Of a stretch of 64,000 bases of DNA, positions 1 through 64,000 are shown piece after piece. The notes beneath the pieces were generated by a model that saw nothing but the letters and a program-made list of their open reading frames with translations, was not told the DNA's origin and searched no databases. This DNA comes from Polaromonas sp. (GTDB lineage Bacteria > Pseudomonadota > Gammaproteobacteria > Burkholderiales > Burkholderiaceae_C). A program made the position numbers and the translations under genes. Positions within the stretch are counted from its first letter, which is position 1, and each line of letters opens with the position of its first letter. Where the stretch lies: contig NZ_JABBPC010000024.1 in assembly GCF_012927485.1 (NCBI RefSeq), positions 1 through 64,000 of the forward strand, read 5' to 3'.

Positions 1-2158
1 AATCATCAATCTGGAATTTGGACAAATGTTGCGAGACTTGGAGTTCTTCACATCTGCCGTGAAATTTCCACAGCCATAGGGGCCGCCTCAACGTGTCAAA
101 TATGTACGCAGGGATCATCCAATAACCTATGGCGGCTAACAACAAAGTTACGAAAAAGAAAGAGGGAGTCTTATCCGTAGGAGCGTACCAATATGCCGTC
201 CCCACAGCGATCAGATACGTGATGAAGAGTGCCCATTTAAGCAGTTGCGTCGCGTTTTCAGCGCTGCGCAGGGCCTTTTCCATACGCAAATCAATATTAG
301 CGTTAGCAGCGACCTCAATTTCACTCAATCGATTAGCGAGGTCACCAATCTGCCCATCACGTAACGTAACCGCTTTCTCAGCCGCTTGTCTCTGGTGCGC
401 ATGGGCTTCTTCAAGTCGCAATATTTGACTTTGCCGTTCAAACTCTTCATCCGCATGGCGTTTAGTCGCCACCGCAAGCGCTTCACTATGCTCCCGCGTC
501 AATGCCGCCTCCCGCTGTTCGGCTATGGTCCGAACCTCTTCCGCCGTACTCAACCGAACAACTTCAAGTAGATCATCCACGTTATCCAACCTGATCAAAC
601 TCGGAAAGGCCATAGTGGACTGCACCAAACAGCGTTGGGCGCGTTGATCACGCATCAACGCCATGAAAATCTCCGCTTTTTTTGGATCAAGCTCCGTGAG
701 GTACTGCCTCACCTTACTTACCAAATCAGTTTGCGGATTCATCACGTAGGAGCAGTTCGCAATTAACTTCTTCCGCGAAAGATTGCCGAGATTGCCTCCA
801 ACCGCAAACCACAGATACCCCGCCAATCGCCGATCGGTCAAGGCAGCGGGAACATCGTCTCTTTTCAGCAGGTTCTTGTAGACGACAAAACTGCTGGACT
901 TGGAAGCAACAACATCATTGCGCGTAACGAACAGCCATTTCGCGTCAGCAATTGACTTCGCATGCTGTATAGCTCCACGCAAACGAAGCACAGTCGCGAT
1001 TGATCGCGCGTCTCGTATCCGTCGTTCAAGATTAGTATGGAGTGGTCCAATCGTATTCCGCAATCCTTCTTCAGTCGCAAGGTCACAAAAAACAAACAAG
1101 TCTTCAATGGCGCAGGTATTTGCATCCAGGATTTCGAAACCCATTGTGACTAGCTGCGACTCCAAATTGTCGAGAGTCGCACGTGCATAGCCCGCGTGAC
1201 TAGAGTCACTGCGAATTCTGTTGCCTAGTGGGCCGAAAGGTGTTTCACCTCTTTGCATTGCCTCCAACGGACCGCGAAGCGTGCCCTTCATTTCCGCAAC
1301 AACATGAGCAAAGACGACCTTCCGTATTCCGGCCTTTTCGATCAATGCGAACAGGTCTTTAGAGAAATCGTGCAATTCAGGAGTACTGAGGTCTAAGAAG
1401 TCAAGGATCAGGGGGCCGTCGAACGACATCGAAATGTTGTTTAAGGCAGCCGAAGAACTTGGCACCTGCAACGTGAGCACCACCTCAGCAATAAGCGCAC
1501 CACCCGTGAGCCGCGTTATTAGGTCGGCGCCAGATCCACCTTGCTCAATCGTCTGAAGTGCAAAGGCTGCAGACAGTACATCAAGAGCTTGATCCAGGTG
1601 AACTGCATCCTGTTCATCATCTACAACATCATTGAGAACAAGCTTCTTTCCTTTGTAGTAGTTTTTCTCGCGTCGATCCACGAAGCTCAAAAAATCAACG
1701 CTTGTTAGTCTCTTCAAAAAGGCATTTTGCAAAGAATCATCGGGTACATGTATGTCAATTTTCTTTAGCGACTCTGATGCAAATTGGCTAAACGATGCCA
1801 GCAGCTGATTTATTCCAGAGTCATTCAATGGAGTTTCCACATGTGGGGAGGGTTCAACCCGATATGTATGTGGCTCACCTGGGTCGATTCGCAACAATCT
1901 AAACTCCGCGAGCTTCTCTGCTAGGCCAGCCGCAACAAGCGGACTCATTGGGATGTCATAGGCTTTCTCAACCGCGCTCGAAAACTCCGCTGGGTCAAAG
2001 CGCCTGTTTGCGCGTTTCGCGAGAATAGGAACGAACAATGGCACCAGCCCGGCCACTAAGTCACCTGTCTTTGAATAGGCTTCTTCGACAAATGCGAAGG
2101 CAACTAACTCTCTGGGACTTATCGCCCCGTTGTTTCCGGTTAAATCAACATTTGTCAT
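1..2158 (-). CDS. Unrecognised coiled-coil membrane protein downstream of hsdS (3' end beyond window)
   Basis: An open frame starts at ATG 2158 (good ribosome site GGATG just upstream) and runs without a stop to base 1, giving at least 719 residues; the C-terminus is outside the window. I do not recognise the family. Residues 245-450 alternate hydrophobic strands with conserved-looking acidic residues (D253, D256, E289, D383 in a RDARS motif, D415 after VTRN, D442), a layout that resembles PIN-like nucleases; this is inference only. Residues 535-625 are Glu/Ala/Arg-rich and look like a coiled coil. Two hydrophobic segments follow at about 643-659 and 666-684, so the protein should be anchored in the membrane with its large N-terminal part on one side. 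It lies 27 bp after hsdS on the same strand and is probably co-transcribed with it. Its sequence is visibly AT-richer than the core genes to the right, suggesting transfer. That it is a real gene is well supported; its function is unknown. Confidence 0.8.
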   Translation of the reverse strand, partial: MTNVDLTGNNGAISPRELVAFAFVEEAYSKTGDLVAGLVPLFVPILAKRANRRFDPAEFSSAVEKAYDIPMSPLVAAGLAEKLAEFRLLRIDPGEPHTYRVEPSPHVETPLNDSGINQLLASFSQFASESLKKIDIHVPDDSLQNAFLKRLTSVDFLSFVDRREKNYYKGKKLVLNDVVDDEQDAVHLDQALDVLSAAFALQTIEQGGSGADLITRLTGGALIAEVVLTLQVPSSSAALNNISMSFDGPLILDFLDLSTPELHDFSKDLFALIEKAGIRKVVFAHVVAEMKGTLRGPLEAMQRGETPFGPLGNRIRSDSSHAGYARATLDNLESQLVTMGFEILDANTCAIEDLFVFCDLATEEGLRNTIGPLHTNLERRIRDARSIATVLRLRGAIQHAKSIADAKWLFVTRNDVVASKSSSFVVYKNLLKRDDVPAALTDRRLAGYLWFAVGGNLGNLSRKKLIANCSYVMNPQTDLVSKVRQYLTELDPKKAEIFMALMRDQRAQRCLVQSTMAFPSLIRLDNVDDLLEVVRLSTAEEVRTIAEQREAALTREHSEALAVATKRHADEEFERQSQILRLEEAHAHQRQAAEKAVTLRDGQIGDLANRLSEIEVAANANIDLRMEKALRSAENATQLLKWALFITYLIAVGTAYWYAPTDKTPSFFFVTLLLAAIGYWMIPAYIFDTLRRPLWLWKFHGRCEELQVSQHLSKFQIDD

Positions 2159-2185
2159 ACCTATTTCATCCTTTTGGTTCGCAGT

Positions 2186-3562
2186 TCAATAAGAAAAACA
2201 TTTCATCAAAACCGTCTGCCGAAGACTCTTGGCACGCGTCAAATTGCTGTCGACTTCCACCTCAACGCCGCGAATAAGGGACAGGCGTCGGTCAACTTCA
2301 GCAAGGATACGGTGCTGCTCTTTCAAAGGCGGCACGGGAATGGCGAATCGCTTAACGTCGCCGACATTGATGTGCGCCACCGTGCTCCCAAGAGCTTGGG
2401 CGCGGTATTGCGACTTCACAACTTCAGAATGCAGCGTGTGCATGAGTAGGCCACTTGAAAAGCCAGCAGATGAGCGCAACAGCATCACACGCTGACCAAG
2501 GCAGGGGGTCATTTGGTCTGGAATCATGATTGCGGTGCCAATTGTTCCCTCGCGGGCAAACACGATGTCACCGGCGCGTGGCGCAAGGCGAGAAATTCGA
2601 TCCTGAAAAGTAGCCTGATCAACATACCGTGCTCGTTCCTTAACAAGCCCCTCCGCTGTCATCCATGTGGTGTCAATACATGGGAAACCATCATCTTGAA
2701 ACCGAGCAGTACTGTGGGGGCAATCTACGATCTGCTCGCAGAGCATCTCTACTGCTGCCCAAACCCATCCACTTGGCAAGTCGCCCAGATTTTCAGTGTG
2801 TAATGGCGCGAGCTCCTTGTACTGGCCCTTCCCTTTCCACTCTTTACGCCGCGCCTCAAGAATCCGCTGCAGAAGCTGCCTACCAGCCTCAAAGCTGCGC
2901 CCTTCCCGGTGGGCTAGTTCGGCTTCTGTGGGGACGAGGCGGCCTTCCACGGCGTCTTTGAGGACGGAGGCTTTGTAGCGTTTGAGGTTGGCCTTGACGC
3001 GTTTCAGGTTGGCGACGGCTTCGTCGAGGCGGGAGAACTGCTTTTCGAGTTCGGCGACGATTTCACGCTGTTGCTCAATGTCTGGCAATGGGATCCGTTG
3101 GTCTTCGAGGAACGCGCTTGGCACTCGACGAAGTCCAACAGCTCCGGTCATGTGGCCGGACGCTTCTTTGCGGAATGTCTGGCTGGACACGAAGTAGTAG
3201 ATGTACCGTGCGTCAACGCCAGAACGCGGGCGAAGAACGTGAAACTCAGTCGAGCCAAAGCCAACGCTGTTTACCAGCATGCGGGCAATGGCCATCTTGC
3301 CGTTTTCCATGCACGGGGTGACCTTGGCAAACAGGATGTCGCCGTCACGGAAATGTGTGTAACCTTTTTTGACATCCGCGTATTTGCGAATGGTCGATAC
3401 ATCAATGCCGCCAGACAGCGCTTCGACCGCAGCCATCGGAACGAATGACACGTCCAAGTCATCATTCAGTGAACTGCGGTCAAGCTTGGGATTGACCTCC
3501 ACTGCTTGGGACAGAGGCACGATGTGCGCGGCGGCGATCACATCATCAGGTACAACACTCAC
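2186..3562 (-). CDS. hsdS: Type I restriction-modification specificity subunit HsdS
   Basis: This is the DNA-recognition subunit that would direct a type I methylase/endonuclease complex to a bipartite target. The 458 residues show the usual two-fold layout: target recognition domain 1 (about 5-160, with the FAKVTPCMENGK signature near 78-89), a central helical spacer (about 161-215, EQQREIVAELEKQF), domain 2 (about 262-410, opening with LPSGWVW), and a C-terminal helical repeat with PPLKEQHRILAEVDRR. The start is GTG 3562, overlapping the stop of the 44-aa ORF as GTGA, which implies translational coupling. The N-terminus is slightly short: domain 1 lacks the LPxGW opening seen in domain 2. 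The partner hsdM is not in the window; if present it should lie beyond base 1. Family assignment is secure; the recognition sequence cannot be read from this. Confidence 0.93.
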   Translation of the reverse strand: MSVVPDDVIAAAHIVPLSQAVEVNPKLDRSSLNDDLDVSFVPMAAVEALSGGIDVSTIRKYADVKKGYTHFRDGDILFAKVTPCMENGKMAIARMLVNSVGFGSTEFHVLRPRSGVDARYIYYFVSSQTFRKEASGHMTGAVGLRRVPSAFLEDQRIPLPDIEQQREIVAELEKQFSRLDEAVANLKRVKANLKRYKASVLKDAVEGRLVPTEAELAHREGRSFEAGRQLLQRILEARRKEWKGKGQYKELAPLHTENLGDLPSGWVWAAVEMLCEQIVDCPHSTARFQDDGFPCIDTTWMTAEGLVKERARYVDQATFQDRISRLAPRAGDIVFAREGTIGTAIMIPDQMTPCLGQRVMLLRSSAGFSSGLLMHTLHSEVVKSQYRAQALGSTVAHINVGDVKRFAIPVPPLKEQHRILAEVDRRLSLIRGVEVEVDSNLTRAKSLRQTVLMKCFSY

Positions 3563-3614
3563 GCCGCCAACTCCCGGTTCATCGCCTCAAGCACCTTAGT
3601 CAATTCCGCGCCAA
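3556..3614. repeat. 59-bp direct repeat, copy 1 (hsdS side)
   Basis: This copy matches 4862-4920 in the same orientation over 59 bp with three mismatches by eye. It covers the end of the 44-aa ORF and the GTGA junction into hsdS. The two copies lie 1306 bp apart and bracket the DUF4062 gene. Confidence 0.85.
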
Positions 3615-3693
3615 CCAGTCGGACCACTCGGGCCATGCCGCCTTTCTGGGCGAAGAGAAAGAGGTAGCCTGCTGTGTATTCGCGCATGTTCAT
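3559..3693 (-). CDS. 44-aa ORF copying the HsdR C-terminus
   Basis: The ORF runs from ATG 3693 (ATGA overlap with the stop of the DUF4062 gene) to TGA 3559 (GTGA overlap with hsdS). Its last ~30 residues align without gaps to the end of HsdR: FAQKGGMARVVRLVGAEL here against FAQEGGIGKVHQLFGAEL there, followed by an almost identical KVLEAMNRELAA ending in both. The last ~59 bp are nearly identical to the hsdR end, while upstream only protein similarity remains. It is therefore probably the tail of a different hsdR allele left after recombination placed the DUF4062 gene between hsdR and hsdS. It could be translated through coupling and keep hsdS expression linked, or be a relic. A function of its own is not supported. 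Confidence 0.6.
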   Translation of the reverse strand: MNMREYTAGYLFLFAQKGGMARVVRLVGAELTKVLEAMNRELAA

Positions 3694-4868
3694 TTTTTCT
3701 TTTCAGTCTGATTGGCCAGCCACGCTTGGCCTTGCGCGGTGAGGCGGTATTTTTGTTGGGGGCTACGGGGGGAGTCTGGATGCGTCATTTCCAACAGGCC
3801 TTGGTCCATCAATGGCTGGATGACTTGGTCCCTGAACTTGGTCCGGTTGGTCCGATTGACCACGGCCATCAAATCGGTTAAGGCCGCGCCAGTGCTGGCT
3901 TTTGCGAGGATTTCGACTTGGTCCCCACTTGGTCCCAACTTGGTCCCTGGCTTGGTCCCTGCGGTGGTCACTTCGGCACCACCTGTCGTGCCCTTGGGCC
4001 GCCACAAAGTCTGGATGAATTGCCCACCGTCTTGCCGAAACTCCGGCGCAGGCAAGCCTGCCTGGGCACACAGGTTGATCATGTCCAGCGTGCCGGTGCC
4101 TGCCTTTTCAATGTAGCGGGCCAAAAACAGCGGCTCGGCAATGCGCGGGCTGCGGGGAATGGATGCATGCGGGCGGCGCAGGTTGTCCACGGTCAGTTGC
4201 GGAGGCAACTCGCCGGGGTTCCAGATTTCGAGCCGATCTGCAAACAGCATGACCTGCACCGAGGCGTTGGAGGTGTAGTCCCGGTGCGCTACGGCGTTGA
4301 CGATGGCTTCGGCCACAGCTTCGCGCGGCAGCTCATAGTCAACCGGGGCCTGTGCGCCTGCTGCGCGGGTGCCCACGGATCTGGCAATTTTGGACAGCAC
4401 AAAATCCGGCGCCTGATCAACCAGGTGATCCACCAGGCTGGCATGGATGGCGGCAATCAGTTCTGGAATATCGCCAAAGCGGCGGCGAATCAGCTGGTCG
4501 CCCGCCTTGCGCACCAGCGCACGCATTTTGAGGTGGCGCGCGCTGTCATCACCACCACGGACATAGATCAGGCGGGGTTTGCCCAAGGTCGTGGCACGGT
4601 CAAATTCGCGTTCAGTTGGCGAGATGCCTTGGGCGTCTTCGAATCCGTAGTCATTGCCAAACAAGGCCAGGTAGAGCGTGCAACGGTCTACTTCGCTCAA
4701 GTACACCGCGTCAGCACGCAGGTCTGCAGCGGGCAGGTCTTCAAACAGGAAAACCTCAAAAAACCGAGACAACAGCGGGTCGGCGTGAATGAAGTCTTTG
4801 ACTGCCCGTCGCTCCAATGCCAGCTCTTTTTGTACCGAGCTAATGAAAATCCGTTGCTTTGCACTCAC
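3690..4868 (-). CDS. DUF4062 / RecG-like HATPase protein inserted between hsdR and hsdS
   Basis: The protein has 392 residues and a GTG start at 4868 overlapping the hsdR stop (GTGA). Residues 6-95 form a DUF4062 domain (RIFISSVQKELALERRAV, FEDLPA, GNDYG, SPTEREFD), a fold related to TIR/nucleoside-binding modules common in defence proteins. Residues 180-290 match the ATP-binding domain of the RecG-C-terminal-like group (HATPase_c_4 type): EAVAEAIVNAVAHRDY at 187, DRLEIWNPG at 211 and EKAGTGTLDM at 255. Residues about 330-385 look like a winged helix (TKFRDQVIQPLMDQGLLEM). DUF4062-HATPase genes often sit in restriction loci, where their role is not established; a regulatory or accessory defence role is inference. 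The gene is bracketed by 59-bp direct repeats, so it may be an exchangeable cassette. Confidence 0.85.
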   Translation of the reverse strand: MSAKQRIFISSVQKELALERRAVKDFIHADPLLSRFFEVFLFEDLPAADLRADAVYLSEVDRCTLYLALFGNDYGFEDAQGISPTEREFDRATTLGKPRLIYVRGGDDSARHLKMRALVRKAGDQLIRRRFGDIPELIAAIHASLVDHLVDQAPDFVLSKIARSVGTRAAGAQAPVDYELPREAVAEAIVNAVAHRDYTSNASVQVMLFADRLEIWNPGELPPQLTVDNLRRPHASIPRSPRIAEPLFLARYIEKAGTGTLDMINLCAQAGLPAPEFRQDGGQFIQTLWRPKGTTGGAEVTTAGTKPGTKLGPSGDQVEILAKASTGAALTDLMAVVNRTNRTKFRDQVIQPLMDQGLLEMTHPDSPRSPQQKYRLTAQGQAWLANQTEKKK

Positions 4869-4920
4869 GCCGCCAACTCCCGATTCATCGCCTCAAGCAC
4901 CTTCGGCAATTCCGCGCCAA
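4862..4920. repeat. 59-bp direct repeat, copy 2 (hsdR end)
   Basis: This copy covers the last codons of hsdR and its GTGA overlap with the DUF4062 gene. It pairs with 3556-3614. Recombination between the copies would remove the DUF4062 gene and most of the 44-aa ORF and restore an hsdR-hsdS junction in frame. Confidence 0.85.
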
Positions 4921-7695
4921 ACAACTGATGCACCTTGCCGATGCCGCCCTCCTGCGCAAACGGGGAGTAGTCAAAGTCGTCGGGTTCGATGCCAAGGTTT
5001 GCGGCGATGTGATCACGGATCATTTCTAGCCAGTGCAGTTGTTCGGGGGTGAAGGAGGTGCCGCTTTGCGCCAACCAGGCTTTGAAGTTGGCATTGACGC
5101 GCTCGGGGAATGGAACCAGCTCATTGTCCTGGTGCATGGCGAAGCGCACCAGGCTGACCAGGTCGGTCAGGATGCGGCGGCGGTTGTCGCCTTTGACTTT
5201 CGTTTTGTCCAGCGCGACGTAGGCTTGCCAGAGCTGGCCCTCGGTCCACAGGTGCGGCGGGGCTTGCAGGGCGTCGGCCAAAGTCTTGAGCGCTTCAAAC
5301 GTCAGGGGTTCAGGGGAACGCTGCGGGCGACTATAAAGAATTTGCAGGGCGGTGATTTCGTCTTTGTGATCGGCGATAAAGCGCTCAAAGGAGTCAACCG
5401 TGCCTTGGGCCCGGTCACGGGCGGCTTCGCTAAAGTTGGCCTCAATCAACATATCTTGCGTGACGGTGTCGATGATTTGCTCGGCCTTCTTTTTCAAGTC
5501 GATCAAAAGGTTCCGCAGCGCCGGGTCGCACAGGGGTTTGGTGGCGTTGGTCAAGCGCTCTTCGACCCGCTCCGGGTGATCGGCGGCCAGGTCGGGGTCG
5601 AGCGCGTCCACAATGCCGCGCGCCAGGTCTTTCAGGGAATAGCCGCCGCTGGCTTGCATGATCTTGAGTCGGTCGGGCTCGGTCAGTTCGCGGTCGAGCC
5701 GGGCCAGGCGGGCGGCGACGCTGGACAGCACTTCGGGTTCCACATTGCCCAACGCCACGGCTTGCAGCAGTTTGTCGAAAGGCACGGACTTTTTCTGGTC
5801 CATGGGGGCGGAGTCGGTTTTGTCTTGCTCGCATACGCCAACGCAATCGACGATGACGAAGTGGTCTTTGGCTTTGGCGTCGGGCGTCACGGCCTGCAAG
5901 TCGGTGGGCGCGATGATGCGCACGCCACGGCCTTTCATCTGCTCGAAGAAGTTGCGGCTTTTGACCGAGCGCATGAACATCACAATTTCGACCGGCTTGA
6001 TGTCGGTGCCGGTGGCGATCATGTCCACGGTGACGGCGATGCGCGGAAAGTAGCTGTTGCGAAAGGCGTTGATCAGGTTCTCGGGCTTTTCGCCGGTGGT
6101 GCGGTAGGTGATCTTTTGGGCAAAGTCGTTGCCCTTGGCAAACTCTTCGCGCAGGATTTCGACAATCTTCTCGGCGTGGTTGTCGTCCTTGGCAAACACG
6201 ATGGTCTTGGGCACCTCGGTACGGCCGGGGAATATCTCGGTGAAGAGCTTGTCGCGGAAGGTGCGGGCTATGGTGCGGATCTGATCCGGGGTTTGCACGG
6301 CGCGGTCCAGCGCGTCGGCGTCGTAGGCCATGTCTTCGTCCAGCTCTTGCCAGCGGGTTTTGCGGTCAGGCGGTCGCGGTAGCCGACGGAGTAACCGGCC
6401 TCGACCTGACTGCCGTGTTCGCTCACCTGGGTGCGGATGCGGTACACGTCGTAGTTGACATTGACGCCATCGGCCACGGCCTGCTGGTGGCCGTATTCCA
6501 TGACCAGGTTTTGGTTGAAAAAGCCGAAGGTCTGCTTGGATGGCGTGGCGGTCAGGCCGATGAGGTAGGCGTCAAAGTATTCCAGCACCTGACGCCACAG
6601 GTTGTAAATACTGCGGTGCGCTTCGTCGGTGACGATGATGTCAAAGGTTTCAATCGGGAAGCTGGGGTTGTAGCCAATGGGTTCGGGTTTGGCGAACAGC
6701 TTGCCAAGACCATCGACGCTCTGCTCGTCGTCTTCGGGCGCCAGTTCTCGGCCTTTAAGCATGCTGAACAGGCGCTGAATGGTGCAGATGGTGACGCGGG
6801 CTGTTGTGTCGAGCTGGTTGCTGGTGAGGTGCTGAACAATGTATTCCTCGCCAAACTTGTAGTTGTTATACGGTGAGGTGTATTGGTCAAACTCCTTCTT
6901 GGTCTGCCGCCCAAGGTTGCCCCGGTCGACCAGAAACAGCACGCGCTTGGCCCCGGCGAACTTGATGAGGCGGTAGATAAAGCTGATGCTGGTAAAGGTC
7001 TTGCCGCTGCCGGTGGCCATCTGGATCAGGGCACGGGGTTTGTTGGCTTTGAGCGAGGCCTCCAGATTGCGGATGGCGATTTTCTGGGCGGGCCACAGGC
7101 CGTCTTCTATCAACGGTGGCATGGTTTGCAGGCGGGCTAGAAAGGTGCCAGCGCTTGCTGCAGACGCGGCAGGTACCGCAAAGCCAGGACTGGTTTCGCT
7201 GGCGGTGCCAGGGCTGGTGGGGCCGGTGTGTACAGCAGCAGACGATTCCCAGCCCTTCTCCCCAATTTTTCCGGGCAGATCTTTCAACCACGCGGCCAGC
7301 GTTTCGGGCCGGTGAAAGGCAAAGACGCTGCGGGCGCGGGGTTGCGGGTCCAGCCCCTGGGTGAAGTGGGTTTCGATGCCGGTGGATTCGTAGCTGAACG
7401 GCAAGGGCCGACGCCAGGCGGGCAGCACGCTCGGCAGGCCCTGGGCGTAGCGGGCCGACTGCACCTCGACGCCGGTGAGGGTGCTGCCTTCCTTCTTGGC
7501 CTCGATCACGCCAGCGGCTTTACCGTCGATATACAGCAGGTAGTCGGCAAAGCCGTAACCGGCGTTAAGGGGAAATTCACGCAGCGCCACACCCCGCGCG
7601 GCATGGATGTTGGCATGCGCCATATCGCAGACGTGCCAGCCAGCTTGCTGCAGTAACGCATCGATGCTGACTCTGGCTTTTTGCTCTGGCGTCAT
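4865..7695 (-). pseudogene. hsdR: Type I restriction endonuclease subunit HsdR, split by a frameshift
   Basis: HsdR translocates DNA with its helicase motor and cuts it. Two overlapping frames together make a normal-length HsdR. The first (7695 to 6268) carries the PD-(D/E)XK-like nuclease domain (D51, IEAKK at 64-68), Walker A (MATGSGKT) and DEAH box (VTDEAHRS) followed by GLTATP. The second (to 4865) carries helicase domain 2 (ITYRTTGEKPENLI, MIATGTDIKP, MKGRGVRI) and the C-terminal domain. They join at about 6365: the first frame reads RDRLTAKP where family members read RDRxTRKTRW, and the second frame supplies RKTRWQELDEDMAYD. One missing C on the coding strand explains this exactly. It is either a real inactivating deletion or a sequencing error. 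A start at ATG 7695 fits. Restriction activity would be lost if the deletion is real. Confidence 0.88.
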
Positions 7696-7837
7696 ACGTT
7701 CTCCCTGTGCGGTCTATTTTAGGTGGACTCGAGGACCGCTTTGAACGCACACTGTTGTGAGGCCGTAAGGTAAATGCACCGCTGCGGCCAATCTGCAAAA
7801 ATACCGTTTATCCGATACCCCCAACAGGAGTTAAAGA

Positions 7838-8770
7838 ATGACTTGGTTTGACGGTTTTGAATCGCGCAGTTTCGAAGTGAATGGCGCCTCCATCCATGCC
7901 CGTTTTTCTTCAGTGACGGCGGGCGATACGCCTCGCCCGGCTCTGCTGCTGTTGCATGGCTTTCCACAATCGCATGTGATGTGGCATCGGGTGGTGCAGC
8001 ACTTGAGCCCGCATTATTTTCTGGTCCTGCCTGACTTGCGCGGCTACGGCGACTCCTCCAAAACTCCGGGCTTGCCGGATCACAGCAACTACAGCAAACG
8101 CAACATGGCTCACGACATGGTGGCGGTGATGGATGCCTTGGGGAAAGACCAGTTTGACCTGTGCGGTCACGACCGTGGCGGGCGCGTGGCTCACCGGCTC
8201 GCGCTGGACCACGCGTCGCGTGTGAAAAGGCTTTGCGTCATCGACATCGCGCCCACGCTGGACATGTACGAGGGCCGGAGCATGACGCAGCCGTACATGG
8301 AATTCGCCCGCGCTTACTACCACTGGTTTCACATGCTTCAGCCCTCACCGCTGCCTGAGATCATGATGGGCGCCAACCACCCGGAAACCGCCCGAGCCTA
8401 TCTGCACGCCAAACTGGGGGGTTGGGGCAGCATGGGACTGGACTACATCGAGCCCCACGCCCTGGCCGAATACGAGCGCTGCTTTTGCAACGCCGAAGCG
8501 CTCCACACGGCGTGCGAAGACTACCGGGCCAGCGCCGCTATCGACCTGGCGCATGACCGCGAAAGCCGTGCGCAGGGCCTGAAGGTGGCCAGCGATATGC
8601 TGGTGCTTTGGGGCGAGCGCGGCGTGGTGAATCGACTCTTTGATCCGCTGGCACTCTGGCAAGACCAGTGCAGTGCGGAGGTCTCCGGACACGCCCTGGC
8701 AGCGGGCCACTTCATCCCTGAAGAGCAGCCGGAGGCCACCGCAAAGGCGCTCCGGCATTTTTTTAATTAA
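7838..8770 (+). CDS. Alpha/beta hydrolase, fluoroacetate/haloacetate dehalogenase type
   Basis: The 310-residue protein has the complete alpha/beta-hydrolase layout: oxyanion motif HGFP at 40, PDLRGYGDS at 65, and the nucleophile elbow GHDRGGR with Asp112 in place of Ser. An Asp nucleophile followed by Arg113 and Arg116 is typical of fluoroacetate dehalogenases, and the halide-binding His-Trp pair is present (YYHWF, H162-W163). The catalytic His is in GHFIPEE near the end. Such enzymes hydrolyse haloacetates to glycolate, or act as epoxide hydrolases when halide residues are missing. A ribosome site (CAGGAG) precedes ATG 7838. It is followed after 15 bp by the OsmC gene on the same strand. 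Family is secure; the natural substrate is inferred. Confidence 0.85.
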   Translation: MTWFDGFESRSFEVNGASIHARFSSVTAGDTPRPALLLLHGFPQSHVMWHRVVQHLSPHYFLVLPDLRGYGDSSKTPGLPDHSNYSKRNMAHDMVAVMDALGKDQFDLCGHDRGGRVAHRLALDHASRVKRLCVIDIAPTLDMYEGRSMTQPYMEFARAYYHWFHMLQPSPLPEIMMGANHPETARAYLHAKLGGWGSMGLDYIEPHALAEYERCFCNAEALHTACEDYRASAAIDLAHDRESRAQGLKVASDMLVLWGERGVVNRLFDPLALWQDQCSAEVSGHALAAGHFIPEEQPEATAKALRHFFN

Positions 8771-8785
8771 CCCAGCGAGCTGACC

Positions 8786-9283
8786 ATGTCGACTTACTCC
8801 GTAGAGGTTGTATGGCATCGCGCAGATGCAGAGTCTGACCGGGATTTTTTGGCCAACCGTTACAGCCGCCGCCATCTGCTGCGTTTTGACGGCGGCCTGG
8901 AAGTACCGGGCTCTTCGTCACCGCAGGTGGTGCCGCTGCCCTGGTCGGATGCGTCGGCGCTAGACCCTGAGGAGGCGTTTGTCGCATCACTGTCGAGCTG
9001 TCACATGCTCTGGTTTCTATCGATTGCGGCCGAGCGCAAGTTTTGCGTGTCCCGCTACGCGGATGCGGCAACCGGCCTGATGGAAAAGAACGCGGACGGG
9101 AAAGTAGCCATTACCGTTGTGACGCTGCGGCCCGAGGTGCTATTTTCCGGAACCCCGTTGCCCACGCGGGAGGCGCTTGACCAGCTTCACCACGCAGCGC
9201 ATGACGCTTGCTATCTTGCCAATTCAGTGAAAACTGAAGTGCGCTGCGAGCCGGTCTATAGTGCGCGCCAGCCCGGTGGCTGA
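8786..9283 (+). CDS. OsmC family peroxiredoxin-like protein
   Basis: The 165-residue protein has the OsmC fold markers: LDPEEAFVASLSSCHML with the first reactive Cys around residue 73, and the second Cys in HDACYLANS near the C-terminus, followed by a V(K)TEVRCEP ending. OsmC/Ohr proteins reduce organic peroxides with this Cys pair in the cytoplasm. Which subgroup it belongs to is not certain; it lacks clear Ohr hallmarks. It sits 15 bp behind the dehalogenase-like gene and is probably co-transcribed. Confidence 0.88.
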   Translation: MSTYSVEVVWHRADAESDRDFLANRYSRRHLLRFDGGLEVPGSSSPQVVPLPWSDASALDPEEAFVASLSSCHMLWFLSIAAERKFCVSRYADAATGLMEKNADGKVAITVVTLRPEVLFSGTPLPTREALDQLHHAAHDACYLANSVKTEVRCEPVYSARQPGG

Positions 9284-9352
9284 ACCTCGCGCGCCCGCCG
9301 ACGGTATTCAAAATCCCCGGGAGCACAATTCACAGTCCAACGAAGGAAGCAA

Positions 9353-9922
9353 ATGAAACACAAATGGTTGTTAACGCTTGCCGCCTGGGTGGCATTGGGC
9401 GGCGCCGGTTTGCAGGCCCTGCCGGCCGCACACGCCCAGCCCAGCTACACGGTGTCGGCCCAGCAATTGCAGGAGGCCGTCGCGCAACGTTTCCCGATGC
9501 ATTATCCGGTGAGTGGGCTGCTTGATCTGACCCTGCAGACGCCGCGCCTGCGCTTGATCCCGGCACTCAACCGCTTAGGCACCGAGATGGTTATCGACGC
9601 GACCGGCCCGGCTCTGGCTCGCAGCTCTACGGGCACATTCGACGTGGATTTTGCGCTGCGTTATGAGGCTAGTGACCAGTCGATACGCGCCTACCAGCTG
9701 CGCGTTAACTCACTGCGGCTGTCGGGCCTGCCGCCTGGACCGTCTGCGCTGCTCGAGGCTTACGGCCCCAGCATTGCCGGGCAGACCTTGCAGGAGGTAG
9801 TGGTGCACCGGCTCAAGCCGCAAGATTTGATGGTGGCAGACGGCCTGGGGCTTGAGCCGGGCACCATCACGGTCACGGCCAAGGGGCTGGTAATTGGATT
9901 TGTAACCAAGCAGCTGCACTGA
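9353..9922 (+). CDS. DUF1439 (YceB-like) secreted protein
   Basis: The 189-residue protein has a clear signal peptide (Lys at 2-4, hydrophobic core to about 27, cleavage after AHA, mature QPSYTVS). The body carries the alternating strand pattern of DUF1439: YTVSAQQLQEAVAQRFP, LDLTLQTPRLRL and a YEASDQSIRAYQLRV segment. E. coli YceB is a lipoprotein of this family; here there is no lipobox Cys, so it is probably periplasmic. Function is unknown in the family. A start at ATG 9353 follows AAGGAAG. A hairpin terminator lies just downstream. Confidence 0.8.
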   Translation: MKHKWLLTLAAWVALGGAGLQALPAAHAQPSYTVSAQQLQEAVAQRFPMHYPVSGLLDLTLQTPRLRLIPALNRLGTEMVIDATGPALARSSTGTFDVDFALRYEASDQSIRAYQLRVNSLRLSGLPPGPSALLEAYGPSIAGQTLQEVVVHRLKPQDLMVADGLGLEPGTITVTAKGLVIGFVTKQLH

Positions 9923-9949
9923 AAATATAGGTACCGGGACTTATTAAAC

Positions 9950-9984
9950 GGCCGCAAAGCGCTGGGTGCGCAGCGGCCATTTTC
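9950..9984 (+). terminator. Hairpin terminator after the DUF1439 gene
   Basis: GGCCGC at 9950-9955 pairs with GCGGCC at 9973-9978, with an inner GCGC/GCGC stem and a short T run (TTTTC) after it. It is placed 27 bp after the stop codon. Confidence 0.5.
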
Positions 9985-10164
9985 TTTGGAGCGATTTTTG
10001 AACCCTGCTTTCATAGGCCCATTCAAGCGCGGTCCCCATGGCTTGAAGCGTTCAGGTACAACCTAGTTCCAGCATCTTCTGGCATAAGTACACCGCATTG
10101 CCATGACGCTTGAACTCAACAACTTCGCGAGCTGCCACTTTTCACCCATTCCCGGAGCCGCCTG

Positions 10165-10560
10165 ATGCTGACACACCTCAGTGACCTGATCGTTGCCGCT
10201 AACGTGGGCATCATGCTGTTCTTTACGGTGGCGGTGGCGCCCACGATTTTTGTCGTGTTGCCGCTGGAGTGGGCCAGCGCGTATGTGCGCTCGTTTTTTC
10301 CTAAATACTATTTGTTTCTGGGCATCACCACCGCCATTGCGGCGGCGCTCGCGGGGACGCCTTTATTGCAAGGCAGTCTGGCGCTCTGCGCGCTGGTCTT
10401 TTTCTTCAGCCGGTTTTGGCTCACGCCGCGTGTCAACCGGGCGCGGGACGAAAAGAAGCCCCAGGTTTTCAAAACGCTGCACTTTTTGAGCGTAGCGCTG
10501 AACCTGGTGCAACTGGCATTGTTTATCTGGATTCTGGTGGTCAGCCTGCGGGCTGCGTGA
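10165..10560 (+). CDS. DUF4149-type four-helix membrane protein
   Basis: The 131-residue protein has about four hydrophobic segments (residues 5-30, 47-63, 68-87, 104-128) separated by short charged loops. The pattern (VAPTIFVVLP, FPKYYLF, LTPRVNRARD) fits the DUF4149 family of small inner-membrane proteins of unknown function. ATG 10165 follows GGAGCCGCC. The gene stands alone between a terminator and the convergent SEC-C gene. Family call is moderate; the membrane location is clear. Confidence 0.7.
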   Translation: MLTHLSDLIVAANVGIMLFFTVAVAPTIFVVLPLEWASAYVRSFFPKYYLFLGITTAIAAALAGTPLLQGSLALCALVFFFSRFWLTPRVNRARDEKKPQVFKTLHFLSVALNLVQLALFIWILVVSLRAA

Positions 10561-10646
10561 AACCATCCAGCGCGTCGAGCGCCGAGCTGTGCCCTGAAAC
10601 TATTTCACCGTGATATTTGACGGCGCCAGCATCGTCAGCCCCCACT

Positions 10647-11489
10647 TCACGTCGCCCCACAGCACTTCTTGTATTTTTTCCCGCTGCCGCAGGGGCACAG
10701 GTCGTTGCGACCTGGCGCCGCGTCCTTGCGTACGGTTTCGACACGCGGACCCATCGTCGTCCATAGTTCGCGCAGGTCATAGACCGCCCAAATCGCTTCG
10801 CCAAAGGCATTCAACCGGGCAATGCTGGTGCTGGGCGGGCCATCTTCGCTAAGGGGCGACACCGCAGGCACGGCTTCGTCGTCTTCAGTCATGGCGACCA
10901 CCGCCTCCAGCGCACCGTCTAGCCATTTGGCGGCGTCCTTGTCGCGGGGGGCCATCCATTCGTCGGGCCAGCTTTCCACGGCGAACATGAACCCAAGCGC
11001 CCACACCTGGGCAAACGCCGGGAGCTCTTCGTCCTTGAACACACTTTGCTCCTCGGGCGGCATCTCGGCCACTGCGCCGCGAATGTCCATCACTTCAGGG
11101 TGGTAGCAGTGATCGTCTTCCAGAGAATTCACTTCGGCGTCGAGCGCTGTGACGACCTCGTTCCAGCGCTGGTTCCAAATCGTGACGAAGCGTGCATGCT
11201 GCGCTTCGCTGGCAAACGAGCCGCTTTCCGCGTCTGGCGCCTCGCCGTCGGCAGGGGTGCCCAGCAGCACCGGCAGGTATTCAGCCGCATCGATCGGGCG
11301 ACGCGAGCAAATCACGGCAGCCATGAAGCCCTCACAAAACTCCCACTGTGGCGTTTCGTCGTGGCGGGTCCGGAGATCGTCGAGGATGGCATCGAGCTCG
11401 TCGAAGGCGTCCACTTCCAGGAACTCGGGCGTAAGGACGGACGCTGCAGCGGCAGTGTCCACAGAAGAATGGGGCAAGTCTTGGTTCAT
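10647..11489 (-). CDS. UPF0149/YecA-like protein with C-terminal SEC-C zinc motif
   Basis: The 280-residue protein has an N-terminal YecA/UPF0149-type helical region ([33 protein letters not shown], then [16 protein letters not shown]) and ends in a SEC-C motif: [18 protein letters not shown]. The CPC...CC ligands bind one zinc and resemble the SecA tail. Such proteins are soluble, and some bind ribosomes or SecB-like partners, but no specific role is known for this one. ATG 11489 is the natural start. It is convergent with the DUF4149 gene. Confidence 0.85.
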
Positions 11490-11816
11490 GGTGGTCGTTT
11501 TTCGTTTGATCGGCTTATAGCTGGATTTTTTCCTGCCTCATTTTGCCCTTTTTGCGTTTGACGAATCGGACGAAAAACACACTCTTTCCAAGGAGGGATG
11601 CAATTTCGTCAATGGTCGTCAACCCATTGGCGGCAGACGAAGCGCCGCCAGCTGTTTCATTGTCGTAGTTCCTTGAAATTTCACGTTTCAACGCTCGGCA
11701 ATCGCACCCCTGCACCGCTCCATAAGCAGTCACAAGCTTGTCTTATCGCGCCTTTATTCTCGGTGGCTGCTCCAGTCGGCCTGACTGGATTTCGCTCACC
11801 CAATGGGGCTTCCCCC
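11490..11816. other. Intergenic stretch between the SEC-C gene and the lipoprotein stub
   Basis: This 327-bp stretch separates divergent genes and should hold promoters for both. Short frames on each strand lack ribosome sites and family resemblance. I see no RNA gene, repeat or convincing terminator in it. Confidence 0.5.
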
Positions 11817-12044
11817 ATGAATCCAAGGAGATTAATCTTGCATCCCATTTCACGTTCTGCGGCAGCTTGCAGCGATTCGGCCAAAGCCGGACGCGCAACC
11901 GTTCCGGCCTTGTGCAGCCCGCTCGCTGTCGCCCTGTTGCTGACCACCGCGCTGCTGGCGGCTTGTGGCGGCGGTGACGTTAAGGGTAGCGATCAGAGCG
12001 CGCCGGCCGACGCAAAAACACCGCAAATTCGTTGCGCGCCGTAA
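11817..12044 (+). CDS. Short lipoprotein-like ORF, possibly a truncated gene
   Basis: From ATG 11817 the frame encodes 75 residues. A basic N-terminus leads into a hydrophobic core and a textbook lipobox, TALLAACGGGD, with the lipid-modified Cys at about residue 52. Only about 23 residues follow (ending PQIRCAP), too few for a functional lipoprotein domain. Signal segments of this type normally head much longer esterases or depolymerases. It lies 52 bp before the phospholipase C gene on the same strand. It may be a relic of a larger gene or a small lipoprotein; I cannot decide from sequence alone. Confidence 0.45.
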   Translation: MNPRRLILHPISRSAAACSDSAKAGRATVPALCSPLAVALLLTTALLAACGGGDVKGSDQSAPADAKTPQIRCAP

Positions 12045-12096
12045 GCGCCCACACCCCGCTGCGATTCGAACTCACCCACTTTTTAGAAACCCACTC

Positions 12097-14283
12097 ATGA
12101 CTATCCCTAGCAGACGCAATTTTTTGCGCACCGTCGCCGGTACCGCCGGCGCAACGGCTGCGCTTGCCATGTTCCCGCCGGCCATCCGCAAAGCGCTGGC
12201 GATTCAGGCCAACAACCAGACGGGAACGATCAAGGACGTTGAGCACATCGTCATCTTCACGCAGGAAAACCGCTCGTTCGACCACTACTTTGGCACGCTG
12301 GCCGGCGTGCGCGGTTTCAGCGATCGTTTCCCGATTCCGGTCATGGATGCACTTGGCGACAAGGGCAAGAACGTGTGGTACCAGGCCAACGACACAGACC
12401 CCGCCAACCCCCGCATGATTGCGCCGTTTCGCCTGAACACGGTGCAGACTTTCGACTACATGCGCGTGAACGGTACGCCGCACAGCTGGCTGGACGCCCA
12501 AGCCGCCTGGGACCACGGCCGCATGAACGCCTGGCCGAAATGGAAGAGAAACCACTCGATGGGCTACTTCACCGAAGCAGACATGCCGTTCCAGTATGCG
12601 ATGGCCAACGCATTCACTATTTGCGACGCCTACCACTGCTCGTTTCAGGGAGGCACCAACACTAACCGTCTGTTTAACTGGACGGGTACCAACGATCCGC
12701 TCGGCAAGGGCAATGGCCCGGCGACTTACAACGACTACGACTGGTTCGCCTCCGACCCCGGAAAGAACGGCGGCTATACCTGGACTACCTACCCGGAGCG
12801 GCTCGAAACTGCGGGCATCAGCTGGCAGGTGTACGAAAACATGGCCGATAACTTCACCGATAACCCGTTAGCCGGCTTCAAGGTATTCCGTGACGCCTTT
12901 TCAGCGTTGCCGGGGTATTCCCAATCGCTGAAGGACCGCGGTGTCAGCACGCGCGACCTGGACCTGCTCAAGGCGGACGTCCTTGCCAACAAGTTGCCGC
13001 AAGTCAGCTTCATTGTGGCAACGGCCGAAGGCTCGGAGCACCCCGGTCCCTCCAGCCCGGCCCAGGGCGCGGACTACACGGCCAAAGTGCTGGACGCACT
13101 GACTGCCAATCCCGAGGTCTGGAGCAAGACCGTGCTGTTCCTCAACTTTGACGAGAACGATGGCTTCTTCGACCACGTGCCGCCGCCCTCGGCACCCAGC
13201 TACACAACCTACGACGCCGATCCAGCCAAGGCGGTGTTGGCCGGCGCTTCCACCGTCAATACGAACGGCGAATACCACGAAATTATCCTGTCCTACCAGA
13301 CCAACCCGAATGAACCACTGGCGCTGCACCGTCCCTACGGTTTGGGCCCGCGTGTGCCAATGTACGTGATCTCGCCCTGGTCCAAGGGCGGCTGGGTCAA
13401 CTCGCAAGTGTTTGACCACACGTCGGTACTCCGCTTTGTCGAGCAACGTTTCGGCGTGATGGAACCCAACATCAGCGCCTGGCGCCGCGCAGTCTGCGGT
13501 GATCTGACCACCGCATTCAACTTCAAGGATCCGGACAATACCGAGTTTTTCAAAAAATTCCCGGCTACCGTTACGCTGGCCAATCGTGCGCGCGCGCTGC
13601 CGAAGCAGACGATACCGCCGACGCCCGCCCTGCCCGATCTGCCGACGCAAGCCATCGGAACCCGGCCGTCGCGCGCGCTGCCCTATGAATTGCACACCGC
13701 TGCCAAGGTGCTGTCGGCCACCACGATTGGACTGACCTTCAGCAATACCGGCAACGCCGCCGCCGTGTTTCAGGTCTACGATCGCAAGCACCTCGACCAG
13801 ATTCCGCGCCGCTACACCGTCGAGGCCGGCAAACAGCTCGTCGGTCGTTGGGACCTCAGCGCCGACAGCGGCGCCTATGACCTCTGGGTACTCGGCCCCG
13901 CTGGCTACCACCGCCACTTCACCGGCACGGCCGTGACAACGGCAGCCGACCCGCTGCCCGAAGTGCAGGTCTGCTATGACATCGCCAACGGCAACGTCTA
14001 TCTCAAGCTGGCCAACAGCGCGAGTGTGGCGGCAAACTACACGATCACGGCGAATGCCTACCTGACCGATGGTCCCTGGGCTGGCACGGTAGCGGCTGCG
14101 GGCCAGGTCGAACAGCACTGGTCTTTGCAGGCCAGCGGCCACTGGTACGACTTTACGGTGACGGTCAAGGGCTTGCCCGGTTACTCGCGGCGTTTCGCGG
14201 GCCGTGTGGAAACTAGCGAAGCCACGATCAGCGACCCAGCGCTGGGTGGCGTCGCGGTCGGCGATCAGATCAAGATCGCCTAA
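12097..14283 (+). CDS. Phosphocholine-specific (non-haemolytic type) phospholipase C, Tat-exported
   Basis: This 728-residue enzyme should hydrolyse phosphatidylcholine-type lipids to phosphocholine and diacylglycerol outside the cytoplasmic membrane. The N-terminus MTIPSRRNFLRTVAG is a twin-arginine signal followed by an Ala-rich hydrophobic stretch to about 37. The phosphoesterase body shows IVIFTQENRSFDHYFGTL, PHSWLDAQAAWDHGRMN, FQGGTNTNRLFNWTG, NFDENDGFFDHVPPP and ISPWSKGGWVNSQVFDHTS, all hallmarks of the PLC/acid phosphatase family. Two repeats of about 85 residues after position 550 match the C-terminal DUF756 domains. ATG 12097 was chosen over the upstream in-frame codon because the Tat signal begins there. 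It is monocistronic except for the stub before it. Confidence 0.93.
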   Translation: MTIPSRRNFLRTVAGTAGATAALAMFPPAIRKALAIQANNQTGTIKDVEHIVIFTQENRSFDHYFGTLAGVRGFSDRFPIPVMDALGDKGKNVWYQANDTDPANPRMIAPFRLNTVQTFDYMRVNGTPHSWLDAQAAWDHGRMNAWPKWKRNHSMGYFTEADMPFQYAMANAFTICDAYHCSFQGGTNTNRLFNWTGTNDPLGKGNGPATYNDYDWFASDPGKNGGYTWTTYPERLETAGISWQVYENMADNFTDNPLAGFKVFRDAFSALPGYSQSLKDRGVSTRDLDLLKADVLANKLPQVSFIVATAEGSEHPGPSSPAQGADYTAKVLDALTANPEVWSKTVLFLNFDENDGFFDHVPPPSAPSYTTYDADPAKAVLAGASTVNTNGEYHEIILSYQTNPNEPLALHRPYGLGPRVPMYVISPWSKGGWVNSQVFDHTSVLRFVEQRFGVMEPNISAWRRAVCGDLTTAFNFKDPDNTEFFKKFPATVTLANRARALPKQTIPPTPALPDLPTQAIGTRPSRALPYELHTAAKVLSATTIGLTFSNTGNAAAVFQVYDRKHLDQIPRRYTVEAGKQLVGRWDLSADSGAYDLWVLGPAGYHRHFTGTAVTTAADPLPEVQVCYDIANGNVYLKLANSASVAANYTITANAYLTDGPWAGTVAAAGQVEQHWSLQASGHWYDFTVTVKGLPGYSRRFAGRVETSEATISDPALGGVAVGDQIKIA

Positions 14284-14397
14284 ACGGCAACCTGCATCCA
14301 TGACCAGGGCCTGCCGCGGGCTTGCTCGGCGGGTCCTTTCGTTCGCGCCTGGCCCAATGGTTCAAGGCTTTGAGCGCCAGGCGTTCAACGCCAGGAT

Positions 14398-14817
14398 TTA
14401 AAGGGTCGCTTGGGCGGTCACCGCATGGGACAAAAGCCGTTTTGCCATGCAAAGTACGGCGCGGTCCTTACTCAGCAATAGGGCTTGGTGCGCCACCGCC
14501 AGATCGATAAATTTTTGGTCGTCCGGGTCGCTGCAGCTTGCGTGGGCCGGGGCGGCAACGTCGGTCAACCGGGCCTGTTCGTCAAAGCCCGCCAAGACGT
14601 CTTCTGCGCTGAGCTGGTAATACGCCAGCCGCTCGACGATTTTTGGATAAGCCAGCACGCGCGCCAATTCGTCGCGCATGGGCTGCGTCGCGATCCACTT
14701 CAGTTCCCCCGCCTCCAGCGCTTTCTTCAGGGGCCGTGCAGCCACATCGTTGAAGAGCAACAGATCGAGAACGATGTTGGTGTCCAGAATGACCGGCTGG
14801 GGTGGTTGACGGTTCAC
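14398..14817 (-). CDS. PIN-domain putative toxin (COG1569-like), no antitoxin seen
   Basis: The 139-residue PIN-fold ribonuclease candidate has the expected acidic residues: D12 in VILDTNIVLD, E50 in MRDELARV, D97/D99/D100 in SDPDDQKFIDLA and D118 in LLSKDRAVL. PIN toxins of this family usually pair with a small DNA-binding antitoxin, but none lies on either side: downstream is phospholipase C, upstream after 12 bp is the rlmL-like gene. It looks like the last gene of the lptA-lptB-rpoN-rlmL run, so it may be a housekeeping or orphan PIN protein. The PIN fold is secure; toxin activity is inference. Confidence 0.82.
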   Translation of the reverse strand: MNRQPPQPVILDTNIVLDLLLFNDVAARPLKKALEAGELKWIATQPMRDELARVLAYPKIVERLAYYQLSAEDVLAGFDEQARLTDVAAPAHASCSDPDDQKFIDLAVAHQALLLSKDRAVLCMAKRLLSHAVTAQATL

Positions 14818-14829
14818 GCGACGGGCGGC

Positions 14830-16173
14830 TTAATCGGCCGGCCGGTCGACTGGTTTTCCGCGCGCAGAACCGGCCACCATGTCAAAGCGGAATAACCGGC
14901 ACTCGATCGGGCCATTCCACATCGGCACGCGCCGCGACTCCTTCAGGCGCATCTTGCTCGGCAGCTTCAGATCGGGCGTCAGGACATGGGCGGTCCAGCC
15001 CGCGTAATGGTTCTTCCAGTGCGCCGCCAACTGGGGAAAGAAATCGGAGGCCTCTTCGCCGCTGGCAGTCTGCGCCTGTTCCCGCCCCGGGTTGGCCGAG
15101 CGGTCCCGTGGGGTGTCCATTGAGGCGTCGTTTCGGCGCAGCGGCTGGCCAAACTCGTCAACGCTCTGGCGCCGCTCGTCCCTTTGATTTCGGCTCTGCA
15201 GCCCCGACATACCCGCCACGCCCGCGACGTCGATTCGCTCGCCATAAGGCGGGTTGACCAGCATGACGCCTGTCGGGGCGGGGGGCATGCGCTGCAGCGC
15301 GTCGCCGCCGCGGAACTCCACCGCGTTGGCCACGCCGGCCCGTTCAGCATTGCGTTCCGAAAAATCGACCATTCGGAACGAGACATCGCTGCCAAACACT
15401 GGTGCGGCGGGCTCGGTGATGGCGGCTTCAGCCTGGTCCAGCAAGCCTTCCCAGACGTGGCTCTGGAATGGCAGATATTTCTGGAAAGCAAAGCGGCGGT
15501 TAATGCCCGGTGCAATGTTGCAGGCAATCTGCGCCGCCTCGATGGCGATGGTGCCGGAGCCGCAGCACGGGTCGTACAGCGGCACACCTTCTTTGCAGAG
15601 CTGGTCCCAGCCGCTGGCGGCGATCATGGCGGCGGCCAAGGTTTCTTTCAGCGGCGCATCGCCTTTGTCTTCGCGCCAGCCGCGCTTGAACAGCGGCTCG
15701 CCCGATGTGTCAATGTAGATGGTGACGGTGTCGGTGGTCAGGTGCGCATACACCCGCACGTCGGGCCAGTGAGTATCCACGTCAGGGCGCACATCGAACT
15801 TGGCGCGAAAGCGGTCCGCAATCGCGTCCTTGATCTTGAGCGCTGCAAAATTCAGGCTGGTCAACGGGCTGTGCTGGGCCGTGATCTCGACCTTGAAGGT
15901 CTGCTTGGGGGTGAACCAGATCTCCCACGCCACACCGGCTGCCGCGTTGTAAAGGTCTTGCTCGCTGCGGTAGGAACTGTGCTGCAACTCGATCAGGACG
16001 CGTTGGGCCAAGCGGCTGTGCAAGTTGAGTTGCAGGGCATCGCGCCACGACCCCTGCAACTGCACGCCGGCGCGCCAGGCTTTGCCCTGAATCCCGGTGA
16101 TACGCTGAACCTCGTTAGCCAGCAGAGCCTCCACGCCGGCGGCGCATGGCAAAAATAGTTGAAGTTGATTCAT
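14830..16173 (-). CDS. rlmL: THUMP-domain 23S rRNA/RNA guanine-N2 methyltransferase (RlmL-like)
   Basis: This 447-residue SAM-dependent enzyme resembles the N-terminal (RlmL) half of E. coli RlmKL, which makes m2G2445 in 23S rRNA. A THUMP domain occupies about 45-160 (SSYRSEQDLYNAA, then VYAHLTTDTVTIYIDTSGEPLFKRGWR). The methyltransferase part has the SAM motif LYDPCCGSGTIAIEAA and the catalytic motif NPPYGER. An unusual charged, low-complexity insert of about 60 residues follows NPPYGER before the conserved DFFPQLAAHWKNHYAGW. The stand-alone form without RlmK is common in betaproteobacteria. ATG 16173 lies 24 bp after the rpoN stop, so it is probably in the same operon. Confidence 0.88.
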   Translation of the reverse strand: MNQLQLFLPCAAGVEALLANEVQRITGIQGKAWRAGVQLQGSWRDALQLNLHSRLAQRVLIELQHSSYRSEQDLYNAAAGVAWEIWFTPKQTFKVEITAQHSPLTSLNFAALKIKDAIADRFRAKFDVRPDVDTHWPDVRVYAHLTTDTVTIYIDTSGEPLFKRGWREDKGDAPLKETLAAAMIAASGWDQLCKEGVPLYDPCCGSGTIAIEAAQIACNIAPGINRRFAFQKYLPFQSHVWEGLLDQAEAAITEPAAPVFGSDVSFRMVDFSERNAERAGVANAVEFRGGDALQRMPPAPTGVMLVNPPYGERIDVAGVAGMSGLQSRNQRDERRQSVDEFGQPLRRNDASMDTPRDRSANPGREQAQTASGEEASDFFPQLAAHWKNHYAGWTAHVLTPDLKLPSKMRLKESRRVPMWNGPIECRLFRFDMVAGSARGKPVDRPAD

Positions 16174-16197
16174 AAGTAATGCTTGAAAGATTTACCG

Positions 16198-17745
<1,548 letters not shown>

Positions 17746-17865
17746 AGCGCGCAGTCGATCAGGGCGTCAGCGCCTTGGGAGTTCGCGGAAAAATTTCAAC
17801 GGCACCCTGCCCCAGGAGAGCGGAGAGCCGAGCAGCAGCAACCAAAGCGACAAGCGTCTTAAGCA

Positions 17866-18669
17866 TCACATTTTGAAGTGTTCGCCGAGATAGACGCGGC
17901 GAACATCGGCATTGCTCACGATCTCGGAGGGAGTGCCATTGGCCAACACATGGCCGTCGCTGATGATGTAGGCGTGATCGCAAATGCCCAGAGTTTCGCG
18001 CACGTTGTGGTCGGTGATTAATATGCCGATGCCGCGCGATTTCAGAAAGCCGATGATGCGTTGGATCTCCATCACGGCGATCGGGTCGATGCCGGCAAAG
18101 GGCTCGTCGAGCAAGATGAACCGCGGCTGGGTGGCCAGCGCCCGCGCGATCTCCACCCGGCGACGCTCACCGCCCGACAATGCGGGTGCCGGCGAGTCAC
18201 GCAGATGGTCGACCCGCAAATCCTTCAGCAGGGTCTCCAGCCGTGCATTGAGGACGGCACGGGCCAAGGGCTTACCCGCTTCGTCCTGCTGCAATTCCAA
18301 CACGGCGCGGACGTTTTCTTCGACCGTGAGCTTGCGAAAAATAGAGGCTTCCTGCGGAAGGTAGCTCAGTCCCAAACGGGCGCGCTGGTGAATCGGCATG
18401 TGCTCGATCGACTGTCCGTCGATCGATATCTCGCCGGCATCGGCGCGCACCAGCCCCACGATCATGTAAAACGAGGTGGTTTTGCCGGCCCCATTGGGCC
18501 CCAGCAAACCGACCACTTCGCCCTTTTGCACAGTCAGCGAGACATCCTGAACTACTTTGCGGCTGCCGTAAGATTTTTGCAGGCCCTGCGCGACCAGACG
18601 GCTAGGCGTTTCGGTAGCCGTACTCACCGGCGAAGTGTGAGTCACTTCATTCATTGGTTTCAGATTCAT
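17866..18669 (-). CDS. lptB: LPS export ABC transporter ATP-binding protein LptB
   Basis: LptB powers LptFG to pull lipopolysaccharide from the inner membrane onto the LptC-LptA bridge. The 267 residues contain Walker A GLLGPNGAGKTT, the signature ALSGGERRRVEIARAL, Walker B RFILLDEPFAGIDP and the switch His (LITDHNVRETL). An N-terminal extension of about 25 residues precedes the usual start region (RLVAQGLQKSYGSRKVV). ATG 18669 overlaps the lptA stop as ATGA, so translation is coupled. Confidence 0.96.
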   Translation of the reverse strand: MNLKPMNEVTHTSPVSTATETPSRLVAQGLQKSYGSRKVVQDVSLTVQKGEVVGLLGPNGAGKTTSFYMIVGLVRADAGEISIDGQSIEHMPIHQRARLGLSYLPQEASIFRKLTVEENVRAVLELQQDEAGKPLARAVLNARLETLLKDLRVDHLRDSPAPALSGGERRRVEIARALATQPRFILLDEPFAGIDPIAVMEIQRIIGFLKSRGIGILITDHNVRETLGICDHAYIISDGHVLANGTPSEIVSNADVRRVYLGEHFKM

Positions 18670-19304
18670 TCTAATTTTTTGTCACCGCCCAGCGTGGTGC
18701 TTGGGCGTAGTTTGGGCGCCGGGCCAGCGGGCGACGGGATAACGGCCTCCGGTGCCGGGGTGGCGGCGTGGGGCGTCAGCATGGCGCGCACCCGACCGGT
18801 GGGATTGGTCGCCGTTCGGTTCTGCGCGCCGCCATCGACGGTGAACACGTCGGTAGTGTTTTGGTAAACGATCAGTGCGCCGGTGGTCTCATCGACGAGC
18901 GTGGCGCCGTTGTAGCGGCGCACAACTGCGCGCTTGATAAATTTAACGACATCGGCCCGGCTGTCGTATTCAATCCGTTCGGCTTCGCCCTCGATGTATT
19001 CATCGACCCCATCTCGCTTTCTGCGGTAGAAGGCCAACTTGCCAGGCGCGGCAATGGCGACCGCCTGCTGGTAGCCTTCGGGGTCCTGGGTCACGTCCAC
19101 CCGCTCGCCTCGAACGATGGTCGTGCCTTTGGTGATGACGACGTTGCCCGTAAACACGCTGTTCTGCTTCAAGTCGTCGTAGCGCAAGGCATCCGCTTCG
19201 GCATTCATCGGTTTGTCGCGATCGGCTGTTTCAGCCGCGACCGGCAACACGGCGCCCACCGCCAGGGCGGCCATCAGGAACAAAATGGAAAAGGAATATT
19301 TCAT
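18666..19304 (-). CDS. lptA: Periplasmic LPS transport protein LptA
   Basis: LptA forms the periplasmic bridge that carries lipopolysaccharide to the outer membrane. From ATG 19304 it has 212 residues: a signal peptide (MKYSFSILFLMAALAVGAVL, cleavage after VAA), then the OstA domain (MNAEADALRYDDLKQNSVF, GNVVITKGTTIVRGERVDV, EGEAERIEYDSRADVVKF) and a Pro-rich tail. The upstream in-frame codon at 19361 was rejected because the signal peptide begins at 19304. It heads the lptA-lptB-rpoN-rlmL run. lptC is not adjacent within the window. Confidence 0.93.
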   Translation of the reverse strand: MKYSFSILFLMAALAVGAVLPVAAETADRDKPMNAEADALRYDDLKQNSVFTGNVVITKGTTIVRGERVDVTQDPEGYQQAVAIAAPGKLAFYRRKRDGVDEYIEGEAERIEYDSRADVVKFIKRAVVRRYNGATLVDETTGALIVYQNTTDVFTVDGGAQNRTATNPTGRVRAMLTPHAATPAPEAVIPSPAGPAPKLRPSTTLGGDKKLE

Positions 19305-19387
19305 AAGGCACGAATCTTGCTGCTTGCGGACTAATGATTGTAGCCACGCCGACCGCGGCAATGGAGTTCACGAAAAATTTGGCTCAT

Positions 19388-19419
19388 AAAAAAACCCGCC
19401 AGTAGAAGGCGGGTTTTTT
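19388..19419 (-). terminator. Strong bidirectional-looking hairpin terminator after dsbA
   Basis: AAAAAACCCGCC at 19389-19400 pairs perfectly with GGCGGGTTTTTT at 19408-19419 over a 7-nt loop. It sits between the dsbA stop and the lptA start, so it ends dsbA transcription and isolates the lptA operon. Confidence 0.85.
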
Positions 19420-19475
19420 GCCGATTCTTTACGCGGCCTCGGCAGCGGCGGTCGCTTGCCGTGGATTTAGTGACT

Positions 19476-20141
19476 TTATTTGGCTTTGCCGCGCGATTGA
19501 CCGATCAGGTAATCGGCCACCTGCAACGCACGCTCCATGCTTTGCGCCAGCGAACCGGAAGTGAAGTAGCGCCCGCCAACGCCGAGCGCAGGGACGCCAT
19601 CCACCTTGTACGCATCCTGCAGCTGAGTGGCTTTGCGAACCTTGGTGCTGACTGAAAACGAGTTGTACATCTCGATGAATTTGGCTTTGTTAATGCCCTG
19701 CTTTTCAGCCCAGGCCGCGACTTCCTCGGCCGTGTTGAGCGCCTGCTTTTCGACATGAATGGCGTAAAACGCCTTTTTGTGGAGCTCGTTGACCTTGTTC
19801 AAGCCTTCCAACACATAGTAAAGACGCTGCTGCGGTTCGAAATCAGGTCGAAAAGCAACTGGAACGCGCCTGACACTGACATCTTTAGGCACTTTTTTTG
19901 CCCACGCATCAAATTGGGGTTCAAAGCTGTTGCAATGCGGGCAGCTGTACCAGAAGAACTCCACCACCTCAACCTGCCCGGCGGGCGCCTCGGTCAGTGC
20001 CGGCTTCTCGAGCGTCAAATAGTCGGTACCGTCCTTGAAGGCTCTGGCCTGGGCTTGCGCCGCAGCGGGCAGCAGGGCTGAACCCAAGGTGGCAACCGCT
20101 GCCACGGAAGCGGCTGAAAGCGAAAACGCACGTCGTTGCAT
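19476..20141 (-). CDS. dsbA: Thiol:disulfide interchange protein DsbA
   Basis: DsbA oxidises Cys pairs of exported proteins in the periplasm. From ATG 20141 it has 221 residues: signal peptide MQRRAFSLSAASVAAVATLG with an arginine pair and cleavage near AQAQA, the active-site CPHC in FFWYSCPHCNSFEPQF, and the cis-Pro loop VDGVPALGVGGRYFTSG. ATG 20141 has a good AGGAG site and was preferred to the TTG one codon earlier. It follows the SPOR-domain gene on the same strand after about 130 bp. Confidence 0.95.
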   Translation of the reverse strand: MQRRAFSLSAASVAAVATLGSALLPAAAQAQARAFKDGTDYLTLEKPALTEAPAGQVEVVEFFWYSCPHCNSFEPQFDAWAKKVPKDVSVRRVPVAFRPDFEPQQRLYYVLEGLNKVNELHKKAFYAIHVEKQALNTAEEVAAWAEKQGINKAKFIEMYNSFSVSTKVRKATQLQDAYKVDGVPALGVGGRYFTSGSLAQSMERALQVADYLIGQSRGKAK

Positions 20142-20274
20142 CAATTTTTCTCCTGGATTAAAGGGGGGACAGCTGGAATAGAAGAGCGATTAGGGTACGA
20201 CCGCTTCGGTGGCGGCTTACCGGTAACAAGGTCTGGCAAGTTGGTGCCGTCCAACACATAAAAGTTCAGTAGGC

Positions 20275-20940
20275 TTATCGCTGTACCCGCACTAGCGCGG
20301 TCTCGATCGAATTGTTGTCGAGCCGCTCTTTCATCTTGTCGGCCTCGTCCTTTTTGTCATAGGGTCCGAGGCGTACCCGATAGACCGTTCTGCCGGCCTG
20401 GTCTCGCTCAGTCACCTTGGCCTGCATACCCAACAGCGATAACTTGGCCCGCTGCTGTTCCGCGTCTTCCGGGGTACGGAACGCGCCCGCCTGGATGAAA
20501 TAATTGAAAGGATCAACGCTGGAACTGAATGACGGCGCCGCCGTCTTGGTTCTGGCCTTGGCCAGATCACCCAGGGGATCGTCCGAAGCGGCTGGTTTGG
20601 CCGTTTTTGCGGGGGCTGGGGCCAGCACGGACGGCGCGGCAGCGGGTCCCGCCGCTTTTGGGGCCGCCAGCACGGAGGGGTCGGATGGCGTCACATCAGT
20701 CACATCCCCGGAGGCCTGAGGCGGTTTGATGGGATTTTTCCCGGCTAGCGGCGCATTCGGGTTCCAGTCTTTGTTCTTTTTGGCTTCTGTGGCATCACTG
20801 TCGGCACTGCGCGCCTGCCCTTTGTTCATGAACGGCACCGGCACCTTGGTGATATACACCGCCACGGCCAGCGCGGCGCCGAGTCCGATCAGTGCGCCAA
20901 TAATCAAACCCAGCAGGGTTCCACCTCGTTGTTTATTCAT
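20275..20940 (-). CDS. SPOR-domain inner-membrane protein (FtsN-like)
   Basis: The 221-residue protein has a short cytoplasmic tail, one membrane segment (GTLLGLIIGALIGLGAALAV, about 7-29), a Pro/Ala-rich periplasmic linker (about 60-140), and a C-terminal SPOR domain (about 146-220: NYFIQAGAFRTPEDAEQQRA, TVYRVRLGPYDKKDEADKM). SPOR domains bind denuded septal peptidoglycan; FtsN-type proteins act in cell division. It directly follows argS (53-bp gap), a frequent betaproteobacterial order. Whether it is true FtsN cannot be decided here. Confidence 0.88.
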   Translation of the reverse strand: MNKQRGGTLLGLIIGALIGLGAALAVAVYITKVPVPFMNKGQARSADSDATEAKKNKDWNPNAPLAGKNPIKPPQASGDVTDVTPSDPSVLAAPKAAGPAAAPSVLAPAPAKTAKPAASDDPLGDLAKARTKTAAPSFSSSVDPFNYFIQAGAFRTPEDAEQQRAKLSLLGMQAKVTERDQAGRTVYRVRLGPYDKKDEADKMKERLDNNSIETALVRVQR

Positions 20941-20993
20941 ACCTTGCCCAATTTCCTTGGATGACTTTGAGTGATTGAGCGTTTTACGTCTCT

Positions 20994-22679
20994 TTACATT
21001 TTGCGGGGCGCACTGACGCCCAGCACCGCGAGGCCATTGTGCAACACCTGGGCGGTGGCGGCGACCAGCGCCAGCCGCGCCAGTTTGACATTTTCTTCAT
21101 CGACCAAAATCCGTTCCGCATCGTAATAGCTGTGGTAGCAGGCCGCAAGTTCGCGCAGATAAAAAGCCACGTCGTGCGGCGCGAAACCCGTGGCTGCATG
21201 ACTCAGCATATCGGGATATTTGGCCAGAAGCAGCATCAGCGCCTGCGCCTGCGGGCTGGTCAGCGCGGACAGGTCCACGTCTTTTAAGCGGCGCTCATCG
21301 CCTCCTTGGGCGGCCCATGTGGTGAGGATGGAGCAGATACGAGCGTGCGCATACTGAACGTAGTACACCGGATTTTCATTGTTTTTTGCCAATGCCAAAT
21401 CAATGTCGAAGATGTACTCGGTGTCGGGTTTGCGGCTGAGCAAAAAGAAACGCACGGCATCCGCACTGGTCCATTCAATCAGGTCGCGCAGCGTGACGTA
21501 GCTGCCGGCACGCTTGGAGATTTTGACTTCCTCGCCGTGGCGCACCACGCGCACCATGGTGTGCAGCACGTAGTCGGGGTAGCCCTGCGGAATTCCGGCG
21601 TTGGCCGCCTGCAGTCCGGCGCGGACCCGGGCGATGGTGCCGTGGTGGTCCATGCCCTGGATGTTGATGGCCCAGCTGTAACCGCGCTCCCATTTGGCCA
21701 AGTGGTAGGCCACGTCGGGCACGAAGTAGGTATACGTGCCATCGCTCTTTTTCATCACACGGTCTTTGTCATCGCCGTACTCGGTCGACTTGAGCCAGAG
21801 TGCGCCATCCTGCTCGTAGGTTTTACCGGCGGCTTTGAGCCGTTCCACCGTGGCCTCGACCCGGCCCGAGCGGTACAGGCTCGATTCGAGATAGTAGTTG
21901 TCAAATCGGACCGAAAAAGCCTGCAAATCCAGATCCTGCTCGCGGCGCAGGTAGGCCACGGCAAATTGGCGAATCGATTCGATATCGTCGACGTCGCCTG
22001 AGGCGGTAAATTCCCGGTCATCGGACTTGACGGTCTTGCCAGCCAGGAAATCAGCCGCGATATCGGCGATGTAGTCGCCGTTGTAGGCAGGCTCTGGCCA
22101 GCCGACGTCGCCGGGCTTAAGGCCTCTGGCGCGCGCTTGCGTGCTGGTCGCCAGGGTGTGAATCTGCACCCCGGCATCGTTGTAGTAAAACTCGCGCCAT
22201 ACCTGCGCGCCCTGAGTGACAAACAAGTTGCAGAGGGCATCGCCCAGCGCCGCCTGCCGGCCATGACCCACATGCAGCGGCCCGGTCGGGTTGGCCGACA
22301 CGAACTCGACAATCATTCGCTGCGCGCTGTCGACCGGCTGGGAGCCGTACCCCGCCCCGGCCCGCAGTACCTCACGCACGATTTCCTGCTTGGCGGCGGG
22401 CTTGAGCCGGATGTTGATAAATCCCGGGCCGGCAATCTCAATCGCCTCCACCCAGCGCTCAAAGGCAGGGGACTGCAGCAAAATGCCACGGAGGGTCTCG
22501 GCCGTCTGACGAGGGTTCTGTTTCAGTGTTTTGGCCAATTGCATGGCTGCCGTACAGGCGAAATCACCATGCGCCGCCACCTTGGGCGATTCAAAAGCAG
22601 CTTTGTCAGCCGCACCGGGGAGAAGTTGTTCCAGCCCTGCAGCCAAGGCTGCGAGCAGATCTTTTTTAATCGAGAGCAT
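20994..22679 (-). CDS. argS: Arginyl-tRNA synthetase
   Basis: This class I synthetase charges tRNA-Arg. The 561 residues include the N-terminal Add1-like domain, the HIGH-type motif in [17 protein letters not shown], a KMSKS-like loop ([15 protein letters not shown]) and the C-terminal anticodon-binding DALR domain (ARICSIL through LPRKM-type ending). ATG 22679 is the natural start. It probably shares transcription with the SPOR and dsbA genes downstream. Confidence 0.97.
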
Positions 22680-22775
22680 TGGCTGATTTTACGGTTAACG
22701 CAGTCATCGAACCCGCTCGCCATGGCGCTGCGTGATCGAATCTCGAACGGAACTCCCGCTTGATTCCTGCAACTT

Positions 22776-22978
22776 ATGGGTGCCTCCCTGAAAAAGCGGT
22801 TGTCCCTGATCGCGGTCGCTTTTGTTTTCTTGATCAGCCTGACTCCGATGGCCCACGCTGCTGACAGCGTTGCAACAACCGCCTGGCAAAGCAAGATGAC
22901 CGCTTGCAGCGCGGACGCCACAGGCAAAAAAGGTGTGATGGGCGCAAGGCCTCTATGAAAGCACGCCTGGGCAAATAA
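22776..22978 (+). pseudogene. psiF: PsiF-family secreted protein, frameshifted remnant
   Basis: ATG 22776 opens a signal peptide (KKRLSLIAVAFVFLISLTPM, cleavage after AHA) followed by WQSKMTACSADATGKKG, which matches the first half of a PsiF repeat. The frame then goes off (VMGARPL, stop at 22958), but the -1 frame continues the repeat as DGRKASMKARLGK with a stop at 22976-22978. The shift lies just after a run of six A. Even in the corrected frame the second Cys of the repeat (usual RKAFMKxCL) reads Arg, so the gene looks decayed. PsiF proteins are small phosphate-starvation-associated proteins of unknown role. Confidence 0.65.
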
Positions 22979-23012
22979 AGCACCCGGCCAACAGCCGACA
23001 CGGTTTATTCGA

Positions 23013-23924
23013 TCACCGCGAAGACCGCCAAAAATCGGGCTGACTGTAATGGTGCTTTAAAAAATCGATCCACAGACGCACCCGCAGCGGCAAATGCTTG
23101 CGCTGCGGAAACACGGCATAGATCCCATTGGGGGGCGCGGCAAAGTCTTCCAGCACCGCCACCAGCCGCCCGGCTGCGATTTCCGACTCGACCTCCCAGG
23201 TGCTGCGCCAGGCAATGCCGTAGTCAGCCAGGCACCAGTCGTGCAGCACCTGCCCATCCGAGCAATCCAACGGCCCGCCCGGCTTCAGGTGTATCAGTTC
23301 ACCGTCCACGTTAAAGGCCCAGCCGCGCGTTTGCGCGGCATCGCTGGACAGCGTGAGGCAGTCGAATTTTGCCAGCTCGCCGGGTTGCTTCGGCGTGCCA
23401 TGGATTTTTAGGTAGCGCGGCGTGGCCACGCAGAGGCGCCGATTGTCGGCCATGCGCACACTCACCAGCGAGGAGTCCGGCATGTCGCCGACCCGGACCG
23501 CACAGTCGAAGCCCTCGCCCGTTAAATCCACCACGCGGTCGCTCAGGTTGAGCGATATCGTCACGTCCGCATGCTGCTCGCGGAATTTAGTGACCAACGG
23601 CGCGACGTGGCGCCGGCCAAAGCCGGCCGGCGCGGTGATGCGCAAGTGGCCGCTCGCCTTCACCCCGCCTGCGGAGACACTCGCCTCTGCATTGGCCAGA
23701 TCGGACAGCAAACGCTGACAGTCCTCCAAAAAAGCACTGCCTTCATGCGTGAGCGCGATGCGCCGCGTGGTGCGCACGAGCAGCTTCACGCCCAGTCGCG
23801 CTTCCAGGGCATCCAGCCGCCGACCCATGATGGCGGGCGCCACGCCCTCTGCCTTGGCCGCCGCCGTCAAACTGCCGCGTGCGACCACCGACACAAAAGA
23901 TTCCAGCTGTTTGAGTTTGTCCAT
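23013..23924 (-). CDS. LysR family transcriptional regulator
   Basis: From ATG 23924 it has 303 residues. The N-terminal winged helix reads LKQLESFVSVVARGSLTAAA and RRLDALEARLGVKLLVRTTRR. The effector-binding domain (from about 90) includes GHLRITAPAGFGRRHVAPLV and VDLTGEGFDCAVRVGDMPDS, typical of the subgroup next to aromatic or quinone oxidoreductase genes. Here its divergent neighbour is the GT2 gene, 76 bp away. Its effector and targets are unknown; regulation of the divergent glycosyltransferase is only a positional guess. The TTG three codons earlier was not preferred. Confidence 0.92.
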   Translation of the reverse strand: MDKLKQLESFVSVVARGSLTAAAKAEGVAPAIMGRRLDALEARLGVKLLVRTTRRIALTHEGSAFLEDCQRLLSDLANAEASVSAGGVKASGHLRITAPAGFGRRHVAPLVTKFREQHADVTISLNLSDRVVDLTGEGFDCAVRVGDMPDSSLVSVRMADNRRLCVATPRYLKIHGTPKQPGELAKFDCLTLSSDAAQTRGWAFNVDGELIHLKPGGPLDCSDGQVLHDWCLADYGIAWRSTWEVESEIAAGRLVAVLEDFAAPPNGIYAVFPQRKHLPLRVRLWIDFLKHHYSQPDFWRSSR

Positions 23925-24000
23925 GCGCTGCAATTATGGACATTCACAGGATCTGGCGGGTCTTCTTTTTTGCGTCCCTTTTTTTTGGCATGATGCAGGC

Positions 24001-24960
24001 ATGACGTCCCGCACCTCCACGACTCCCTCCATCTCCTGCGTTATGCCGGCTTTTAACGAAGCGCGAAACCTGAGCATCGGGGTCCCGCAGACCCTGACCG
24101 CGCTGCAACAGTTATCGCCCCAGGCCGAACTGATTGTGGTGGACGATGGCAGCAGGGACGACACCGCCGAGGTGATGCAGGGCTTGTGCGCTGACCATAC
24201 GCAGGTGGTGTACGTCAAGCTGTCGCGCAACTTTGGCAAGGAGTCCGCCCTGACGGCGGGACTCGCGATAGCGCGCGGTGAAACGGTTGTTCTGATGGAT
24301 GCGGACGGTCAGCACCCCACATCTTTATTGCCTGAAATGCTATTGAAATGGAAGCAAGGTGCCGACGTGGTGTATGCCGTGCGCAAAAGTCGCGCCGACC
24401 ATTCGGCCTTGCAAGCGGGCTTGGTGGGACTGTTTTACAAACTCATCAACTGGGGCAGCCACATTGAGATTCCGGCCAATGCGGGGGATTTCAGACTGAT
24501 GGACCGCCAGGTGGTGAATGCGCTCAACGCCCTGCCTGAGCGCAACCGATTCATGAAGGGGTTGTATGCGTGGGTAGGGTTTAACAGCACGGCGATTGAC
24601 TATGAGCCTTTGCCGCGCGCCGATGGACTCAGCAATTTTGGTTTGGGCGGATCGTTCGCGCTGGCGCTCACAGGCATGGTGGCGTTTTCAACCGCACCGC
24701 TTCGATTATTGACCTGGCTGGGACTGCTGCTGGCGACCGCCGCGCTGGGCTACGGCAGCTGGGTGGTACTGGACCATTTCATCTGGGGGATCTCGGTGCC
24801 GGGTTACGCCACGCTGGTGGTGGGCATGATGTTTTTGAGCGGCATTCAACTGCTGAGCATAGGCATCCTGGCAGAGTATGTGGGGCGGATTTACGACGAA
24901 GTGAAGCAGCGGCCCAGCTATATCGTGGCGCAGCGCAGCGGCCAGGGCCTCGGCGACTAA
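24001..24960 (+). CDS. Polyprenyl-phosphate glycosyltransferase, GT2 (DPM1/ArnC/GtrB-like)
   Basis: The 319-residue enzyme should move a sugar from a nucleotide sugar onto undecaprenyl phosphate on the inner face of the membrane. It has the GT2 nucleotide-binding core (SCVMPAFNEARNL, ELIVVDDGSRDDT), the DXD-like DADGQHPT, the GDFRLMDRQVV motif and the NRFMKGLYAWVGF acceptor motif, then two C-terminal membrane segments (about 228-250 and 262-287). ATG 24001 fits the family start; the long upstream extension of the frame runs into the LysR gene and was dropped. It overlaps gtrA by one base (TAATG). With GtrA, an ArnT-like transferase and a YdjC deacetylase beside it, it fits a lipid A amino-sugar pathway. 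Confidence 0.92.
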   Translation: MTSRTSTTPSISCVMPAFNEARNLSIGVPQTLTALQQLSPQAELIVVDDGSRDDTAEVMQGLCADHTQVVYVKLSRNFGKESALTAGLAIARGETVVLMDADGQHPTSLLPEMLLKWKQGADVVYAVRKSRADHSALQAGLVGLFYKLINWGSHIEIPANAGDFRLMDRQVVNALNALPERNRFMKGLYAWVGFNSTAIDYEPLPRADGLSNFGLGGSFALALTGMVAFSTAPLRLLTWLGLLLATAALGYGSWVVLDHFIWGISVPGYATLVVGMMFLSGIQLLSIGILAEYVGRIYDEVKQRPSYIVAQRSGQGLGD

Positions 24961-25361
24961 TGCCATTCACGCCCGTGCAGCCCATGGCGAACCCGGTCAG
25001 AAGCGGCTTCTGGTTTCTGGTTGTTGGTGCCGCCGCGGCAGTCACCCACCTGGCGGTATTCGCGTTGACGCAGCACCGCATCTGGCCCGAACTGGCAAAT
25101 GCCACAGGGTTTTTGGTGGCATTTTTTGTCAGCTTTGGAGGCCACCGCCTGTTGAGTTTCCGCGACGCTGGCACCACGATGAACCAAAGCTTTCAGCGCT
25201 TTGCGGTAACCGCGCTGGCGGGCTTTGGCACCAATGAGCTGATGTTTGTGCTGCTGCTGCGCGTGGCCGGCTGGCCGTCGCTTCTAGCCTTGTTGGTAGC
25301 GTTGGTCGTTGCCGCAGGGCAGACTTTTCTACTCAGCCGGTTTTGGGCTTTCAGGCGTTAA
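24960..25361 (+). CDS. GtrA-like small membrane protein (putative lipid-linked sugar flippase)
   Basis: The 133-residue protein has four membrane segments (about 16-38, 43-60, 78-100, 104-128), as in the GtrA/DPMS_2 family: VRSGFWFLVVGAAAAVTHLA, NATGFLVAFFVSFGGHRLLSF and a final FLLSRFWAFRR. GtrA proteins are thought to flip undecaprenyl-phosphate sugars. Its start overlaps the GT2 stop (TAATG). Its last 33 bp overlap the convergent ArnT-like gene. Confidence 0.88.
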   Translation: MPFTPVQPMANPVRSGFWFLVVGAAAAVTHLAVFALTQHRIWPELANATGFLVAFFVSFGGHRLLSFRDAGTTMNQSFQRFAVTALAGFGTNELMFVLLLRVAGWPSLLALLVALVVAAGQTFLLSRFWAFRR

Positions 25362-26873
25362 CGACGGACCGGGTTCCCCCTGAGGTCGGTACAGCGACCA
25401 ATCGTTGCCTTTAAATACCAAGGCAAAGCCATCCAACGAATTCTCATGGCGCGAAACCACCCACACCCCGCTTTGCGTCCGTGCCTCTTCCAAAACCTCT
25501 GCTGTCTGCAGAACGTCCGCCGCTTGCGGATCAAAATCGGCCCCTTCGAGCAACTCGTGCTGCCAGTCGTCGCCCGGCAATTTGCGCAGTTCAGGCCAGT
25601 CCTGAATAACGATCATGGGGGTGCTCGCCTGGCGATAAAACGGCAAATCGTAGGCATAGTCGCCCAGCAAGTACACCGTGTCGGAAGGTTTGGCACCGGC
25701 CGCCTCCAGTGCCTGAGCGATATCCAGCGCGCTGTATTTTTTTGAGTAAGCCGCCGCCGCCATGTTGGCAGCCACTGCGAGGCCAAGGCTTGCCACGCAC
25801 AGTCCTGCAAACAACTTGTTTTGCGTGGCCGGAGTGAGTTTGCTTTTGGTCCTGGCCTGGTCCCAACCCAGCGCCGCCAGCAGCGCCAGCGGCGGCATGA
25901 CGGGCAACGCGTAACCGATGAGCTTGGAACTCGGAATGGAAAAGAAACCAATGATCGCCAGAACCCATATCCAACACAAGGCGGTCCAGGCGCTGGCTAT
26001 TGAATTTGCAGCTGCCTGGGGCCGTCTTATTTGGGCTACTGCCTGGTTGATCACAAAAAATATCCACGGAAACAGCAATACGACCAAACACAGCCAGTAA
26101 AACCACCAGGGCTGCGCGTTGTTAAAAGTTGTGGCGATAAAGCGGTTCACCTGATGCTTGCCAAACATGTAGGCGAGCATGCCCGGAAACTGCTGCTCGG
26201 TAATCCAAAACCACGGCGCAGTAATGACAAGAAACAACGCCAGACCCGACAACCAGGGCAGATACCGAATTTTCTTGAGCTGCCCGGTCCAGACCAACCA
26301 GATCAGCACGACCAACCCCGGAAGCGCCACCCCAATCAGCCCTTTGGAAAGCATGCCCAACGCGCAAGCCACGAAACCCCATCGGGCCAGATTCGCATTC
26401 GGCTTGTCGCCCGCCATAAAGGCCAGCGCAAAGCACCAGATCGCCACACTGATCCACGCGGCAACCAGCATGTCGTGATTCACATACTGTCCGCCAATCA
26501 TGAACGATAGGCTGGTACCGAGCATCCACACGGTCCTGCGCGCTATTATTTCAGTAGCAAACTGACGCACACTCAAGTACATGACCAGCAGCATCAGCCC
26601 CGCGTGCAGCGCGGGCACCAGGCGCACTGCCCAGACATGCACCCCGAAAGTGGCCATTGAAGCCGCCTCGAGCCAATACAAATAAGGCGGTTTGTGAAAA
26701 AAGGGAATCCCGTTCAAGCGCGGGATCAGCCAGTTGCCGCTGTGCAGCATCCAGCGGGCAATTTCGCCGTATCGACCTTCGTCAGGCACGGCCAGCGGCC
26801 GCAGAGCCGCAAGTACCAACAGAAATAAAAAAAGGGCAGCTAGCGTCAGCCAGGATTTTCGTTGTTCAGTCAC
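25329..26873 (-). CDS. ArnT-like GT39/GT83 lipid A glycosyltransferase
   Basis: The 514-residue inner-membrane enzyme would transfer an amino sugar from undecaprenyl phosphate to lipid A or another glycan on the periplasmic face. The N-terminal loop has the family residues PDEGRYGEIARWML (Asp/Glu pair for metal and substrate), FHKPPYLYWLEAAS follows, and about eleven or twelve hydrophobic segments run to residue 375, then a soluble C-terminal domain (VYLLGDYAYDLPFYRQ). The start is GTG 26873, overlapping the deacetylase stop as GTGA. Known ArnT proteins confer polymyxin resistance by capping lipid A phosphates; which sugar is used here is not determined. Confidence 0.88.
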   Translation of the reverse strand: MTEQRKSWLTLAALFLFLLVLAALRPLAVPDEGRYGEIARWMLHSGNWLIPRLNGIPFFHKPPYLYWLEAASMATFGVHVWAVRLVPALHAGLMLLVMYLSVRQFATEIIARRTVWMLGTSLSFMIGGQYVNHDMLVAAWISVAIWCFALAFMAGDKPNANLARWGFVACALGMLSKGLIGVALPGLVVLIWLVWTGQLKKIRYLPWLSGLALFLVITAPWFWITEQQFPGMLAYMFGKHQVNRFIATTFNNAQPWWFYWLCLVVLLFPWIFFVINQAVAQIRRPQAAANSIASAWTALCWIWVLAIIGFFSIPSSKLIGYALPVMPPLALLAALGWDQARTKSKLTPATQNKLFAGLCVASLGLAVAANMAAAAYSKKYSALDIAQALEAAGAKPSDTVYLLGDYAYDLPFYRQASTPMIVIQDWPELRKLPGDDWQHELLEGADFDPQAADVLQTAEVLEEARTQSGVWVVSRHENSLDGFALVFKGNDWSLYRPQGEPGPSLTPESPKPAE

Positions 26874-27739
26874 GCCTCAAAGTGTAACTGCGCACCACAC
26901 GAGAGCACCACGCCGGCACGCCTGAGCGCTTGCGGAAAAGCATCGCTTGCCAGATAGGCATGCTCCCACGCACGTGCCGCACCAATCTTGTCACCCGCCA
27001 TGGCCCGCGCGGCGGGGTGGCACATGATGACTCCGCCTTCGGGCGAGTCCTGCAACCAGTGCTCCATTAACTGCGCGTAGTGCTTGGCTCCGCCGCTAAA
27101 GTCATAGATACCCGCCAGCGCCGGTGCGCAGGCGATGCCGACCGTGTTCGCAAGCCCCGCTAATGCGGGCGCACCCATGCTTGCAATAATTTTTGTCTTA
27201 AACGTTTTATCCGCTGCTGCGCCGGTAGAAAGACGAAAGTACGCTCTGTTTTTTATAGCATAACGCTGTTCCACGACAGCGACCAGGGCGTCTCGAATGC
27301 CTGCAAACTGCTGCACATGCTGGTGCCCGTCAATATGGTCGGGCGGGCACTGCCAGACTTCTTCGAAGGCATCTAGCTGACGCTCAATCACCGCGCGCGC
27401 TGCGGCCTGGTTAAAACCTCCCAGCACGGCTTTCAGCATGGCGCCAGCCAAGGACATCCCGTGCCCGGCAGCGTGTGCAAACGAACTGGTCCAATCCAGA
27501 TGCAGCCCCACATCGATGTGCCCGCGCACCTTTTGCAATAGCGCGGCATCCCGCGCCCAGCGCGGCGACAACACCATCGCACTGGTAGCGCTGATACGTC
27601 CCGCACGTGCCAGCGCAGCAATTCCTCGCGATACGGACTCATTCACCGCGAAGTCGTCGGCACACAAAATCAAGTGCTTCACGACACCGCGGCGGGCGAC
27701 CCCGGACCCCAAGGCTTTGAGCTGCTGGTGTTTGTTCAT
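26870..27739 (-). CDS. YdjC/ChbG/HpnK-family carbohydrate deacetylase (NaxD-like context)
   Basis: This is a 289-residue metal-dependent deacetylase. The metal-site residues are in LILCADDFAVNE (D28-D29) and PPDHIDGHQHVQQF; further family motifs are DVGLHLDWT and a late MCHPAAR. The family removes acetyl groups from N-acetyl sugars. In Francisella the member NaxD deacetylates undecaprenyl-phosphate-GalNAc before an ArnT homologue uses it. Translational coupling to the ArnT-like gene (GTGA) supports the same pathway here. ATG 27739 is used; a shorter start near VVKHLILC is possible. Confidence 0.86.
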   Translation of the reverse strand: MNKHQQLKALGSGVARRGVVKHLILCADDFAVNESVSRGIAALARAGRISATSAMVLSPRWARDAALLQKVRGHIDVGLHLDWTSSFAHAAGHGMSLAGAMLKAVLGGFNQAAARAVIERQLDAFEEVWQCPPDHIDGHQHVQQFAGIRDALVAVVEQRYAIKNRAYFRLSTGAAADKTFKTKIIASMGAPALAGLANTVGIACAPALAGIYDFSGGAKHYAQLMEHWLQDSPEGGVIMCHPAARAMAGDKIGAARAWEHAYLASDAFPQALRRAGVVLSCGAQLHFEA

Positions 27740-27955
27740 GCGCCGAGATTATGCGCATGAAAATCGACAAACGCCCCAAATCAGTTTCCCAGGCGGTTGT
27801 ACCCGCCCGCCATGCGGATCAACTTTGCCGCTTTTTTGGGAGGGCTCAAGTAACTTCGATCCGGAAAATTAATCCCGACTACACCCAAAAAAGTCACAAA
27901 TAAAACCATCTGGCGTTAATTAATCCGCTCCCTTGTATCAAATACAGTAGAGCTT

Positions 27956-28675
27956 ATGGAAAAACCTCGTTCTGTGGTGCCTGCCCCAATCCGGGCTGTG
28001 TTGTTTGATGCTTATGGCACGCTGTTTGATGTCTACAGCGTGGGCCTGCTGGCGGAGCAGCTGTTTCCGGGACGCGGACCGGCTTTAAGCGTGTTGTGGC
28101 GCGACAAGCAAATTGAATACACCCACCTAGTGACCACCAGCAACGGCGGCGCGCACTACCAGCCATTTTGGGATCTGACGCGTGCCGCGCTTCGCTATGC
28201 CTGCAAACGCCTTGCACTGGATCTCAGCGTGGAGAGCGAGCAACAGTTGATGAACCAATACCGGCATCTGTCGGCATTTCCCGAAAACAAGGAAGTGCTG
28301 CAAAGCCTCAAAGCGCGCGGCATTGTCACCGGCATCTTGTCTAACGGCGACCCGGCCATGCTGACAGTGGCCATCAAGTCTGCTGGTCTGGACGGCCTGC
28401 TCGATCATGTGATCAGCGTGGACGCGCTGCACAAATACAAGACGCATCCCGATGCCTACGCCCTGGGCTTGCAGGCCACCGGCTTTGAAGCGCGTCAGAT
28501 TGCCTTTGTAAGCTGCAACAGCTGGGACGCGCTGGCGGCCACGTGGTTCGGCTACCAAACGCTTTGGGTCAACCGCTACCAGCTGCCGTTCGAAGAGCTC
28601 GGCACGTCCCCCGTCTTTACCGGCAGCAACCTCCGCGATGTCCTCTCGCTGCCCGGCCTGGGGCTGTTGCCGTGA
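27956..28675 (+). CDS. L-2-haloacid dehalogenase, type II (HAD superfamily)
   Basis: This 239-residue HAD enzyme should hydrolyse L-2-haloacids such as L-2-chloropropionate to D-hydroxyacids. The full catalytic set of the L-DEX group is visible: nucleophile D18 and T22 in FDAYGTLFD, R49 in LWRDKQIEYT, S129 in ILSNGDP, K162 and Y168 in HKYKTHPDAY, and S186, N188 and D191 in FVSCNSWDA. ATG 27956 lies close after AGAG. Its own promoter is likely in the AT-rich 27840-27950 stretch. The next gene begins only 13 bp after its stop. Confidence 0.92.
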   Translation: MEKPRSVVPAPIRAVLFDAYGTLFDVYSVGLLAEQLFPGRGPALSVLWRDKQIEYTHLVTTSNGGAHYQPFWDLTRAALRYACKRLALDLSVESEQQLMNQYRHLSAFPENKEVLQSLKARGIVTGILSNGDPAMLTVAIKSAGLDGLLDHVISVDALHKYKTHPDAYALGLQATGFEARQIAFVSCNSWDALAATWFGYQTLWVNRYQLPFEELGTSPVFTGSNLRDVLSLPGLGLLP

Positions 28676-28688
28676 AACGCCTGTCGGC

Positions 28689-29489
28689 ATGACGCCCACA
28701 GATATTCTGCTGATCGGTGCCGGCGCGTTTGCAGCAGGCGCCGTGAACTCGGTCGCAGGCGGCGGTACATTTTTCTCGTTCCCGGCGTTGCTGGCGGTGG
28801 GGGTGCCGCCGGTAGTCGCCAACGCCAGCAATTCCGTGGCCTTGTGGCCAGGCAGCCTCACCGGCGCGTGGGCTTACCGGCGGGAACTGTCGCGCTATAA
28901 GCGTTACCTCCTGCCGATGGGTCTGGCGTCGCTAATCGGCGGCATTGCCGGCGGGCTGCTGTTACTCGCCGCCGGTGACGCCCGCTTTGCCGCGCTGATT
29001 CCCTGGCTGCTGGCGTTTGCCACGCTGCTGTTTGCTTTCAGTCCGCAACTTTCGGCCGCCCTGAAGCGGGTACGCCAGCACAGCGCCACTAGCCAGCCCG
29101 CACCGACTCTTGATCCCCGCCACGGCGCGGGCTCGATGGGCGGCTGGTTGGTGCAGTTGCTGGTATCTGTCTACGGCGGGTTTTTTGGCGCGGGAATGGG
29201 TATCCTCATGATGGCTAGCCTGGCGATTGGCGGACATGACGATGTGCAGCACATCAACGCGTTGAAAAATCTGCTATCTGCCATTATTTACAGTGTCACC
29301 GTGGTCACCTTCATTGCCGCCGGTGCCGTCAGCTGGCCGCACACCTCGGTGATGCTGGTCACTGCCAGCGCAGGCGGCTACCTGGGCGCGCGCATGGCGC
29401 GGAATATTCAGGGACCGTGGTTGCGCCGCGTGGTCATTGCAGTCGGCAGTGCGCTCACCCTTTATTATTTCTACAAAACGCGGGGCTAA
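28689..29489 (+). CDS. TSUP/TauE-SafE family permease
   Basis: The 266-residue protein has eight or so membrane segments and the family's paired glycine-rich repeats ([19 protein letters not shown], and [15 protein letters not shown]). TSUP members export sulfite, sulfonates or organic anions. It starts at ATG 28689, 13 bp after the haloacid dehalogenase stop, so the two are probably co-transcribed. A substrate related to haloacid breakdown (glycolate, lactate, halide) is conceivable but unproven. Confidence 0.88.
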
Positions 29490-29571
29490 TTTTCAAGCCG
29501 CCCTCCTGCTGCCATTGCGCAGTAGCCCACCCCTTTCACAGGCTTATTTATTTTCGAAAAGGACTCTCTCC

Positions 29572-31776
29572 ATGACCGCACGCATCACCCGTCACCGCCT
29601 TCAAGTGGCGACCGAACTCTACCGTTTCATCGATGACAAAGTGCTCCCCGGAACCGATGTTTCCAGCGCTGCCTTTTGGACCGGATTTGACGCCATCGTG
29701 GCCGACCTGGCGCCTAAAAACATCGCGTTGCTGGCCGAACGCGACCGGCTGCAAACCGAGCTCGACGGCTGGCACACAGCCCACCCCGGCCCCATTGCCG
29801 ATATGCCCGCCTACCGGGCCTTCCTGGAAAAAATTGGTTACCTGGTGCCGCAGCCTGCAAGCGTTACCGCCACCACCGCGAACGTCGATGCGGAGTTGGC
29901 TTTGCAGGCCGGGCCGCAACTGGTGGTGCCGGTGCTCAATGCGCGTTACGCACTGAACGCGGCCAACGCACGCTGGGGTTCGCTCTACGATGCGCTGTAT
30001 GGCACTGACGCGATTTCCGATGCGGGCGGCGCTGAAAAAGGTAAGGGCTACAACCCGGCGCGCGGGGCCAAAGTGATTGCGTTTGCGCGCAACTTCCTGG
30101 ATCAGGCTGCGCCTCTCGCGGCTGGCTCGCACAAGGAATCAGCCGGCTACCGCGTCGAAGGCGGGCAGTTGGTGGTCGCGCTAAAGACCGGCAGCACCGG
30201 TCTGGCCGACCCCACCCAGTTTTTGGGCTACCAAGGCGATGCAACAGCGCCCTCGTCGGTTCTGCTGCTGCATAACGGTTTGCACATCGACATCCAGATC
30301 GACCGCAGCACCGCCATCGGCAAGACCGACCTGGCCGGTGTGAGCGACCTGGTGCTCGAATCCGCACTGTCCACGATTCTTGACCTGGAAGACTCGGTCG
30401 CCGTGGTCGATGCCGAAGACAAAGTATTGGCCTACAGCAACTGGCTCGGCATTTTGCAGGGCACGTTGACCGAAGAGGTGAGCAAAGGCGGGAAGACCTT
30501 TACGCGCGGACTCAACCCGGATCGGCAGTACACCGGCGCCGACGGCAAGCCGGTGTCGCTGCATGGTCGCTCGCTGATGTTTGTGCGCAATGTGGGTCAC
30601 CTGATGACCAACCCGGCCATTCTTTATGAAGGCGGTCGAGAAATTCCCGAAGGCATTCTGGATGCCGTGGTGACCGTGACCATTGCCGTACACGACCTCA
30701 AGCGCCAAGGCAAGCCGGGCATCAAAAATTCCCGCGCTGGCTCGGTCTATATCGTCAAGCCCAAGATGCACGGTCCCAAGGAAGTCGCCTTTGCTTCCGA
30801 GCTGTTTGGCCGCGTTGAAAAGCTGCTGGGTCTGCCCGCCAACACCGTCAAGCTCGGCATCATGGACGAAGAGCGTCGCACCAGCGTCAACCTCAAAGCG
30901 TGCATCGCCGAAGCCAGTGCGCGCGTCGCGTTTATCAACACCGGCTTCCTGGACCGCACTGGCGACGAAATGCACAGCGCCATGCAGGCCGGCCCGATGA
31001 TCCGCAAGGGCGACATGAAATCCAGCGCCTGGATTCAGGCCTACGAGAAAAACAACGTGCTGGTCGGCCTCGCGTGCGGCCTGCGCGGCAAAGCACAAAT
31101 CGGCAAAGGCATGTGGGCCATGCCAGACCTGATGGCGGCGATGCTGGAACAAAAAATTGCCCACCCCAAAGCGGGCGCGAACACCGCCTGGGTGCCCTCG
31201 CCCACTGCGGCAACGCTGCATGCGCTGCATTACCACCAGGTCTTGGTCTCGGAAGTGCAAAAGGAGCTTGAAAGGATCGCCTCCCAGACCGACCCCGTGG
31301 CCGAACGCGACACCATTCTGAACGGATTGCTGCACATTCCCGTGGTTTCAGAAGCCAAGTGGTCTGCGGTCGAAAAGCAGCAGGAGCTTGACAACAATGC
31401 GCAAGGAATACTGGGCTACGTGGTGCGCTGGATCGACCAAGGCGTGGGCTGCTCCAAAGTCCCCGACATTCACAACATTGCCCTGATGGAAGACCGCGCC
31501 ACGCTGCGCATCAGCAGTCAGCACATGGCCAACTGGCTGCACCATGGCGTCGTGACGCACGCACAGATCAAGGAGACCTTCGAACGCATGGCCGCCGTGG
31601 TGGACGGCCAGAACGCGGGCGACCCCCTCTACAAACCGATGGCGAATCACTTCGACACGTCCGCCGCCTACAAAGCTGCGTGCGATCTGGTGTTCAAAGG
31701 CTTAGAGCAGCCCAGCGGCTACACGGAGCCATTGCTGCACGCCTGGCGCCTGAAAGTGAAGGCGGGCACCGCCTGA
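29572..31776 (+). CDS. glcB: Malate synthase G
   Basis: The enzyme condenses glyoxylate and acetyl-CoA to malate in the glyoxylate shunt or glycolate use. It has 734 residues, close to the family norm. Visible hallmarks include [17 protein letters not shown], the catalytic region [55 protein letters not shown] and the late [21 protein letters not shown] 29572 with AAAAGGAC upstream was chosen; the longer in-frame start overlaps the permease gene. It has an 82-bp leader and is probably a separate unit. Confidence 0.97.
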
Positions 31777-31792
31777 CCGGAGCGCCACGAGT

Positions 31793-31862
31793 TGCTATGA
31801 GTGACTACAAATCAAATAGCTGCTTGTGGTTCTCAAACAAGCGCTGGCGTCTTACTGGGTTG
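31793..31862. repeat. Possible Comamonadaceae-type intergenic repeat fragment
   Basis: The segment GAGTTGCTATGAGTG ... AAATAGCTGCTTGTGG ... CAAGCGCTGGCG resembles a short dispersed intergenic element common in Comamonadaceae genomes (a GCTAT / ATAGCTGCTTG / CAAGCGCTGG pattern). Only one fair copy is seen in this window, so this rests on memory of the family pattern, not on repetition here. Confidence 0.35.
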
Positions 31863-31869
31863 TAAAAAC

Positions 31870-32442
31870 TCAGAGCTCGCTGGCGTCCACCTGCTGGCGC
31901 TGCTTGATCACTACCCGCAAGCTCGGGTGGTCCGGCTTACCGGAGCGAAACAGGATCACATCCGCGCTGGCGGTGACCCATGAAACCGTATCCGCCCCGG
32001 TGCCCGGCGTCGTTCCGGAAGAACCCAATTCGGGTCCCAGTTTAGACCGCAAGGATTGCACGAGGCTGGCGTAGATTGCCGCGGTGGCTGCTACGTCGCT
32101 TCCCGAACCGGCGCCTGGACCAGGGCTGAGCAACACCAGATCCATTTGCTCCAGTTTTTGGTGCCCAAAAAACAGGGTCTGCTCAAAATGCGCGCCCTCG
32201 TACAGCACATCAGCCATGCGCAAAGTTCCGAGAGCTCCCGACGAGAGCCGCCGGGGCGAACGGACTGGATGGGCGTCTACCCGCGCGGAGGCCAACTGTT
32301 GGCGGCTCATCCCCAACAAGGCCGTGTTTTCAAGCACCGTCTGCGACCAGGCGCTGGAGCTTGCCGCCAATGCGATAGCCAGCAAAACGAGCAGGCGAAA
32401 CCGTGAACTGAACAACCCAAAAGACATCAATTTATAGTCCAT
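31870..32442 (-). CDS. Secreted hypothetical protein
   Basis: I do not recognise this 190-residue protein. From ATG 32442 it has a signal peptide (FRLLVLLAIALAASSSAWSQ, cleavage after SAWSQ or WS) and a mature part of about 155 residues that starts TVLENTALLGMSRQQL. A Gly/Ser-rich loop (PGPGAGSGSD) is followed by an Ala-rich helix and IYASLVQSLRSKLGPELG. It has no Cys after the signal, so it is probably periplasmic. ATG 32427 and GTG 32466 are alternative starts. It stands alone, divergent from the DUF1631 gene. Confidence 0.65.
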   Translation of the reverse strand: MDYKLMSFGLFSSRFRLLVLLAIALAASSSAWSQTVLENTALLGMSRQQLASARVDAHPVRSPRRLSSGALGTLRMADVLYEGAHFEQTLFFGHQKLEQMDLVLLSPGPGAGSGSDVAATAAIYASLVQSLRSKLGPELGSSGTTPGTGADTVSWVTASADVILFRSGKPDHPSLRVVIKQRQQVDASEL

Positions 32443-32721
32443 CCAGCAAAAAAATTGTCCCACCAACTGAATTTTACGACCGCTTAACTATTCCCCTGAT
32501 TACTTTAATTTTGCGGAAAAAGCGTGCAGCCAAAGTGCAGAAGCGTACAACGCGTATGTAAAGGTCTGCACATTGCACTAATGGAACCAAGCTCAGTGGC
32601 AGCCTTCCCCAAAAACGCCAGGACCATTGATGTCCTTCACTAAACCTAAAGATGACCTGCGCCAGGAAAGTCCCACACCCTTTGTCCAGCCGTCATCATC
32701 ACGCTTTTCCTGTACGCTTCG

Positions 32722-35196
32722 ATGCAGATGACCTTGCAAGCTGACGCGCTCCAATCTTGCCTTCAAAAGACGGCCAAGGCGGCCCGGTTCTTGATCGAGC
32801 GCTGCGTGGACGACGCGGTGGCCGCGCTTCAGGTGGCAGAAGCCCAGACCATGCGGGTAGCCGATCGTGATGAACTGGGAAGAGCCTGGCGTGAGTTGCT
32901 GAAGTACAAGCCGGCATGGAGCGTTCAGTATCCGCTCGACTTGCTGGCGAGTTTCAAGGCCAACGTGGTGGCAGCCGCCCAGACTGCTGGCGCGCCCGCT
33001 GAGGCCTTTGCACCAGCTCAGTCGTCTGGGTTCATGGGTCTATCAACGGGCGCGGATTTATCGCACACCGCGTTGTCGCTCGTGGCGGACGCCGAGGTGT
33101 CACAGGCGATTGAGTCGTCGCGATTGCTGCAGCAGGTGTTGCCTTCCGTGGAACACATCCTGGCAGAACTGAACACGCTGATCAGCACCTTGCAGGGCTT
33201 TCCCAACGTTAGGCCAGAGCTCAATCCTTTGCGCCCGGATGTCTTTTCAGAACGGCTTCGCAAGTTGGTTTTTAAAGCAGCGGTAGAGCCGGCCATCGCT
33301 TCGTTGTGGATCCGTTATCTGGCACCGCCACTGGGTCGGGAGCTCAAGCGCTTGTTCGAAGGAGTTGTCCGGCAGCTCGAACGGGACAACGTACGCGGTG
33401 CGATCTATCGGGTGCTTCCAACGCCCGACAGTGCACCCAGGAGCCGTACGCAGGGCAGGGACGACGAAGGCGCTGCATCAGGCTTTGAACCTTGGGACCG
33501 CGACACCGACCGCAGCCAAAGCGCTGATCTGTCCGGCGAGCCTGCCGCACGACCGCCGTCTCAGTACGCCGACCTGTCCGACCGGGCAATCAGGGACGAG
33601 TTGTTTCAGGCGTTTTTGCTTCAGGGTGGTAACAATACCCACCACGGACTGACGACCTCCTATTACGAAACAGTTGAAAAGGAGCTGCTAGCCCTGCAAT
33701 CAGCGCCGGAATCAATCTCTGCCGAGCTGGCTGAGCCCGGCGCCGCTGCGCCCCTCGCTACTTCACAGCTTCTGGTTGAAGAACGCGGCGAGCTGAATTC
33801 GCAAATCTGGGGACGCTACGCACACTTCCGAGAGCGCGCGGTGATGCGAACGCAGCTTGAAAAAGAAGCTCTGCGCGTGAGCCAGGTGCTGGGGCTGGAG
33901 GTGGTACGCAAGCTGGTGAGCCAGGTGGCCCAGGACCCTCGGCTGTTGGTGCCGGTGCGGCAGGCCATTGTGGCGCTGGAGCCTTCGCTGCTGCGTTTGG
34001 CCATGGTGGATCCGCGCTTTTTTAGCGATGAGGGCCACGCGGGTCGCCGTTTGATGGAGCGCGTGGCGCAACGCAGCTTTAAATACAACGATGCGTTCAG
34101 CCCCGAGTTTCAAGCTTTTTTTGAACCGGTGACGCGCGCTGTCAATGCCCTCAACGGGCAGACGATTCAAAATACGCAGCGCTTCGATAGCGCGCTTGCC
34201 GCGCTGGAATTCAACTGGGACAGGCAGGACCAGCACGAGGTCGAAAACCGCAATAGCGTCCTTCAAGTCTTGCGCTTTGCGGAAGAACGTCAGACGCAGG
34301 CCGACCAGATTGCACTTACTCTGAGTACGCGTTCAGACCTTAAAAAGGTGCCTGGCCTGGTGCTTGATTTTCTGTTTGATACGTGGGCGCTTGCCATGGC
34401 CCATGCCCGGCTCATCGACACCCGAAATCAGATCGACCCGATGGGCTTCGGCTCGGTAGTGCCCGACCTGATCTGGAGCGTCAAACAGGACGTGACGCTG
34501 AAACAGCCCGCCAAGCTGATCAAAATGATTCCGGGACTGCTAGGCCAACTGCATGCCGGACTGGAATTGCTCGGCCGGGAGCCACACACCAGCGAGGCGT
34601 TTTTTGAAGGTCTGATGGACTTGCATCGGCCGGTGCTCAAGCTACGCCGCGTTAAAAGCCGACGTGATGCGCAAGAGTCGGGCGCGATGCCACTGGCGCC
34701 TGAACAGCTTGCGGCAACTCTGGAGCAGCGCCGGGCTAAAGCGGCGGCGTCCCCCTGGCTGCGTCGCAATGACCTGGAGGCAGCCGGCTTTGAAGACACC
34801 CTGCGCACCGTGTCGGGCGAAAACGCCACCGGCCCGGTTATCGAGCCACCCGGAGCGCCTGCTGAAACGCCGACGAACTCACCCGACCTTGCTTTTGGCG
34901 CCTCGAGCCCGGCCATCGCGCAGACCGAAGCCGAACAGATACTGCGCAGCTTGCAGGCCGGCGACTGGGTCGACTTGTATTCCAGGCGCCACTGGCTGCG
35001 CGCCCAATTAATTTGGGTCAGCGACAAAGGCTTGCTGTTCATGTTTGTGAGCCATGGCGGCCAGCCGCACTCCATGACCAAGCGGAGTGGCGAGCGCCTA
35101 ATCCAGGCGCATCTATTGCGTCCGATTGTGTCGTACGGCGTGGTCGCCCAAGCGCTGGGGAAACTCGTTAAAGGGGCTCTGTCCTTACCCCCTTAG
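32722..35196 (+). CDS. DUF1631 family protein
   Basis: The large 824-residue cytoplasmic protein is mostly helical, with the DUF1631 pattern: an N-terminal helical part (LDLLASFKANVVAA), NFNWDRQD-like segments, then the conserved SVKQDVTLKQPAKLIKMIPG and LMDLHRPVLKLRR region, and a C-terminal PilZ-like beta domain (GDWVDLYSRRHWLRAQLIWV, LLFMFVSHGGQPHSMTKRS). Function is unknown; the PilZ-like tail lets one suggest cyclic-di-GMP or motility links, which is inference. ATG 32722 or ATG 32728 may be the start. Confidence 0.85.
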   Translation: MQMTLQADALQSCLQKTAKAARFLIERCVDDAVAALQVAEAQTMRVADRDELGRAWRELLKYKPAWSVQYPLDLLASFKANVVAAAQTAGAPAEAFAPAQSSGFMGLSTGADLSHTALSLVADAEVSQAIESSRLLQQVLPSVEHILAELNTLISTLQGFPNVRPELNPLRPDVFSERLRKLVFKAAVEPAIASLWIRYLAPPLGRELKRLFEGVVRQLERDNVRGAIYRVLPTPDSAPRSRTQGRDDEGAASGFEPWDRDTDRSQSADLSGEPAARPPSQYADLSDRAIRDELFQAFLLQGGNNTHHGLTTSYYETVEKELLALQSAPESISAELAEPGAAAPLATSQLLVEERGELNSQIWGRYAHFRERAVMRTQLEKEALRVSQVLGLEVVRKLVSQVAQDPRLLVPVRQAIVALEPSLLRLAMVDPRFFSDEGHAGRRLMERVAQRSFKYNDAFSPEFQAFFEPVTRAVNALNGQTIQNTQRFDSALAALEFNWDRQDQHEVENRNSVLQVLRFAEERQTQADQIALTLSTRSDLKKVPGLVLDFLFDTWALAMAHARLIDTRNQIDPMGFGSVVPDLIWSVKQDVTLKQPAKLIKMIPGLLGQLHAGLELLGREPHTSEAFFEGLMDLHRPVLKLRRVKSRRDAQESGAMPLAPEQLAATLEQRRAKAAASPWLRRNDLEAAGFEDTLRTVSGENATGPVIEPPGAPAETPTNSPDLAFGASSPAIAQTEAEQILRSLQAGDWVDLYSRRHWLRAQLIWVSDKGLLFMFVSHGGQPHSMTKRSGERLIQAHLLRPIVSYGVVAQALGKLVKGALSLPP

Positions 35197-35415
35197 CGCT
35201 CGCTCTTCGTGCAAGCAATAAACTAAGGGCTGACTTGACCTTGTATTTATCCAGCCTTATGTTGTTTTTATTCCCAGAAAATCCGCGCGCAGCCACGTCT
35301 TGCGGTGTGACACCGAAAGGCGGTGGGGAGCCAGCTGTCTGGCGCTCATCGTGACACGTTTGAGCGCTGCCTGGCGGCCCGGATTACTTCCATTCCGCGC
35401 AGTGGCGGGATCGCG

Positions 35416-36252
35416 ATGAAGCCCACGTCCACCGAACCCCCGATCGGGCCGATTGAGCCGATATCCTCCACCGACTTTCAGTCGCTGCAGTACATCAAAC
35501 CTTTTGTGCTTGACAACGGCGCGGCCAAATCCTTGCACTTCACCTTGGGTGAACTGCAAAGCAGCATGCTCGTGCGGCGGCCCTGGCGCCTGGAAGTCGA
35601 CTACACGCGAACCATGATGGGGTTTCTGCTATTCAAGCCTGGCCCGGCGCACATCGGCATGATTGGCTTGGGGGGCGGGTCACTGGCTAAATTTTGTTAC
35701 CGGCAATTGCAGGACAGCAAGATCACCGTTCTGGAGATCAATCCGTATGTGATTGCGCTGCGGCAGGAGTTTCTGGTGCCGGACGATGACGACCGGTTTC
35801 AGGTAATCGCTGCTGATGGCGCGCTTTATGTGCAAACCCTGACCGCCAGCTTCGATGTGCTGATGGTTGATGGCTTTGACCATGAAGGACAACCCGCTGC
35901 CTTGTGCTCGCAGCGTTTTTATGACGACTGTTTTACGGCATTGGCCGACGACGGCTTGCTGGTGGTCAATCTGCATTACGACCATCCGGATTACGCTGTA
36001 TTTGCGTCTCGTATTTGCCGCAGCTTCAGCGGCAATGCCGTCGAGGTTCTGATCGAAGACAAAACCAACTGCATTGTGTTCGCATCCAAAGACCAGGCGA
36101 TTTCTCCGCGCAACATGAGCCTGCCGAAAAGCTTGTCGAGTCTGGATGGCGAGGCCCGCATGCAACTCAAGTCGGAGCTGGTACGGATTGCCTGGCAGAT
36201 GAAAAACCTGGGCAAAGGTAGCACCGACCAGGCCCGCGCAGGACTCGAATAG
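35416..36252 (+). CDS. Spermidine-synthase-like methyltransferase-fold protein
   Basis: The 278-residue protein has the Rossmann core of polyamine aminopropyltransferases: HIGMIGLGGGSLAKFCYRQL (glycine loop), KITVLEINPYVIALRQEFL (Glu-binding strand), FQVIAADGALYVQTL and FDVLMVDGFDHEGQPAALC. The usual YHE/DxxxHP catalytic motifs of true spermidine synthases are only partly present, so it may have another substrate. ATG 35416 was chosen at MKPTSTEPP; the upstream extension has no ribosome site. It stands between the DUF1631 gene and a small ORF. Confidence 0.75.
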   Translation: MKPTSTEPPIGPIEPISSTDFQSLQYIKPFVLDNGAAKSLHFTLGELQSSMLVRRPWRLEVDYTRTMMGFLLFKPGPAHIGMIGLGGGSLAKFCYRQLQDSKITVLEINPYVIALRQEFLVPDDDDRFQVIAADGALYVQTLTASFDVLMVDGFDHEGQPAALCSQRFYDDCFTALADDGLLVVNLHYDHPDYAVFASRICRSFSGNAVEVLIEDKTNCIVFASKDQAISPRNMSLPKSLSSLDGEARMQLKSELVRIAWQMKNLGKGSTDQARAGLE

Positions 36253-36467
36253 CGCTTTTCCATTACAAGCGGCTGAGTGCACCTGGCACACGCCTCCGGC
36301 GCCTCGAAAGTCTCCTATCATTGACCGTGACGAAGCGAAATTCGAGGAACTTGCTGACGCTGCAAAAAGTGGCTGCCCGCCGCCCCGTGTATCGCCCAGT
36401 GTTCCGGAATCACTCTCTTCGACGCACCGCGCACCAAGCCAGTAGACCAACAAACGAAAGCTTAACC

Positions 36468-36746
36468 ATGGACTTGAAAACAAACTTCTCTTTTGAGGTG
36501 CAGTACGCTGCACAGTCAGACACCGCCAAGGCGGAACGCGATGAAGTGATGAATTCCCTTGGGCCTTCTCTGCAAAGATTGTTTGCTGCCGACGACAGCG
36601 CGGCCACGGTCGTGGTGAGCGACAGTCACAAGGGGAGTGACAACCGAATTGTGGAGCTGGTGACGACACTGCAAGACGCGCAGATTGCGAAAATTCTCAA
36701 GACATTTTGTGATGAATGGGGCGTGATTGTGAATGCGCTCGAATAG
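36468..36746 (+). CDS. Small hypothetical protein (92 aa)
   Basis: I do not recognise it. ATG 36468 follows GAAAG and opens a 92-residue soluble acidic protein (MDLKTNFSFEVQYAAQ ...) with a predicted beta-alpha-beta pattern: VVVSDSHKG, NRIVELVTTLQDAQIAKILKT, and a final strand WGVIVNALE. It has no Cys-rich or membrane segment. Codon use looks normal for the window, which supports a real gene. Confidence 0.6.
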   Translation: MDLKTNFSFEVQYAAQSDTAKAERDEVMNSLGPSLQRLFAADDSAATVVVSDSHKGSDNRIVELVTTLQDAQIAKILKTFCDEWGVIVNALE

Positions 36747-36787
36747 CTTGCCCGGTACCTGACCCGATCTCGCCATCAGCGCCGTCG

Positions 36788-37378
36788 TCAGGGGCTGCGA
36801 CGCTCCTCGCGTCGGATGGGCGCTGGCGGCAGCCGCCGCGCGTCGGTTCTGGGGGGCGGACTGGTCCGGGTAATTTGCCCTACCGTCGCGGGAGAGGCTG
36901 CAGAGACACCCGCAGGTAAGGAAGTGATCAAAGTGGCCGTCTTGTAGGCAGGCAGCGATAGCATCACTCGCCCAGCCCCCTCCGGGTCATCGGCGAGCGT
37001 GGCATCGCGTTGGCCGACCGCTTTGAGCACATACCCGGGCGCGATTCGGGCACCCACAACGAAAGGCCGTGCTGGTTTACCGTCGACCGAAATCAGCGCA
37101 GTTCCCTCGCCCGCCGCGCTGGCTATAACCCCTGCCAGCGCGAACCTTTCAGCCGCCCCGGGCATGAGGCCAGGCGCCTTTGAAGACGATCCACCCAGCA
37201 GACGCGTGATGGCAAGCTGGCTGGCGGAAGCGTCGTTGATTGACGTTACAACAGCGACTTCGGGTACGACAACCCGCGCAGTCCGGCCACCCATGCGCAA
37301 TCCCCAGTACACCGCGCTGGATGCGACCAATGCCCACAAAAGCGCAGTTATCAAGCGCAATGCCCATTTGCTCTGCAT
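36788..37378 (-). CDS. GspC-like type II secretion protein, standing alone
   Basis: From ATG 37378 (GGGAT site upstream) it has 196 residues: one membrane segment (about 5-29, ALRLITALLWALVASSAVYW) and a periplasmic HR-type domain, with RLLGGS, RFALAGVIASAAGEGTALISV and GKPARPFVVGARIAPGYVL. That is the homology region of GspC, which links the inner-membrane platform to the GspD secretin. The C-terminus is a Pro/Arg-rich tail instead of a PDZ domain, as in short GspC forms. No other gsp gene is in the window, so it is either an orphan or separated from its operon. ATG 37405 is an alternative start. Confidence 0.72.
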   Translation of the reverse strand: MQSKWALRLITALLWALVASSAVYWGLRMGGRTARVVVPEVAVVTSINDASASQLAITRLLGGSSSKAPGLMPGAAERFALAGVIASAAGEGTALISVDGKPARPFVVGARIAPGYVLKAVGQRDATLADDPEGAGRVMLSLPAYKTATLITSLPAGVSAASPATVGQITRTSPPPRTDARRLPPAPIRREERRSP

Positions 37379-37885
37379 TCGCAGATTATCCCTGAACGAC
37401 GCCATACTGACGCCCGTTGGCGACGGTCTTTTGATCGCTTTTGACAGGAGATCGCGGCCTGGCCACTGCCAAAGTTTGCTCGGCTGACTGAGCAGACGGG
37501 CGCGCCGGACCCCAGCGCCTGATCCGCGCGTTTGGAAGCTGCATTTGCCGTGTAACGACAAGTCAACCAAACCTCACATTTATTTACTTTTCTTAAAATG
37601 GTTCACAGGCGCCGGTGACCGCCGAAGGTGGCCGTTCCACACGTCAGCGCGCGCCTGTAAAAACGCCGGCAGCTGTCCATTTGACGCGAAGCCGACGACG
37701 AGGGGTTGACCCTCGCGCAGGCTTTATGCGGGCCGGAACAGGTTGACGAAGGCGCGCCCCGGTGATTTAATTTAGGGGCCTCCGGAGCCGCTTCAGGGCT
37801 TCGTTTATTGGCCTGAGGAAGACTGCAGACTTGCCCGTATTTTTTGTCCAAGCTTTCCTGTCAGACCCCAGCCAAAGAGGTGCGC

Positions 37886-38611
37886 TTGCCGATACAAAAA
37901 GATCTTTCTCTCGCAAACCGGTTGATCTCCGCGTTACCGGCACGCGAACGCGGACTATTTCTCGAACAAAGCGAACTGGTGGAAATCAGGCTTCACAATG
38001 TTTTGATTGAGCCGGGCGAGGCCCCCGCTTATGCCTACTTTCCGGTGGACAGCTTCGTGTCCGTAGTGCTTCCGGTGGAAGACGCCCCTAACGTCCAGGT
38101 CGCGCTGGTGGGCAACGAAGGCATGTTTGGCACGGGTCTCGTGCTCGACGTAGCCACCTCAGCGTTTATCAGCGTGGTTCAACGCGCCGGCCGAGCTTAT
38201 CGGATTGATCGCGACGCGCTGCAGCAGCGGCTGGATAGCGATGCTCCTCTGCGGCGCGTCCTACACCGCTATGTCGCTGTGCGCCAGAGCCATTTAGCCC
38301 AGCAAGCTGTCTGCATAAACCAGCATTCGGTCAAGCAGCGCCTGGCGCGTTGGCTGCTGATGATCCGCGACCGTGCCCATTCCCGCGAGCTATTTGTCAC
38401 TCACCAAGTTTTGGCCATGATGCTGGGTGTACGGCGAGAAAGCGTGACACGGGCCGCCAATTCCTTTGAACAACGCGGCCTAATTAGCTACAGCCCGGGC
38501 TACGTGATGCTGCTGGATGAAGCCGCGCTTCAAAGGGTCACCTGCAGATGCTACCAAGTCGATTTGACCGTGTACGAGCACATACTCGGAATCCACCCTG
38601 TCACCGTTTAG
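37886..38611 (+). CDS. Crp/Fnr family transcriptional regulator
   Basis: The protein of about 241 residues has an N-terminal cNMP-type beta-barrel (FFPVDSFVSVV-type core: AYAYFPVDSFVSVVLPVE, VALVGNEGMFGTGLVLD) and a C-terminal Crp-type helix-turn-helix (VLAMMLGVRRESVTRAANSF). The Cys pattern for an FNR iron-sulfur cluster is absent. Starts are uncertain: TTG 37886 has the best ribosome site (AGAGG), GTG 37880 and TTG 37844 are alternatives. The divergent GspC-like gene lies about 500 bp away. Its targets are unknown. Confidence 0.88.
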   Translation: MPIQKDLSLANRLISALPARERGLFLEQSELVEIRLHNVLIEPGEAPAYAYFPVDSFVSVVLPVEDAPNVQVALVGNEGMFGTGLVLDVATSAFISVVQRAGRAYRIDRDALQQRLDSDAPLRRVLHRYVAVRQSHLAQQAVCINQHSVKQRLARWLLMIRDRAHSRELFVTHQVLAMMLGVRRESVTRAANSFEQRGLISYSPGYVMLLDEAALQRVTCRCYQVDLTVYEHILGIHPVTV

Positions 38612-38949
38612 GCTTGCCACACCCCATACCCAGAATCCCGCAGGCCGATGCCCAATTCCACTTCCATGTCGCGCGCAGCGTCGTAAGGCATGGGATTGAA
38701 CATGGCGTAAAGCCGCGGCAGCAGACGCACGCCAAATTCGCGGGCGAAGCGGTTGGATTGAAGGCCTGCTTTGTGCTTGTCAAATCGAACGTCGGGGTCC
38801 AGCCCTGTCATGCCGACGTACACAAAAGGCAAGCCGGGCTGATAGTCGGGATTAGCGCGACGGAACCGGGCGACTTCCCATACCTCGGGCGCGAGTTCAA
38901 TCACATACACGCTGTAATGGTGACTTCGCGGTGGCGTTGGCAAGGGCAT
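38608..38949 (-). CDS. Small GIY-YIG-like hypothetical protein
   Basis: The 113-residue protein reads YSVYVIEL near the start, then FVYVGMTGLDPDVRFDKHK and a late DMEVELGIGLRDSGYGVW. These match, in order, the first strand, the GIY-YIG-like second strand and arginine helix, and the glutamate helix of the GIY-YIG nuclease fold (YVI...YVGMT...RF..HK...E). It could be a small structure-specific nuclease or a degenerate member. Its stop overlaps the convergent Crp-family stop by 4 bp. Confidence 0.65.
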   Translation of the reverse strand: MPLPTPPRSHHYSVYVIELAPEVWEVARFRRANPDYQPGLPFVYVGMTGLDPDVRFDKHKAGLQSNRFAREFGVRLLPRLYAMFNPMPYDAARDMEVELGIGLRDSGYGVWQA

Positions 38950-39249
38950 GGGTGCTTCGCCAGGTTTTTTGCGTACGCAGGGGTGGCCGATTCAGTTACT
39001 GTAGAAATAGTAGCTGACAAGGCCCTTCGAGATTAGCCTCAAGCGACTATTTTCTTTAAAACAATTTGCGGCTGCTTAATAGCAATGAGCCTTCCTGTAC
39101 GCGCTTGTATGCGCTCGTTTGCACCGGACCGCCTCGACAAACGGGTAAATTCGTTTCTTTTAAGCACATGGATTTCCCCAGGCGATAGCACGCCGGTACA
39201 CGCTTCCTTTTATGATGAGTCCCTTTCCACCGCCTCACAAAAGAAAACC

Positions 39250-39441
39250 ATGCCCACATACCATATAGAAATGATGGAAGGCCGGACTGTGGAACAAAAG
39301 CAGAAGCTGGCCGAAGCCATCACCCGGGTTAGCGTAGAGATTCTCGGCGGCGAGCCCGATTCGGTCGACATTCTCATCACCGATGTCAAACGCGAGAACT
39401 GGGCGACCGGGGGCAAACTCTGGTCAGAGCCGAGAGACTGA
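39250..39441 (+). CDS. 4-oxalocrotonate tautomerase family protein
   Basis: The 63-residue protein starts MPTYHIEMMEGR, giving the catalytic amino-terminal proline after Met removal, followed by QKQKLAEAITRVSVEILGG and a conserved DVKRENWATGGKL region. This is the short 4-OT subunit that forms hexamers and isomerises enol/keto acids. ATG 39250 was chosen because Pro must be residue 2; the longer upstream frame is spurious. An MFS gene begins just 13 bp after it. Confidence 0.93.
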   Translation: MPTYHIEMMEGRTVEQKQKLAEAITRVSVEILGGEPDSVDILITDVKRENWATGGKLWSEPRD

Positions 39442-39454
39442 GCCCGGAAACTCC

Positions 39455-40942
39455 TTGAACACTTCGTCCTCCCTTCTTGAGTTAAAGGCGCGCTACGGCC
39501 CGCGGTATCGCTGGCTGTTGCTGCTCTCGGTGATGCTCGGCACCATGGCCTCCATCATGTCTTCGACCATCGTCAATGTGGCGATCCCCGACATGAGCCG
39601 TCATTTCATTCTCGGTCAGGAGCGCGCCCAGTGGGTCAGTTCAGGCTTCATGGTGGCCATGACGGTTTCAATGCTGACCACGCCCTGGCTCCTGGCGCGC
39701 TATGGCTACCGCCGCACTTATGTCGGTACGATGCTGCTGCTGATGGTCGGCGGACTGATGGGCGGGCTGGCTAACAATTTCGCCTTGGTGCTGAGCGGGC
39801 GCGTTGCGGAAGGGCTGGCAGCGGGCATCGTGCAGCCCATTCCGGCCATCATCATCATGCGGGCCTTCGGGCCTCATGAACAAGGCCGGGCCAGCGGCCT
39901 TTTCGGCATGGGCGTGGTGCTGGCGCCCGCCATTGGCCCCAGCATTGGCGGCGTACTGGTCGACATCTTCGGATGGCGCGCCGTTTTCTTCCTGGTCATT
40001 CCCTTTTGCCTGGTTTCGCTCTGGATGGCGTACCGCTATGTGCCAGTGGCGGCGCCCGGCGGGATGCTACCGAACCGCAAAGGCGCGGGGATCGACTGGC
40101 GCGGCCTGCTGCTAGGCACCGTGGGCACGCTGTGCCTGTTGAACGGGATGGTCCAGCTGCACAGCGGCAACCGCGGTGAAGCTGGGACACTTCTCGGCGC
40201 TGCCCTGACGACCCTGCTGGTGTTTGTCTGGTGGCAGCGCCGCATGACCACAAGCGGCGGCGCCCCGTTAATGAACCTGGCACTCTTTGGCTACCGCCCC
40301 TTCGCTATGGGCAGCGTGGTGGCTTTCATTTACGGCACCGCGCTGTTTGGTTCAACCTACCTGCTGCCGATGTACTTGCTGCTCGGCCTGAACCTGTCTG
40401 CGTCCCATGTGGGAACCATCCTGCTGCCGGCGGGTCTGGTGCTGGCCGTCACCATCTTCGGGGTCGGTCGACTGGCTGACAAAAAACCGACCTGGCTGCT
40501 GGTCAGCATCGGACTGGCTTTGCTGGCCGCCTCGTTTGCACTCATGCTGACGGTGACCCTGACTTCGGGATTGTGGCTGCTGGTCATGTTGGCCACGCTG
40601 GGACGCATCGGGCTTGGTTTTATCCTGCCTTCGCTCAACCTCGGTTCACTTCGGCCGCTGCATGAGCACCTGCTGGCTCAGGGCGCAAGCGCCATCAACT
40701 TTCTACGCATGCTGGGCGGTGCGATCGGCGTCAGTCTTTGCGGGATTGTGCTGGAATGGCGCATCGCCGCGCATGGCGATTCTTTTGCCAACGCCAGCAG
40801 CAGCCCCGCACGTCTGGCCGCCTTCAACGAAACTTTTTTAATGCTCGCCGGCTTATGCGCACTGGCGATGGTGGCGGCCTGGAAACTTCGTGTTCGGGTG
40901 GCCGCGAAAGGTCTGCCACCCAAACCCTCCGTAGAAGATTAA
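39455..40942 (+). CDS. MFS drug efflux transporter, DHA2 (EmrB/QacA) type
   Basis: The protein of about 495 residues has 14 membrane segments, the DHA2 number. Motif C-like IMSSTIVNVAIPDMSRHF lies after segment 1 and motif A-like LLARYGYRRTYVG after segment 2; an internal GRVAEGLAAGIVQPIPAI and LFGMGVVLAPAIGPSIGGV follow. It should export toxic compounds by proton antiport. TTG 39455 is my choice of start, since ATG 39383 would overlap the tautomerase gene by 59 bp; this is uncertain. The YafJ-type gene starts 2 bp after its stop. Confidence 0.9.
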   Translation: MNTSSSLLELKARYGPRYRWLLLLSVMLGTMASIMSSTIVNVAIPDMSRHFILGQERAQWVSSGFMVAMTVSMLTTPWLLARYGYRRTYVGTMLLLMVGGLMGGLANNFALVLSGRVAEGLAAGIVQPIPAIIIMRAFGPHEQGRASGLFGMGVVLAPAIGPSIGGVLVDIFGWRAVFFLVIPFCLVSLWMAYRYVPVAAPGGMLPNRKGAGIDWRGLLLGTVGTLCLLNGMVQLHSGNRGEAGTLLGAALTTLLVFVWWQRRMTTSGGAPLMNLALFGYRPFAMGSVVAFIYGTALFGSTYLLPMYLLLGLNLSASHVGTILLPAGLVLAVTIFGVGRLADKKPTWLLVSIGLALLAASFALMLTVTLTSGLWLLVMLATLGRIGLGFILPSLNLGSLRPLHEHLLAQGASAINFLRMLGGAIGVSLCGIVLEWRIAAHGDSFANASSSPARLAAFNETFLMLAGLCALAMVAAWKLRVRVAAKGLPPKPSVED

Positions 40943-40944
40943 GC

Positions 40945-41775
40945 ATGTGCCAATTGCTCGGCATGAACTGCAACACGCCCACGGATGTGACCTTCAGTTT
41001 TCGGGGTTTTGCGCAACGTGGCGGCCACACCGACCAACATTCCGACGGTTGGGGTATTGCTTTTTTTGAAGGTGACGGCAGCCCAGGCGGCGACAAGGGC
41101 CTACGCCATTTTGTGGACCACCAGTCAGCCTGGGAGTCCCCGGTGGCGGAGCTGATTCGGCGCTACCCGATTAAAAGTCGCAATGTCATTGCGCACATCC
41201 GCAAGGCAACACAGGGTCGCGTCGCGTTAGAGAATTGCCACCCCTTCGTGCGCGAGCTGTGGGGCCGCTACTGGGTATTTGCGCACAATGGGGATCTCAA
41301 AGATTTCTCGCCACGGCTGCATGGCAGCTTCAAGCCAGTCGGCTCCACTGACAGCGAACGCGCTTTTTGCTGGATCATGCAGGAACTGGCGAAATCCCAC
41401 GCCGGCGTTCCCAGTGTGGAGGAGCTGAGCCTCACTCTGCGAGAGTTGTCGGCACAGATCGCCGGATTCGGCACTTTTAACTTTTTGCTGAGCAACGGCC
41501 AGGCATTGTGGGCCCACGCGTCCACCAGCCTGTATTACGTCGAGCGGCGCCACCCGTTTGCCCATGCAACCTTGAGCGATGAAGATGTCACCGTCAACTT
41601 TGCGGAGCAGACCAATCCCACCGACCGCGTGGCGCTGGTAGTAACCGCGCCGCTCACCACCAACGAGTGCTGGGCGGCATTCCAAGCGGGTGAGCTGAAG
41701 GTATTTGTGGGTGGCGTGCTGGTTGTATCCGGCAAGCCGCTTACGGCTTCAGCGCTGCTGCCAAAGGGCAACTGA
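40945..41775 (+). CDS. Class II glutamine amidotransferase, YafJ type
   Basis: The 276-residue enzyme has the N-terminal nucleophile Cys2 (MCQLLGMNCNTPTDVTFSF), then GWGIAFFEG, the ammonia-site AHIRKATQGR, CHPF and FAHNGDL, and SGSTDSERAF-like (VGSTDSERAFCWI). These are the hallmarks of stand-alone Ntn glutamine amidotransferases (Gn_AT_II/YafJ). Substrate unknown. ATG 40945 follows the MFS stop by 2 bp. Its 3' end overlaps the convergent phosphatase gene by 35 bp. Confidence 0.92.
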   Translation: MCQLLGMNCNTPTDVTFSFRGFAQRGGHTDQHSDGWGIAFFEGDGSPGGDKGLRHFVDHQSAWESPVAELIRRYPIKSRNVIAHIRKATQGRVALENCHPFVRELWGRYWVFAHNGDLKDFSPRLHGSFKPVGSTDSERAFCWIMQELAKSHAGVPSVEELSLTLRELSAQIAGFGTFNFLLSNGQALWAHASTSLYYVERRHPFAHATLSDEDVTVNFAEQTNPTDRVALVVTAPLTTNECWAAFQAGELKVFVGGVLVVSGKPLTASALLPKGN

Positions 41776-42388
41776 GACTCTGGTCATTGAGTTGCTGACG
41801 CGCCAACGCAAAAAACGAGGTCGTTTGGCCGTTGCCGCGCCGCACGGTGACGACGTAAATGCTGTCGAAATCACTGCCTTTCCAACTCGGCACTTCGCTC
41901 ACCGGACCATCCATCCGCTTCAACATGGTCCTGACCATCTCTTCAAGCTTGTGGTGTTCCCAGGCCACCAGCACAACCGCATTCTGATAGCGCGGAGCCG
42001 CCAACTCCTGCTGCAAGGCATCGATGTCGGCGTAGCCGAATGAGGTGTTGATGGGGAGGCCCAGTTGTACCGCCGTGGGCGCGACGGTCAACAAGGGCCG
42101 CACATAGTTGTAAGACTGCCCGCCATCGGGTTTTTTCTCATGCGGGTCGGAAGCAAAGACAAAATCCGGCTTGCCGAACTTGGCCAGTAGCACGGCGGGT
42201 AAGGCCAGGGCGCGGTTGAGCCCTTGACAGTTGATCTGTCCCAGGCCCTGAGGCGGCTTCTCGCCGTGGCGGATAAAAATAATCGTTTCTTCGCGGGACT
42301 CCCCCAGTGAGGCCGACCAGGACGACACAGGCATCAGCACGCAGCCCAACAACGCGCATTTTAAAATAACTCCTGTGCGCAGCGTCAT
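41741..42388 (-). CDS. Histidine phosphatase-like protein with signal peptide
   Basis: From ATG 42388 it has 215 residues. A signal or anchor (VILKCALLGCVLMPVSSWSA) is followed by TIIFIRHGEKPPQ, the RHG phospho-His motif of the histidine phosphatase superfamily. A later WEHHKLEEMV supplies a candidate second His. It is likely periplasmic; the substrate is unknown. It starts 25 bp after gshB on the same strand. The longer frame upstream overlaps gshB and was rejected. Confidence 0.8.
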   Translation of the reverse strand: MTLRTGVILKCALLGCVLMPVSSWSASLGESREETIIFIRHGEKPPQGLGQINCQGLNRALALPAVLLAKFGKPDFVFASDPHEKKPDGGQSYNYVRPLLTVAPTAVQLGLPINTSFGYADIDALQQELAAPRYQNAVVLVAWEHHKLEEMVRTMLKRMDGPVSEVPSWKGSDFDSIYVVTVRRGNGQTTSFFALARQQLNDQSLSCPLAAALKP

Positions 42389-42413
42389 GGATTGAAGCCA
42401 TGAACCCGCCAAC

Positions 42414-43373
42414 TTAGCGCGCAGCAACGGCCTGCTCCAGTGCGTTAATGAACATGGCCGCGACATCGAAACCGGTCTGGTCAAAAATCTCCTGGAAGCA
42501 GGTGGGACTGGTGACGTTGATCTCTGTAACGCAATCGCCGATCACGTCCACGCCCGCCAACAGCAGGCCACGCGCGGCCAATACAGGACCGACCGCTTCG
42601 GCAATTTCCAGATCCCTTTTCGACAAAGGTTGCGCGACCCCCAAGCCGCCCGCGGCCAAATTGCCACGCACTTCGCTCCCTTGCGGAATGCGCGCCAAGC
42701 TGTAGGGCACTGGCTTGCCACCGATCACCAGCACCCGCTTGTCACCCAAGACAATTTCAGGGAGGAACTTTTGCACCATCACGCTTTGCGCACCCTCTTT
42801 ATTCAGCGTCTCGATAATGCTGCCAAGGTTCAATCCGTCGTCCTTGACCCGAAAAATCCCCATGCCGCCCATGCCGTCGAGCGGTTTGAGGATGATGTCT
42901 TTGTGCTCTGCGTGAAAGCGCTTGATCTCTTCCGCGTCGCGCGTAACCAGCGTGGGGCCGATAAACTGGGAAAACTCCATGATGGCCAGTTTCTCGGGGT
43001 GATCGCGCAGTGCGCGCGGCTTGTTGAAGACCGCGGCACCTTCCCGCTCGGCTTGCTCCAGCAGATGCGTGCTGTAGAAATACTCGCTGTCAAACGGCGG
43101 ATCTTTGCGCATCACCACGGCGTCGAAATCCGCTAACGTGACGCGCCCATCGGGACGCGCAGCATCGGCGGAAAACCAGGCCTCGGCATGGCCGGTGAGG
43201 GTGATGTGCCGCACCTGCGCGGTAACCCTGGCGCCGGCTTTCCAGCTCATACCGACTGGCTCACAGACGCTGATGCGGTGGCCGCGTCGCTGCGCCTCAC
43301 GCATCATGGAAAAAGTGGTGTCTTTGTAGATTTTGAAAGACTCAAGCGGATCTGCAACAAAAAGAATGTTCAT
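42414..43373 (-). CDS. gshB: Glutathione synthetase
   Basis: The enzyme adds glycine to gamma-glutamylcysteine with ATP, the last step of glutathione synthesis. The 319-residue ATP-grasp enzyme matches the family length: N-terminal MNILFVADPLESFKIYKDTT, VVMRKDPPFDSEYFY, FNKPRALRDHPEKL, ATP loop ILKPLDGMGGMGIFRV, and C-terminal GVDVIGDCVTEINVTSPTC. ATG 43373 is the normal start. gshA lies two genes upstream, with kup in between. Confidence 0.97.
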   Translation of the reverse strand: MNILFVADPLESFKIYKDTTFSMMREAQRRGHRISVCEPVGMSWKAGARVTAQVRHITLTGHAEAWFSADAARPDGRVTLADFDAVVMRKDPPFDSEYFYSTHLLEQAEREGAAVFNKPRALRDHPEKLAIMEFSQFIGPTLVTRDAEEIKRFHAEHKDIILKPLDGMGGMGIFRVKDDGLNLGSIIETLNKEGAQSVMVQKFLPEIVLGDKRVLVIGGKPVPYSLARIPQGSEVRGNLAAGGLGVAQPLSKRDLEIAEAVGPVLAARGLLLAGVDVIGDCVTEINVTSPTCFQEIFDQTGFDVAAMFINALEQAVAAR

Positions 43374-43560
43374 GGTTGTTTGGGGTGTGAGTGTCGTGGC
43401 GGCTGCTGTCAGCGAGGGTAAAAACGCCTGGCGCCGTCACCGTATTGTTGTACAAACGCCGTGATCGCACCGGCCAGCGAACTGGGTCACGAATACTTTT
43501 TTGTCGGCGCGACCGTTCTGGCGTTCGCTTCCGCGCGCATCGGCTAGCGCCTGAACCGCC

Positions 43561-45429
43561 TTAAATCTCGATTTTGCTACCCAACTCCACCACCGAGTTG
43601 TTAGGCAGATTCAAGAAGTCCGCCGCTCCGCTGGCGTTGTGATGCATCTGCGCAAAGAGCTTTTCACGCCAAGGCGCCATCCCGCTGCCGATGGTTGGAA
43701 TCACGGTGTCGCGCGAAAGAAAGTAACTGGTCGTCATTGGCTCCAGCTCGCAGCCCCGGCCCTTGATTTCCCGCAAGGCTTTGGGCAGGTCCAAGTCGTT
43801 TTTGAAACCGTAGTGAACTTGGACCTGCCAGCAGTCGTGGCCTAGCGATTCCACTTCAATGCGCTTGTTCAAACCAATCCAGGGTACCTCGTGGTTGCGT
43901 ACCGTTACAAACAGATTTTGCTGGTGCAGCACCTTGTTGTGCTTGAGGTTGTGCAATAACGCGTTGGGGACGATGCCTGGCTCGGCAGTCATGAAGACGG
44001 CGGTGCCGCCTACCCGCACGGGTGGGCTGACAAACACGGCGTCCAGAAAGCTCGGTAGGTCGACGGCATCGGCGCGCATCTTTTCGTTGAGGAGCTGACG
44101 CCCTTGTTTCCAGGTGGCCATCACCGCGTACAGCCCAAACGCCAGCGCAAGCGGAAACCAGCCCCCTTGCACGATCTTGAGGGAGTTGGAAGCAAAAAAC
44201 GCCAAGTCAACCAGCAAAAAGAAGCTGCTGGCCGCGATGCACAACCACAGCGGGTAGCCCCAACCATAGCGGACGACAAAGAAGGTGAGCACCGTCGTGA
44301 TGACCATCACCAGACTCACCGAAATTCCGTAGGCGGCAGCCAGTGCGCTGGACGAGCCAAACAAGCCGACCGCCGCGACGACGCCCGCCAGCAGCAGCCA
44401 ATTCACCGCAGGGACGTAGATTTGCCCGGTGTCACGAACCGACGTATGAAGAATCGACAGGCGCGGCAAGAAACCCAGCTGAATGGTCTGCTTGGTCGCC
44501 GAAAAAGCGCCTGAGATCAGTGCCTGCGAAGCAATCACCGTTGCCGCAGTGGCCAGCACCACCATCGGGATCAGGGCCCATTCAGGGGTCATCAGGTAAA
44601 ACGGGTTTTTTGCCGCTTCGGGATTAGTCAAGACCAGTGCACCTTGCCCAAAATAGTTGAGCATCAGCGACGGCATCACCAGGCCAAACCACGCCAGGCG
44701 GATCGGCTGCTTCCCAAAATGGCCCATGTCGGCATACAGCGCCTCGGCACCAGTGACGCACAAAAACACAGCACCCAATGTGATGAAAGCCAGGGCGTAG
44801 TGCTCGGTCGCAAAGCGCAGCGCATGGACTGGCAGAACAGCCGCCAGCACCTGCGGATTCTGCACAATCTGGATCAACCCGGTCAAGGCGATGGCGAAAA
44901 ACCAGACGACGGTGACCGGACCAAAGAACTTGCCGATGTCTGCGGTGCCTCGGCGCTGCACCGCAAACAACAATACCAATACGACCAACGAGATCGATAC
45001 CACATAGGGCTTGGTCGCAGGAGTCACGATTTCGAGACCCTCCACCGCCGACAGCACCGAGATAGCCGGAGTGATGATGCCATCGCCAAAAAATAGTGCC
45101 ACGCCGAATACGCCGATCATCAGGAGGGCACGGCGCAAACGCGGCTGGTCCTTGACCGACTGCGAGGCCAGCGCCAACAAGGCCATCAGCCCGCCTTCGC
45201 CGTTGTTATCAGCGCGCATGATCAGCACGACGTATTTGATCGAGACCACAACGGTCAAGGTCCAAAAAAACAAGGACAGCACGCCCAGGATGTTGGCTGG
45301 CGTGATCGGAACATGTCCGCTCACAAAAACCTCTTTGAATGCATACAGGACGCTGGTTCCGATGTCGCCGTAAACGACACCGATCGCTCCCAGGGTTAGC
45401 GCTGCAAGTGATGATTTTTTACTGGACAC
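43561..45429 (-). CDS. kup: Potassium uptake protein Kup
   Basis: Kup is a proton-coupled inner-membrane K+ importer. The 622 residues show the conserved start [54 protein letters not shown] and [14 protein letters not shown], about 12 membrane segments and the cytoplasmic C-terminal part. GTG 45429 has a good AGGAAG site and matches the family's usual start; the TTG at 45450 is an alternative. It lies between gshA and gshB. Confidence 0.95.
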
Positions 45430-45713
45430 AAAACTTCCTGTCTTTGGCAATTACCCCGAAGAAAACTCGGCCAAGAACGACCAAAGCCGACGTAACGGTT
45501 ATCTACGGGTGCGCTATTCTGCCTTGAGGTGATCAAGTTGCCACTTGGCAAACACCCGAGCCCCCAACAAATGAAGGTTTTGTTGCAATGCAACAACTTA
45601 TACGACCGTGCAGGGGAAATATGCCGCGTATCTACTGCGCCTATCTGCCGACAATCGCTATTATTTAAATAGCTATTTAGACCTACGCCATAAGCTTTAC
45701 AGCTAATTTAGAT

Positions 45714-45739
45714 ATAAAAAAAAGCCCTTTTAAGGGCTT
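45714..45739 (-). terminator. Terminator after gshA
   Basis: Read on the minus strand, AAGCCCTT/AAGGGCTT form an 8-bp stem with a tiny loop, followed by eight U's. It ends 5 bp after the gshA stop. The rest of the 45430-45744 stretch is AT-rich leader for kup with no gene visible. Confidence 0.85.
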
Positions 45740-45744
45740 CTGGA

Positions 45745-47040
45745 TCAGTCGTATACCTCGGCGTTCGGATCAGTCGCCTCCAACTCATAGCTGGCGGCCA
45801 GCATGGCCAGCCTGGCAATGACACCATACATGTAGAAGCGATTAGGACTGCTGGAGCCGGGTTTCTCGCCCCGCTGCGGCAGACGACCGCTGTCGGCAAA
45901 GGCCAGCGGAACGAAGCTGGCGCCGGGCGCGTTCAAGTTTTCGTCCACGCCGCGTTCGGCATGTACTCTGTAAAACCCGCCGACGACATAACGGTCCATC
46001 ATGTAGACGACCGGTTCGGCTACGGCGTCATTCACCCGTTCATTGGTTAAAACGCCTTCCTGGATGATGACGTCAGACAGCGCCTGGCCATCCTTGATCG
46101 TGCCCATCTTGTTTTTGGTCTTACGGCTCAGCGCAGCCAAGTCTTTTACGTCACGCACCGTCATGATGCCCATGCCGTAAGTGCCGTTGTCGGCCTTGAC
46201 GACGACAAACGGCTTTTCGTTGATGCCGTATTCCTTGTACTTGCGCTTGATCTTTGCAAGCAAGGCATCGACGTTGGTGGTCAGGCACTCCATGCCCGTC
46301 CCCTCGGCAAAGTTGACTTCCCCGCATTGCGCAAACAAGGGATTGGTGAGCCAAGGATCTATTCCAAGCAACTTGCCAAAACGCTTGGAAACTTCTTCGT
46401 ACGCCTTGAAATGGGTGGACTTGCGACGCACCGACCAGCCTGCGTGCAGCGGCGGTAACAAATACTGTTCATGGAGGTCTTCCAGCATGCCGGGAATGCC
46501 GGCTGACAGGTCGTTGTTGAGCAAGATCGTACACGGGTCGAAGTCCTTCAGTCCCAGGCGCCGGTCCGTTCGGATCAAGGGCTCGATCGTGAGACTCTCG
46601 CCAGTTGACAAGTTCAGCGTAGTGGGCTCCTTGATCTCGGCATTGAGCGAGCCAAAGCGAACGTTGAGGCCTGCTTGGTGAAAAATCCGCTGCAACTGCA
46701 ACACATTCGAGAGATAGAAGCTGTTCCGCGTATGGTTTTCGGGCACCACCAGCAAATTACGGGCTTCGGGGCAGATCTTCTCGATGGCGGCCATGGCAGC
46801 CTGCACGGCCAGCGGCAGCATCTCGGGCGCGAGGTTGTTCCAGCCGCCGGGAAACAGATTGGTATCGACCGGCGCGAGCTTGAAACCGGCGTTGCGAATA
46901 TCCACCGAACAGTAAAAAGGTGGCGTGTGCTCCATCCACTCCAAGCGAAACCAGCGCTCTATCGCCGGCGTCGTGTCGAGAATACGTTGTTCGAGTTCAT
47001 TGATAGGGCCGGTCAAGGCGGTAATGAGGTGCGGAACCAT
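45745..47040 (-). CDS. gshA: Glutamate-cysteine ligase, alternative proteobacterial type
   Basis: The enzyme joins glutamate and cysteine, the first step of glutathione synthesis. The 431 residues match the third GshA family found in many beta- and gammaproteobacteria, not the E. coli type: FYCSVDIRNAGFKLAPVDTN, FPGGWNNLAPEM, VPENHTRNSFYLSNV, CTILLNNDLSAGIP, VVVKADNGTYGMGIMTV, and a C-terminal NRFYMYGVIARLAMLAASYE. A start at ATG 47040 fits. A strong terminator follows. Confidence 0.94.
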   Translation of the reverse strand: MVPHLITALTGPINELEQRILDTTPAIERWFRLEWMEHTPPFYCSVDIRNAGFKLAPVDTNLFPGGWNNLAPEMLPLAVQAAMAAIEKICPEARNLLVVPENHTRNSFYLSNVLQLQRIFHQAGLNVRFGSLNAEIKEPTTLNLSTGESLTIEPLIRTDRRLGLKDFDPCTILLNNDLSAGIPGMLEDLHEQYLLPPLHAGWSVRRKSTHFKAYEEVSKRFGKLLGIDPWLTNPLFAQCGEVNFAEGTGMECLTTNVDALLAKIKRKYKEYGINEKPFVVVKADNGTYGMGIMTVRDVKDLAALSRKTKNKMGTIKDGQALSDVIIQEGVLTNERVNDAVAEPVVYMMDRYVVGGFYRVHAERGVDENLNAPGASFVPLAFADSGRLPQRGEKPGSSSPNRFYMYGVIARLAMLAASYELEATDPNAEVYD

Positions 47041-47196
47041 GCGGCCACTTTCGATAAGGAACTGCTATTAACTATTGTTATTAAACTCAGCTTTTTTTAG
47101 CCGATATGTAGAAGTGGGGGCGACCGGGCGGGTTGCAAGACGACTCGCGATGGCGTCTATGCCGGCCTAAGCGCGCTGTCCATTAAGCGCCGACCT

Positions 47197-48561
47197 TCAG
47201 GTACGCACTTCCCCCTGGCCGAGTACTATGTACTTGAGCGAGGTAAGTCCCTCAATTCCGACCGGCCCCCGGGCATGAAACTTGTCGGTGCTGATACCAA
47301 TCTCCGCCCCTAGCCCAAACTCGAAACCGTCCGCGAAGCGGGTGCTCGCATTCACCATCACGCTGGCCGAATCCACTTCACGCAGGAAGCGCTGGGCGTG
47401 CATGTGATCCCGCGTGACGATGGCATCGGTGTGATGGCTGGAGTATTGATTGATGTGACGAATAGCTTCATCAACGTCTGTCACGACCTTGATGCTGATA
47501 ACGGGCGCCAGATACTCCTCGTACCAGTCTTGCTCGGTGGCGGGTTTGATAATAGCGCCGGGCTCACCGGCCACTATCGCCAGAAGGCCCTGCGCCTCGG
47601 CATCACAACGCATTTCGACACCCTTTGCCGCATAGAGAGCTCCGATTTTTGGTAGAAAGTCGGACGCCACTCCACGCGCCACCAATAAACTTTCGAGGGC
47701 ATTACAAGGACTGTATTTTTGCGTTTTAGCGTTGTCGGCGATCTTGACCGCCATCGCGAGGTCGCACGGGTCGTCGACATAAACATGGCAGTTTCCGTCG
47801 AGGTGCTTGATAACGGGCACCTTGGCGTCGCGGCTGACGCGCTCAATCAGGCCCTTGCCACCGCGCGGAATGATGACATCCACATACTGCGGCATGGTGA
47901 TGAGTTGGCCCACGGCTTCGCGGTCGGTGGTGGGCACCAATTGCACCGCGTCCGCAGGCAGCCCGGCATTGCTCAAGGCACGCTGGACCAGCGCCGCCAG
48001 CGCCTTATTGGACTCGATGGCCTCCGACCCGCCACGCAAAATGCAGGCGTTTCCGCTCTTGATGGCGAGCGAGGCCGCTTCAATCGTGACGTTGGGTCGG
48101 CTCTCGTAAATCATGCCGAAAACACCGATCGGCACGCGCATCTGCCCCACGCGAATACCGCTGGGCTGCTCTTTCATGCCGATGATGTCACCGATCACGT
48201 CAGGCATGGCGGCCAGTTGCTCGCAGCCCAAAGCGACGGTTTCAATGTCTTTGGGGCTCAGCTTGAGCCGGTCCAGCAAGGCTCCAGCCAGCCCCGCTGC
48301 CGCCGCGCGGTCGAGGTCGATCTGGTTGGCAGCCTGCAAGCTGGCAACCTCCTGGCGGAGCAAGGACGCCAACTCAAGAAGCGCTCTGTTTTTAATAGCA
48401 GTGGCCGCTCTAGCTACTTCGGCAGAAGCCACTTTCGCCTTGGATCCCATGATTTTCATCAGCTGCGAAATTCCAGCGGGGCCAGTGCGGACTTTGCCCT
48501 CACCGTCAGCGTTAAGGTCGCTGGGTGGCGTCATTACATTTTGAAGATTGGGCGCGTTCAT
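47197..48561 (-). CDS. proA: Glutamate-5-semialdehyde dehydrogenase (gamma-glutamyl phosphate reductase)
   Basis: ProA reduces gamma-glutamyl phosphate with NADPH in proline synthesis. The 454 residues include [60 protein letters not shown], the catalytic Cys in [14 protein letters not shown] and the C-terminal [20 protein letters not shown]. An N-terminal extension of about 30 residues precedes the usual start region; a later start is possible. proB is not adjacent. Confidence 0.95.
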
Positions 48562-48749
48562 GCCTCTATTCTGCCCGTAATTACGGCTCGGTCGGCGGCA
48601 AGGAGTAGCCGCACCTCACGCGCTCCACCCCGCGTGGGCTGGACTGTTGATCACGGGCCCACGTCCTCAGGGCTACGCCCTGGCGGCGCATGGGATCCCG
48701 GCCGCCCAACCGCCCAACCGCCCAGGGGATTCGGGGCGAGTCATGCCTG

Positions 48750-49154
48750 TCAGCCGAACTGTATGGCTCTCCCCTGCGGGTCAAACGGAATAAAGGCGCC
48801 ATGCTCGCCTCGCTTAATGGCTTCGACCATGCGCTGCAGGGGCGCCTCGGCCTCTTCACTGCTGGGGGCGTGGTTCGGAGTGCCCGCCAAGGCGGCGGCA
48901 AATACGATGCCCCAGACATGCCCAAATTCACTGGACTCCTGCACCAGCGCTGCAAAGGACGCCAGTTCCTCGGGGCGTTTATCCACGCACATCAGTGGCA
49001 CCAACGCCCCGCCTTCACCGGCCTCGAAGCGCTCGCGCTGGGCTGCGGTGCTGTCCTCGGGCAGCTCGACGCCGGCGAACACAAACAGCAGGCGCTGCGG
49101 AGCAGACTGAGCCCGGGCAGCCTGAAGGAGATCATCAAAACTCGAAATATCCAT
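48750..49154 (-). CDS. Conserved small protein at the end of the nrdJ operon
   Basis: The 134-residue soluble protein begins MDISSFDDLLQAARAQ, with QRLLFVFAGVELPED and a C-terminal EHGAFIPFDPQGRAIQFG. I have a memory of close relatives in Comamonadaceae being named ribonucleotide reductase subunit alpha, but the sequence has no RNR residues and that name probably comes from being near nrdJ. Function is unknown. The 48562-48749 gap after it includes a short CCGCCCAA run repeated three times. Confidence 0.7.
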   Translation of the reverse strand: MDISSFDDLLQAARAQSAPQRLLFVFAGVELPEDSTAAQRERFEAGEGGALVPLMCVDKRPEELASFAALVQESSEFGHVWGIVFAAALAGTPNHAPSSEEAEAPLQRMVEAIKRGEHGAFIPFDPQGRAIQFG

Positions 49155-49192
49155 GAGTGCATCCAGTAAAAGAGATCGCAGCGTACATCGTT

Positions 49193-49783
49193 TTAGGTGG
49201 GAAGAGTGCGCATGAAGTCAGCTGGCAGTGGCCGCAAACGCTCGCTTTTACGCGACTGCACGGTGCCGATGTTGACGAAGCACAGCGCATGTTCGCCGTC
49301 TGCCACGCCAAATAGGGCGCGCAGGCCGCTGGATTTAAGGGCCTTGCCGCTGGTCAGCGCTGAGCCATAGCCCAACGCGGTCGCCATGAGCAGCATATTT
49401 TGCACCGCGCAACCCGTCGAAACGATGCGTTCATACAGGTCGATCTCGGCATCACCTCGACGGCTGTCGACCACTACGAGCATGAGCAACGGGGAGCGGT
49501 GCGCTTTTTCGCGCGCCTGCGCCACTTGGTCGGGGGTGGCGGCAGCGTCGCGTTCAAGCAGTGCCGCACCAAAAACCTCCGCCAGCCGGGCACGTGCCTC
49601 CTGAGGAACCAGTACAAAGCGCCAGGGCAGAAGCTGGCCGTGGTCGGGCGCAGTGGCAGCCGCGCACAAAATCAATTCCAGCTCGTCGGCCGTGGGCCCG
49701 GGCGCTGCAAGGCGCTTCGGCAAAATGGTTTGCCGCGACTGCATCAACGCCGCAACCATGGGCGCCAGATCGTTGTCAGTCAT
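49193..49783 (-). CDS. Nitroreductase family FMN-binding protein
   Basis: From ATG 49783 the protein has 196 residues with the nitroreductase fold: the N-terminal LMQSRQTILPKR (Arg contacts FMN phosphate), AAATAPDHGQLLPWRFVLV, and GCAVQNMLLMATALGYGSAL. The short YdjA-like form lacks extra domains. It would reduce nitro compounds or act on a flavin substrate. The longer frame to 49888 overlaps nnrS and was rejected. It is probably in the operon with nnrS. Confidence 0.88.
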   Translation of the reverse strand: MTDNDLAPMVAALMQSRQTILPKRLAAPGPTADELELILCAAATAPDHGQLLPWRFVLVPQEARARLAEVFGAALLERDAAATPDQVAQAREKAHRSPLLMLVVVDSRRGDAEIDLYERIVSTGCAVQNMLLMATALGYGSALTSGKALKSSGLRALFGVADGEHALCFVNIGTVQSRKSERLRPLPADFMRTLPT

Positions 49784-49853
49784 CGGCGGATCCTGCGCGT
49801 CGCGGTCAAGGGAAAGACGAAGAAAGTCATCGCGGGCATCACGCTTGCTTGGG

Positions 49854-51176
49854 TCAGCCGCCACGTCCGTCGGCGCGCAGACGCCCATACCAGCCTGCCA
49901 GGCGCCCTGCCCAGACGGCCATCAGAGTGGTCCACAGCAAGGCCGCCAGCAGCAGCAGCCAGGCAGCAGCCCCGCTTTGCAACGCCGCTGTAAGACGAAG
50001 CAGCGTAGTCGCCTGCAATAGCCAGAACAACGACCAAATGAAATTGTCGGCCACCAGTGCCCGCCCACTGTGACCACAGGATACGCGCGTGACCATGGCG
50101 AACATCAGCGAAGCCAAACTTCCCATGGTCAGCGCATGCAAGGCACCCAGACTCAGCACCGGGGTTCCCTGTACCAAACCCAGCAACTGCGAGATGCCGC
50201 CCAGCACCAGTGCCAACCCGAACCAGAGAAAACCGATGTGCAACATGGCCAGCAGCCGGTTCTTGAGGCTTTGCATCAATCCCCAGACCAGCGCTAGCCA
50301 TACCAGCACACCCCCCGCCAACAGTTCAAAAACGCCGCGAGCGAGCGTCCACGCCGCGCCTGCTGCGCCTTGCAGTGGACCATTCAACTCCACCCAGACG
50401 GCGCCAACTTCTGCGGCCGCCGCGGCAAGCATCAGCCCGAGTGCCCAAAACGGGCGCCACACGGTGATCAGGGGCATGGCGCTGGAAGTAAAAAACGGGA
50501 TCATTCGATGCGCCACCGTAACGAACACAACCAGCACAAAACCCCAAAGACCGGTCAGCACACAGGCCCGGGCCACGGCTGGCGCGTCCAGCATCAAACT
50601 CAGCAACAGGCCACCAAGGCTCAAGCAGCCCACCACGCACGCCACGCCGATGGTCAGGGCATGCAGGCGGTCTTCGGCCTGGCTAAGCCTGATGAGCCGC
50701 CAAAACAGCACCGTTATCCAGGTCAAGCCGATCTCGCCCATAAAGAGCGCCGCAAGGGCCAGGGACAAGTAGAGGTGCGAACCGACCACCCACAGCAGCC
50801 ACCCGCTTGCCTGCAACAGTAACGGCATCACCAGCTGCCTGGCTTGAAGGGACGGCACACCGAGCCATTTAGGGCCGGCTGTGAACAGAAAGCCCGAAAA
50901 GAACAACGGGATGAAGCCAAACGTCATGACGGCGGCATGCACCAGCGAGGGCGAAAGCGCGTAGGGCAACGCCAACTCTCCGCTGACGCGGTCAAATTGC
51001 ACCAGCGCCCACCAAGCCCCGGAAGTCACCAGCACCACCAGCGCCAGAAAAAAACCCAGCCGATGCGGTGCGAGCAACAAAAAACGGACCCGCCAGCGAC
51101 GGTCTAAGTTCGCTCGATCCTCGGCGGAAGTCTTGCCTTTGGAGATTCGAAAATGAATCGCCGGCTGCAGTTTCAT
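49854..51176 (-). CDS. nnrS: NnrS family haem-copper membrane protein (NO response)
   Basis: The 440-residue integral membrane protein has about twelve hydrophobic segments and the NnrS features: LVHAAVMTFGFIPLFFSGFL, FTAGPKWLG, VAHRMIPFFTSS and LGALHALTMGSLASLMFAMV. Known NnrS proteins contain haem and copper and protect against nitric oxide stress. ATG 51176 lies 8 bp after the nrdJ stop. Being in an operon with class II RNR and nitronate monooxygenase fits a low-oxygen or NO setting. Confidence 0.92.
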   Translation of the reverse strand: MKLQPAIHFRISKGKTSAEDRANLDRRWRVRFLLLAPHRLGFFLALVVLVTSGAWWALVQFDRVSGELALPYALSPSLVHAAVMTFGFIPLFFSGFLFTAGPKWLGVPSLQARQLVMPLLLQASGWLLWVVGSHLYLSLALAALFMGEIGLTWITVLFWRLIRLSQAEDRLHALTIGVACVVGCLSLGGLLLSLMLDAPAVARACVLTGLWGFVLVVFVTVAHRMIPFFTSSAMPLITVWRPFWALGLMLAAAAAEVGAVWVELNGPLQGAAGAAWTLARGVFELLAGGVLVWLALVWGLMQSLKNRLLAMLHIGFLWFGLALVLGGISQLLGLVQGTPVLSLGALHALTMGSLASLMFAMVTRVSCGHSGRALVADNFIWSLFWLLQATTLLRLTAALQSGAAAWLLLLAALLWTTLMAVWAGRLAGWYGRLRADGRGG

Positions 51177-51184
51177 CCGCAGGT

Positions 51185-53608
51185 TCACAAGTGGCCACAT
51201 TGCGTGCAGTAGTCGCAGCCATCCTTGCGAATCACGGCATGGGCACCGCACTCGGTACATTTCTTGCCCGCCATGACAGGCGGCATGGCGGCGACCGGCG
51301 CATTTTCCTGATTCAGCGGCGGCGCATCCTGCTCCTGATGACCAGCGCGGCGCGCCAGTATGTTCTGAATGGCGAAAGCGATCGCCGCGACCTCGGAGTC
51401 ATGCCACATCGGCACCTGCCTGCCATCTGCTTTTTGGTGCGTTCCCAGGCGCACGGGGCCGCGGTCCCAGTCCACCTTGCGCATGTCGCTTAATGCGCGC
51501 TCCAAAAATCCTCCGCGTGCTGCCAGCGACAACAGCCGCATACTGGAGGTGATCCATTGCTGCGACTCGCCACTTTGGCCCACGGGCATGAAGAACTCGA
51601 TGGCACGGTCCAAGGTGGCCGCGCCCTCGGCGCCCGACACCGGCAGGAAGGACACCACGAGGTACAGCGTCTTGTGTCCTTCCTGGGTCCAGTAATCGAC
51701 CTTTTCCGCCACCGCCGAAAGTGCGCCTTTAGGCCGGCTCTCAATGACGGTGCGCATCGGGTCTGCAGCCGGTACGACTGACGGGGAAACCGCCTCAGCT
51801 TGGACCGGGCCTAGGTCCAACACGGATCCCAAAATGGCATTCGGCCGGTAGGTAGCCAGGCCCTTGAGCCGCGCGCGCCAGGCCTGCTGATAAAGACCAC
51901 TGAAGTCGTCATAAGGATAGTCGGCGGGCACGTTCACGGTCTTGGAGATCGCGGTATCCACAAAGGGCTGCACGGCTTCCATCATGGCGATGTGACTGGA
52001 CGCTGACATATCGAGTGCCGAGACGAAATAGTCGGGTAGCGCCTCCACGTCCCCTCCCAATTCGCGGTACAGGCGCCAGGCGTGATCCTCCACGGCATAC
52101 TCGGTCGTACTGCCGTCGGATTCACGTTTCTTGCGCCGGTACACCCACGAAAACGACGGTTCAATACCGTTGGACGCGTTGTCGGCAAACGCCAGGCTGA
52201 CGGTGCCCGTGGGCGCAATCGACAGCAGGTGGCTATTGCGGATGCCCTGCTCGCGGATGGCTTGCTGCAGTTCCAGTGGAAGGCGACTGGCAAAAGTGCC
52301 GGGCGCCAGATAGCCGTCGGCTTCGAACTTCGGAAAGGCGCCCTTTTCCTTCGCCAGCGTCACCGAAGCGGTGTAAGCCGCATCACGCATGCACACGGCA
52401 ATCCGTGTCGCCATTTCGCGGCCTTCGGGCGCGTCATAGCGCATGCAAAGCATGGCCAGCGCGTTGCCCATGCCGGTGAAACCCACGCCGATACGGCGCT
52501 TGGCGGCGGCCTCGGCCTGTTGTTGCGGCAGCGGCCAGAAGGTCACTTCCAGCACGTTGTCGAGTGCGCGCACCTGGGTCGCCACGGACTTCGCGAACGC
52601 CTCGAAGTCAAACGCCGCCACGCCATCAAAGCCGAACGGGTGCTGGACAAAGCGCGTCAGAATGATGGGGCCGAGGTCGCAGCAACCATAGGGCGGCAGT
52701 GGCTGCTCGCCACAAGGATTGGTTGCAGCGATGGACTCGCAATAGCGCAGGTTGTTGTCCTCGTTGATGTGGTCGAGAAACAGAATGCCGGGCTCTGCGA
52801 AGTCGTAGGCCGAACGCATGACGGTATCCCACAGTTCGCGCGCGGCCAAAGTCTGATAGACCCATAAGTCGTCGGCACGCTGGAAAGCCCCCTTCGCGAT
52901 CAGCGCGGCACCCGGTTTTGCGCGGTGCACCAACTCCCATGGAAGGTCGTCGTTGAGCGCTTGCATGAACGAGTCGGGCATACCCACCGACACATTGAAG
53001 TTGTTCCAGCGGCCCGGGGTGCGCTTGGCAGTGATGAACTCAAGCACGTCGGGGTGGTCAATGCGCAGGACGCCCATTTGTGCACCGCGTCGGGCGCCTG
53101 CGCTTTCCACTGTGGAGCAGGACTGGTCAAACACGTTGATGTAGCTGCACGGCCCGGACGCCATGGACGCCGTCGCCTTCACTTCGGCGCCGCGTGGACG
53201 AATGCGCGAGAAATCATAGCCCACGCCGCCGCCGCGCCGCATCGTTTCGGCCGCCTCGCGCAAGGCCTCGTAAATGCCGGGATAGCCGCCGTCATCCATG
53301 CCCTGAATGCAGTCGCCGACCGGTTGCACGAAGCAATTGATCAGGGTGGCCTGGATCAAGGTGCCCGCCGCACTCATGATGCGACCCGCGCCAATAGCGC
53401 CGGCGTGCAGGTTTTCCAGGAACAGCGCCTCGTACTTCGCCCGTTCTGCTTCGACCTCGACCGAAGCCAGTGCCCGCGCCACACGGCGGTACAGGTCTTC
53501 CACGCCACTTTCGCCGGGTTTAAGGTATTTTTCTTTCAGCACATCGTGGCTAATGGGCTGGGTGGCCGTCACGTCTTGCGGCCGTTTAAAGCTATCACGC
53601 TTCATCAT
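51185..53608 (-). CDS. nrdJ: Adenosylcobalamin-dependent (class II) ribonucleotide reductase NrdJ
   Basis: The enzyme makes deoxyribonucleotides with a B12-derived radical and needs no oxygen. From ATG 53608 it has 807 residues: GGGVGYDFSRIRPRGAEV, SCSTVESAGARRGAQMGVL, CESIAATNPCGEQPLPPYG (active-site Cys region), FTGMGNALAMLCMRYD, and APTGTVSLAFADNASNGIEP. A C-terminal Cys cluster (CTECGAHAVI, CDYCTQCGHL) is the usual zinc-ribbon-like tail. No intein is present. Its start overlaps the stop of the nitronate monooxygenase gene (ATGA). Confidence 0.95.
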   Translation of the reverse strand: MMKRDSFKRPQDVTATQPISHDVLKEKYLKPGESGVEDLYRRVARALASVEVEAERAKYEALFLENLHAGAIGAGRIMSAAGTLIQATLINCFVQPVGDCIQGMDDGGYPGIYEALREAAETMRRGGGVGYDFSRIRPRGAEVKATASMASGPCSYINVFDQSCSTVESAGARRGAQMGVLRIDHPDVLEFITAKRTPGRWNNFNVSVGMPDSFMQALNDDLPWELVHRAKPGAALIAKGAFQRADDLWVYQTLAARELWDTVMRSAYDFAEPGILFLDHINEDNNLRYCESIAATNPCGEQPLPPYGCCDLGPIILTRFVQHPFGFDGVAAFDFEAFAKSVATQVRALDNVLEVTFWPLPQQQAEAAAKRRIGVGFTGMGNALAMLCMRYDAPEGREMATRIAVCMRDAAYTASVTLAKEKGAFPKFEADGYLAPGTFASRLPLELQQAIREQGIRNSHLLSIAPTGTVSLAFADNASNGIEPSFSWVYRRKKRESDGSTTEYAVEDHAWRLYRELGGDVEALPDYFVSALDMSASSHIAMMEAVQPFVDTAISKTVNVPADYPYDDFSGLYQQAWRARLKGLATYRPNAILGSVLDLGPVQAEAVSPSVVPAADPMRTVIESRPKGALSAVAEKVDYWTQEGHKTLYLVVSFLPVSGAEGAATLDRAIEFFMPVGQSGESQQWITSSMRLLSLAARGGFLERALSDMRKVDWDRGPVRLGTHQKADGRQVPMWHDSEVAAIAFAIQNILARRAGHQEQDAPPLNQENAPVAAMPPVMAGKKCTECGAHAVIRKDGCDYCTQCGHL

Positions 53609-54870
53609 GCAGACTCCATTGATAGGGCTACCGGGCGAATGCCGCCTAGCAACCATTGCATTAATTCTTGCACCGTTCGAATTTGATCGCCAAATGGGAG
53701 ACGGCCGGCACCGCGGAAAAAGAGGCCTTTGCGCGTGTCGCCGTCAAAGGCATGGCCCAGCTGCTGATCGATGCAGAACTGGCCCATGCTGGCCTCGCCA
53801 TCACGCAAACCACAGTGCGCCAGGCAATCGAACGACATGTTGCACTTGGCTTTGACGTGCGCCACCGCTTTGAGCTTGGCCTCCAGGCGGAGATATTTAT
53901 CCAGCCAGGGCGTACGCACCGCGCGCGCGGGCAAGCCGGCTACGCTAACAAACTCCACGATGTCTTCCGGCTTTGCTTCGGCCAGCACCCGTTTGAATGA
54001 GGCGTCTGCATCGCACTCCTGCGTGACGGCAAAAGCCGTGCCCAATTGGACCGCCGAGGCACCCAGCGCCTGCAGCCGCAGGATGTCTTCCCGAGAGCTG
54101 ATACCGCCAGCGGCTATCAGTGGAATCTCACGCTCGATGCCCGCGCTTTTAAAAAACGCCAGCACCTGCGGGATGACGACCTCAAAGTCGAAGCGGGTGT
54201 CCTGCAGATCCGCCACTTTGGCGGCACCCAGGTGGCCTCCCGCCAGACGTGGATGCTCAATCACGATGGCATCAGGCAGGCGACCTCTTTTTTCCCACCT
54301 GCGGACGAGTAATTGCACGCCTCGGGCGTCAGACAAAATAGGAATCAGTGCCGTGCCGGGGTGCTCGCGCGCCAGCTCAGGCAGATCAAGCGGCAGGCCA
54401 GCGCCCACCACCAACGCATCGGCACCACTGACGAGTGCCTGGCGCACCAAGGCGCCGTAGGCGCTTAGTGCCTTCATCACGTTGACGGCAATCAGCCCCC
54501 GACCTTGCGCGAGTTTGCGGGCGCGGCGAATTTCCCGATCCAGCGCTTCGAGGTTGGCCGCGTCGATCAGTTGGGCGGCCTCTGGTTCTTTGTTTAAGTG
54601 GCCAGTTTGGGCCATCAGGTCCGGATGCAAACGCCGCAGGTCGACGGAAGAAACCGTGCCCATGCCCCCCGTACAGGCCACGGCACCCGCCAGACCGCCC
54701 GCAGACACACCCAAGCCCATCCCGCCCTGCACAACGGGAATCAGCTCCTTGCCACCGAGCTGCAAGGGCCGCAGGCCTGAATCGCGGGAAAGTGCCTGTA
54801 ATGTGGCGACTGCCGCTGCCGGGCCAACACCCGCCATCACGGCCGGGTCGGTCCGAAAAGATTTATCCAT
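53605..54870 (-). CDS. Nitronate monooxygenase / NAD(P)H-dependent flavin oxidoreductase family
   Basis: This 421-residue FMN TIM-barrel protein of the 2-nitropropane dioxygenase family oxidises nitronates. It has the early PVVQGGMGLGVSAGGLAGAV, VGAGLPLDLPEL, PLIAAGGISSREDILRL and GASAVQLGTAFAVTQECDA. A long C-terminal extension (about 325-420) carries four Cys in CNMSFDCLAHCGLRD. The role in this operon is unclear; detoxifying nitro compounds fits NnrS and the nitroreductase downstream. ATG 54870 heads the operon. Confidence 0.88.
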   Translation of the reverse strand: MDKSFRTDPAVMAGVGPAAAVATLQALSRDSGLRPLQLGGKELIPVVQGGMGLGVSAGGLAGAVACTGGMGTVSSVDLRRLHPDLMAQTGHLNKEPEAAQLIDAANLEALDREIRRARKLAQGRGLIAVNVMKALSAYGALVRQALVSGADALVVGAGLPLDLPELAREHPGTALIPILSDARGVQLLVRRWEKRGRLPDAIVIEHPRLAGGHLGAAKVADLQDTRFDFEVVIPQVLAFFKSAGIEREIPLIAAGGISSREDILRLQALGASAVQLGTAFAVTQECDADASFKRVLAEAKPEDIVEFVSVAGLPARAVRTPWLDKYLRLEAKLKAVAHVKAKCNMSFDCLAHCGLRDGEASMGQFCIDQQLGHAFDGDTRKGLFFRGAGRLPFGDQIRTVQELMQWLLGGIRPVALSMESA

Positions 54871-54936
54871 CGTTTTCCATGTAAGGTTGGTAAAAGTGCC
54901 ACGATTAGATGCTATCCAAGCGGGCGCAAAGTGTCC

Positions 54937-54950
54937 TTGTTGTGCATCAA
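54937..54950 (-). promoter_or_regulatory. Candidate FNR/NNR-type box before the nitronate monooxygenase-nrdJ-nnrS operon
   Basis: TTGTTGTGCATCAA has half-sites TTGTT and ATCAA (TTGAT on the other strand) separated by four bases, one mismatch from the TTGAT-N4-ATCAA consensus. It lies about 67 bp upstream of ATG 54870. A TAGCAT sequence on the minus strand at about 54914-54909 would put the box near -41.5 of a class II promoter. Confidence 0.5.
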
Positions 54951-54959
54951 GAATATAGA

Positions 54960-55344
54960 TTTTTTCGGCGTTGACAGCATAGTGTCGCCCATAAAATAGG
55001 GGCTTTCAGCCTTCGGCCTCGTGCCGGATTGCGGGATAGTCCATTGGCGGCCCTAGTGGTAACGCCCCCTGATCGGTGTTTGATCGGAGCGCGCCTCAGG
55101 ACTTGGCGAAGCGGGCAAAACCCCTCGCACGGAAGTTGCAATGGAAGGTAATGGACTTGAAGTGCTGTAAATGCAACCAGCTGCGGGTAACCCGAATGTA
55201 GACCCCAACCCCGCGCCCATTACCAGACCAATCTAAATTCCGTAAGTCTTGGGGCGAGGAATTAGCTGATGATACCGTCAAGATTTGTTACTGGCTTTAA
55301 ATCGCCAGTTAACGGGCGATTCAAAGCGACAAATTTGGCTGATG
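54960..55344. other. Intergenic stretch between the nrdJ operon and T6SS remnants
   Basis: About 385 bp hold no convincing gene. A 61-codon minus-strand frame (55281-55096) ends in a basic, aromatic-rich stretch (GVYIRVTRSWLHLQHFKSI) and might be the end of a lost gene, but it lacks a ribosome site. An imperfect inverted repeat (GTTACTGGC at 55287-55295, GCCAGTTAAC at 55304-55313) lies near the edge of the decayed T6SS copy. Confidence 0.4.
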
Positions 55345-55475
55345 GCGTGCACCTCCGTTTCCCGTTTCCAGGCGGTGTGGCTGATTTTTCGCTTCAGTAC
55401 CAAAAAATTTCTTGCGGTTGGCTTCACTCATCTTGCCATCGACCATTTGCTTTTAATGAGGTCGAGTAACCCCAT
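55345..55475 (-). pseudogene. Decayed 5' fragment of a second immunity-like gene
   Basis: From ATG 55475 the sequence copies the start of the gene at 56850: MGLLDLIKSKWS here against MGLLDIFKSKWS there, then a one-base loss gives an early stop. DNA similarity continues out of frame through the HTAWKRE region to about 55345 and then ends. The start lies 9 bp after the truncated effector copy, the same spacing as in the intact pair. Confidence 0.8.
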
Positions 55476-55484
55476 GGCGCGTTC

Positions 55485-55709
55485 CTATTTGCTGCGTTGT
55501 TGTCTCGCCGCTTTGATTTGAATCTCGGTCACCCCCAGGCGTTCGGTCACCGAGGCACCGGGAATCGCGGTCTCACCGTAGCCGATCTTGCCGTTAATGC
55601 CTTTCCAGCCGCTTTGCTTGACTTCAATCTCAACGCCATGGGACAGAGTGGCGGTTGGAGACATGGGCGATGCAACCATTGGCCATTTATTCAATGACCT
55701 CTTGCACAT
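55485..55709 (-). pseudogene. 3' fragment of a second effector-like gene
   Basis: Residues after about 20 copy the C-terminus of the 512-residue protein at 56860-58398: LSHGVEIEVKQSGWKGINGK, IPGASVTERLGVTEI, QQRSK. The copy lacks a stretch matching VTQTLQG near the end, and everything upstream of about base 55665 is unrelated. The first ~18 residues come from flanking DNA. It is most likely a silent relic of a tandem effector duplication, or an orphan tip that can recombine with the intact gene. Confidence 0.8.
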
Positions 55710-55779
55710 ATGTCCAGGAAACCAGCGACTGATTTCATAAACAAGTGCAGGCCTTCTGCCCTTGTTGCCCCGGCCTGCC

Positions 55780-56850
55780 TTATTCCACCCACACCCAAGT
55801 CACGTCCCGGCCATTGTGTTTCGGCATGCGCTCGCCTTGATGAAGTTCCAGCGTGCCCTGCAGATCGTCCATGACCGACCAACGGCCTTCTTTAGGACAA
55901 GGCTGGCCGGTAGCGGCAGAAAGCAAATCGTTCACTGGCGCGTCCTGTTGCACCTGGGCGCTGTTGGGCTCCGGTGGAAAATAGAGGTGTTCTTCAGCAG
56001 GAATTTCGCTGTCGAGGTAGCGGGTGTCTTCCCAGATGAGTTTCCAGGTGACGCGCTTGTTGTCGCCAGACAAATCCCGACCGAACGGTGCGGGCACGTC
56101 TTGCAGCAGGTAGTTCATGCAACCATCTTTGACTTGCGGCTCGTAGATGCCAAAGACGGGGGTGTTCTGGCCGGTCGGAATCAAGATTTCGCTGTCGGCT
56201 ACGGGGACTTCAGGTAGAGGGTCAGGGTACTGGATGTAAGACGCCAATTTATGCGGGGTAACAAAGAAAGCCGGATCAAATTCCTTGGGATACAGCTCAT
56301 TATTGAGAATGCACTCCATGCTTTCGCCCCAAAAATATGGGGCTGACGTGTCGGCCATCATCGGTTGCAGGACGCCCGCCGTATCGCGAGCTGCCAGAGA
56401 ATATTCCTTTATCGCCGCTGTCATTTCCTCAACGTACTTGCCGTCAGGAAAATGATCACCTTGCTGACCATGATTCACCAGTTCCGTGTACCAATGTCCT
56501 GAAATGGTCGAGGCATCGTCCATCAGCCCGCGCTCGTTGTACAGCCAGACCGAGCGGTCACCCTGCTTGAGCTGGGCCAGTGCTTTTTCATAGAGAACTT
56601 GGCATTTCAGGATTTCAGGATAGAGCTCCTCCCAATTCATATCCTCATATGAGTAGGGGCCAGCTTTTGCAATCGGCTCTTCTCGCACCTGTTTTTCAAA
56701 CACGCCAGCAAAGCTATCAAACGCATCGGCCTCTCGTTTCCAGGCGGTGTGGCTGGCTTTGCGCTTCAAGTACCAGAACAATTTCTTGCGGTCGCCTTCG
56801 GTCATCTTGCCCGCCGACCATTTGCTTTTAAAGATGTCGAGTAATCCCAT
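55780..56850 (-). CDS. Candidate T6SS immunity protein
   Basis: This 356-residue protein has no signal peptide and no membrane segment. It begins MGLLDIFKSKWSAGKMTEGD, has a helical N-terminal half (WYLKRKASHTAWKREADAFD ...) and a mixed C-terminal half with Trp/Pro-rich loops, ending GRDVTWVWVE. The layout reminds me of Imm71/Imm72-type immunity proteins in type VI loci, but I cannot confirm that. Position is the main evidence: it starts 9 bp after the candidate effector, and a broken copy of the same effector-end/immunity-start junction follows. A role in neutralising the effector is inference. Confidence 0.65.
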   Translation of the reverse strand: MGLLDIFKSKWSAGKMTEGDRKKLFWYLKRKASHTAWKREADAFDSFAGVFEKQVREEPIAKAGPYSYEDMNWEELYPEILKCQVLYEKALAQLKQGDRSVWLYNERGLMDDASTISGHWYTELVNHGQQGDHFPDGKYVEEMTAAIKEYSLAARDTAGVLQPMMADTSAPYFWGESMECILNNELYPKEFDPAFFVTPHKLASYIQYPDPLPEVPVADSEILIPTGQNTPVFGIYEPQVKDGCMNYLLQDVPAPFGRDLSGDNKRVTWKLIWEDTRYLDSEIPAEEHLYFPPEPNSAQVQQDAPVNDLLSAATGQPCPKEGRWSVMDDLQGTLELHQGERMPKHNGRDVTWVWVE

Positions 56851-56859
56851 GGCGTGTTC

Positions 56860-58398
56860 CTATTTGCTGCGTTGTTGTTTGGCTGCACCTTGCAAGGTCT
56901 GTGTGACCGCTTTGGTTTGAATCTCGGTCACCCCCAGGCGTTCGGTCACCGAGGCACCGGGAATCACGATCTCACCGTAGCCGATCTTGCCGTTGATGCC
57001 TTTCCAGCCGCTTTGCTTGACTTCAATTTCAACCCCATTGGAGAGGGTGGCTTTGCCGCCGCCTTTTTTAAAAAGGCGGGTTGATTCGGCCATGATTTCT
57101 TTCTCGAACAAAGCCTCGATCGCCGCCTGCTTGCCGCCGCCTTTTAAAAACTGGCCTGCAATGTCTTTACTAAATTGCTCAGACACGGTGCTGGTGCAAG
57201 CGGGGACTTTATGGCCGGGCGGGATATGCACCACGGCCAGCCAGCCGTTGCGGTTGAACTCATCGAGCACTGCGTATTTTTGCCGCCATTCTTCGGCCGT
57301 TCTGGGTGCCGTTCCGCGCCCCCACCAAAAGCCAATAGCTTTTGATTCGCCGACCTTCACACCATGGGTCACCCCCTTTAACCCGAAAGCCCGAAACAAG
57401 GTCTCGCCTGAAAGCATTTCATTCTTGATCGGGCCAGAGGCGGCTGCGATGTGTGGGTAGTAGAGCTTCTGGGGATCGGCACGGTTCAAAAGGTCCGGAA
57501 ACCCTGCTTCACGCTGATAAACTTTTTTGATGGCGCTTTTGTCAAGCGTGCTTGACACATTCTGTGCATACTCCCCCGCATGCTTAAGCTTCTTGGTCGC
57601 GCCGCTTTCAACCAGTCGGGCTTCTTCGGCATAGCTCACCGTCTTTTGCCCGGTTTGCGCCAGCAGGGTCCGGGTCTTGTCGACGGGGGGCACGCCGCCT
57701 GCATGCACCGCCTTTTTCAGATACTCCAGCCGGTCGTGCAGGTCTTTGAGCGCCTGGGGAATCATCTCGCCGGCCAGCGTCTTGATCTGCTTGAACCCCT
57801 GCACCAACTGCTCGGCGCGTGCGATCAGACTTTGCGGCAAGACGCTTCTAAAACGCAGCACATAACTGTTAAGGACGAAAATAACCGTGTCGCAAAAGCC
57901 TCTGAATTTGGCGAGAATTTCGCTCTGATATTTCAGAACGTCCAGCGACTTGAACCAGGCCTCGGCATTTTTGTGACCGATGCGGTTGAGGAACGCAATG
58001 GTTTCATCGGCTATTTTGGCCACGGCCACACTGTCCTTCGCGGCCTCTTCAGTCACGCGCAGCGCGATACGGCCGACACCCTTGATGACGCCGCCGAGCA
58101 CCGGAATAAGCGCAAAGATGAAGATCACCAACAGCACCCATTCCATGGTGTGGGTGCGCTTTTCGGGATGGGTCGCCAAACCGGTGCTGACGGCAATCAA
58201 GTCGCGTGCGGCGGTGGCATCACCGACCAGAGGAATCATGCCGATGACGGCATCGGTCATGATTTGCCCCATGGTCAGTTTTTCATTGAAGGCGCCTTGT
58301 GCGGTGCCCCAAATCCATTGACCGACCTCTGTCGCCATGAGACTGAATTCTTTGGCTGACAAGCCTCCAGGCGCGCTGGCTGTCGCGGCGCCGCTCAT
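56860..58398 (-). CDS. Candidate VgrG-linked T6SS effector
   Basis: The 512-residue protein starts at ATG 58398, overlapping the vgrG stop (ATGA). The N-terminal part has hydrophobic segments (about 45-65, IGMIPLVGDATAARDLIAV, and 86-112, EWVLLVIFIFALIPVLGGV), the pre-toxin membrane-segment type often seen in VgrG- and Rhs-linked toxins. A helical middle (120-260) follows. The C-terminal 220 residues hold a compact domain I do not recognise: GETLFRAFGLKG, GFWWGRGTAPRTAEEWRQKY, NGWLAVVHIPPGHKVPA and a basic GLVEIEVKQS-type beta tail. The Arg after LF and the GFWW strand loosely recall ADP-ribosyltransferases, a weak resemblance. No signal peptide, as expected for T6SS cargo. Confidence 0.72.
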   Translation of the reverse strand: MSGAATASAPGGLSAKEFSLMATEVGQWIWGTAQGAFNEKLTMGQIMTDAVIGMIPLVGDATAARDLIAVSTGLATHPEKRTHTMEWVLLVIFIFALIPVLGGVIKGVGRIALRVTEEAAKDSVAVAKIADETIAFLNRIGHKNAEAWFKSLDVLKYQSEILAKFRGFCDTVIFVLNSYVLRFRSVLPQSLIARAEQLVQGFKQIKTLAGEMIPQALKDLHDRLEYLKKAVHAGGVPPVDKTRTLLAQTGQKTVSYAEEARLVESGATKKLKHAGEYAQNVSSTLDKSAIKKVYQREAGFPDLLNRADPQKLYYPHIAAASGPIKNEMLSGETLFRAFGLKGVTHGVKVGESKAIGFWWGRGTAPRTAEEWRQKYAVLDEFNRNGWLAVVHIPPGHKVPACTSTVSEQFSKDIAGQFLKGGGKQAAIEALFEKEIMAESTRLFKKGGGKATLSNGVEIEVKQSGWKGINGKIGYGEIVIPGASVTERLGVTEIQTKAVTQTLQGAAKQQRSK

Positions 58399-61300
58399 GC
58401 GCCTGCTCCGGTGGCTGGCGCCGCATACTTATCCATGAGCGTGTCCATGTCACTTTTGCCGGGCGCGGGTTTGTAGCCGGGCATGGGACTGGCGTCTTTG
58501 CGCTCATAGCTGCCGGGCATGGCGCCGAAACGCACTTGCGCAGCACCGGCTGGCACAGCATCCAAGGCGGCACGTCCCGCGCCATCGAGCACACCTTTTC
58601 GGGTACTGCCATCCAGGAACGTCGCTACAAAGGGGGCGCCCGCAAGAGCTTCCCTGTCGTGATAGAGGCGTTCGATCACGAGCTGGTTGGGGGCCAGTTT
58701 TGCACTGGGAAAATTGGGCGGAACAATGCTGCTGCTCATTCCCGAAACAAAACTCTTCATCGACCCCAGGAGCTTCACCATCCCCGGCGCGTGCACCTCA
58801 ATGTTGCCGCCCGCCATCTTGATATACGCCCCCTGCGCGGTCAGCAGCACGTGCTCTTTCGCCTGAATGCTGACGGCCTCGGTCGTGCTGGCGATGGTGA
58901 CGGCCTTGTCGGCGGTGATTTGCGTCTTGCTGCTCTGGCTCTGACTGCTCACCTTGCCGCTGGCCGCATGCAGCCGGATGCCGGTCTCTGTATTGGGCTT
59001 GTGCGGGGCGCTGGCCTTGCCGTAGGTAAAAAGGCTGATGCCGCCCTTCACACTCTGCCCGGCATGGCCCTGCGCCAAGAGATTGATGTCCTGAGCGGCA
59101 CTCAGGCTACTGGTTTGTCCGGCGTTCAGGCTGGCGCTTTGCGGGGTCAGCAAGGCGATGCCGGCCGGCGCGCTCAGCACCAGCACCGGCTCGCTGTAGG
59201 CGGTGCTGGTGCTGGTGCTGGTGTTGCCGCCCTGATCACTGGCCTGGGCCTGAATGACTTCAAGGTTGTGCTGCAGCTGCGCAATCGCGGGCAGGTCTTT
59301 GGGTTTGGCCTCGCTGCCTTGCAGCACCGGCAGCATCGCTTTATGGGCTTGCGCGGTCTGACTCAGACTGCTCAAGAGCTCGTGCGCGCTTTGCAATTGC
59401 TCTTGCGCCTCTTTGCTGTCGAGCTGGGCGCTGGCCGCGCCGCTGTCGTTGCCGCGTCTAGCATCGGCACTGAGCAGCAGCCCGGCGCCGGCGCGCACGG
59501 CTCCGCTGTGCTGGGTCTTGAGCTCCAGACCAAAGCCGGTGGGCGCAAGGCGCTGGTTGTCGCTTTGCTGGCGCAGGGCGCCCAGGTTCAATTCACTGGC
59601 GCCGCTGTGGCTCTCGGGTGCGCTGTGGGTGTGCAGACCGAGCCGGCTTTGCCCGGGGGTGTCGTCAAAGACGAGCTGGTTGTAGCCGCCAGCGCCGCTC
59701 TGGCTGGCGCTCAAAGCCTGGGTCTTGATGCCCGACAGTACGGCGTTGTGGGCGTGGCCGGGCAAAGCGCCGCCCGCCCCTTGAGCGGCCTGGTCGCCGG
59801 GAAACCACATCGGGGCATTGCCGGTGGCGTTGGCGGCTCCGGCAGCGACCTGGTTGCTCTGGGCGTTGTCCTGGCCGCGTCCGTTGTAGAGCGCCCCCAT
59901 CACCACCGGGCGGTCGATGTCGCCGTCCAGAAAGGTGACCAGCACCTCTTGTCCTATGCGCGGCAGGGCGACCGCGCCCCAGTTGGCGCCGGCAATCGGT
60001 GCCAGGGCGGTGGCCACCCGCACCCAGGTTCCGGTGGTGCCGCTGGTCCCGCTAGTGCCGCTGGCGCCGCTGGTGGCGCCGGGTGCATCGGCTGCGGGGG
60101 CGCCGCTGTGACCTTCGGGGGCGGGATGGGCCAGGCGGCTTTGGCTGTTGGTCCCGCGCTGCCAGGCAAACTGCACTTTGATGCGGTGGTCGCGCTCGGT
60201 GCTGAGCGCCTGGCCCGGCACGCCAATCACCAGGGCGGTCTGGCTGCCGGGTGCCGTGGGCTTGGGGTGAATCAGCTGGCCGCAGCCGTCCGCCAGGGCG
60301 GCGCGGTAGGGCTCGGCCAGGGGCAGCACGGCCAGGGCGTTGCGGTAGAAGAGGTCTTGCTGTCCGTTCGGGCTGCGCTGGCTATTTAATTCATACCTGT
60401 TCAGGCACGTGTCCAGGGGGCTGGCGGCTGACTTGGGCAGGAAGGAGGCCTGGGTCTTGAGCTCGGCGCTGAGGTTATTGTGGGCGTGGTGAATGACGCG
60501 CAGCACGATGAAACTGTCGCGTTGACTGTTGCTGCCGTCGTGGCTGGCATGCTCACTGAGCGTGAAGGTGCTGCCTGGGCAGAAGGCGCGTACGCTGCCG
60601 GCGGCGCTGACGGTGTGGCCGGACACGCTCAGGGCTTGCAGGTGGTTGAGCGCCAGGCGCTGGCCCTGGGCGGCGTTCTCGTAGGCGTAGGCGCCGGGGG
60701 TGTCCTGGCTGATGAGGGCCGGGGTATTGGCGACCGCGGGGGCATGTTCGCTTACCGGGCGGGTGCTCAGGGTGCGGTAGTCCCAGCTGGCGATCTCTAC
60801 GGCGTGGGTGTGCCACTGCGCTTGCGGGCACCAGCGGTCAATGGTGTCGTCTTCGATGGTGCTGCGGCTTTGGCTGAAGCGCACGCTTGAGCGGGCGTTG
60901 GGCTGGAAGGCGGCGTTGTGGTCGGCGATCACCAGGGTGTGGGCGCCCCGGCTGGCGCTATGGGGGTCGCCGCTGTGTTCAAACCAGTAAAACAGGCCTT
61001 CTTCGGCCAGCAGGCGCTCGATAAAGGCCAAATCGCTTTCCTGGTATTGGGTGGTAAGGCTGCGTTGGGGGTAGACGCTGGCGTCCAGAATATCCAGGCG
61101 CCAGGCGGGGACGAGTTTGCCGTTGCCCTGGTAGCTGCTTTGGTAGTCGCTGAAGATGGCTTGCACGATGTCGAGCACGCTCATGTCCTGGAACACGGCG
61201 CTGTCGCGCCCGACGCCCAGAAAGCGCAGCCAGGGTTCGATGGTCAGGCGGTAGCGGGCCATGCCGCCAATGCCGCCATTGCCGCCATTGGCCCCATTGG

Positions 61301-61631
61301 CACCGACGCAGCTCACTGCGGTGACGTGGCCGTGAAAGGCACGTAGCACGCTGCGGCTCTGATCGGTCATCAGCTCCAGCAGCACGCTCTGGCCGATGAG
61401 GGTTTTAAGCGCCAGATGGGCGTCCAGGCTGAGGCAGTCGAGCTGGAGTTTGAAGCCGGTAATGCTGGCTTCCTGACCGCTCAGGCATTCGATGCCTTTG
61501 AGGGTTTCGGCCAACAAGACATCGGGGCCCAAGGGGGTGTGCAGGCGCAGTAGCCGGTCGGTCTGCTTCCAGCCGGCCATGAGCGCGGTGAGGGCAGCAG
61601 GGGACAGATCAGAGGTTGCGGTTGGGTACAT
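58395..61631 (-). CDS. vgrG: Type VI secretion tip protein VgrG with C-terminal extension
   Basis: VgrG forms the trimeric spike of the type VI needle and carries effectors. The 1078 residues hold the gp27-like part (about 20-370: TGFKLQLDCLSLDAHLALK, VFQDMSVLDIVQAIFSDYQ, YQESDLAFIERLLAEEGLFY), the gp5/OB part (HRIKVQFAWQRGTN, GANWGAVALPRIGQEVLV, FLDGDIDRPVVMGALYNG), the DUF2345 region (KEHVLLTAQGAYIKMAGGNI) and a C-terminal domain (APFVATFLDGSTRKGVLDG ... VRFGAMPG) that looks like the transthyretin-like adaptor in cargo-carrying VgrGs. Gly/Asn, Ser/Gly/Thr and Ser/Thr runs (about 110-125, 520-535, 800-810) are coded by short tandem repeats. The effector gene overlaps its stop. Confidence 0.95.
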   Translation of the reverse strand: MYPTATSDLSPAALTALMAGWKQTDRLLRLHTPLGPDVLLAETLKGIECLSGQEASITGFKLQLDCLSLDAHLALKTLIGQSVLLELMTDQSRSVLRAFHGHVTAVSCVGANGANGGNGGIGGMARYRLTIEPWLRFLGVGRDSAVFQDMSVLDIVQAIFSDYQSSYQGNGKLVPAWRLDILDASVYPQRSLTTQYQESDLAFIERLLAEEGLFYWFEHSGDPHSASRGAHTLVIADHNAAFQPNARSSVRFSQSRSTIEDDTIDRWCPQAQWHTHAVEIASWDYRTLSTRPVSEHAPAVANTPALISQDTPGAYAYENAAQGQRLALNHLQALSVSGHTVSAAGSVRAFCPGSTFTLSEHASHDGSNSQRDSFIVLRVIHHAHNNLSAELKTQASFLPKSAASPLDTCLNRYELNSQRSPNGQQDLFYRNALAVLPLAEPYRAALADGCGQLIHPKPTAPGSQTALVIGVPGQALSTERDHRIKVQFAWQRGTNSQSRLAHPAPEGHSGAPAADAPGATSGASGTSGTSGTTGTWVRVATALAPIAGANWGAVALPRIGQEVLVTFLDGDIDRPVVMGALYNGRGQDNAQSNQVAAGAANATGNAPMWFPGDQAAQGAGGALPGHAHNAVLSGIKTQALSASQSGAGGYNQLVFDDTPGQSRLGLHTHSAPESHSGASELNLGALRQQSDNQRLAPTGFGLELKTQHSGAVRAGAGLLLSADARRGNDSGAASAQLDSKEAQEQLQSAHELLSSLSQTAQAHKAMLPVLQGSEAKPKDLPAIAQLQHNLEVIQAQASDQGGNTSTSTSTAYSEPVLVLSAPAGIALLTPQSASLNAGQTSSLSAAQDINLLAQGHAGQSVKGGISLFTYGKASAPHKPNTETGIRLHAASGKVSSQSQSSKTQITADKAVTIASTTEAVSIQAKEHVLLTAQGAYIKMAGGNIEVHAPGMVKLLGSMKSFVSGMSSSIVPPNFPSAKLAPNQLVIERLYHDREALAGAPFVATFLDGSTRKGVLDGAGRAALDAVPAGAAQVRFGAMPGSYERKDASPMPGYKPAPGKSDMDTLMDKYAAPATGAGA

Positions 61632-61681
61632 GGGGACAAGCCTCGATGAGATGGTGTGACAGCGTGAATAACTGGATGTAT

Positions 61682-64000
61682 TTATTTGACTTCGTACTTG
61701 AATTGCCCATTTTTATGGGCGGACACTTTGATTCGCTCAAACGTCCGACCTTCGGCCATCCGTCCTAAAACCGTTTCAGCAATTTCCGGCAACAGCGTTC
61801 CGTTCAGAATGTTGTCCACATTGCGTGCACCGGAATCGACCTCGGTACAGCGGGCCAGAACGGCTTCCACCAGCTTGTCGTCATAGACCAGTTCGGCTTT
61901 GTGATTGACGGCAATGCGTTTTTGAATTTTGCCGAGTTTGAGCTGGATGATTTCAACCAGGACGTCGTCTGAAATAGGGTAAAACGGAATCACTTTCAGC
62001 CGTCCTAAAAACGCGGGCTTGAAGGACTTGACCAGTTGAGGACGGATTTTTTGATCCAGATCGTCAGGCGTTGGCAGCGTCACGCCTTCTTCCAGATTCA
62101 GGCAGGCCTGCATCAGGGTGGCCGAGCCCACGTTGCTGGTCAAAATGATGATGGTGTTCTTGAAGTCGATTTCCCGGCCCTCAGCATCGTCAAGCACGCC
62201 TTTGTCAAAGACCTGAAAGAAAAGTTCCAGCACATCGGGGTGCGCCTTCTCGACTTCATCCAGCAGCACCACGCTGTAGGCATTTCGACGTACCGCCTCG
62301 GTCAATATTCCCCCTTCGCCGTAACCGACATAGCCGGGGGGTGAGCCTTTGAGACCGGAGACGGAATGCGCTTCCTGGTACTCGCTCATGTTGATGGTGA
62401 TGAGCTTTTTCTCGCCGCCATACAAGACATCGGCCAAGGCCAGCGCGGTCTCGGTCTTGCCAATACCGGAAGGCCCGACAAACAGGAACACGCCTTTGGG
62501 TTTGTTCGGATCGTCCAGATTGGCGCGCGAAGTGCGCACCCGCTGCGCCACCGCTTCCATTGCATGGCTTTGGCCGAGCACTCGTTCCTCCAATGAGGCT
62601 TGCAAGTTCATCACGGTTTTGATTTCGTCTTTGATCATTTTGCCCAGCGGAATGCCGGTCCAGGACGCGACTATTTCGGCCACCACCGACGCGTCGACTT
62701 GAACCGGCACCAACGGTGCCTCACCTTGCAAGACTTCCAGTTCTTTTAAGAGCTGCTGCAGTTCTTGCGCCTCTTTGCCAAGTTTTGCTTTGGCGGAATA
62801 TTTCGCCTTTTTGGCCGTGCCGGTCGGCGTTTCTTCGGCGCTGGCTACTGTGGTCTGTGCGGGCACTTCAAGCGTGATGCGGGCTTGACGTATTTTGTCG
62901 GCCAGCGCTTTTTCCGCGTCCCACCGCTTAGAGGCGGTGCCGATAGCCTGGCCCAGTTGTTCATGCCTGGCCCTGAGGTCTTTGAGGCGCGCCGTGTGGG
63001 TGAAGCCCGTCGCCTCTTCGCGTTCCAGCGCTTGCAGTTCAGCGCTTACGCTGTCCTGCTTTTTGCGCATGCTCTCGATCAACGCCGGGGTTGCGTTCTG
63101 ACCCAATGCCACCTTGGCGCAAGCCGTATCCAACACGCTGATAGCTTTGTCGGGAAGCTGGCGTCCGCTGATGTAGCGATGCGACAGGCGCACGGCCTCG
63201 GTAATGGCTTCATCAAAGATACGAATATTGAAATGCTTTTCCATTAATGGAGCGATGCCGCGCAGCATGGCGCAGGCTACTTCTTCACTGGGTTCCTCCA
63301 CTTTGATAACCTGAAAACGCCGTGCTAGGGCCGCGTCTTTTTCAAAGTATTTTTTGTATTCGCCCCACGTGGTGGCGGCAATCGTGCGCAGTTCACCGCG
63401 GGCCAGGGCCGGCTTCAAAAGGTTGGCGGCGTCGCTTTGTCCGGCTTGTCCGCCAGCACCGATCATGGTGTGGGCTTCGTCAATGAACAAAATAATAGGA
63501 TGGGGACTTCTTTTCACTTCGTCAATTACGTTTTTAAGACGACTTTCAAACTCACCTTTAACGCTTGCACCGGCTTGCAACAGACCCATATCGAGGGTGT
63601 GAATCTGCACGCCCTGCAATACTTCTGGTACGTCTTTGTTGGCAATGCGCAAGGCCAGGCCTTCGACCACAGCCGTTTTCCCCACGCCTGCCTCACCCGT
63701 CAAAATTGGATTGTTTTGGCGACGGCGCATCAAAATGTCAATCGCCTGGCGTATTTCCGTGTCACGGCCAATGACTGGATCAACTTTGCCTTCAGCGGCA
63801 CGTTGAGTGAGATTAGTGGTGAATTGATTCAAGGCCGGGTTATTTGACAGACCGCCTTGGGTAATGATTTCCGAATCGGACGGCTCTGCGTCGGTAGCCT
63901 GCGCATCCGCGAAATTCACGCTTTCGGAGGCTTCTTGCGAGCCTTCAGTCAAGCGAGATAGCTCATGTTTGAGCTCATCCAGCTTGAATTTTACAAAAAG
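61682..64000 (-). CDS. clpV: T6SS AAA+ ATPase ClpV/TssH (5' end beyond window)
   Basis: ClpV disassembles the contracted TssB/TssC sheath for reuse. The frame is open to the right edge and lacks only the N-terminal ClpN-type domain; 772 residues are visible. The first AAA module has [19 protein letters not shown], Walker [11 protein letters not shown], Walker [16 protein letters not shown]; the middle coiled coil follows (about 400-500); the second has Walker [19 protein letters not shown] and Walker [16 protein letters not shown]. An Ala/Lys-rich insert ([19 protein letters not shown]) lies in the middle region. vgrG begins about 50 bp after its stop. Confidence 0.95.

Follow-up and report, generated by a model that had tools for sequence, protein, structure and literature searches.

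Recurrent gene insertion at the hsdR-hsdS junction of type I restriction loci, with a duplicated hsdR end and a putative translational relay into hsdS

Introduction

Type I restriction operons that carry additional genes have been described in several bacteria. In Campylobacter jejuni, the variable accessory R-linked ORFs known as rlo genes lie between hsdR and hsdS (PMC5183652, PMC2928727), and defence or toxin-antitoxin genes, TgvAB and DarTG2, have been found inside type I operons (PMC11411939, PMC12255303). The anticodon nuclease PrrC is described as a suicidal guardian whose gene is embedded in the EcoprrI type I operon (PMC3874165, PMC12707154). In EcoKI, hsdM and hsdS are translationally coupled by a stop/start overlap (PMC3510504). 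Additionally, DUF4062 domains act in phage defence as TIR-like NADases according to a 2026 preprint (PMC13174449). In the passages cited, the rlo genes and TgvAB are already examples of genes that lie between hsdR and hsdS. Open-licence PMC text yielded no description of duplicated hsdR ends, an absence that is weak evidence given the scope of that source; as far as those passages go, the kind of arrangement is known and its border structure is new. While the presence of defence and toxin genes in other defence operons is established, it is less clear how such genes enter without breaking the host operon. Here we describe a type I locus in Polaromonas sp. in which a DUF4062 gene lies between two copies of the hsdR end, and compare it with related loci.

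Organization of the locus

The stretch of DNA analysed (the window) comprises 64,000 nt of Polaromonas sp., positions 1 to 64,000 of contig NZ_JABBPC010000024.1. The locus is encoded on the minus strand in the order hsdR, DUF4062 gene, 44-codon ORF, hsdS, with the following features:

4865..7695, minus strand: hsdR, type I restriction subunit, with domain matches to ResIII/SWI2_SNF2, Helicase_C and EcoEI_R_C
6268..7695 and 4865..6331, minus strand: ORFs holding the two halves of hsdR, with a frame change near 6365
4862..4920, minus strand: hsdR end and GTGA overlap with the DUF4062 gene (repeat copy 1)
4877..4885, minus strand: SD-like AATCGGGAG in repeat copy 1
3690..4868, minus strand: inserted gene, DUF4062 (TIR-like), HATPase_c_4 and Fic-like_C winged helix, 392 aa
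about 4421..4424, minus strand: scar of a 339-nt in-frame deletion in the DUF4062 gene, with CTGG microhomology
3559..3693, minus strand: 44-codon mini-ORF, apparently a decayed hsdR tail
3556..3614, minus strand: hsdR end kept before hsdS (repeat copy 2)
3571..3579, minus strand: SD-like AACCGGGAG in repeat copy 2
2186..3562, minus strand: hsdS, specificity subunit

Within the first 12 kb, no direct repeat is larger than the one that pairs 3556-3654 with 4862-4960 (99 nt, 81% identical, spacing 1306), and over its first 59 nt the copies differ at three positions counted by eye. Each 59-bp copy consists of the last 19 codons of hsdR and a GTGA overlap with the next gene, in which the TGA stop of the tail overlaps a GTG start (4868 for the DUF4062 gene, 3562 for hsdS). 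The repeat search and the ORF borders thus bear out the 59-bp repeats, three mismatches and shared GTGA overlap of the initial annotation. In a uniform 30-nt scan the second tail of the window matched an hsdR end at 29/30 positions, as against 18-23 in 54 loci where hsdR directly precedes hsdS, and the repeat is therefore not due to chance.

The start of the mini-ORF overlaps the DUF4062 stop (ATGA) and its stop overlaps the hsdS start (GTGA). Sequence comparison identifies it as a decayed copy of the 3' part of hsdR. The likeness to HsdR proposed earlier for its N-terminal half extends over nearly the whole ORF, the first part being evident only by comparison with the relatives L031 and L070. 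The alternative that it is a distinct gene was rejected, as the ORF is an hsdR tail and had no Pfam or PADLOC match. Mini-ORFs occupy the same spot in relatives with a DUF4062 insert, with 54 codons in L024, 53 in L070, 44 in L031, and 37 each in L111 (the same locus as L026) and L025, all in frame to the HsdR end. In Polaromonas L022 and L023 the DUF4062 insert has no separate mini-ORF, and hsdS starts shortly past the DUF4062 stop.

The relatives L023 and L031 read through the position of the hsdR frame change. The window's hsdR may therefore not be intact, with a sequencing or assembly error as an alternative to a real frameshift, and restriction may be off in this genome owing to the frame change. 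The window holds hsdR and hsdS of the type I set, and an hsdM-type gene lies on contig C23 of the same genome (2333-3850). We infer that C23 probably continues the left end of the window; a search for an exact end overlap between the two found none. At its start (2-3850), C23 (L163) carries an SLFN_AlbA_2 fragment followed by the hsdM-type gene. Directly downstream of hsdS, an ORF of at least 719 aa (2-2158) runs off the contig edge of the window, with no match in Pfam, PADLOC or NCBIfam.

The DUF4062 protein

The DUF4062 domain of the window protein was identified by Pfam (1e-18), and the DUF4062 profile also matches the TIR/DUF4062 domain of KpSwz (10wc; E 1e-8). The catalytic Glu position corresponds to E86 in the window and is occupied by E in 28 of 32 aligned proteins; in our own reading of the alignment, E86 is equivalent to E97 of KpSwz. 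By these matches the N-terminal domain is a member of the DUF4062 family reported as NADases, and NADase function is putative. The predicted structure of the full-length relative L023 had a mean pLDDT of 79.8 and a pTM of 0.52.

The gene had been annotated as complete. Its ORF is indeed open, but compared with its family it lacks 339 nt (113 central codons), with a 4-nt CTGG microhomology at the scar. We considered whether the missing central part was an AlbA_2 domain and rejected this, since the full-length protein has no AlbA_2 match. Other in-frame deletions remove 984 nt in L031 and 882 nt in the locus split over L027 and L070. Three deletions would all be in frame with a chance of 1/27 without selection, so they are only suggestive of selection for frame. 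Similarly, the HepT ORF of another insert locus, G202, encodes 40 aa compared with 114 in G204; both of its ends can still be made out by eye.

Survey of related loci

In a family survey of 399 genomes, the HsdR C terminus was matched at E 1e-15 in 43; in an order survey of 399 genomes, the HsdR tail was matched at E 0.001 in 36. Together these represent 74 distinct genomes, with one locus each, which were assigned by hand as direct or insert loci and then tallied by script. The hsdR gene directly precedes hsdS in 54/74, with a 4-nt overlap in 48 of the 54, so that the simple cassette-free locus anticipated by the initial annotation is the common arrangement in related genomes. Inserted genes lie between hsdR and hsdS in 18/74, and two loci fall in neither class (G703, a contig break, and G443, a truncated hsdR). 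The occurrence of both forms supports the earlier proposal of an accessory gene that entered the hsdR-hsdS junction as a unit; the condition named there as refuting it, a lack of any cassette-free locus, does not hold.

For the uniform scan, the 3.2 kb beyond hsdR, or as much of it as the stretch contained, was compared in 30-nt segments with 69 hsdR ends. All 54 direct loci scored 18-23, whereas 12 of the 18 insert loci scored 24-29 (G000, G165, G181, G202, G204, G340, G354, G412, G441, G518, G528 and G677), G340 reaching 29/30. Among 11,949 other stops used as a null, two reached 22/30, one of them being G181's own second tail. The final codons are missing from the second tail of G762, which accounts for its score of 22; a profile search found this tail (E 1e-24). 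A second hsdR end at or near hsdS is thus present in 13/18 insert loci, 12 by scan and one by profile; the profile alone finds nine. No second tail was detected in G027, G142, G355, G540 and G718 (scan 19-20/30). In two of these five, hsdS is coupled directly to the toxin stop (G540) or starts shortly past it (G718). The hsdS gene was not found in G027, G412 and G762. A class survey (33/369 genomes with a match) added second tails in G958 (27/30), G954 (29/30) and G956 (28/30), the genomes classified there and kept apart from the counts above. G703 was not counted among the dual-tail loci, since all that its two contigs have in common is an exact 141-bp end. Searches of viral contigs for HsdR gave no relative, and those of plasmids had no hits reaching 60% identity.

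Inserted genes

The cargo varies among loci and includes DUF4062, MNT-HepT, Phd-ParE, Phd-YafQ, AAA/DUF4143 and DUF559, with RhuM in the class survey. Pfam, run on a part of the cargo genes, identified HepT-like nuclease, nucleotidyltransferase (MNT), PhdYefM, ParE, GIY-YIG, AAA_14 with DUF4143, RhuM, RhuM with Fic, DUF559 and DUF4062-HATPase_c_4-Fic-like_C; the Phd-like and YafQ-like pair were both below Pfam cut-offs. In G165 there are two tandem toxin-antitoxin cassettes, and an HsdR-tail mini-ORF closes each of them; the first gene of G165, MNT, has no full ORF in the ORF listing. Stacked and eroded inserts are also seen in G027 (L108), where MNT-HepT is followed by a C-terminal remnant of a DUF4062 gene. 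In G355 (L185) an AAA_22 ATPase is encoded between hsdR and hsdS, and there is no detectable second tail.

In distant genomes, home-made hsdR, hsdM and hsdS profiles matched beside the DUF4062 gene in 5/41 loci, a count in which distant subunits may be missed and some loci are short. The gene is mostly found away from type I genes and is therefore cargo rather than a fixed type I component. Full-length DUF4062 copies (n=5, ten pairs) are 84-94% identical, compared with 59-79% for HsdR (last 300 aa), and pairs with eroded copies are 74-90% identical; between the window and L023 the values are 87% for DUF4062 and 92% for HsdR. These identities fit movement of the gene between loci.

Origin of the two hsdR ends

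Comparison with relatives of the same genus points to which end is native. Between G165 and cassette-free G049, hsdR is mostly 78-98% identical in 60-nt blocks (one block at 27% is read as an alignment gap) and 63% identical in the last 60 nt. Over the last two 30-nt blocks, the hsdS-linked tail of G165 shares 97% and 87% identity with the G049 end, compared with 53% and 63% with its own hsdR end. Likewise, hsdR of G202 and G276 is 57% identical in the last 60 nt and 97% in the block before, and the last 30 nt of the linked tail in G202 are 83% identical to the G276 end and 43% to its own hsdR. A weaker third pair is G204 and G398, whose linked tail is 77% identical to G398 and 43% to its own end; with hsdR identities of 47-83% and one block at 25%, the divergence in this pair allows no border to be placed. 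In the two same-genus comparisons, judged by identity, the original native end is the copy linked to hsdS, and the end that hsdR itself now has is foreign. The linked tail is closer to the relative's end, and the insertion therefore appears to swap the hsdR terminus and to leave the old end as a mini-ORF. The exchange of the hsdR end proposed by the initial annotation is thus found in these pairs, with a correction: there, the tail beside hsdS is native and the end of hsdR is foreign. In the window, as in DUF4062 loci, both ends are near-identical (29/30 nt), and native and imported copies are for this reason not distinguishable there.

Coupling signals at the junction

GGAG, GAGG or AGGA occurs in the last 24 nt of hsdR in 45/54 direct loci compared with 6/18 insert loci, and the exact AATCGGGAG is found in 16/54 direct loci only. 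None of the three strings is present in the remaining 9/54, including G049, the cassette-free relative of G165. We interpret the SD-like stretches as candidate ribosome-binding sites. The hsdR stop is TGA in 49/54 direct loci and TAA in 11/18 insert loci; among the 12 toxin-antitoxin insert loci hsdR ends in TAA in 10, the exceptions (G518 and G540) having a GIY-YIG-like ORF first. In all, 21 second tails were found in 20 loci, and 16/21 end in ATGA or GTGA. The cargo stop overlaps the in-frame mini-ORF start by exactly 4 nt in 14/21 and does not in 7/21; this hand count (15 by script) drops G528 and G762, where the stop is not the cargo's, and adds L070, whose contig starts inside the cargo. 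Codon conservation in 26 hand-picked loci agrees with a coupling signal at the hsdR end, although the high values are partly a product of that choice, as nearly all have an NREL-type end.

Proposed mechanism and alternatives

We consider it likely that genes were inserted recurrently at the hsdR end and that the displaced end was kept as a translational relay into hsdS. The last codons of hsdR would double as a translation-initiation and stop/start coupling signal for hsdS (AATCGGGAGTTGGCGGCGTGA in the window's subgroup). Accessory genes have been inserted at this junction again and again, each insertion supplying a new hsdR end and leaving the displaced one joined to hsdS in the form of a short in-frame mini-ORF. 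The mini-ORF would take ribosomes from the cargo gene and hand them to hsdS, and from its overlaps at both ends it probably relays translation in this way. The window carries one insert of this kind, with a DUF4062 (TIR-like, NADase-family) HATPase cargo worn down by an in-frame deletion; the wear was presumably tolerated, as it would have left the reading-frame relay to hsdS in place. Selection would then act on the relay, recombination would be the route of entry, and recombination between the repeats could remove an insert.

The junction could instead be a neutral recombination hotspot, at which homologous recombination anchored in hsdR, combined with an illegitimate join, leaves a functionless tail. 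Embedded genes in type I loci have been published, one site being called a potential recombination hotspot (PMC12255303, PMC11411939, PMC5183652), no recombinase family was found among the cargo proteins scanned, and tails are shortened in several loci. Nevertheless, the leftover is in frame, with exact 4-nt overlaps in two thirds of second tails, and in G165 its last 60 nt stay near the native end while its 5' part decays; we regard this explanation as unlikely. A dedicated landing site for mobile cassettes at the hsdR 3' end, loaded by a site-preferring process as in integrons, seems similarly doubtful. Long duplicated tails do show hsdR homology starting near codon -53 (ATGATC; borders by eye) after unrelated cargoes, namely DUF4062 (L024, L070), ParE (G165), MNT-HepT (G762, G958) and perhaps AAA/DUF4143 (G441, weak), with the exceptions of G528, which begins further upstream, and other tails that are shorter. 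The same borders could also arise if selection favoured a start codon that is in frame.

That the repeat is kept for its protein, the mini-ORF being a functional HsdR-tail peptide that might, for example, compete for HsdR contacts, would agree with the open frame and the retained C-terminal residues of HsdR. We find it very improbable, as the length varies between at least 52 codons and, in G181, about 9-10 tail codons joined to the cargo, and conservation in the window and G165 is confined to the last 30-60 nt, with conserved residues such as those of GGLGK and LFG changed upstream. There is equally little to recommend the view that tandem duplication or gene conversion copied the hsdR end locally, in single loci and without relation to insertion. 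The near-identity of the window copies at their end and of those in G354 (93-100% over 90 nt) could be explained in this way, but no second end above 23/30 occurs in the 54 direct loci, and over their last 30 nt the linked copies of G165, G202 and G204 share 77-97% identity with the relative's end and only 43-53% with that of their own hsdR. Insertion with a retained relay therefore remains our preferred reading.

Comparison with known systems

The border structure suggests an answer to how defence genes enter such an operon, namely that an insert brings a new hsdR end and would leave the old end with its initiation signal before hsdS. In genomes with this type of hsdR, the duplicated end may also serve as a short searchable mark of inserts that carry defence genes, both known and unknown.

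Compared by description, the rlo genes share with the window the position of accessory ORFs between hsdR and hsdS, and the cited passages mention no duplicated hsdR end or mini-ORF for them (PMC5183652, PMC2928727). TgvAB and DarTG2 are likewise embedded in a type I operon, with no border structure described in the passages concerned; unlike the window insert, DarTG2 is placed between hsdS and hsdR, in a potential recombination hotspot (PMC11411939, PMC12255303). PrrC is also an embedded gene, but its effector differs, and a link between DUF4062 and the restriction complex is hypothetical (PMC3874165, PMC12707154). Swarozyc, as far as it is described, shares DUF4062 and the catalytic Glu position (E86 in the window) with our protein (PMC13174449), which differs in having HATPase_c_4 and a winged helix, in the loss of 113 central codons, and in that its NADase function is putative. 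A parallel for the junction itself is EcoKI, where coupling by stop/start overlap is also described (PMC3510504); judging from that account, the present loci differ in that inserts have duplicated and displaced the coupling signal that the hsdR end holds.
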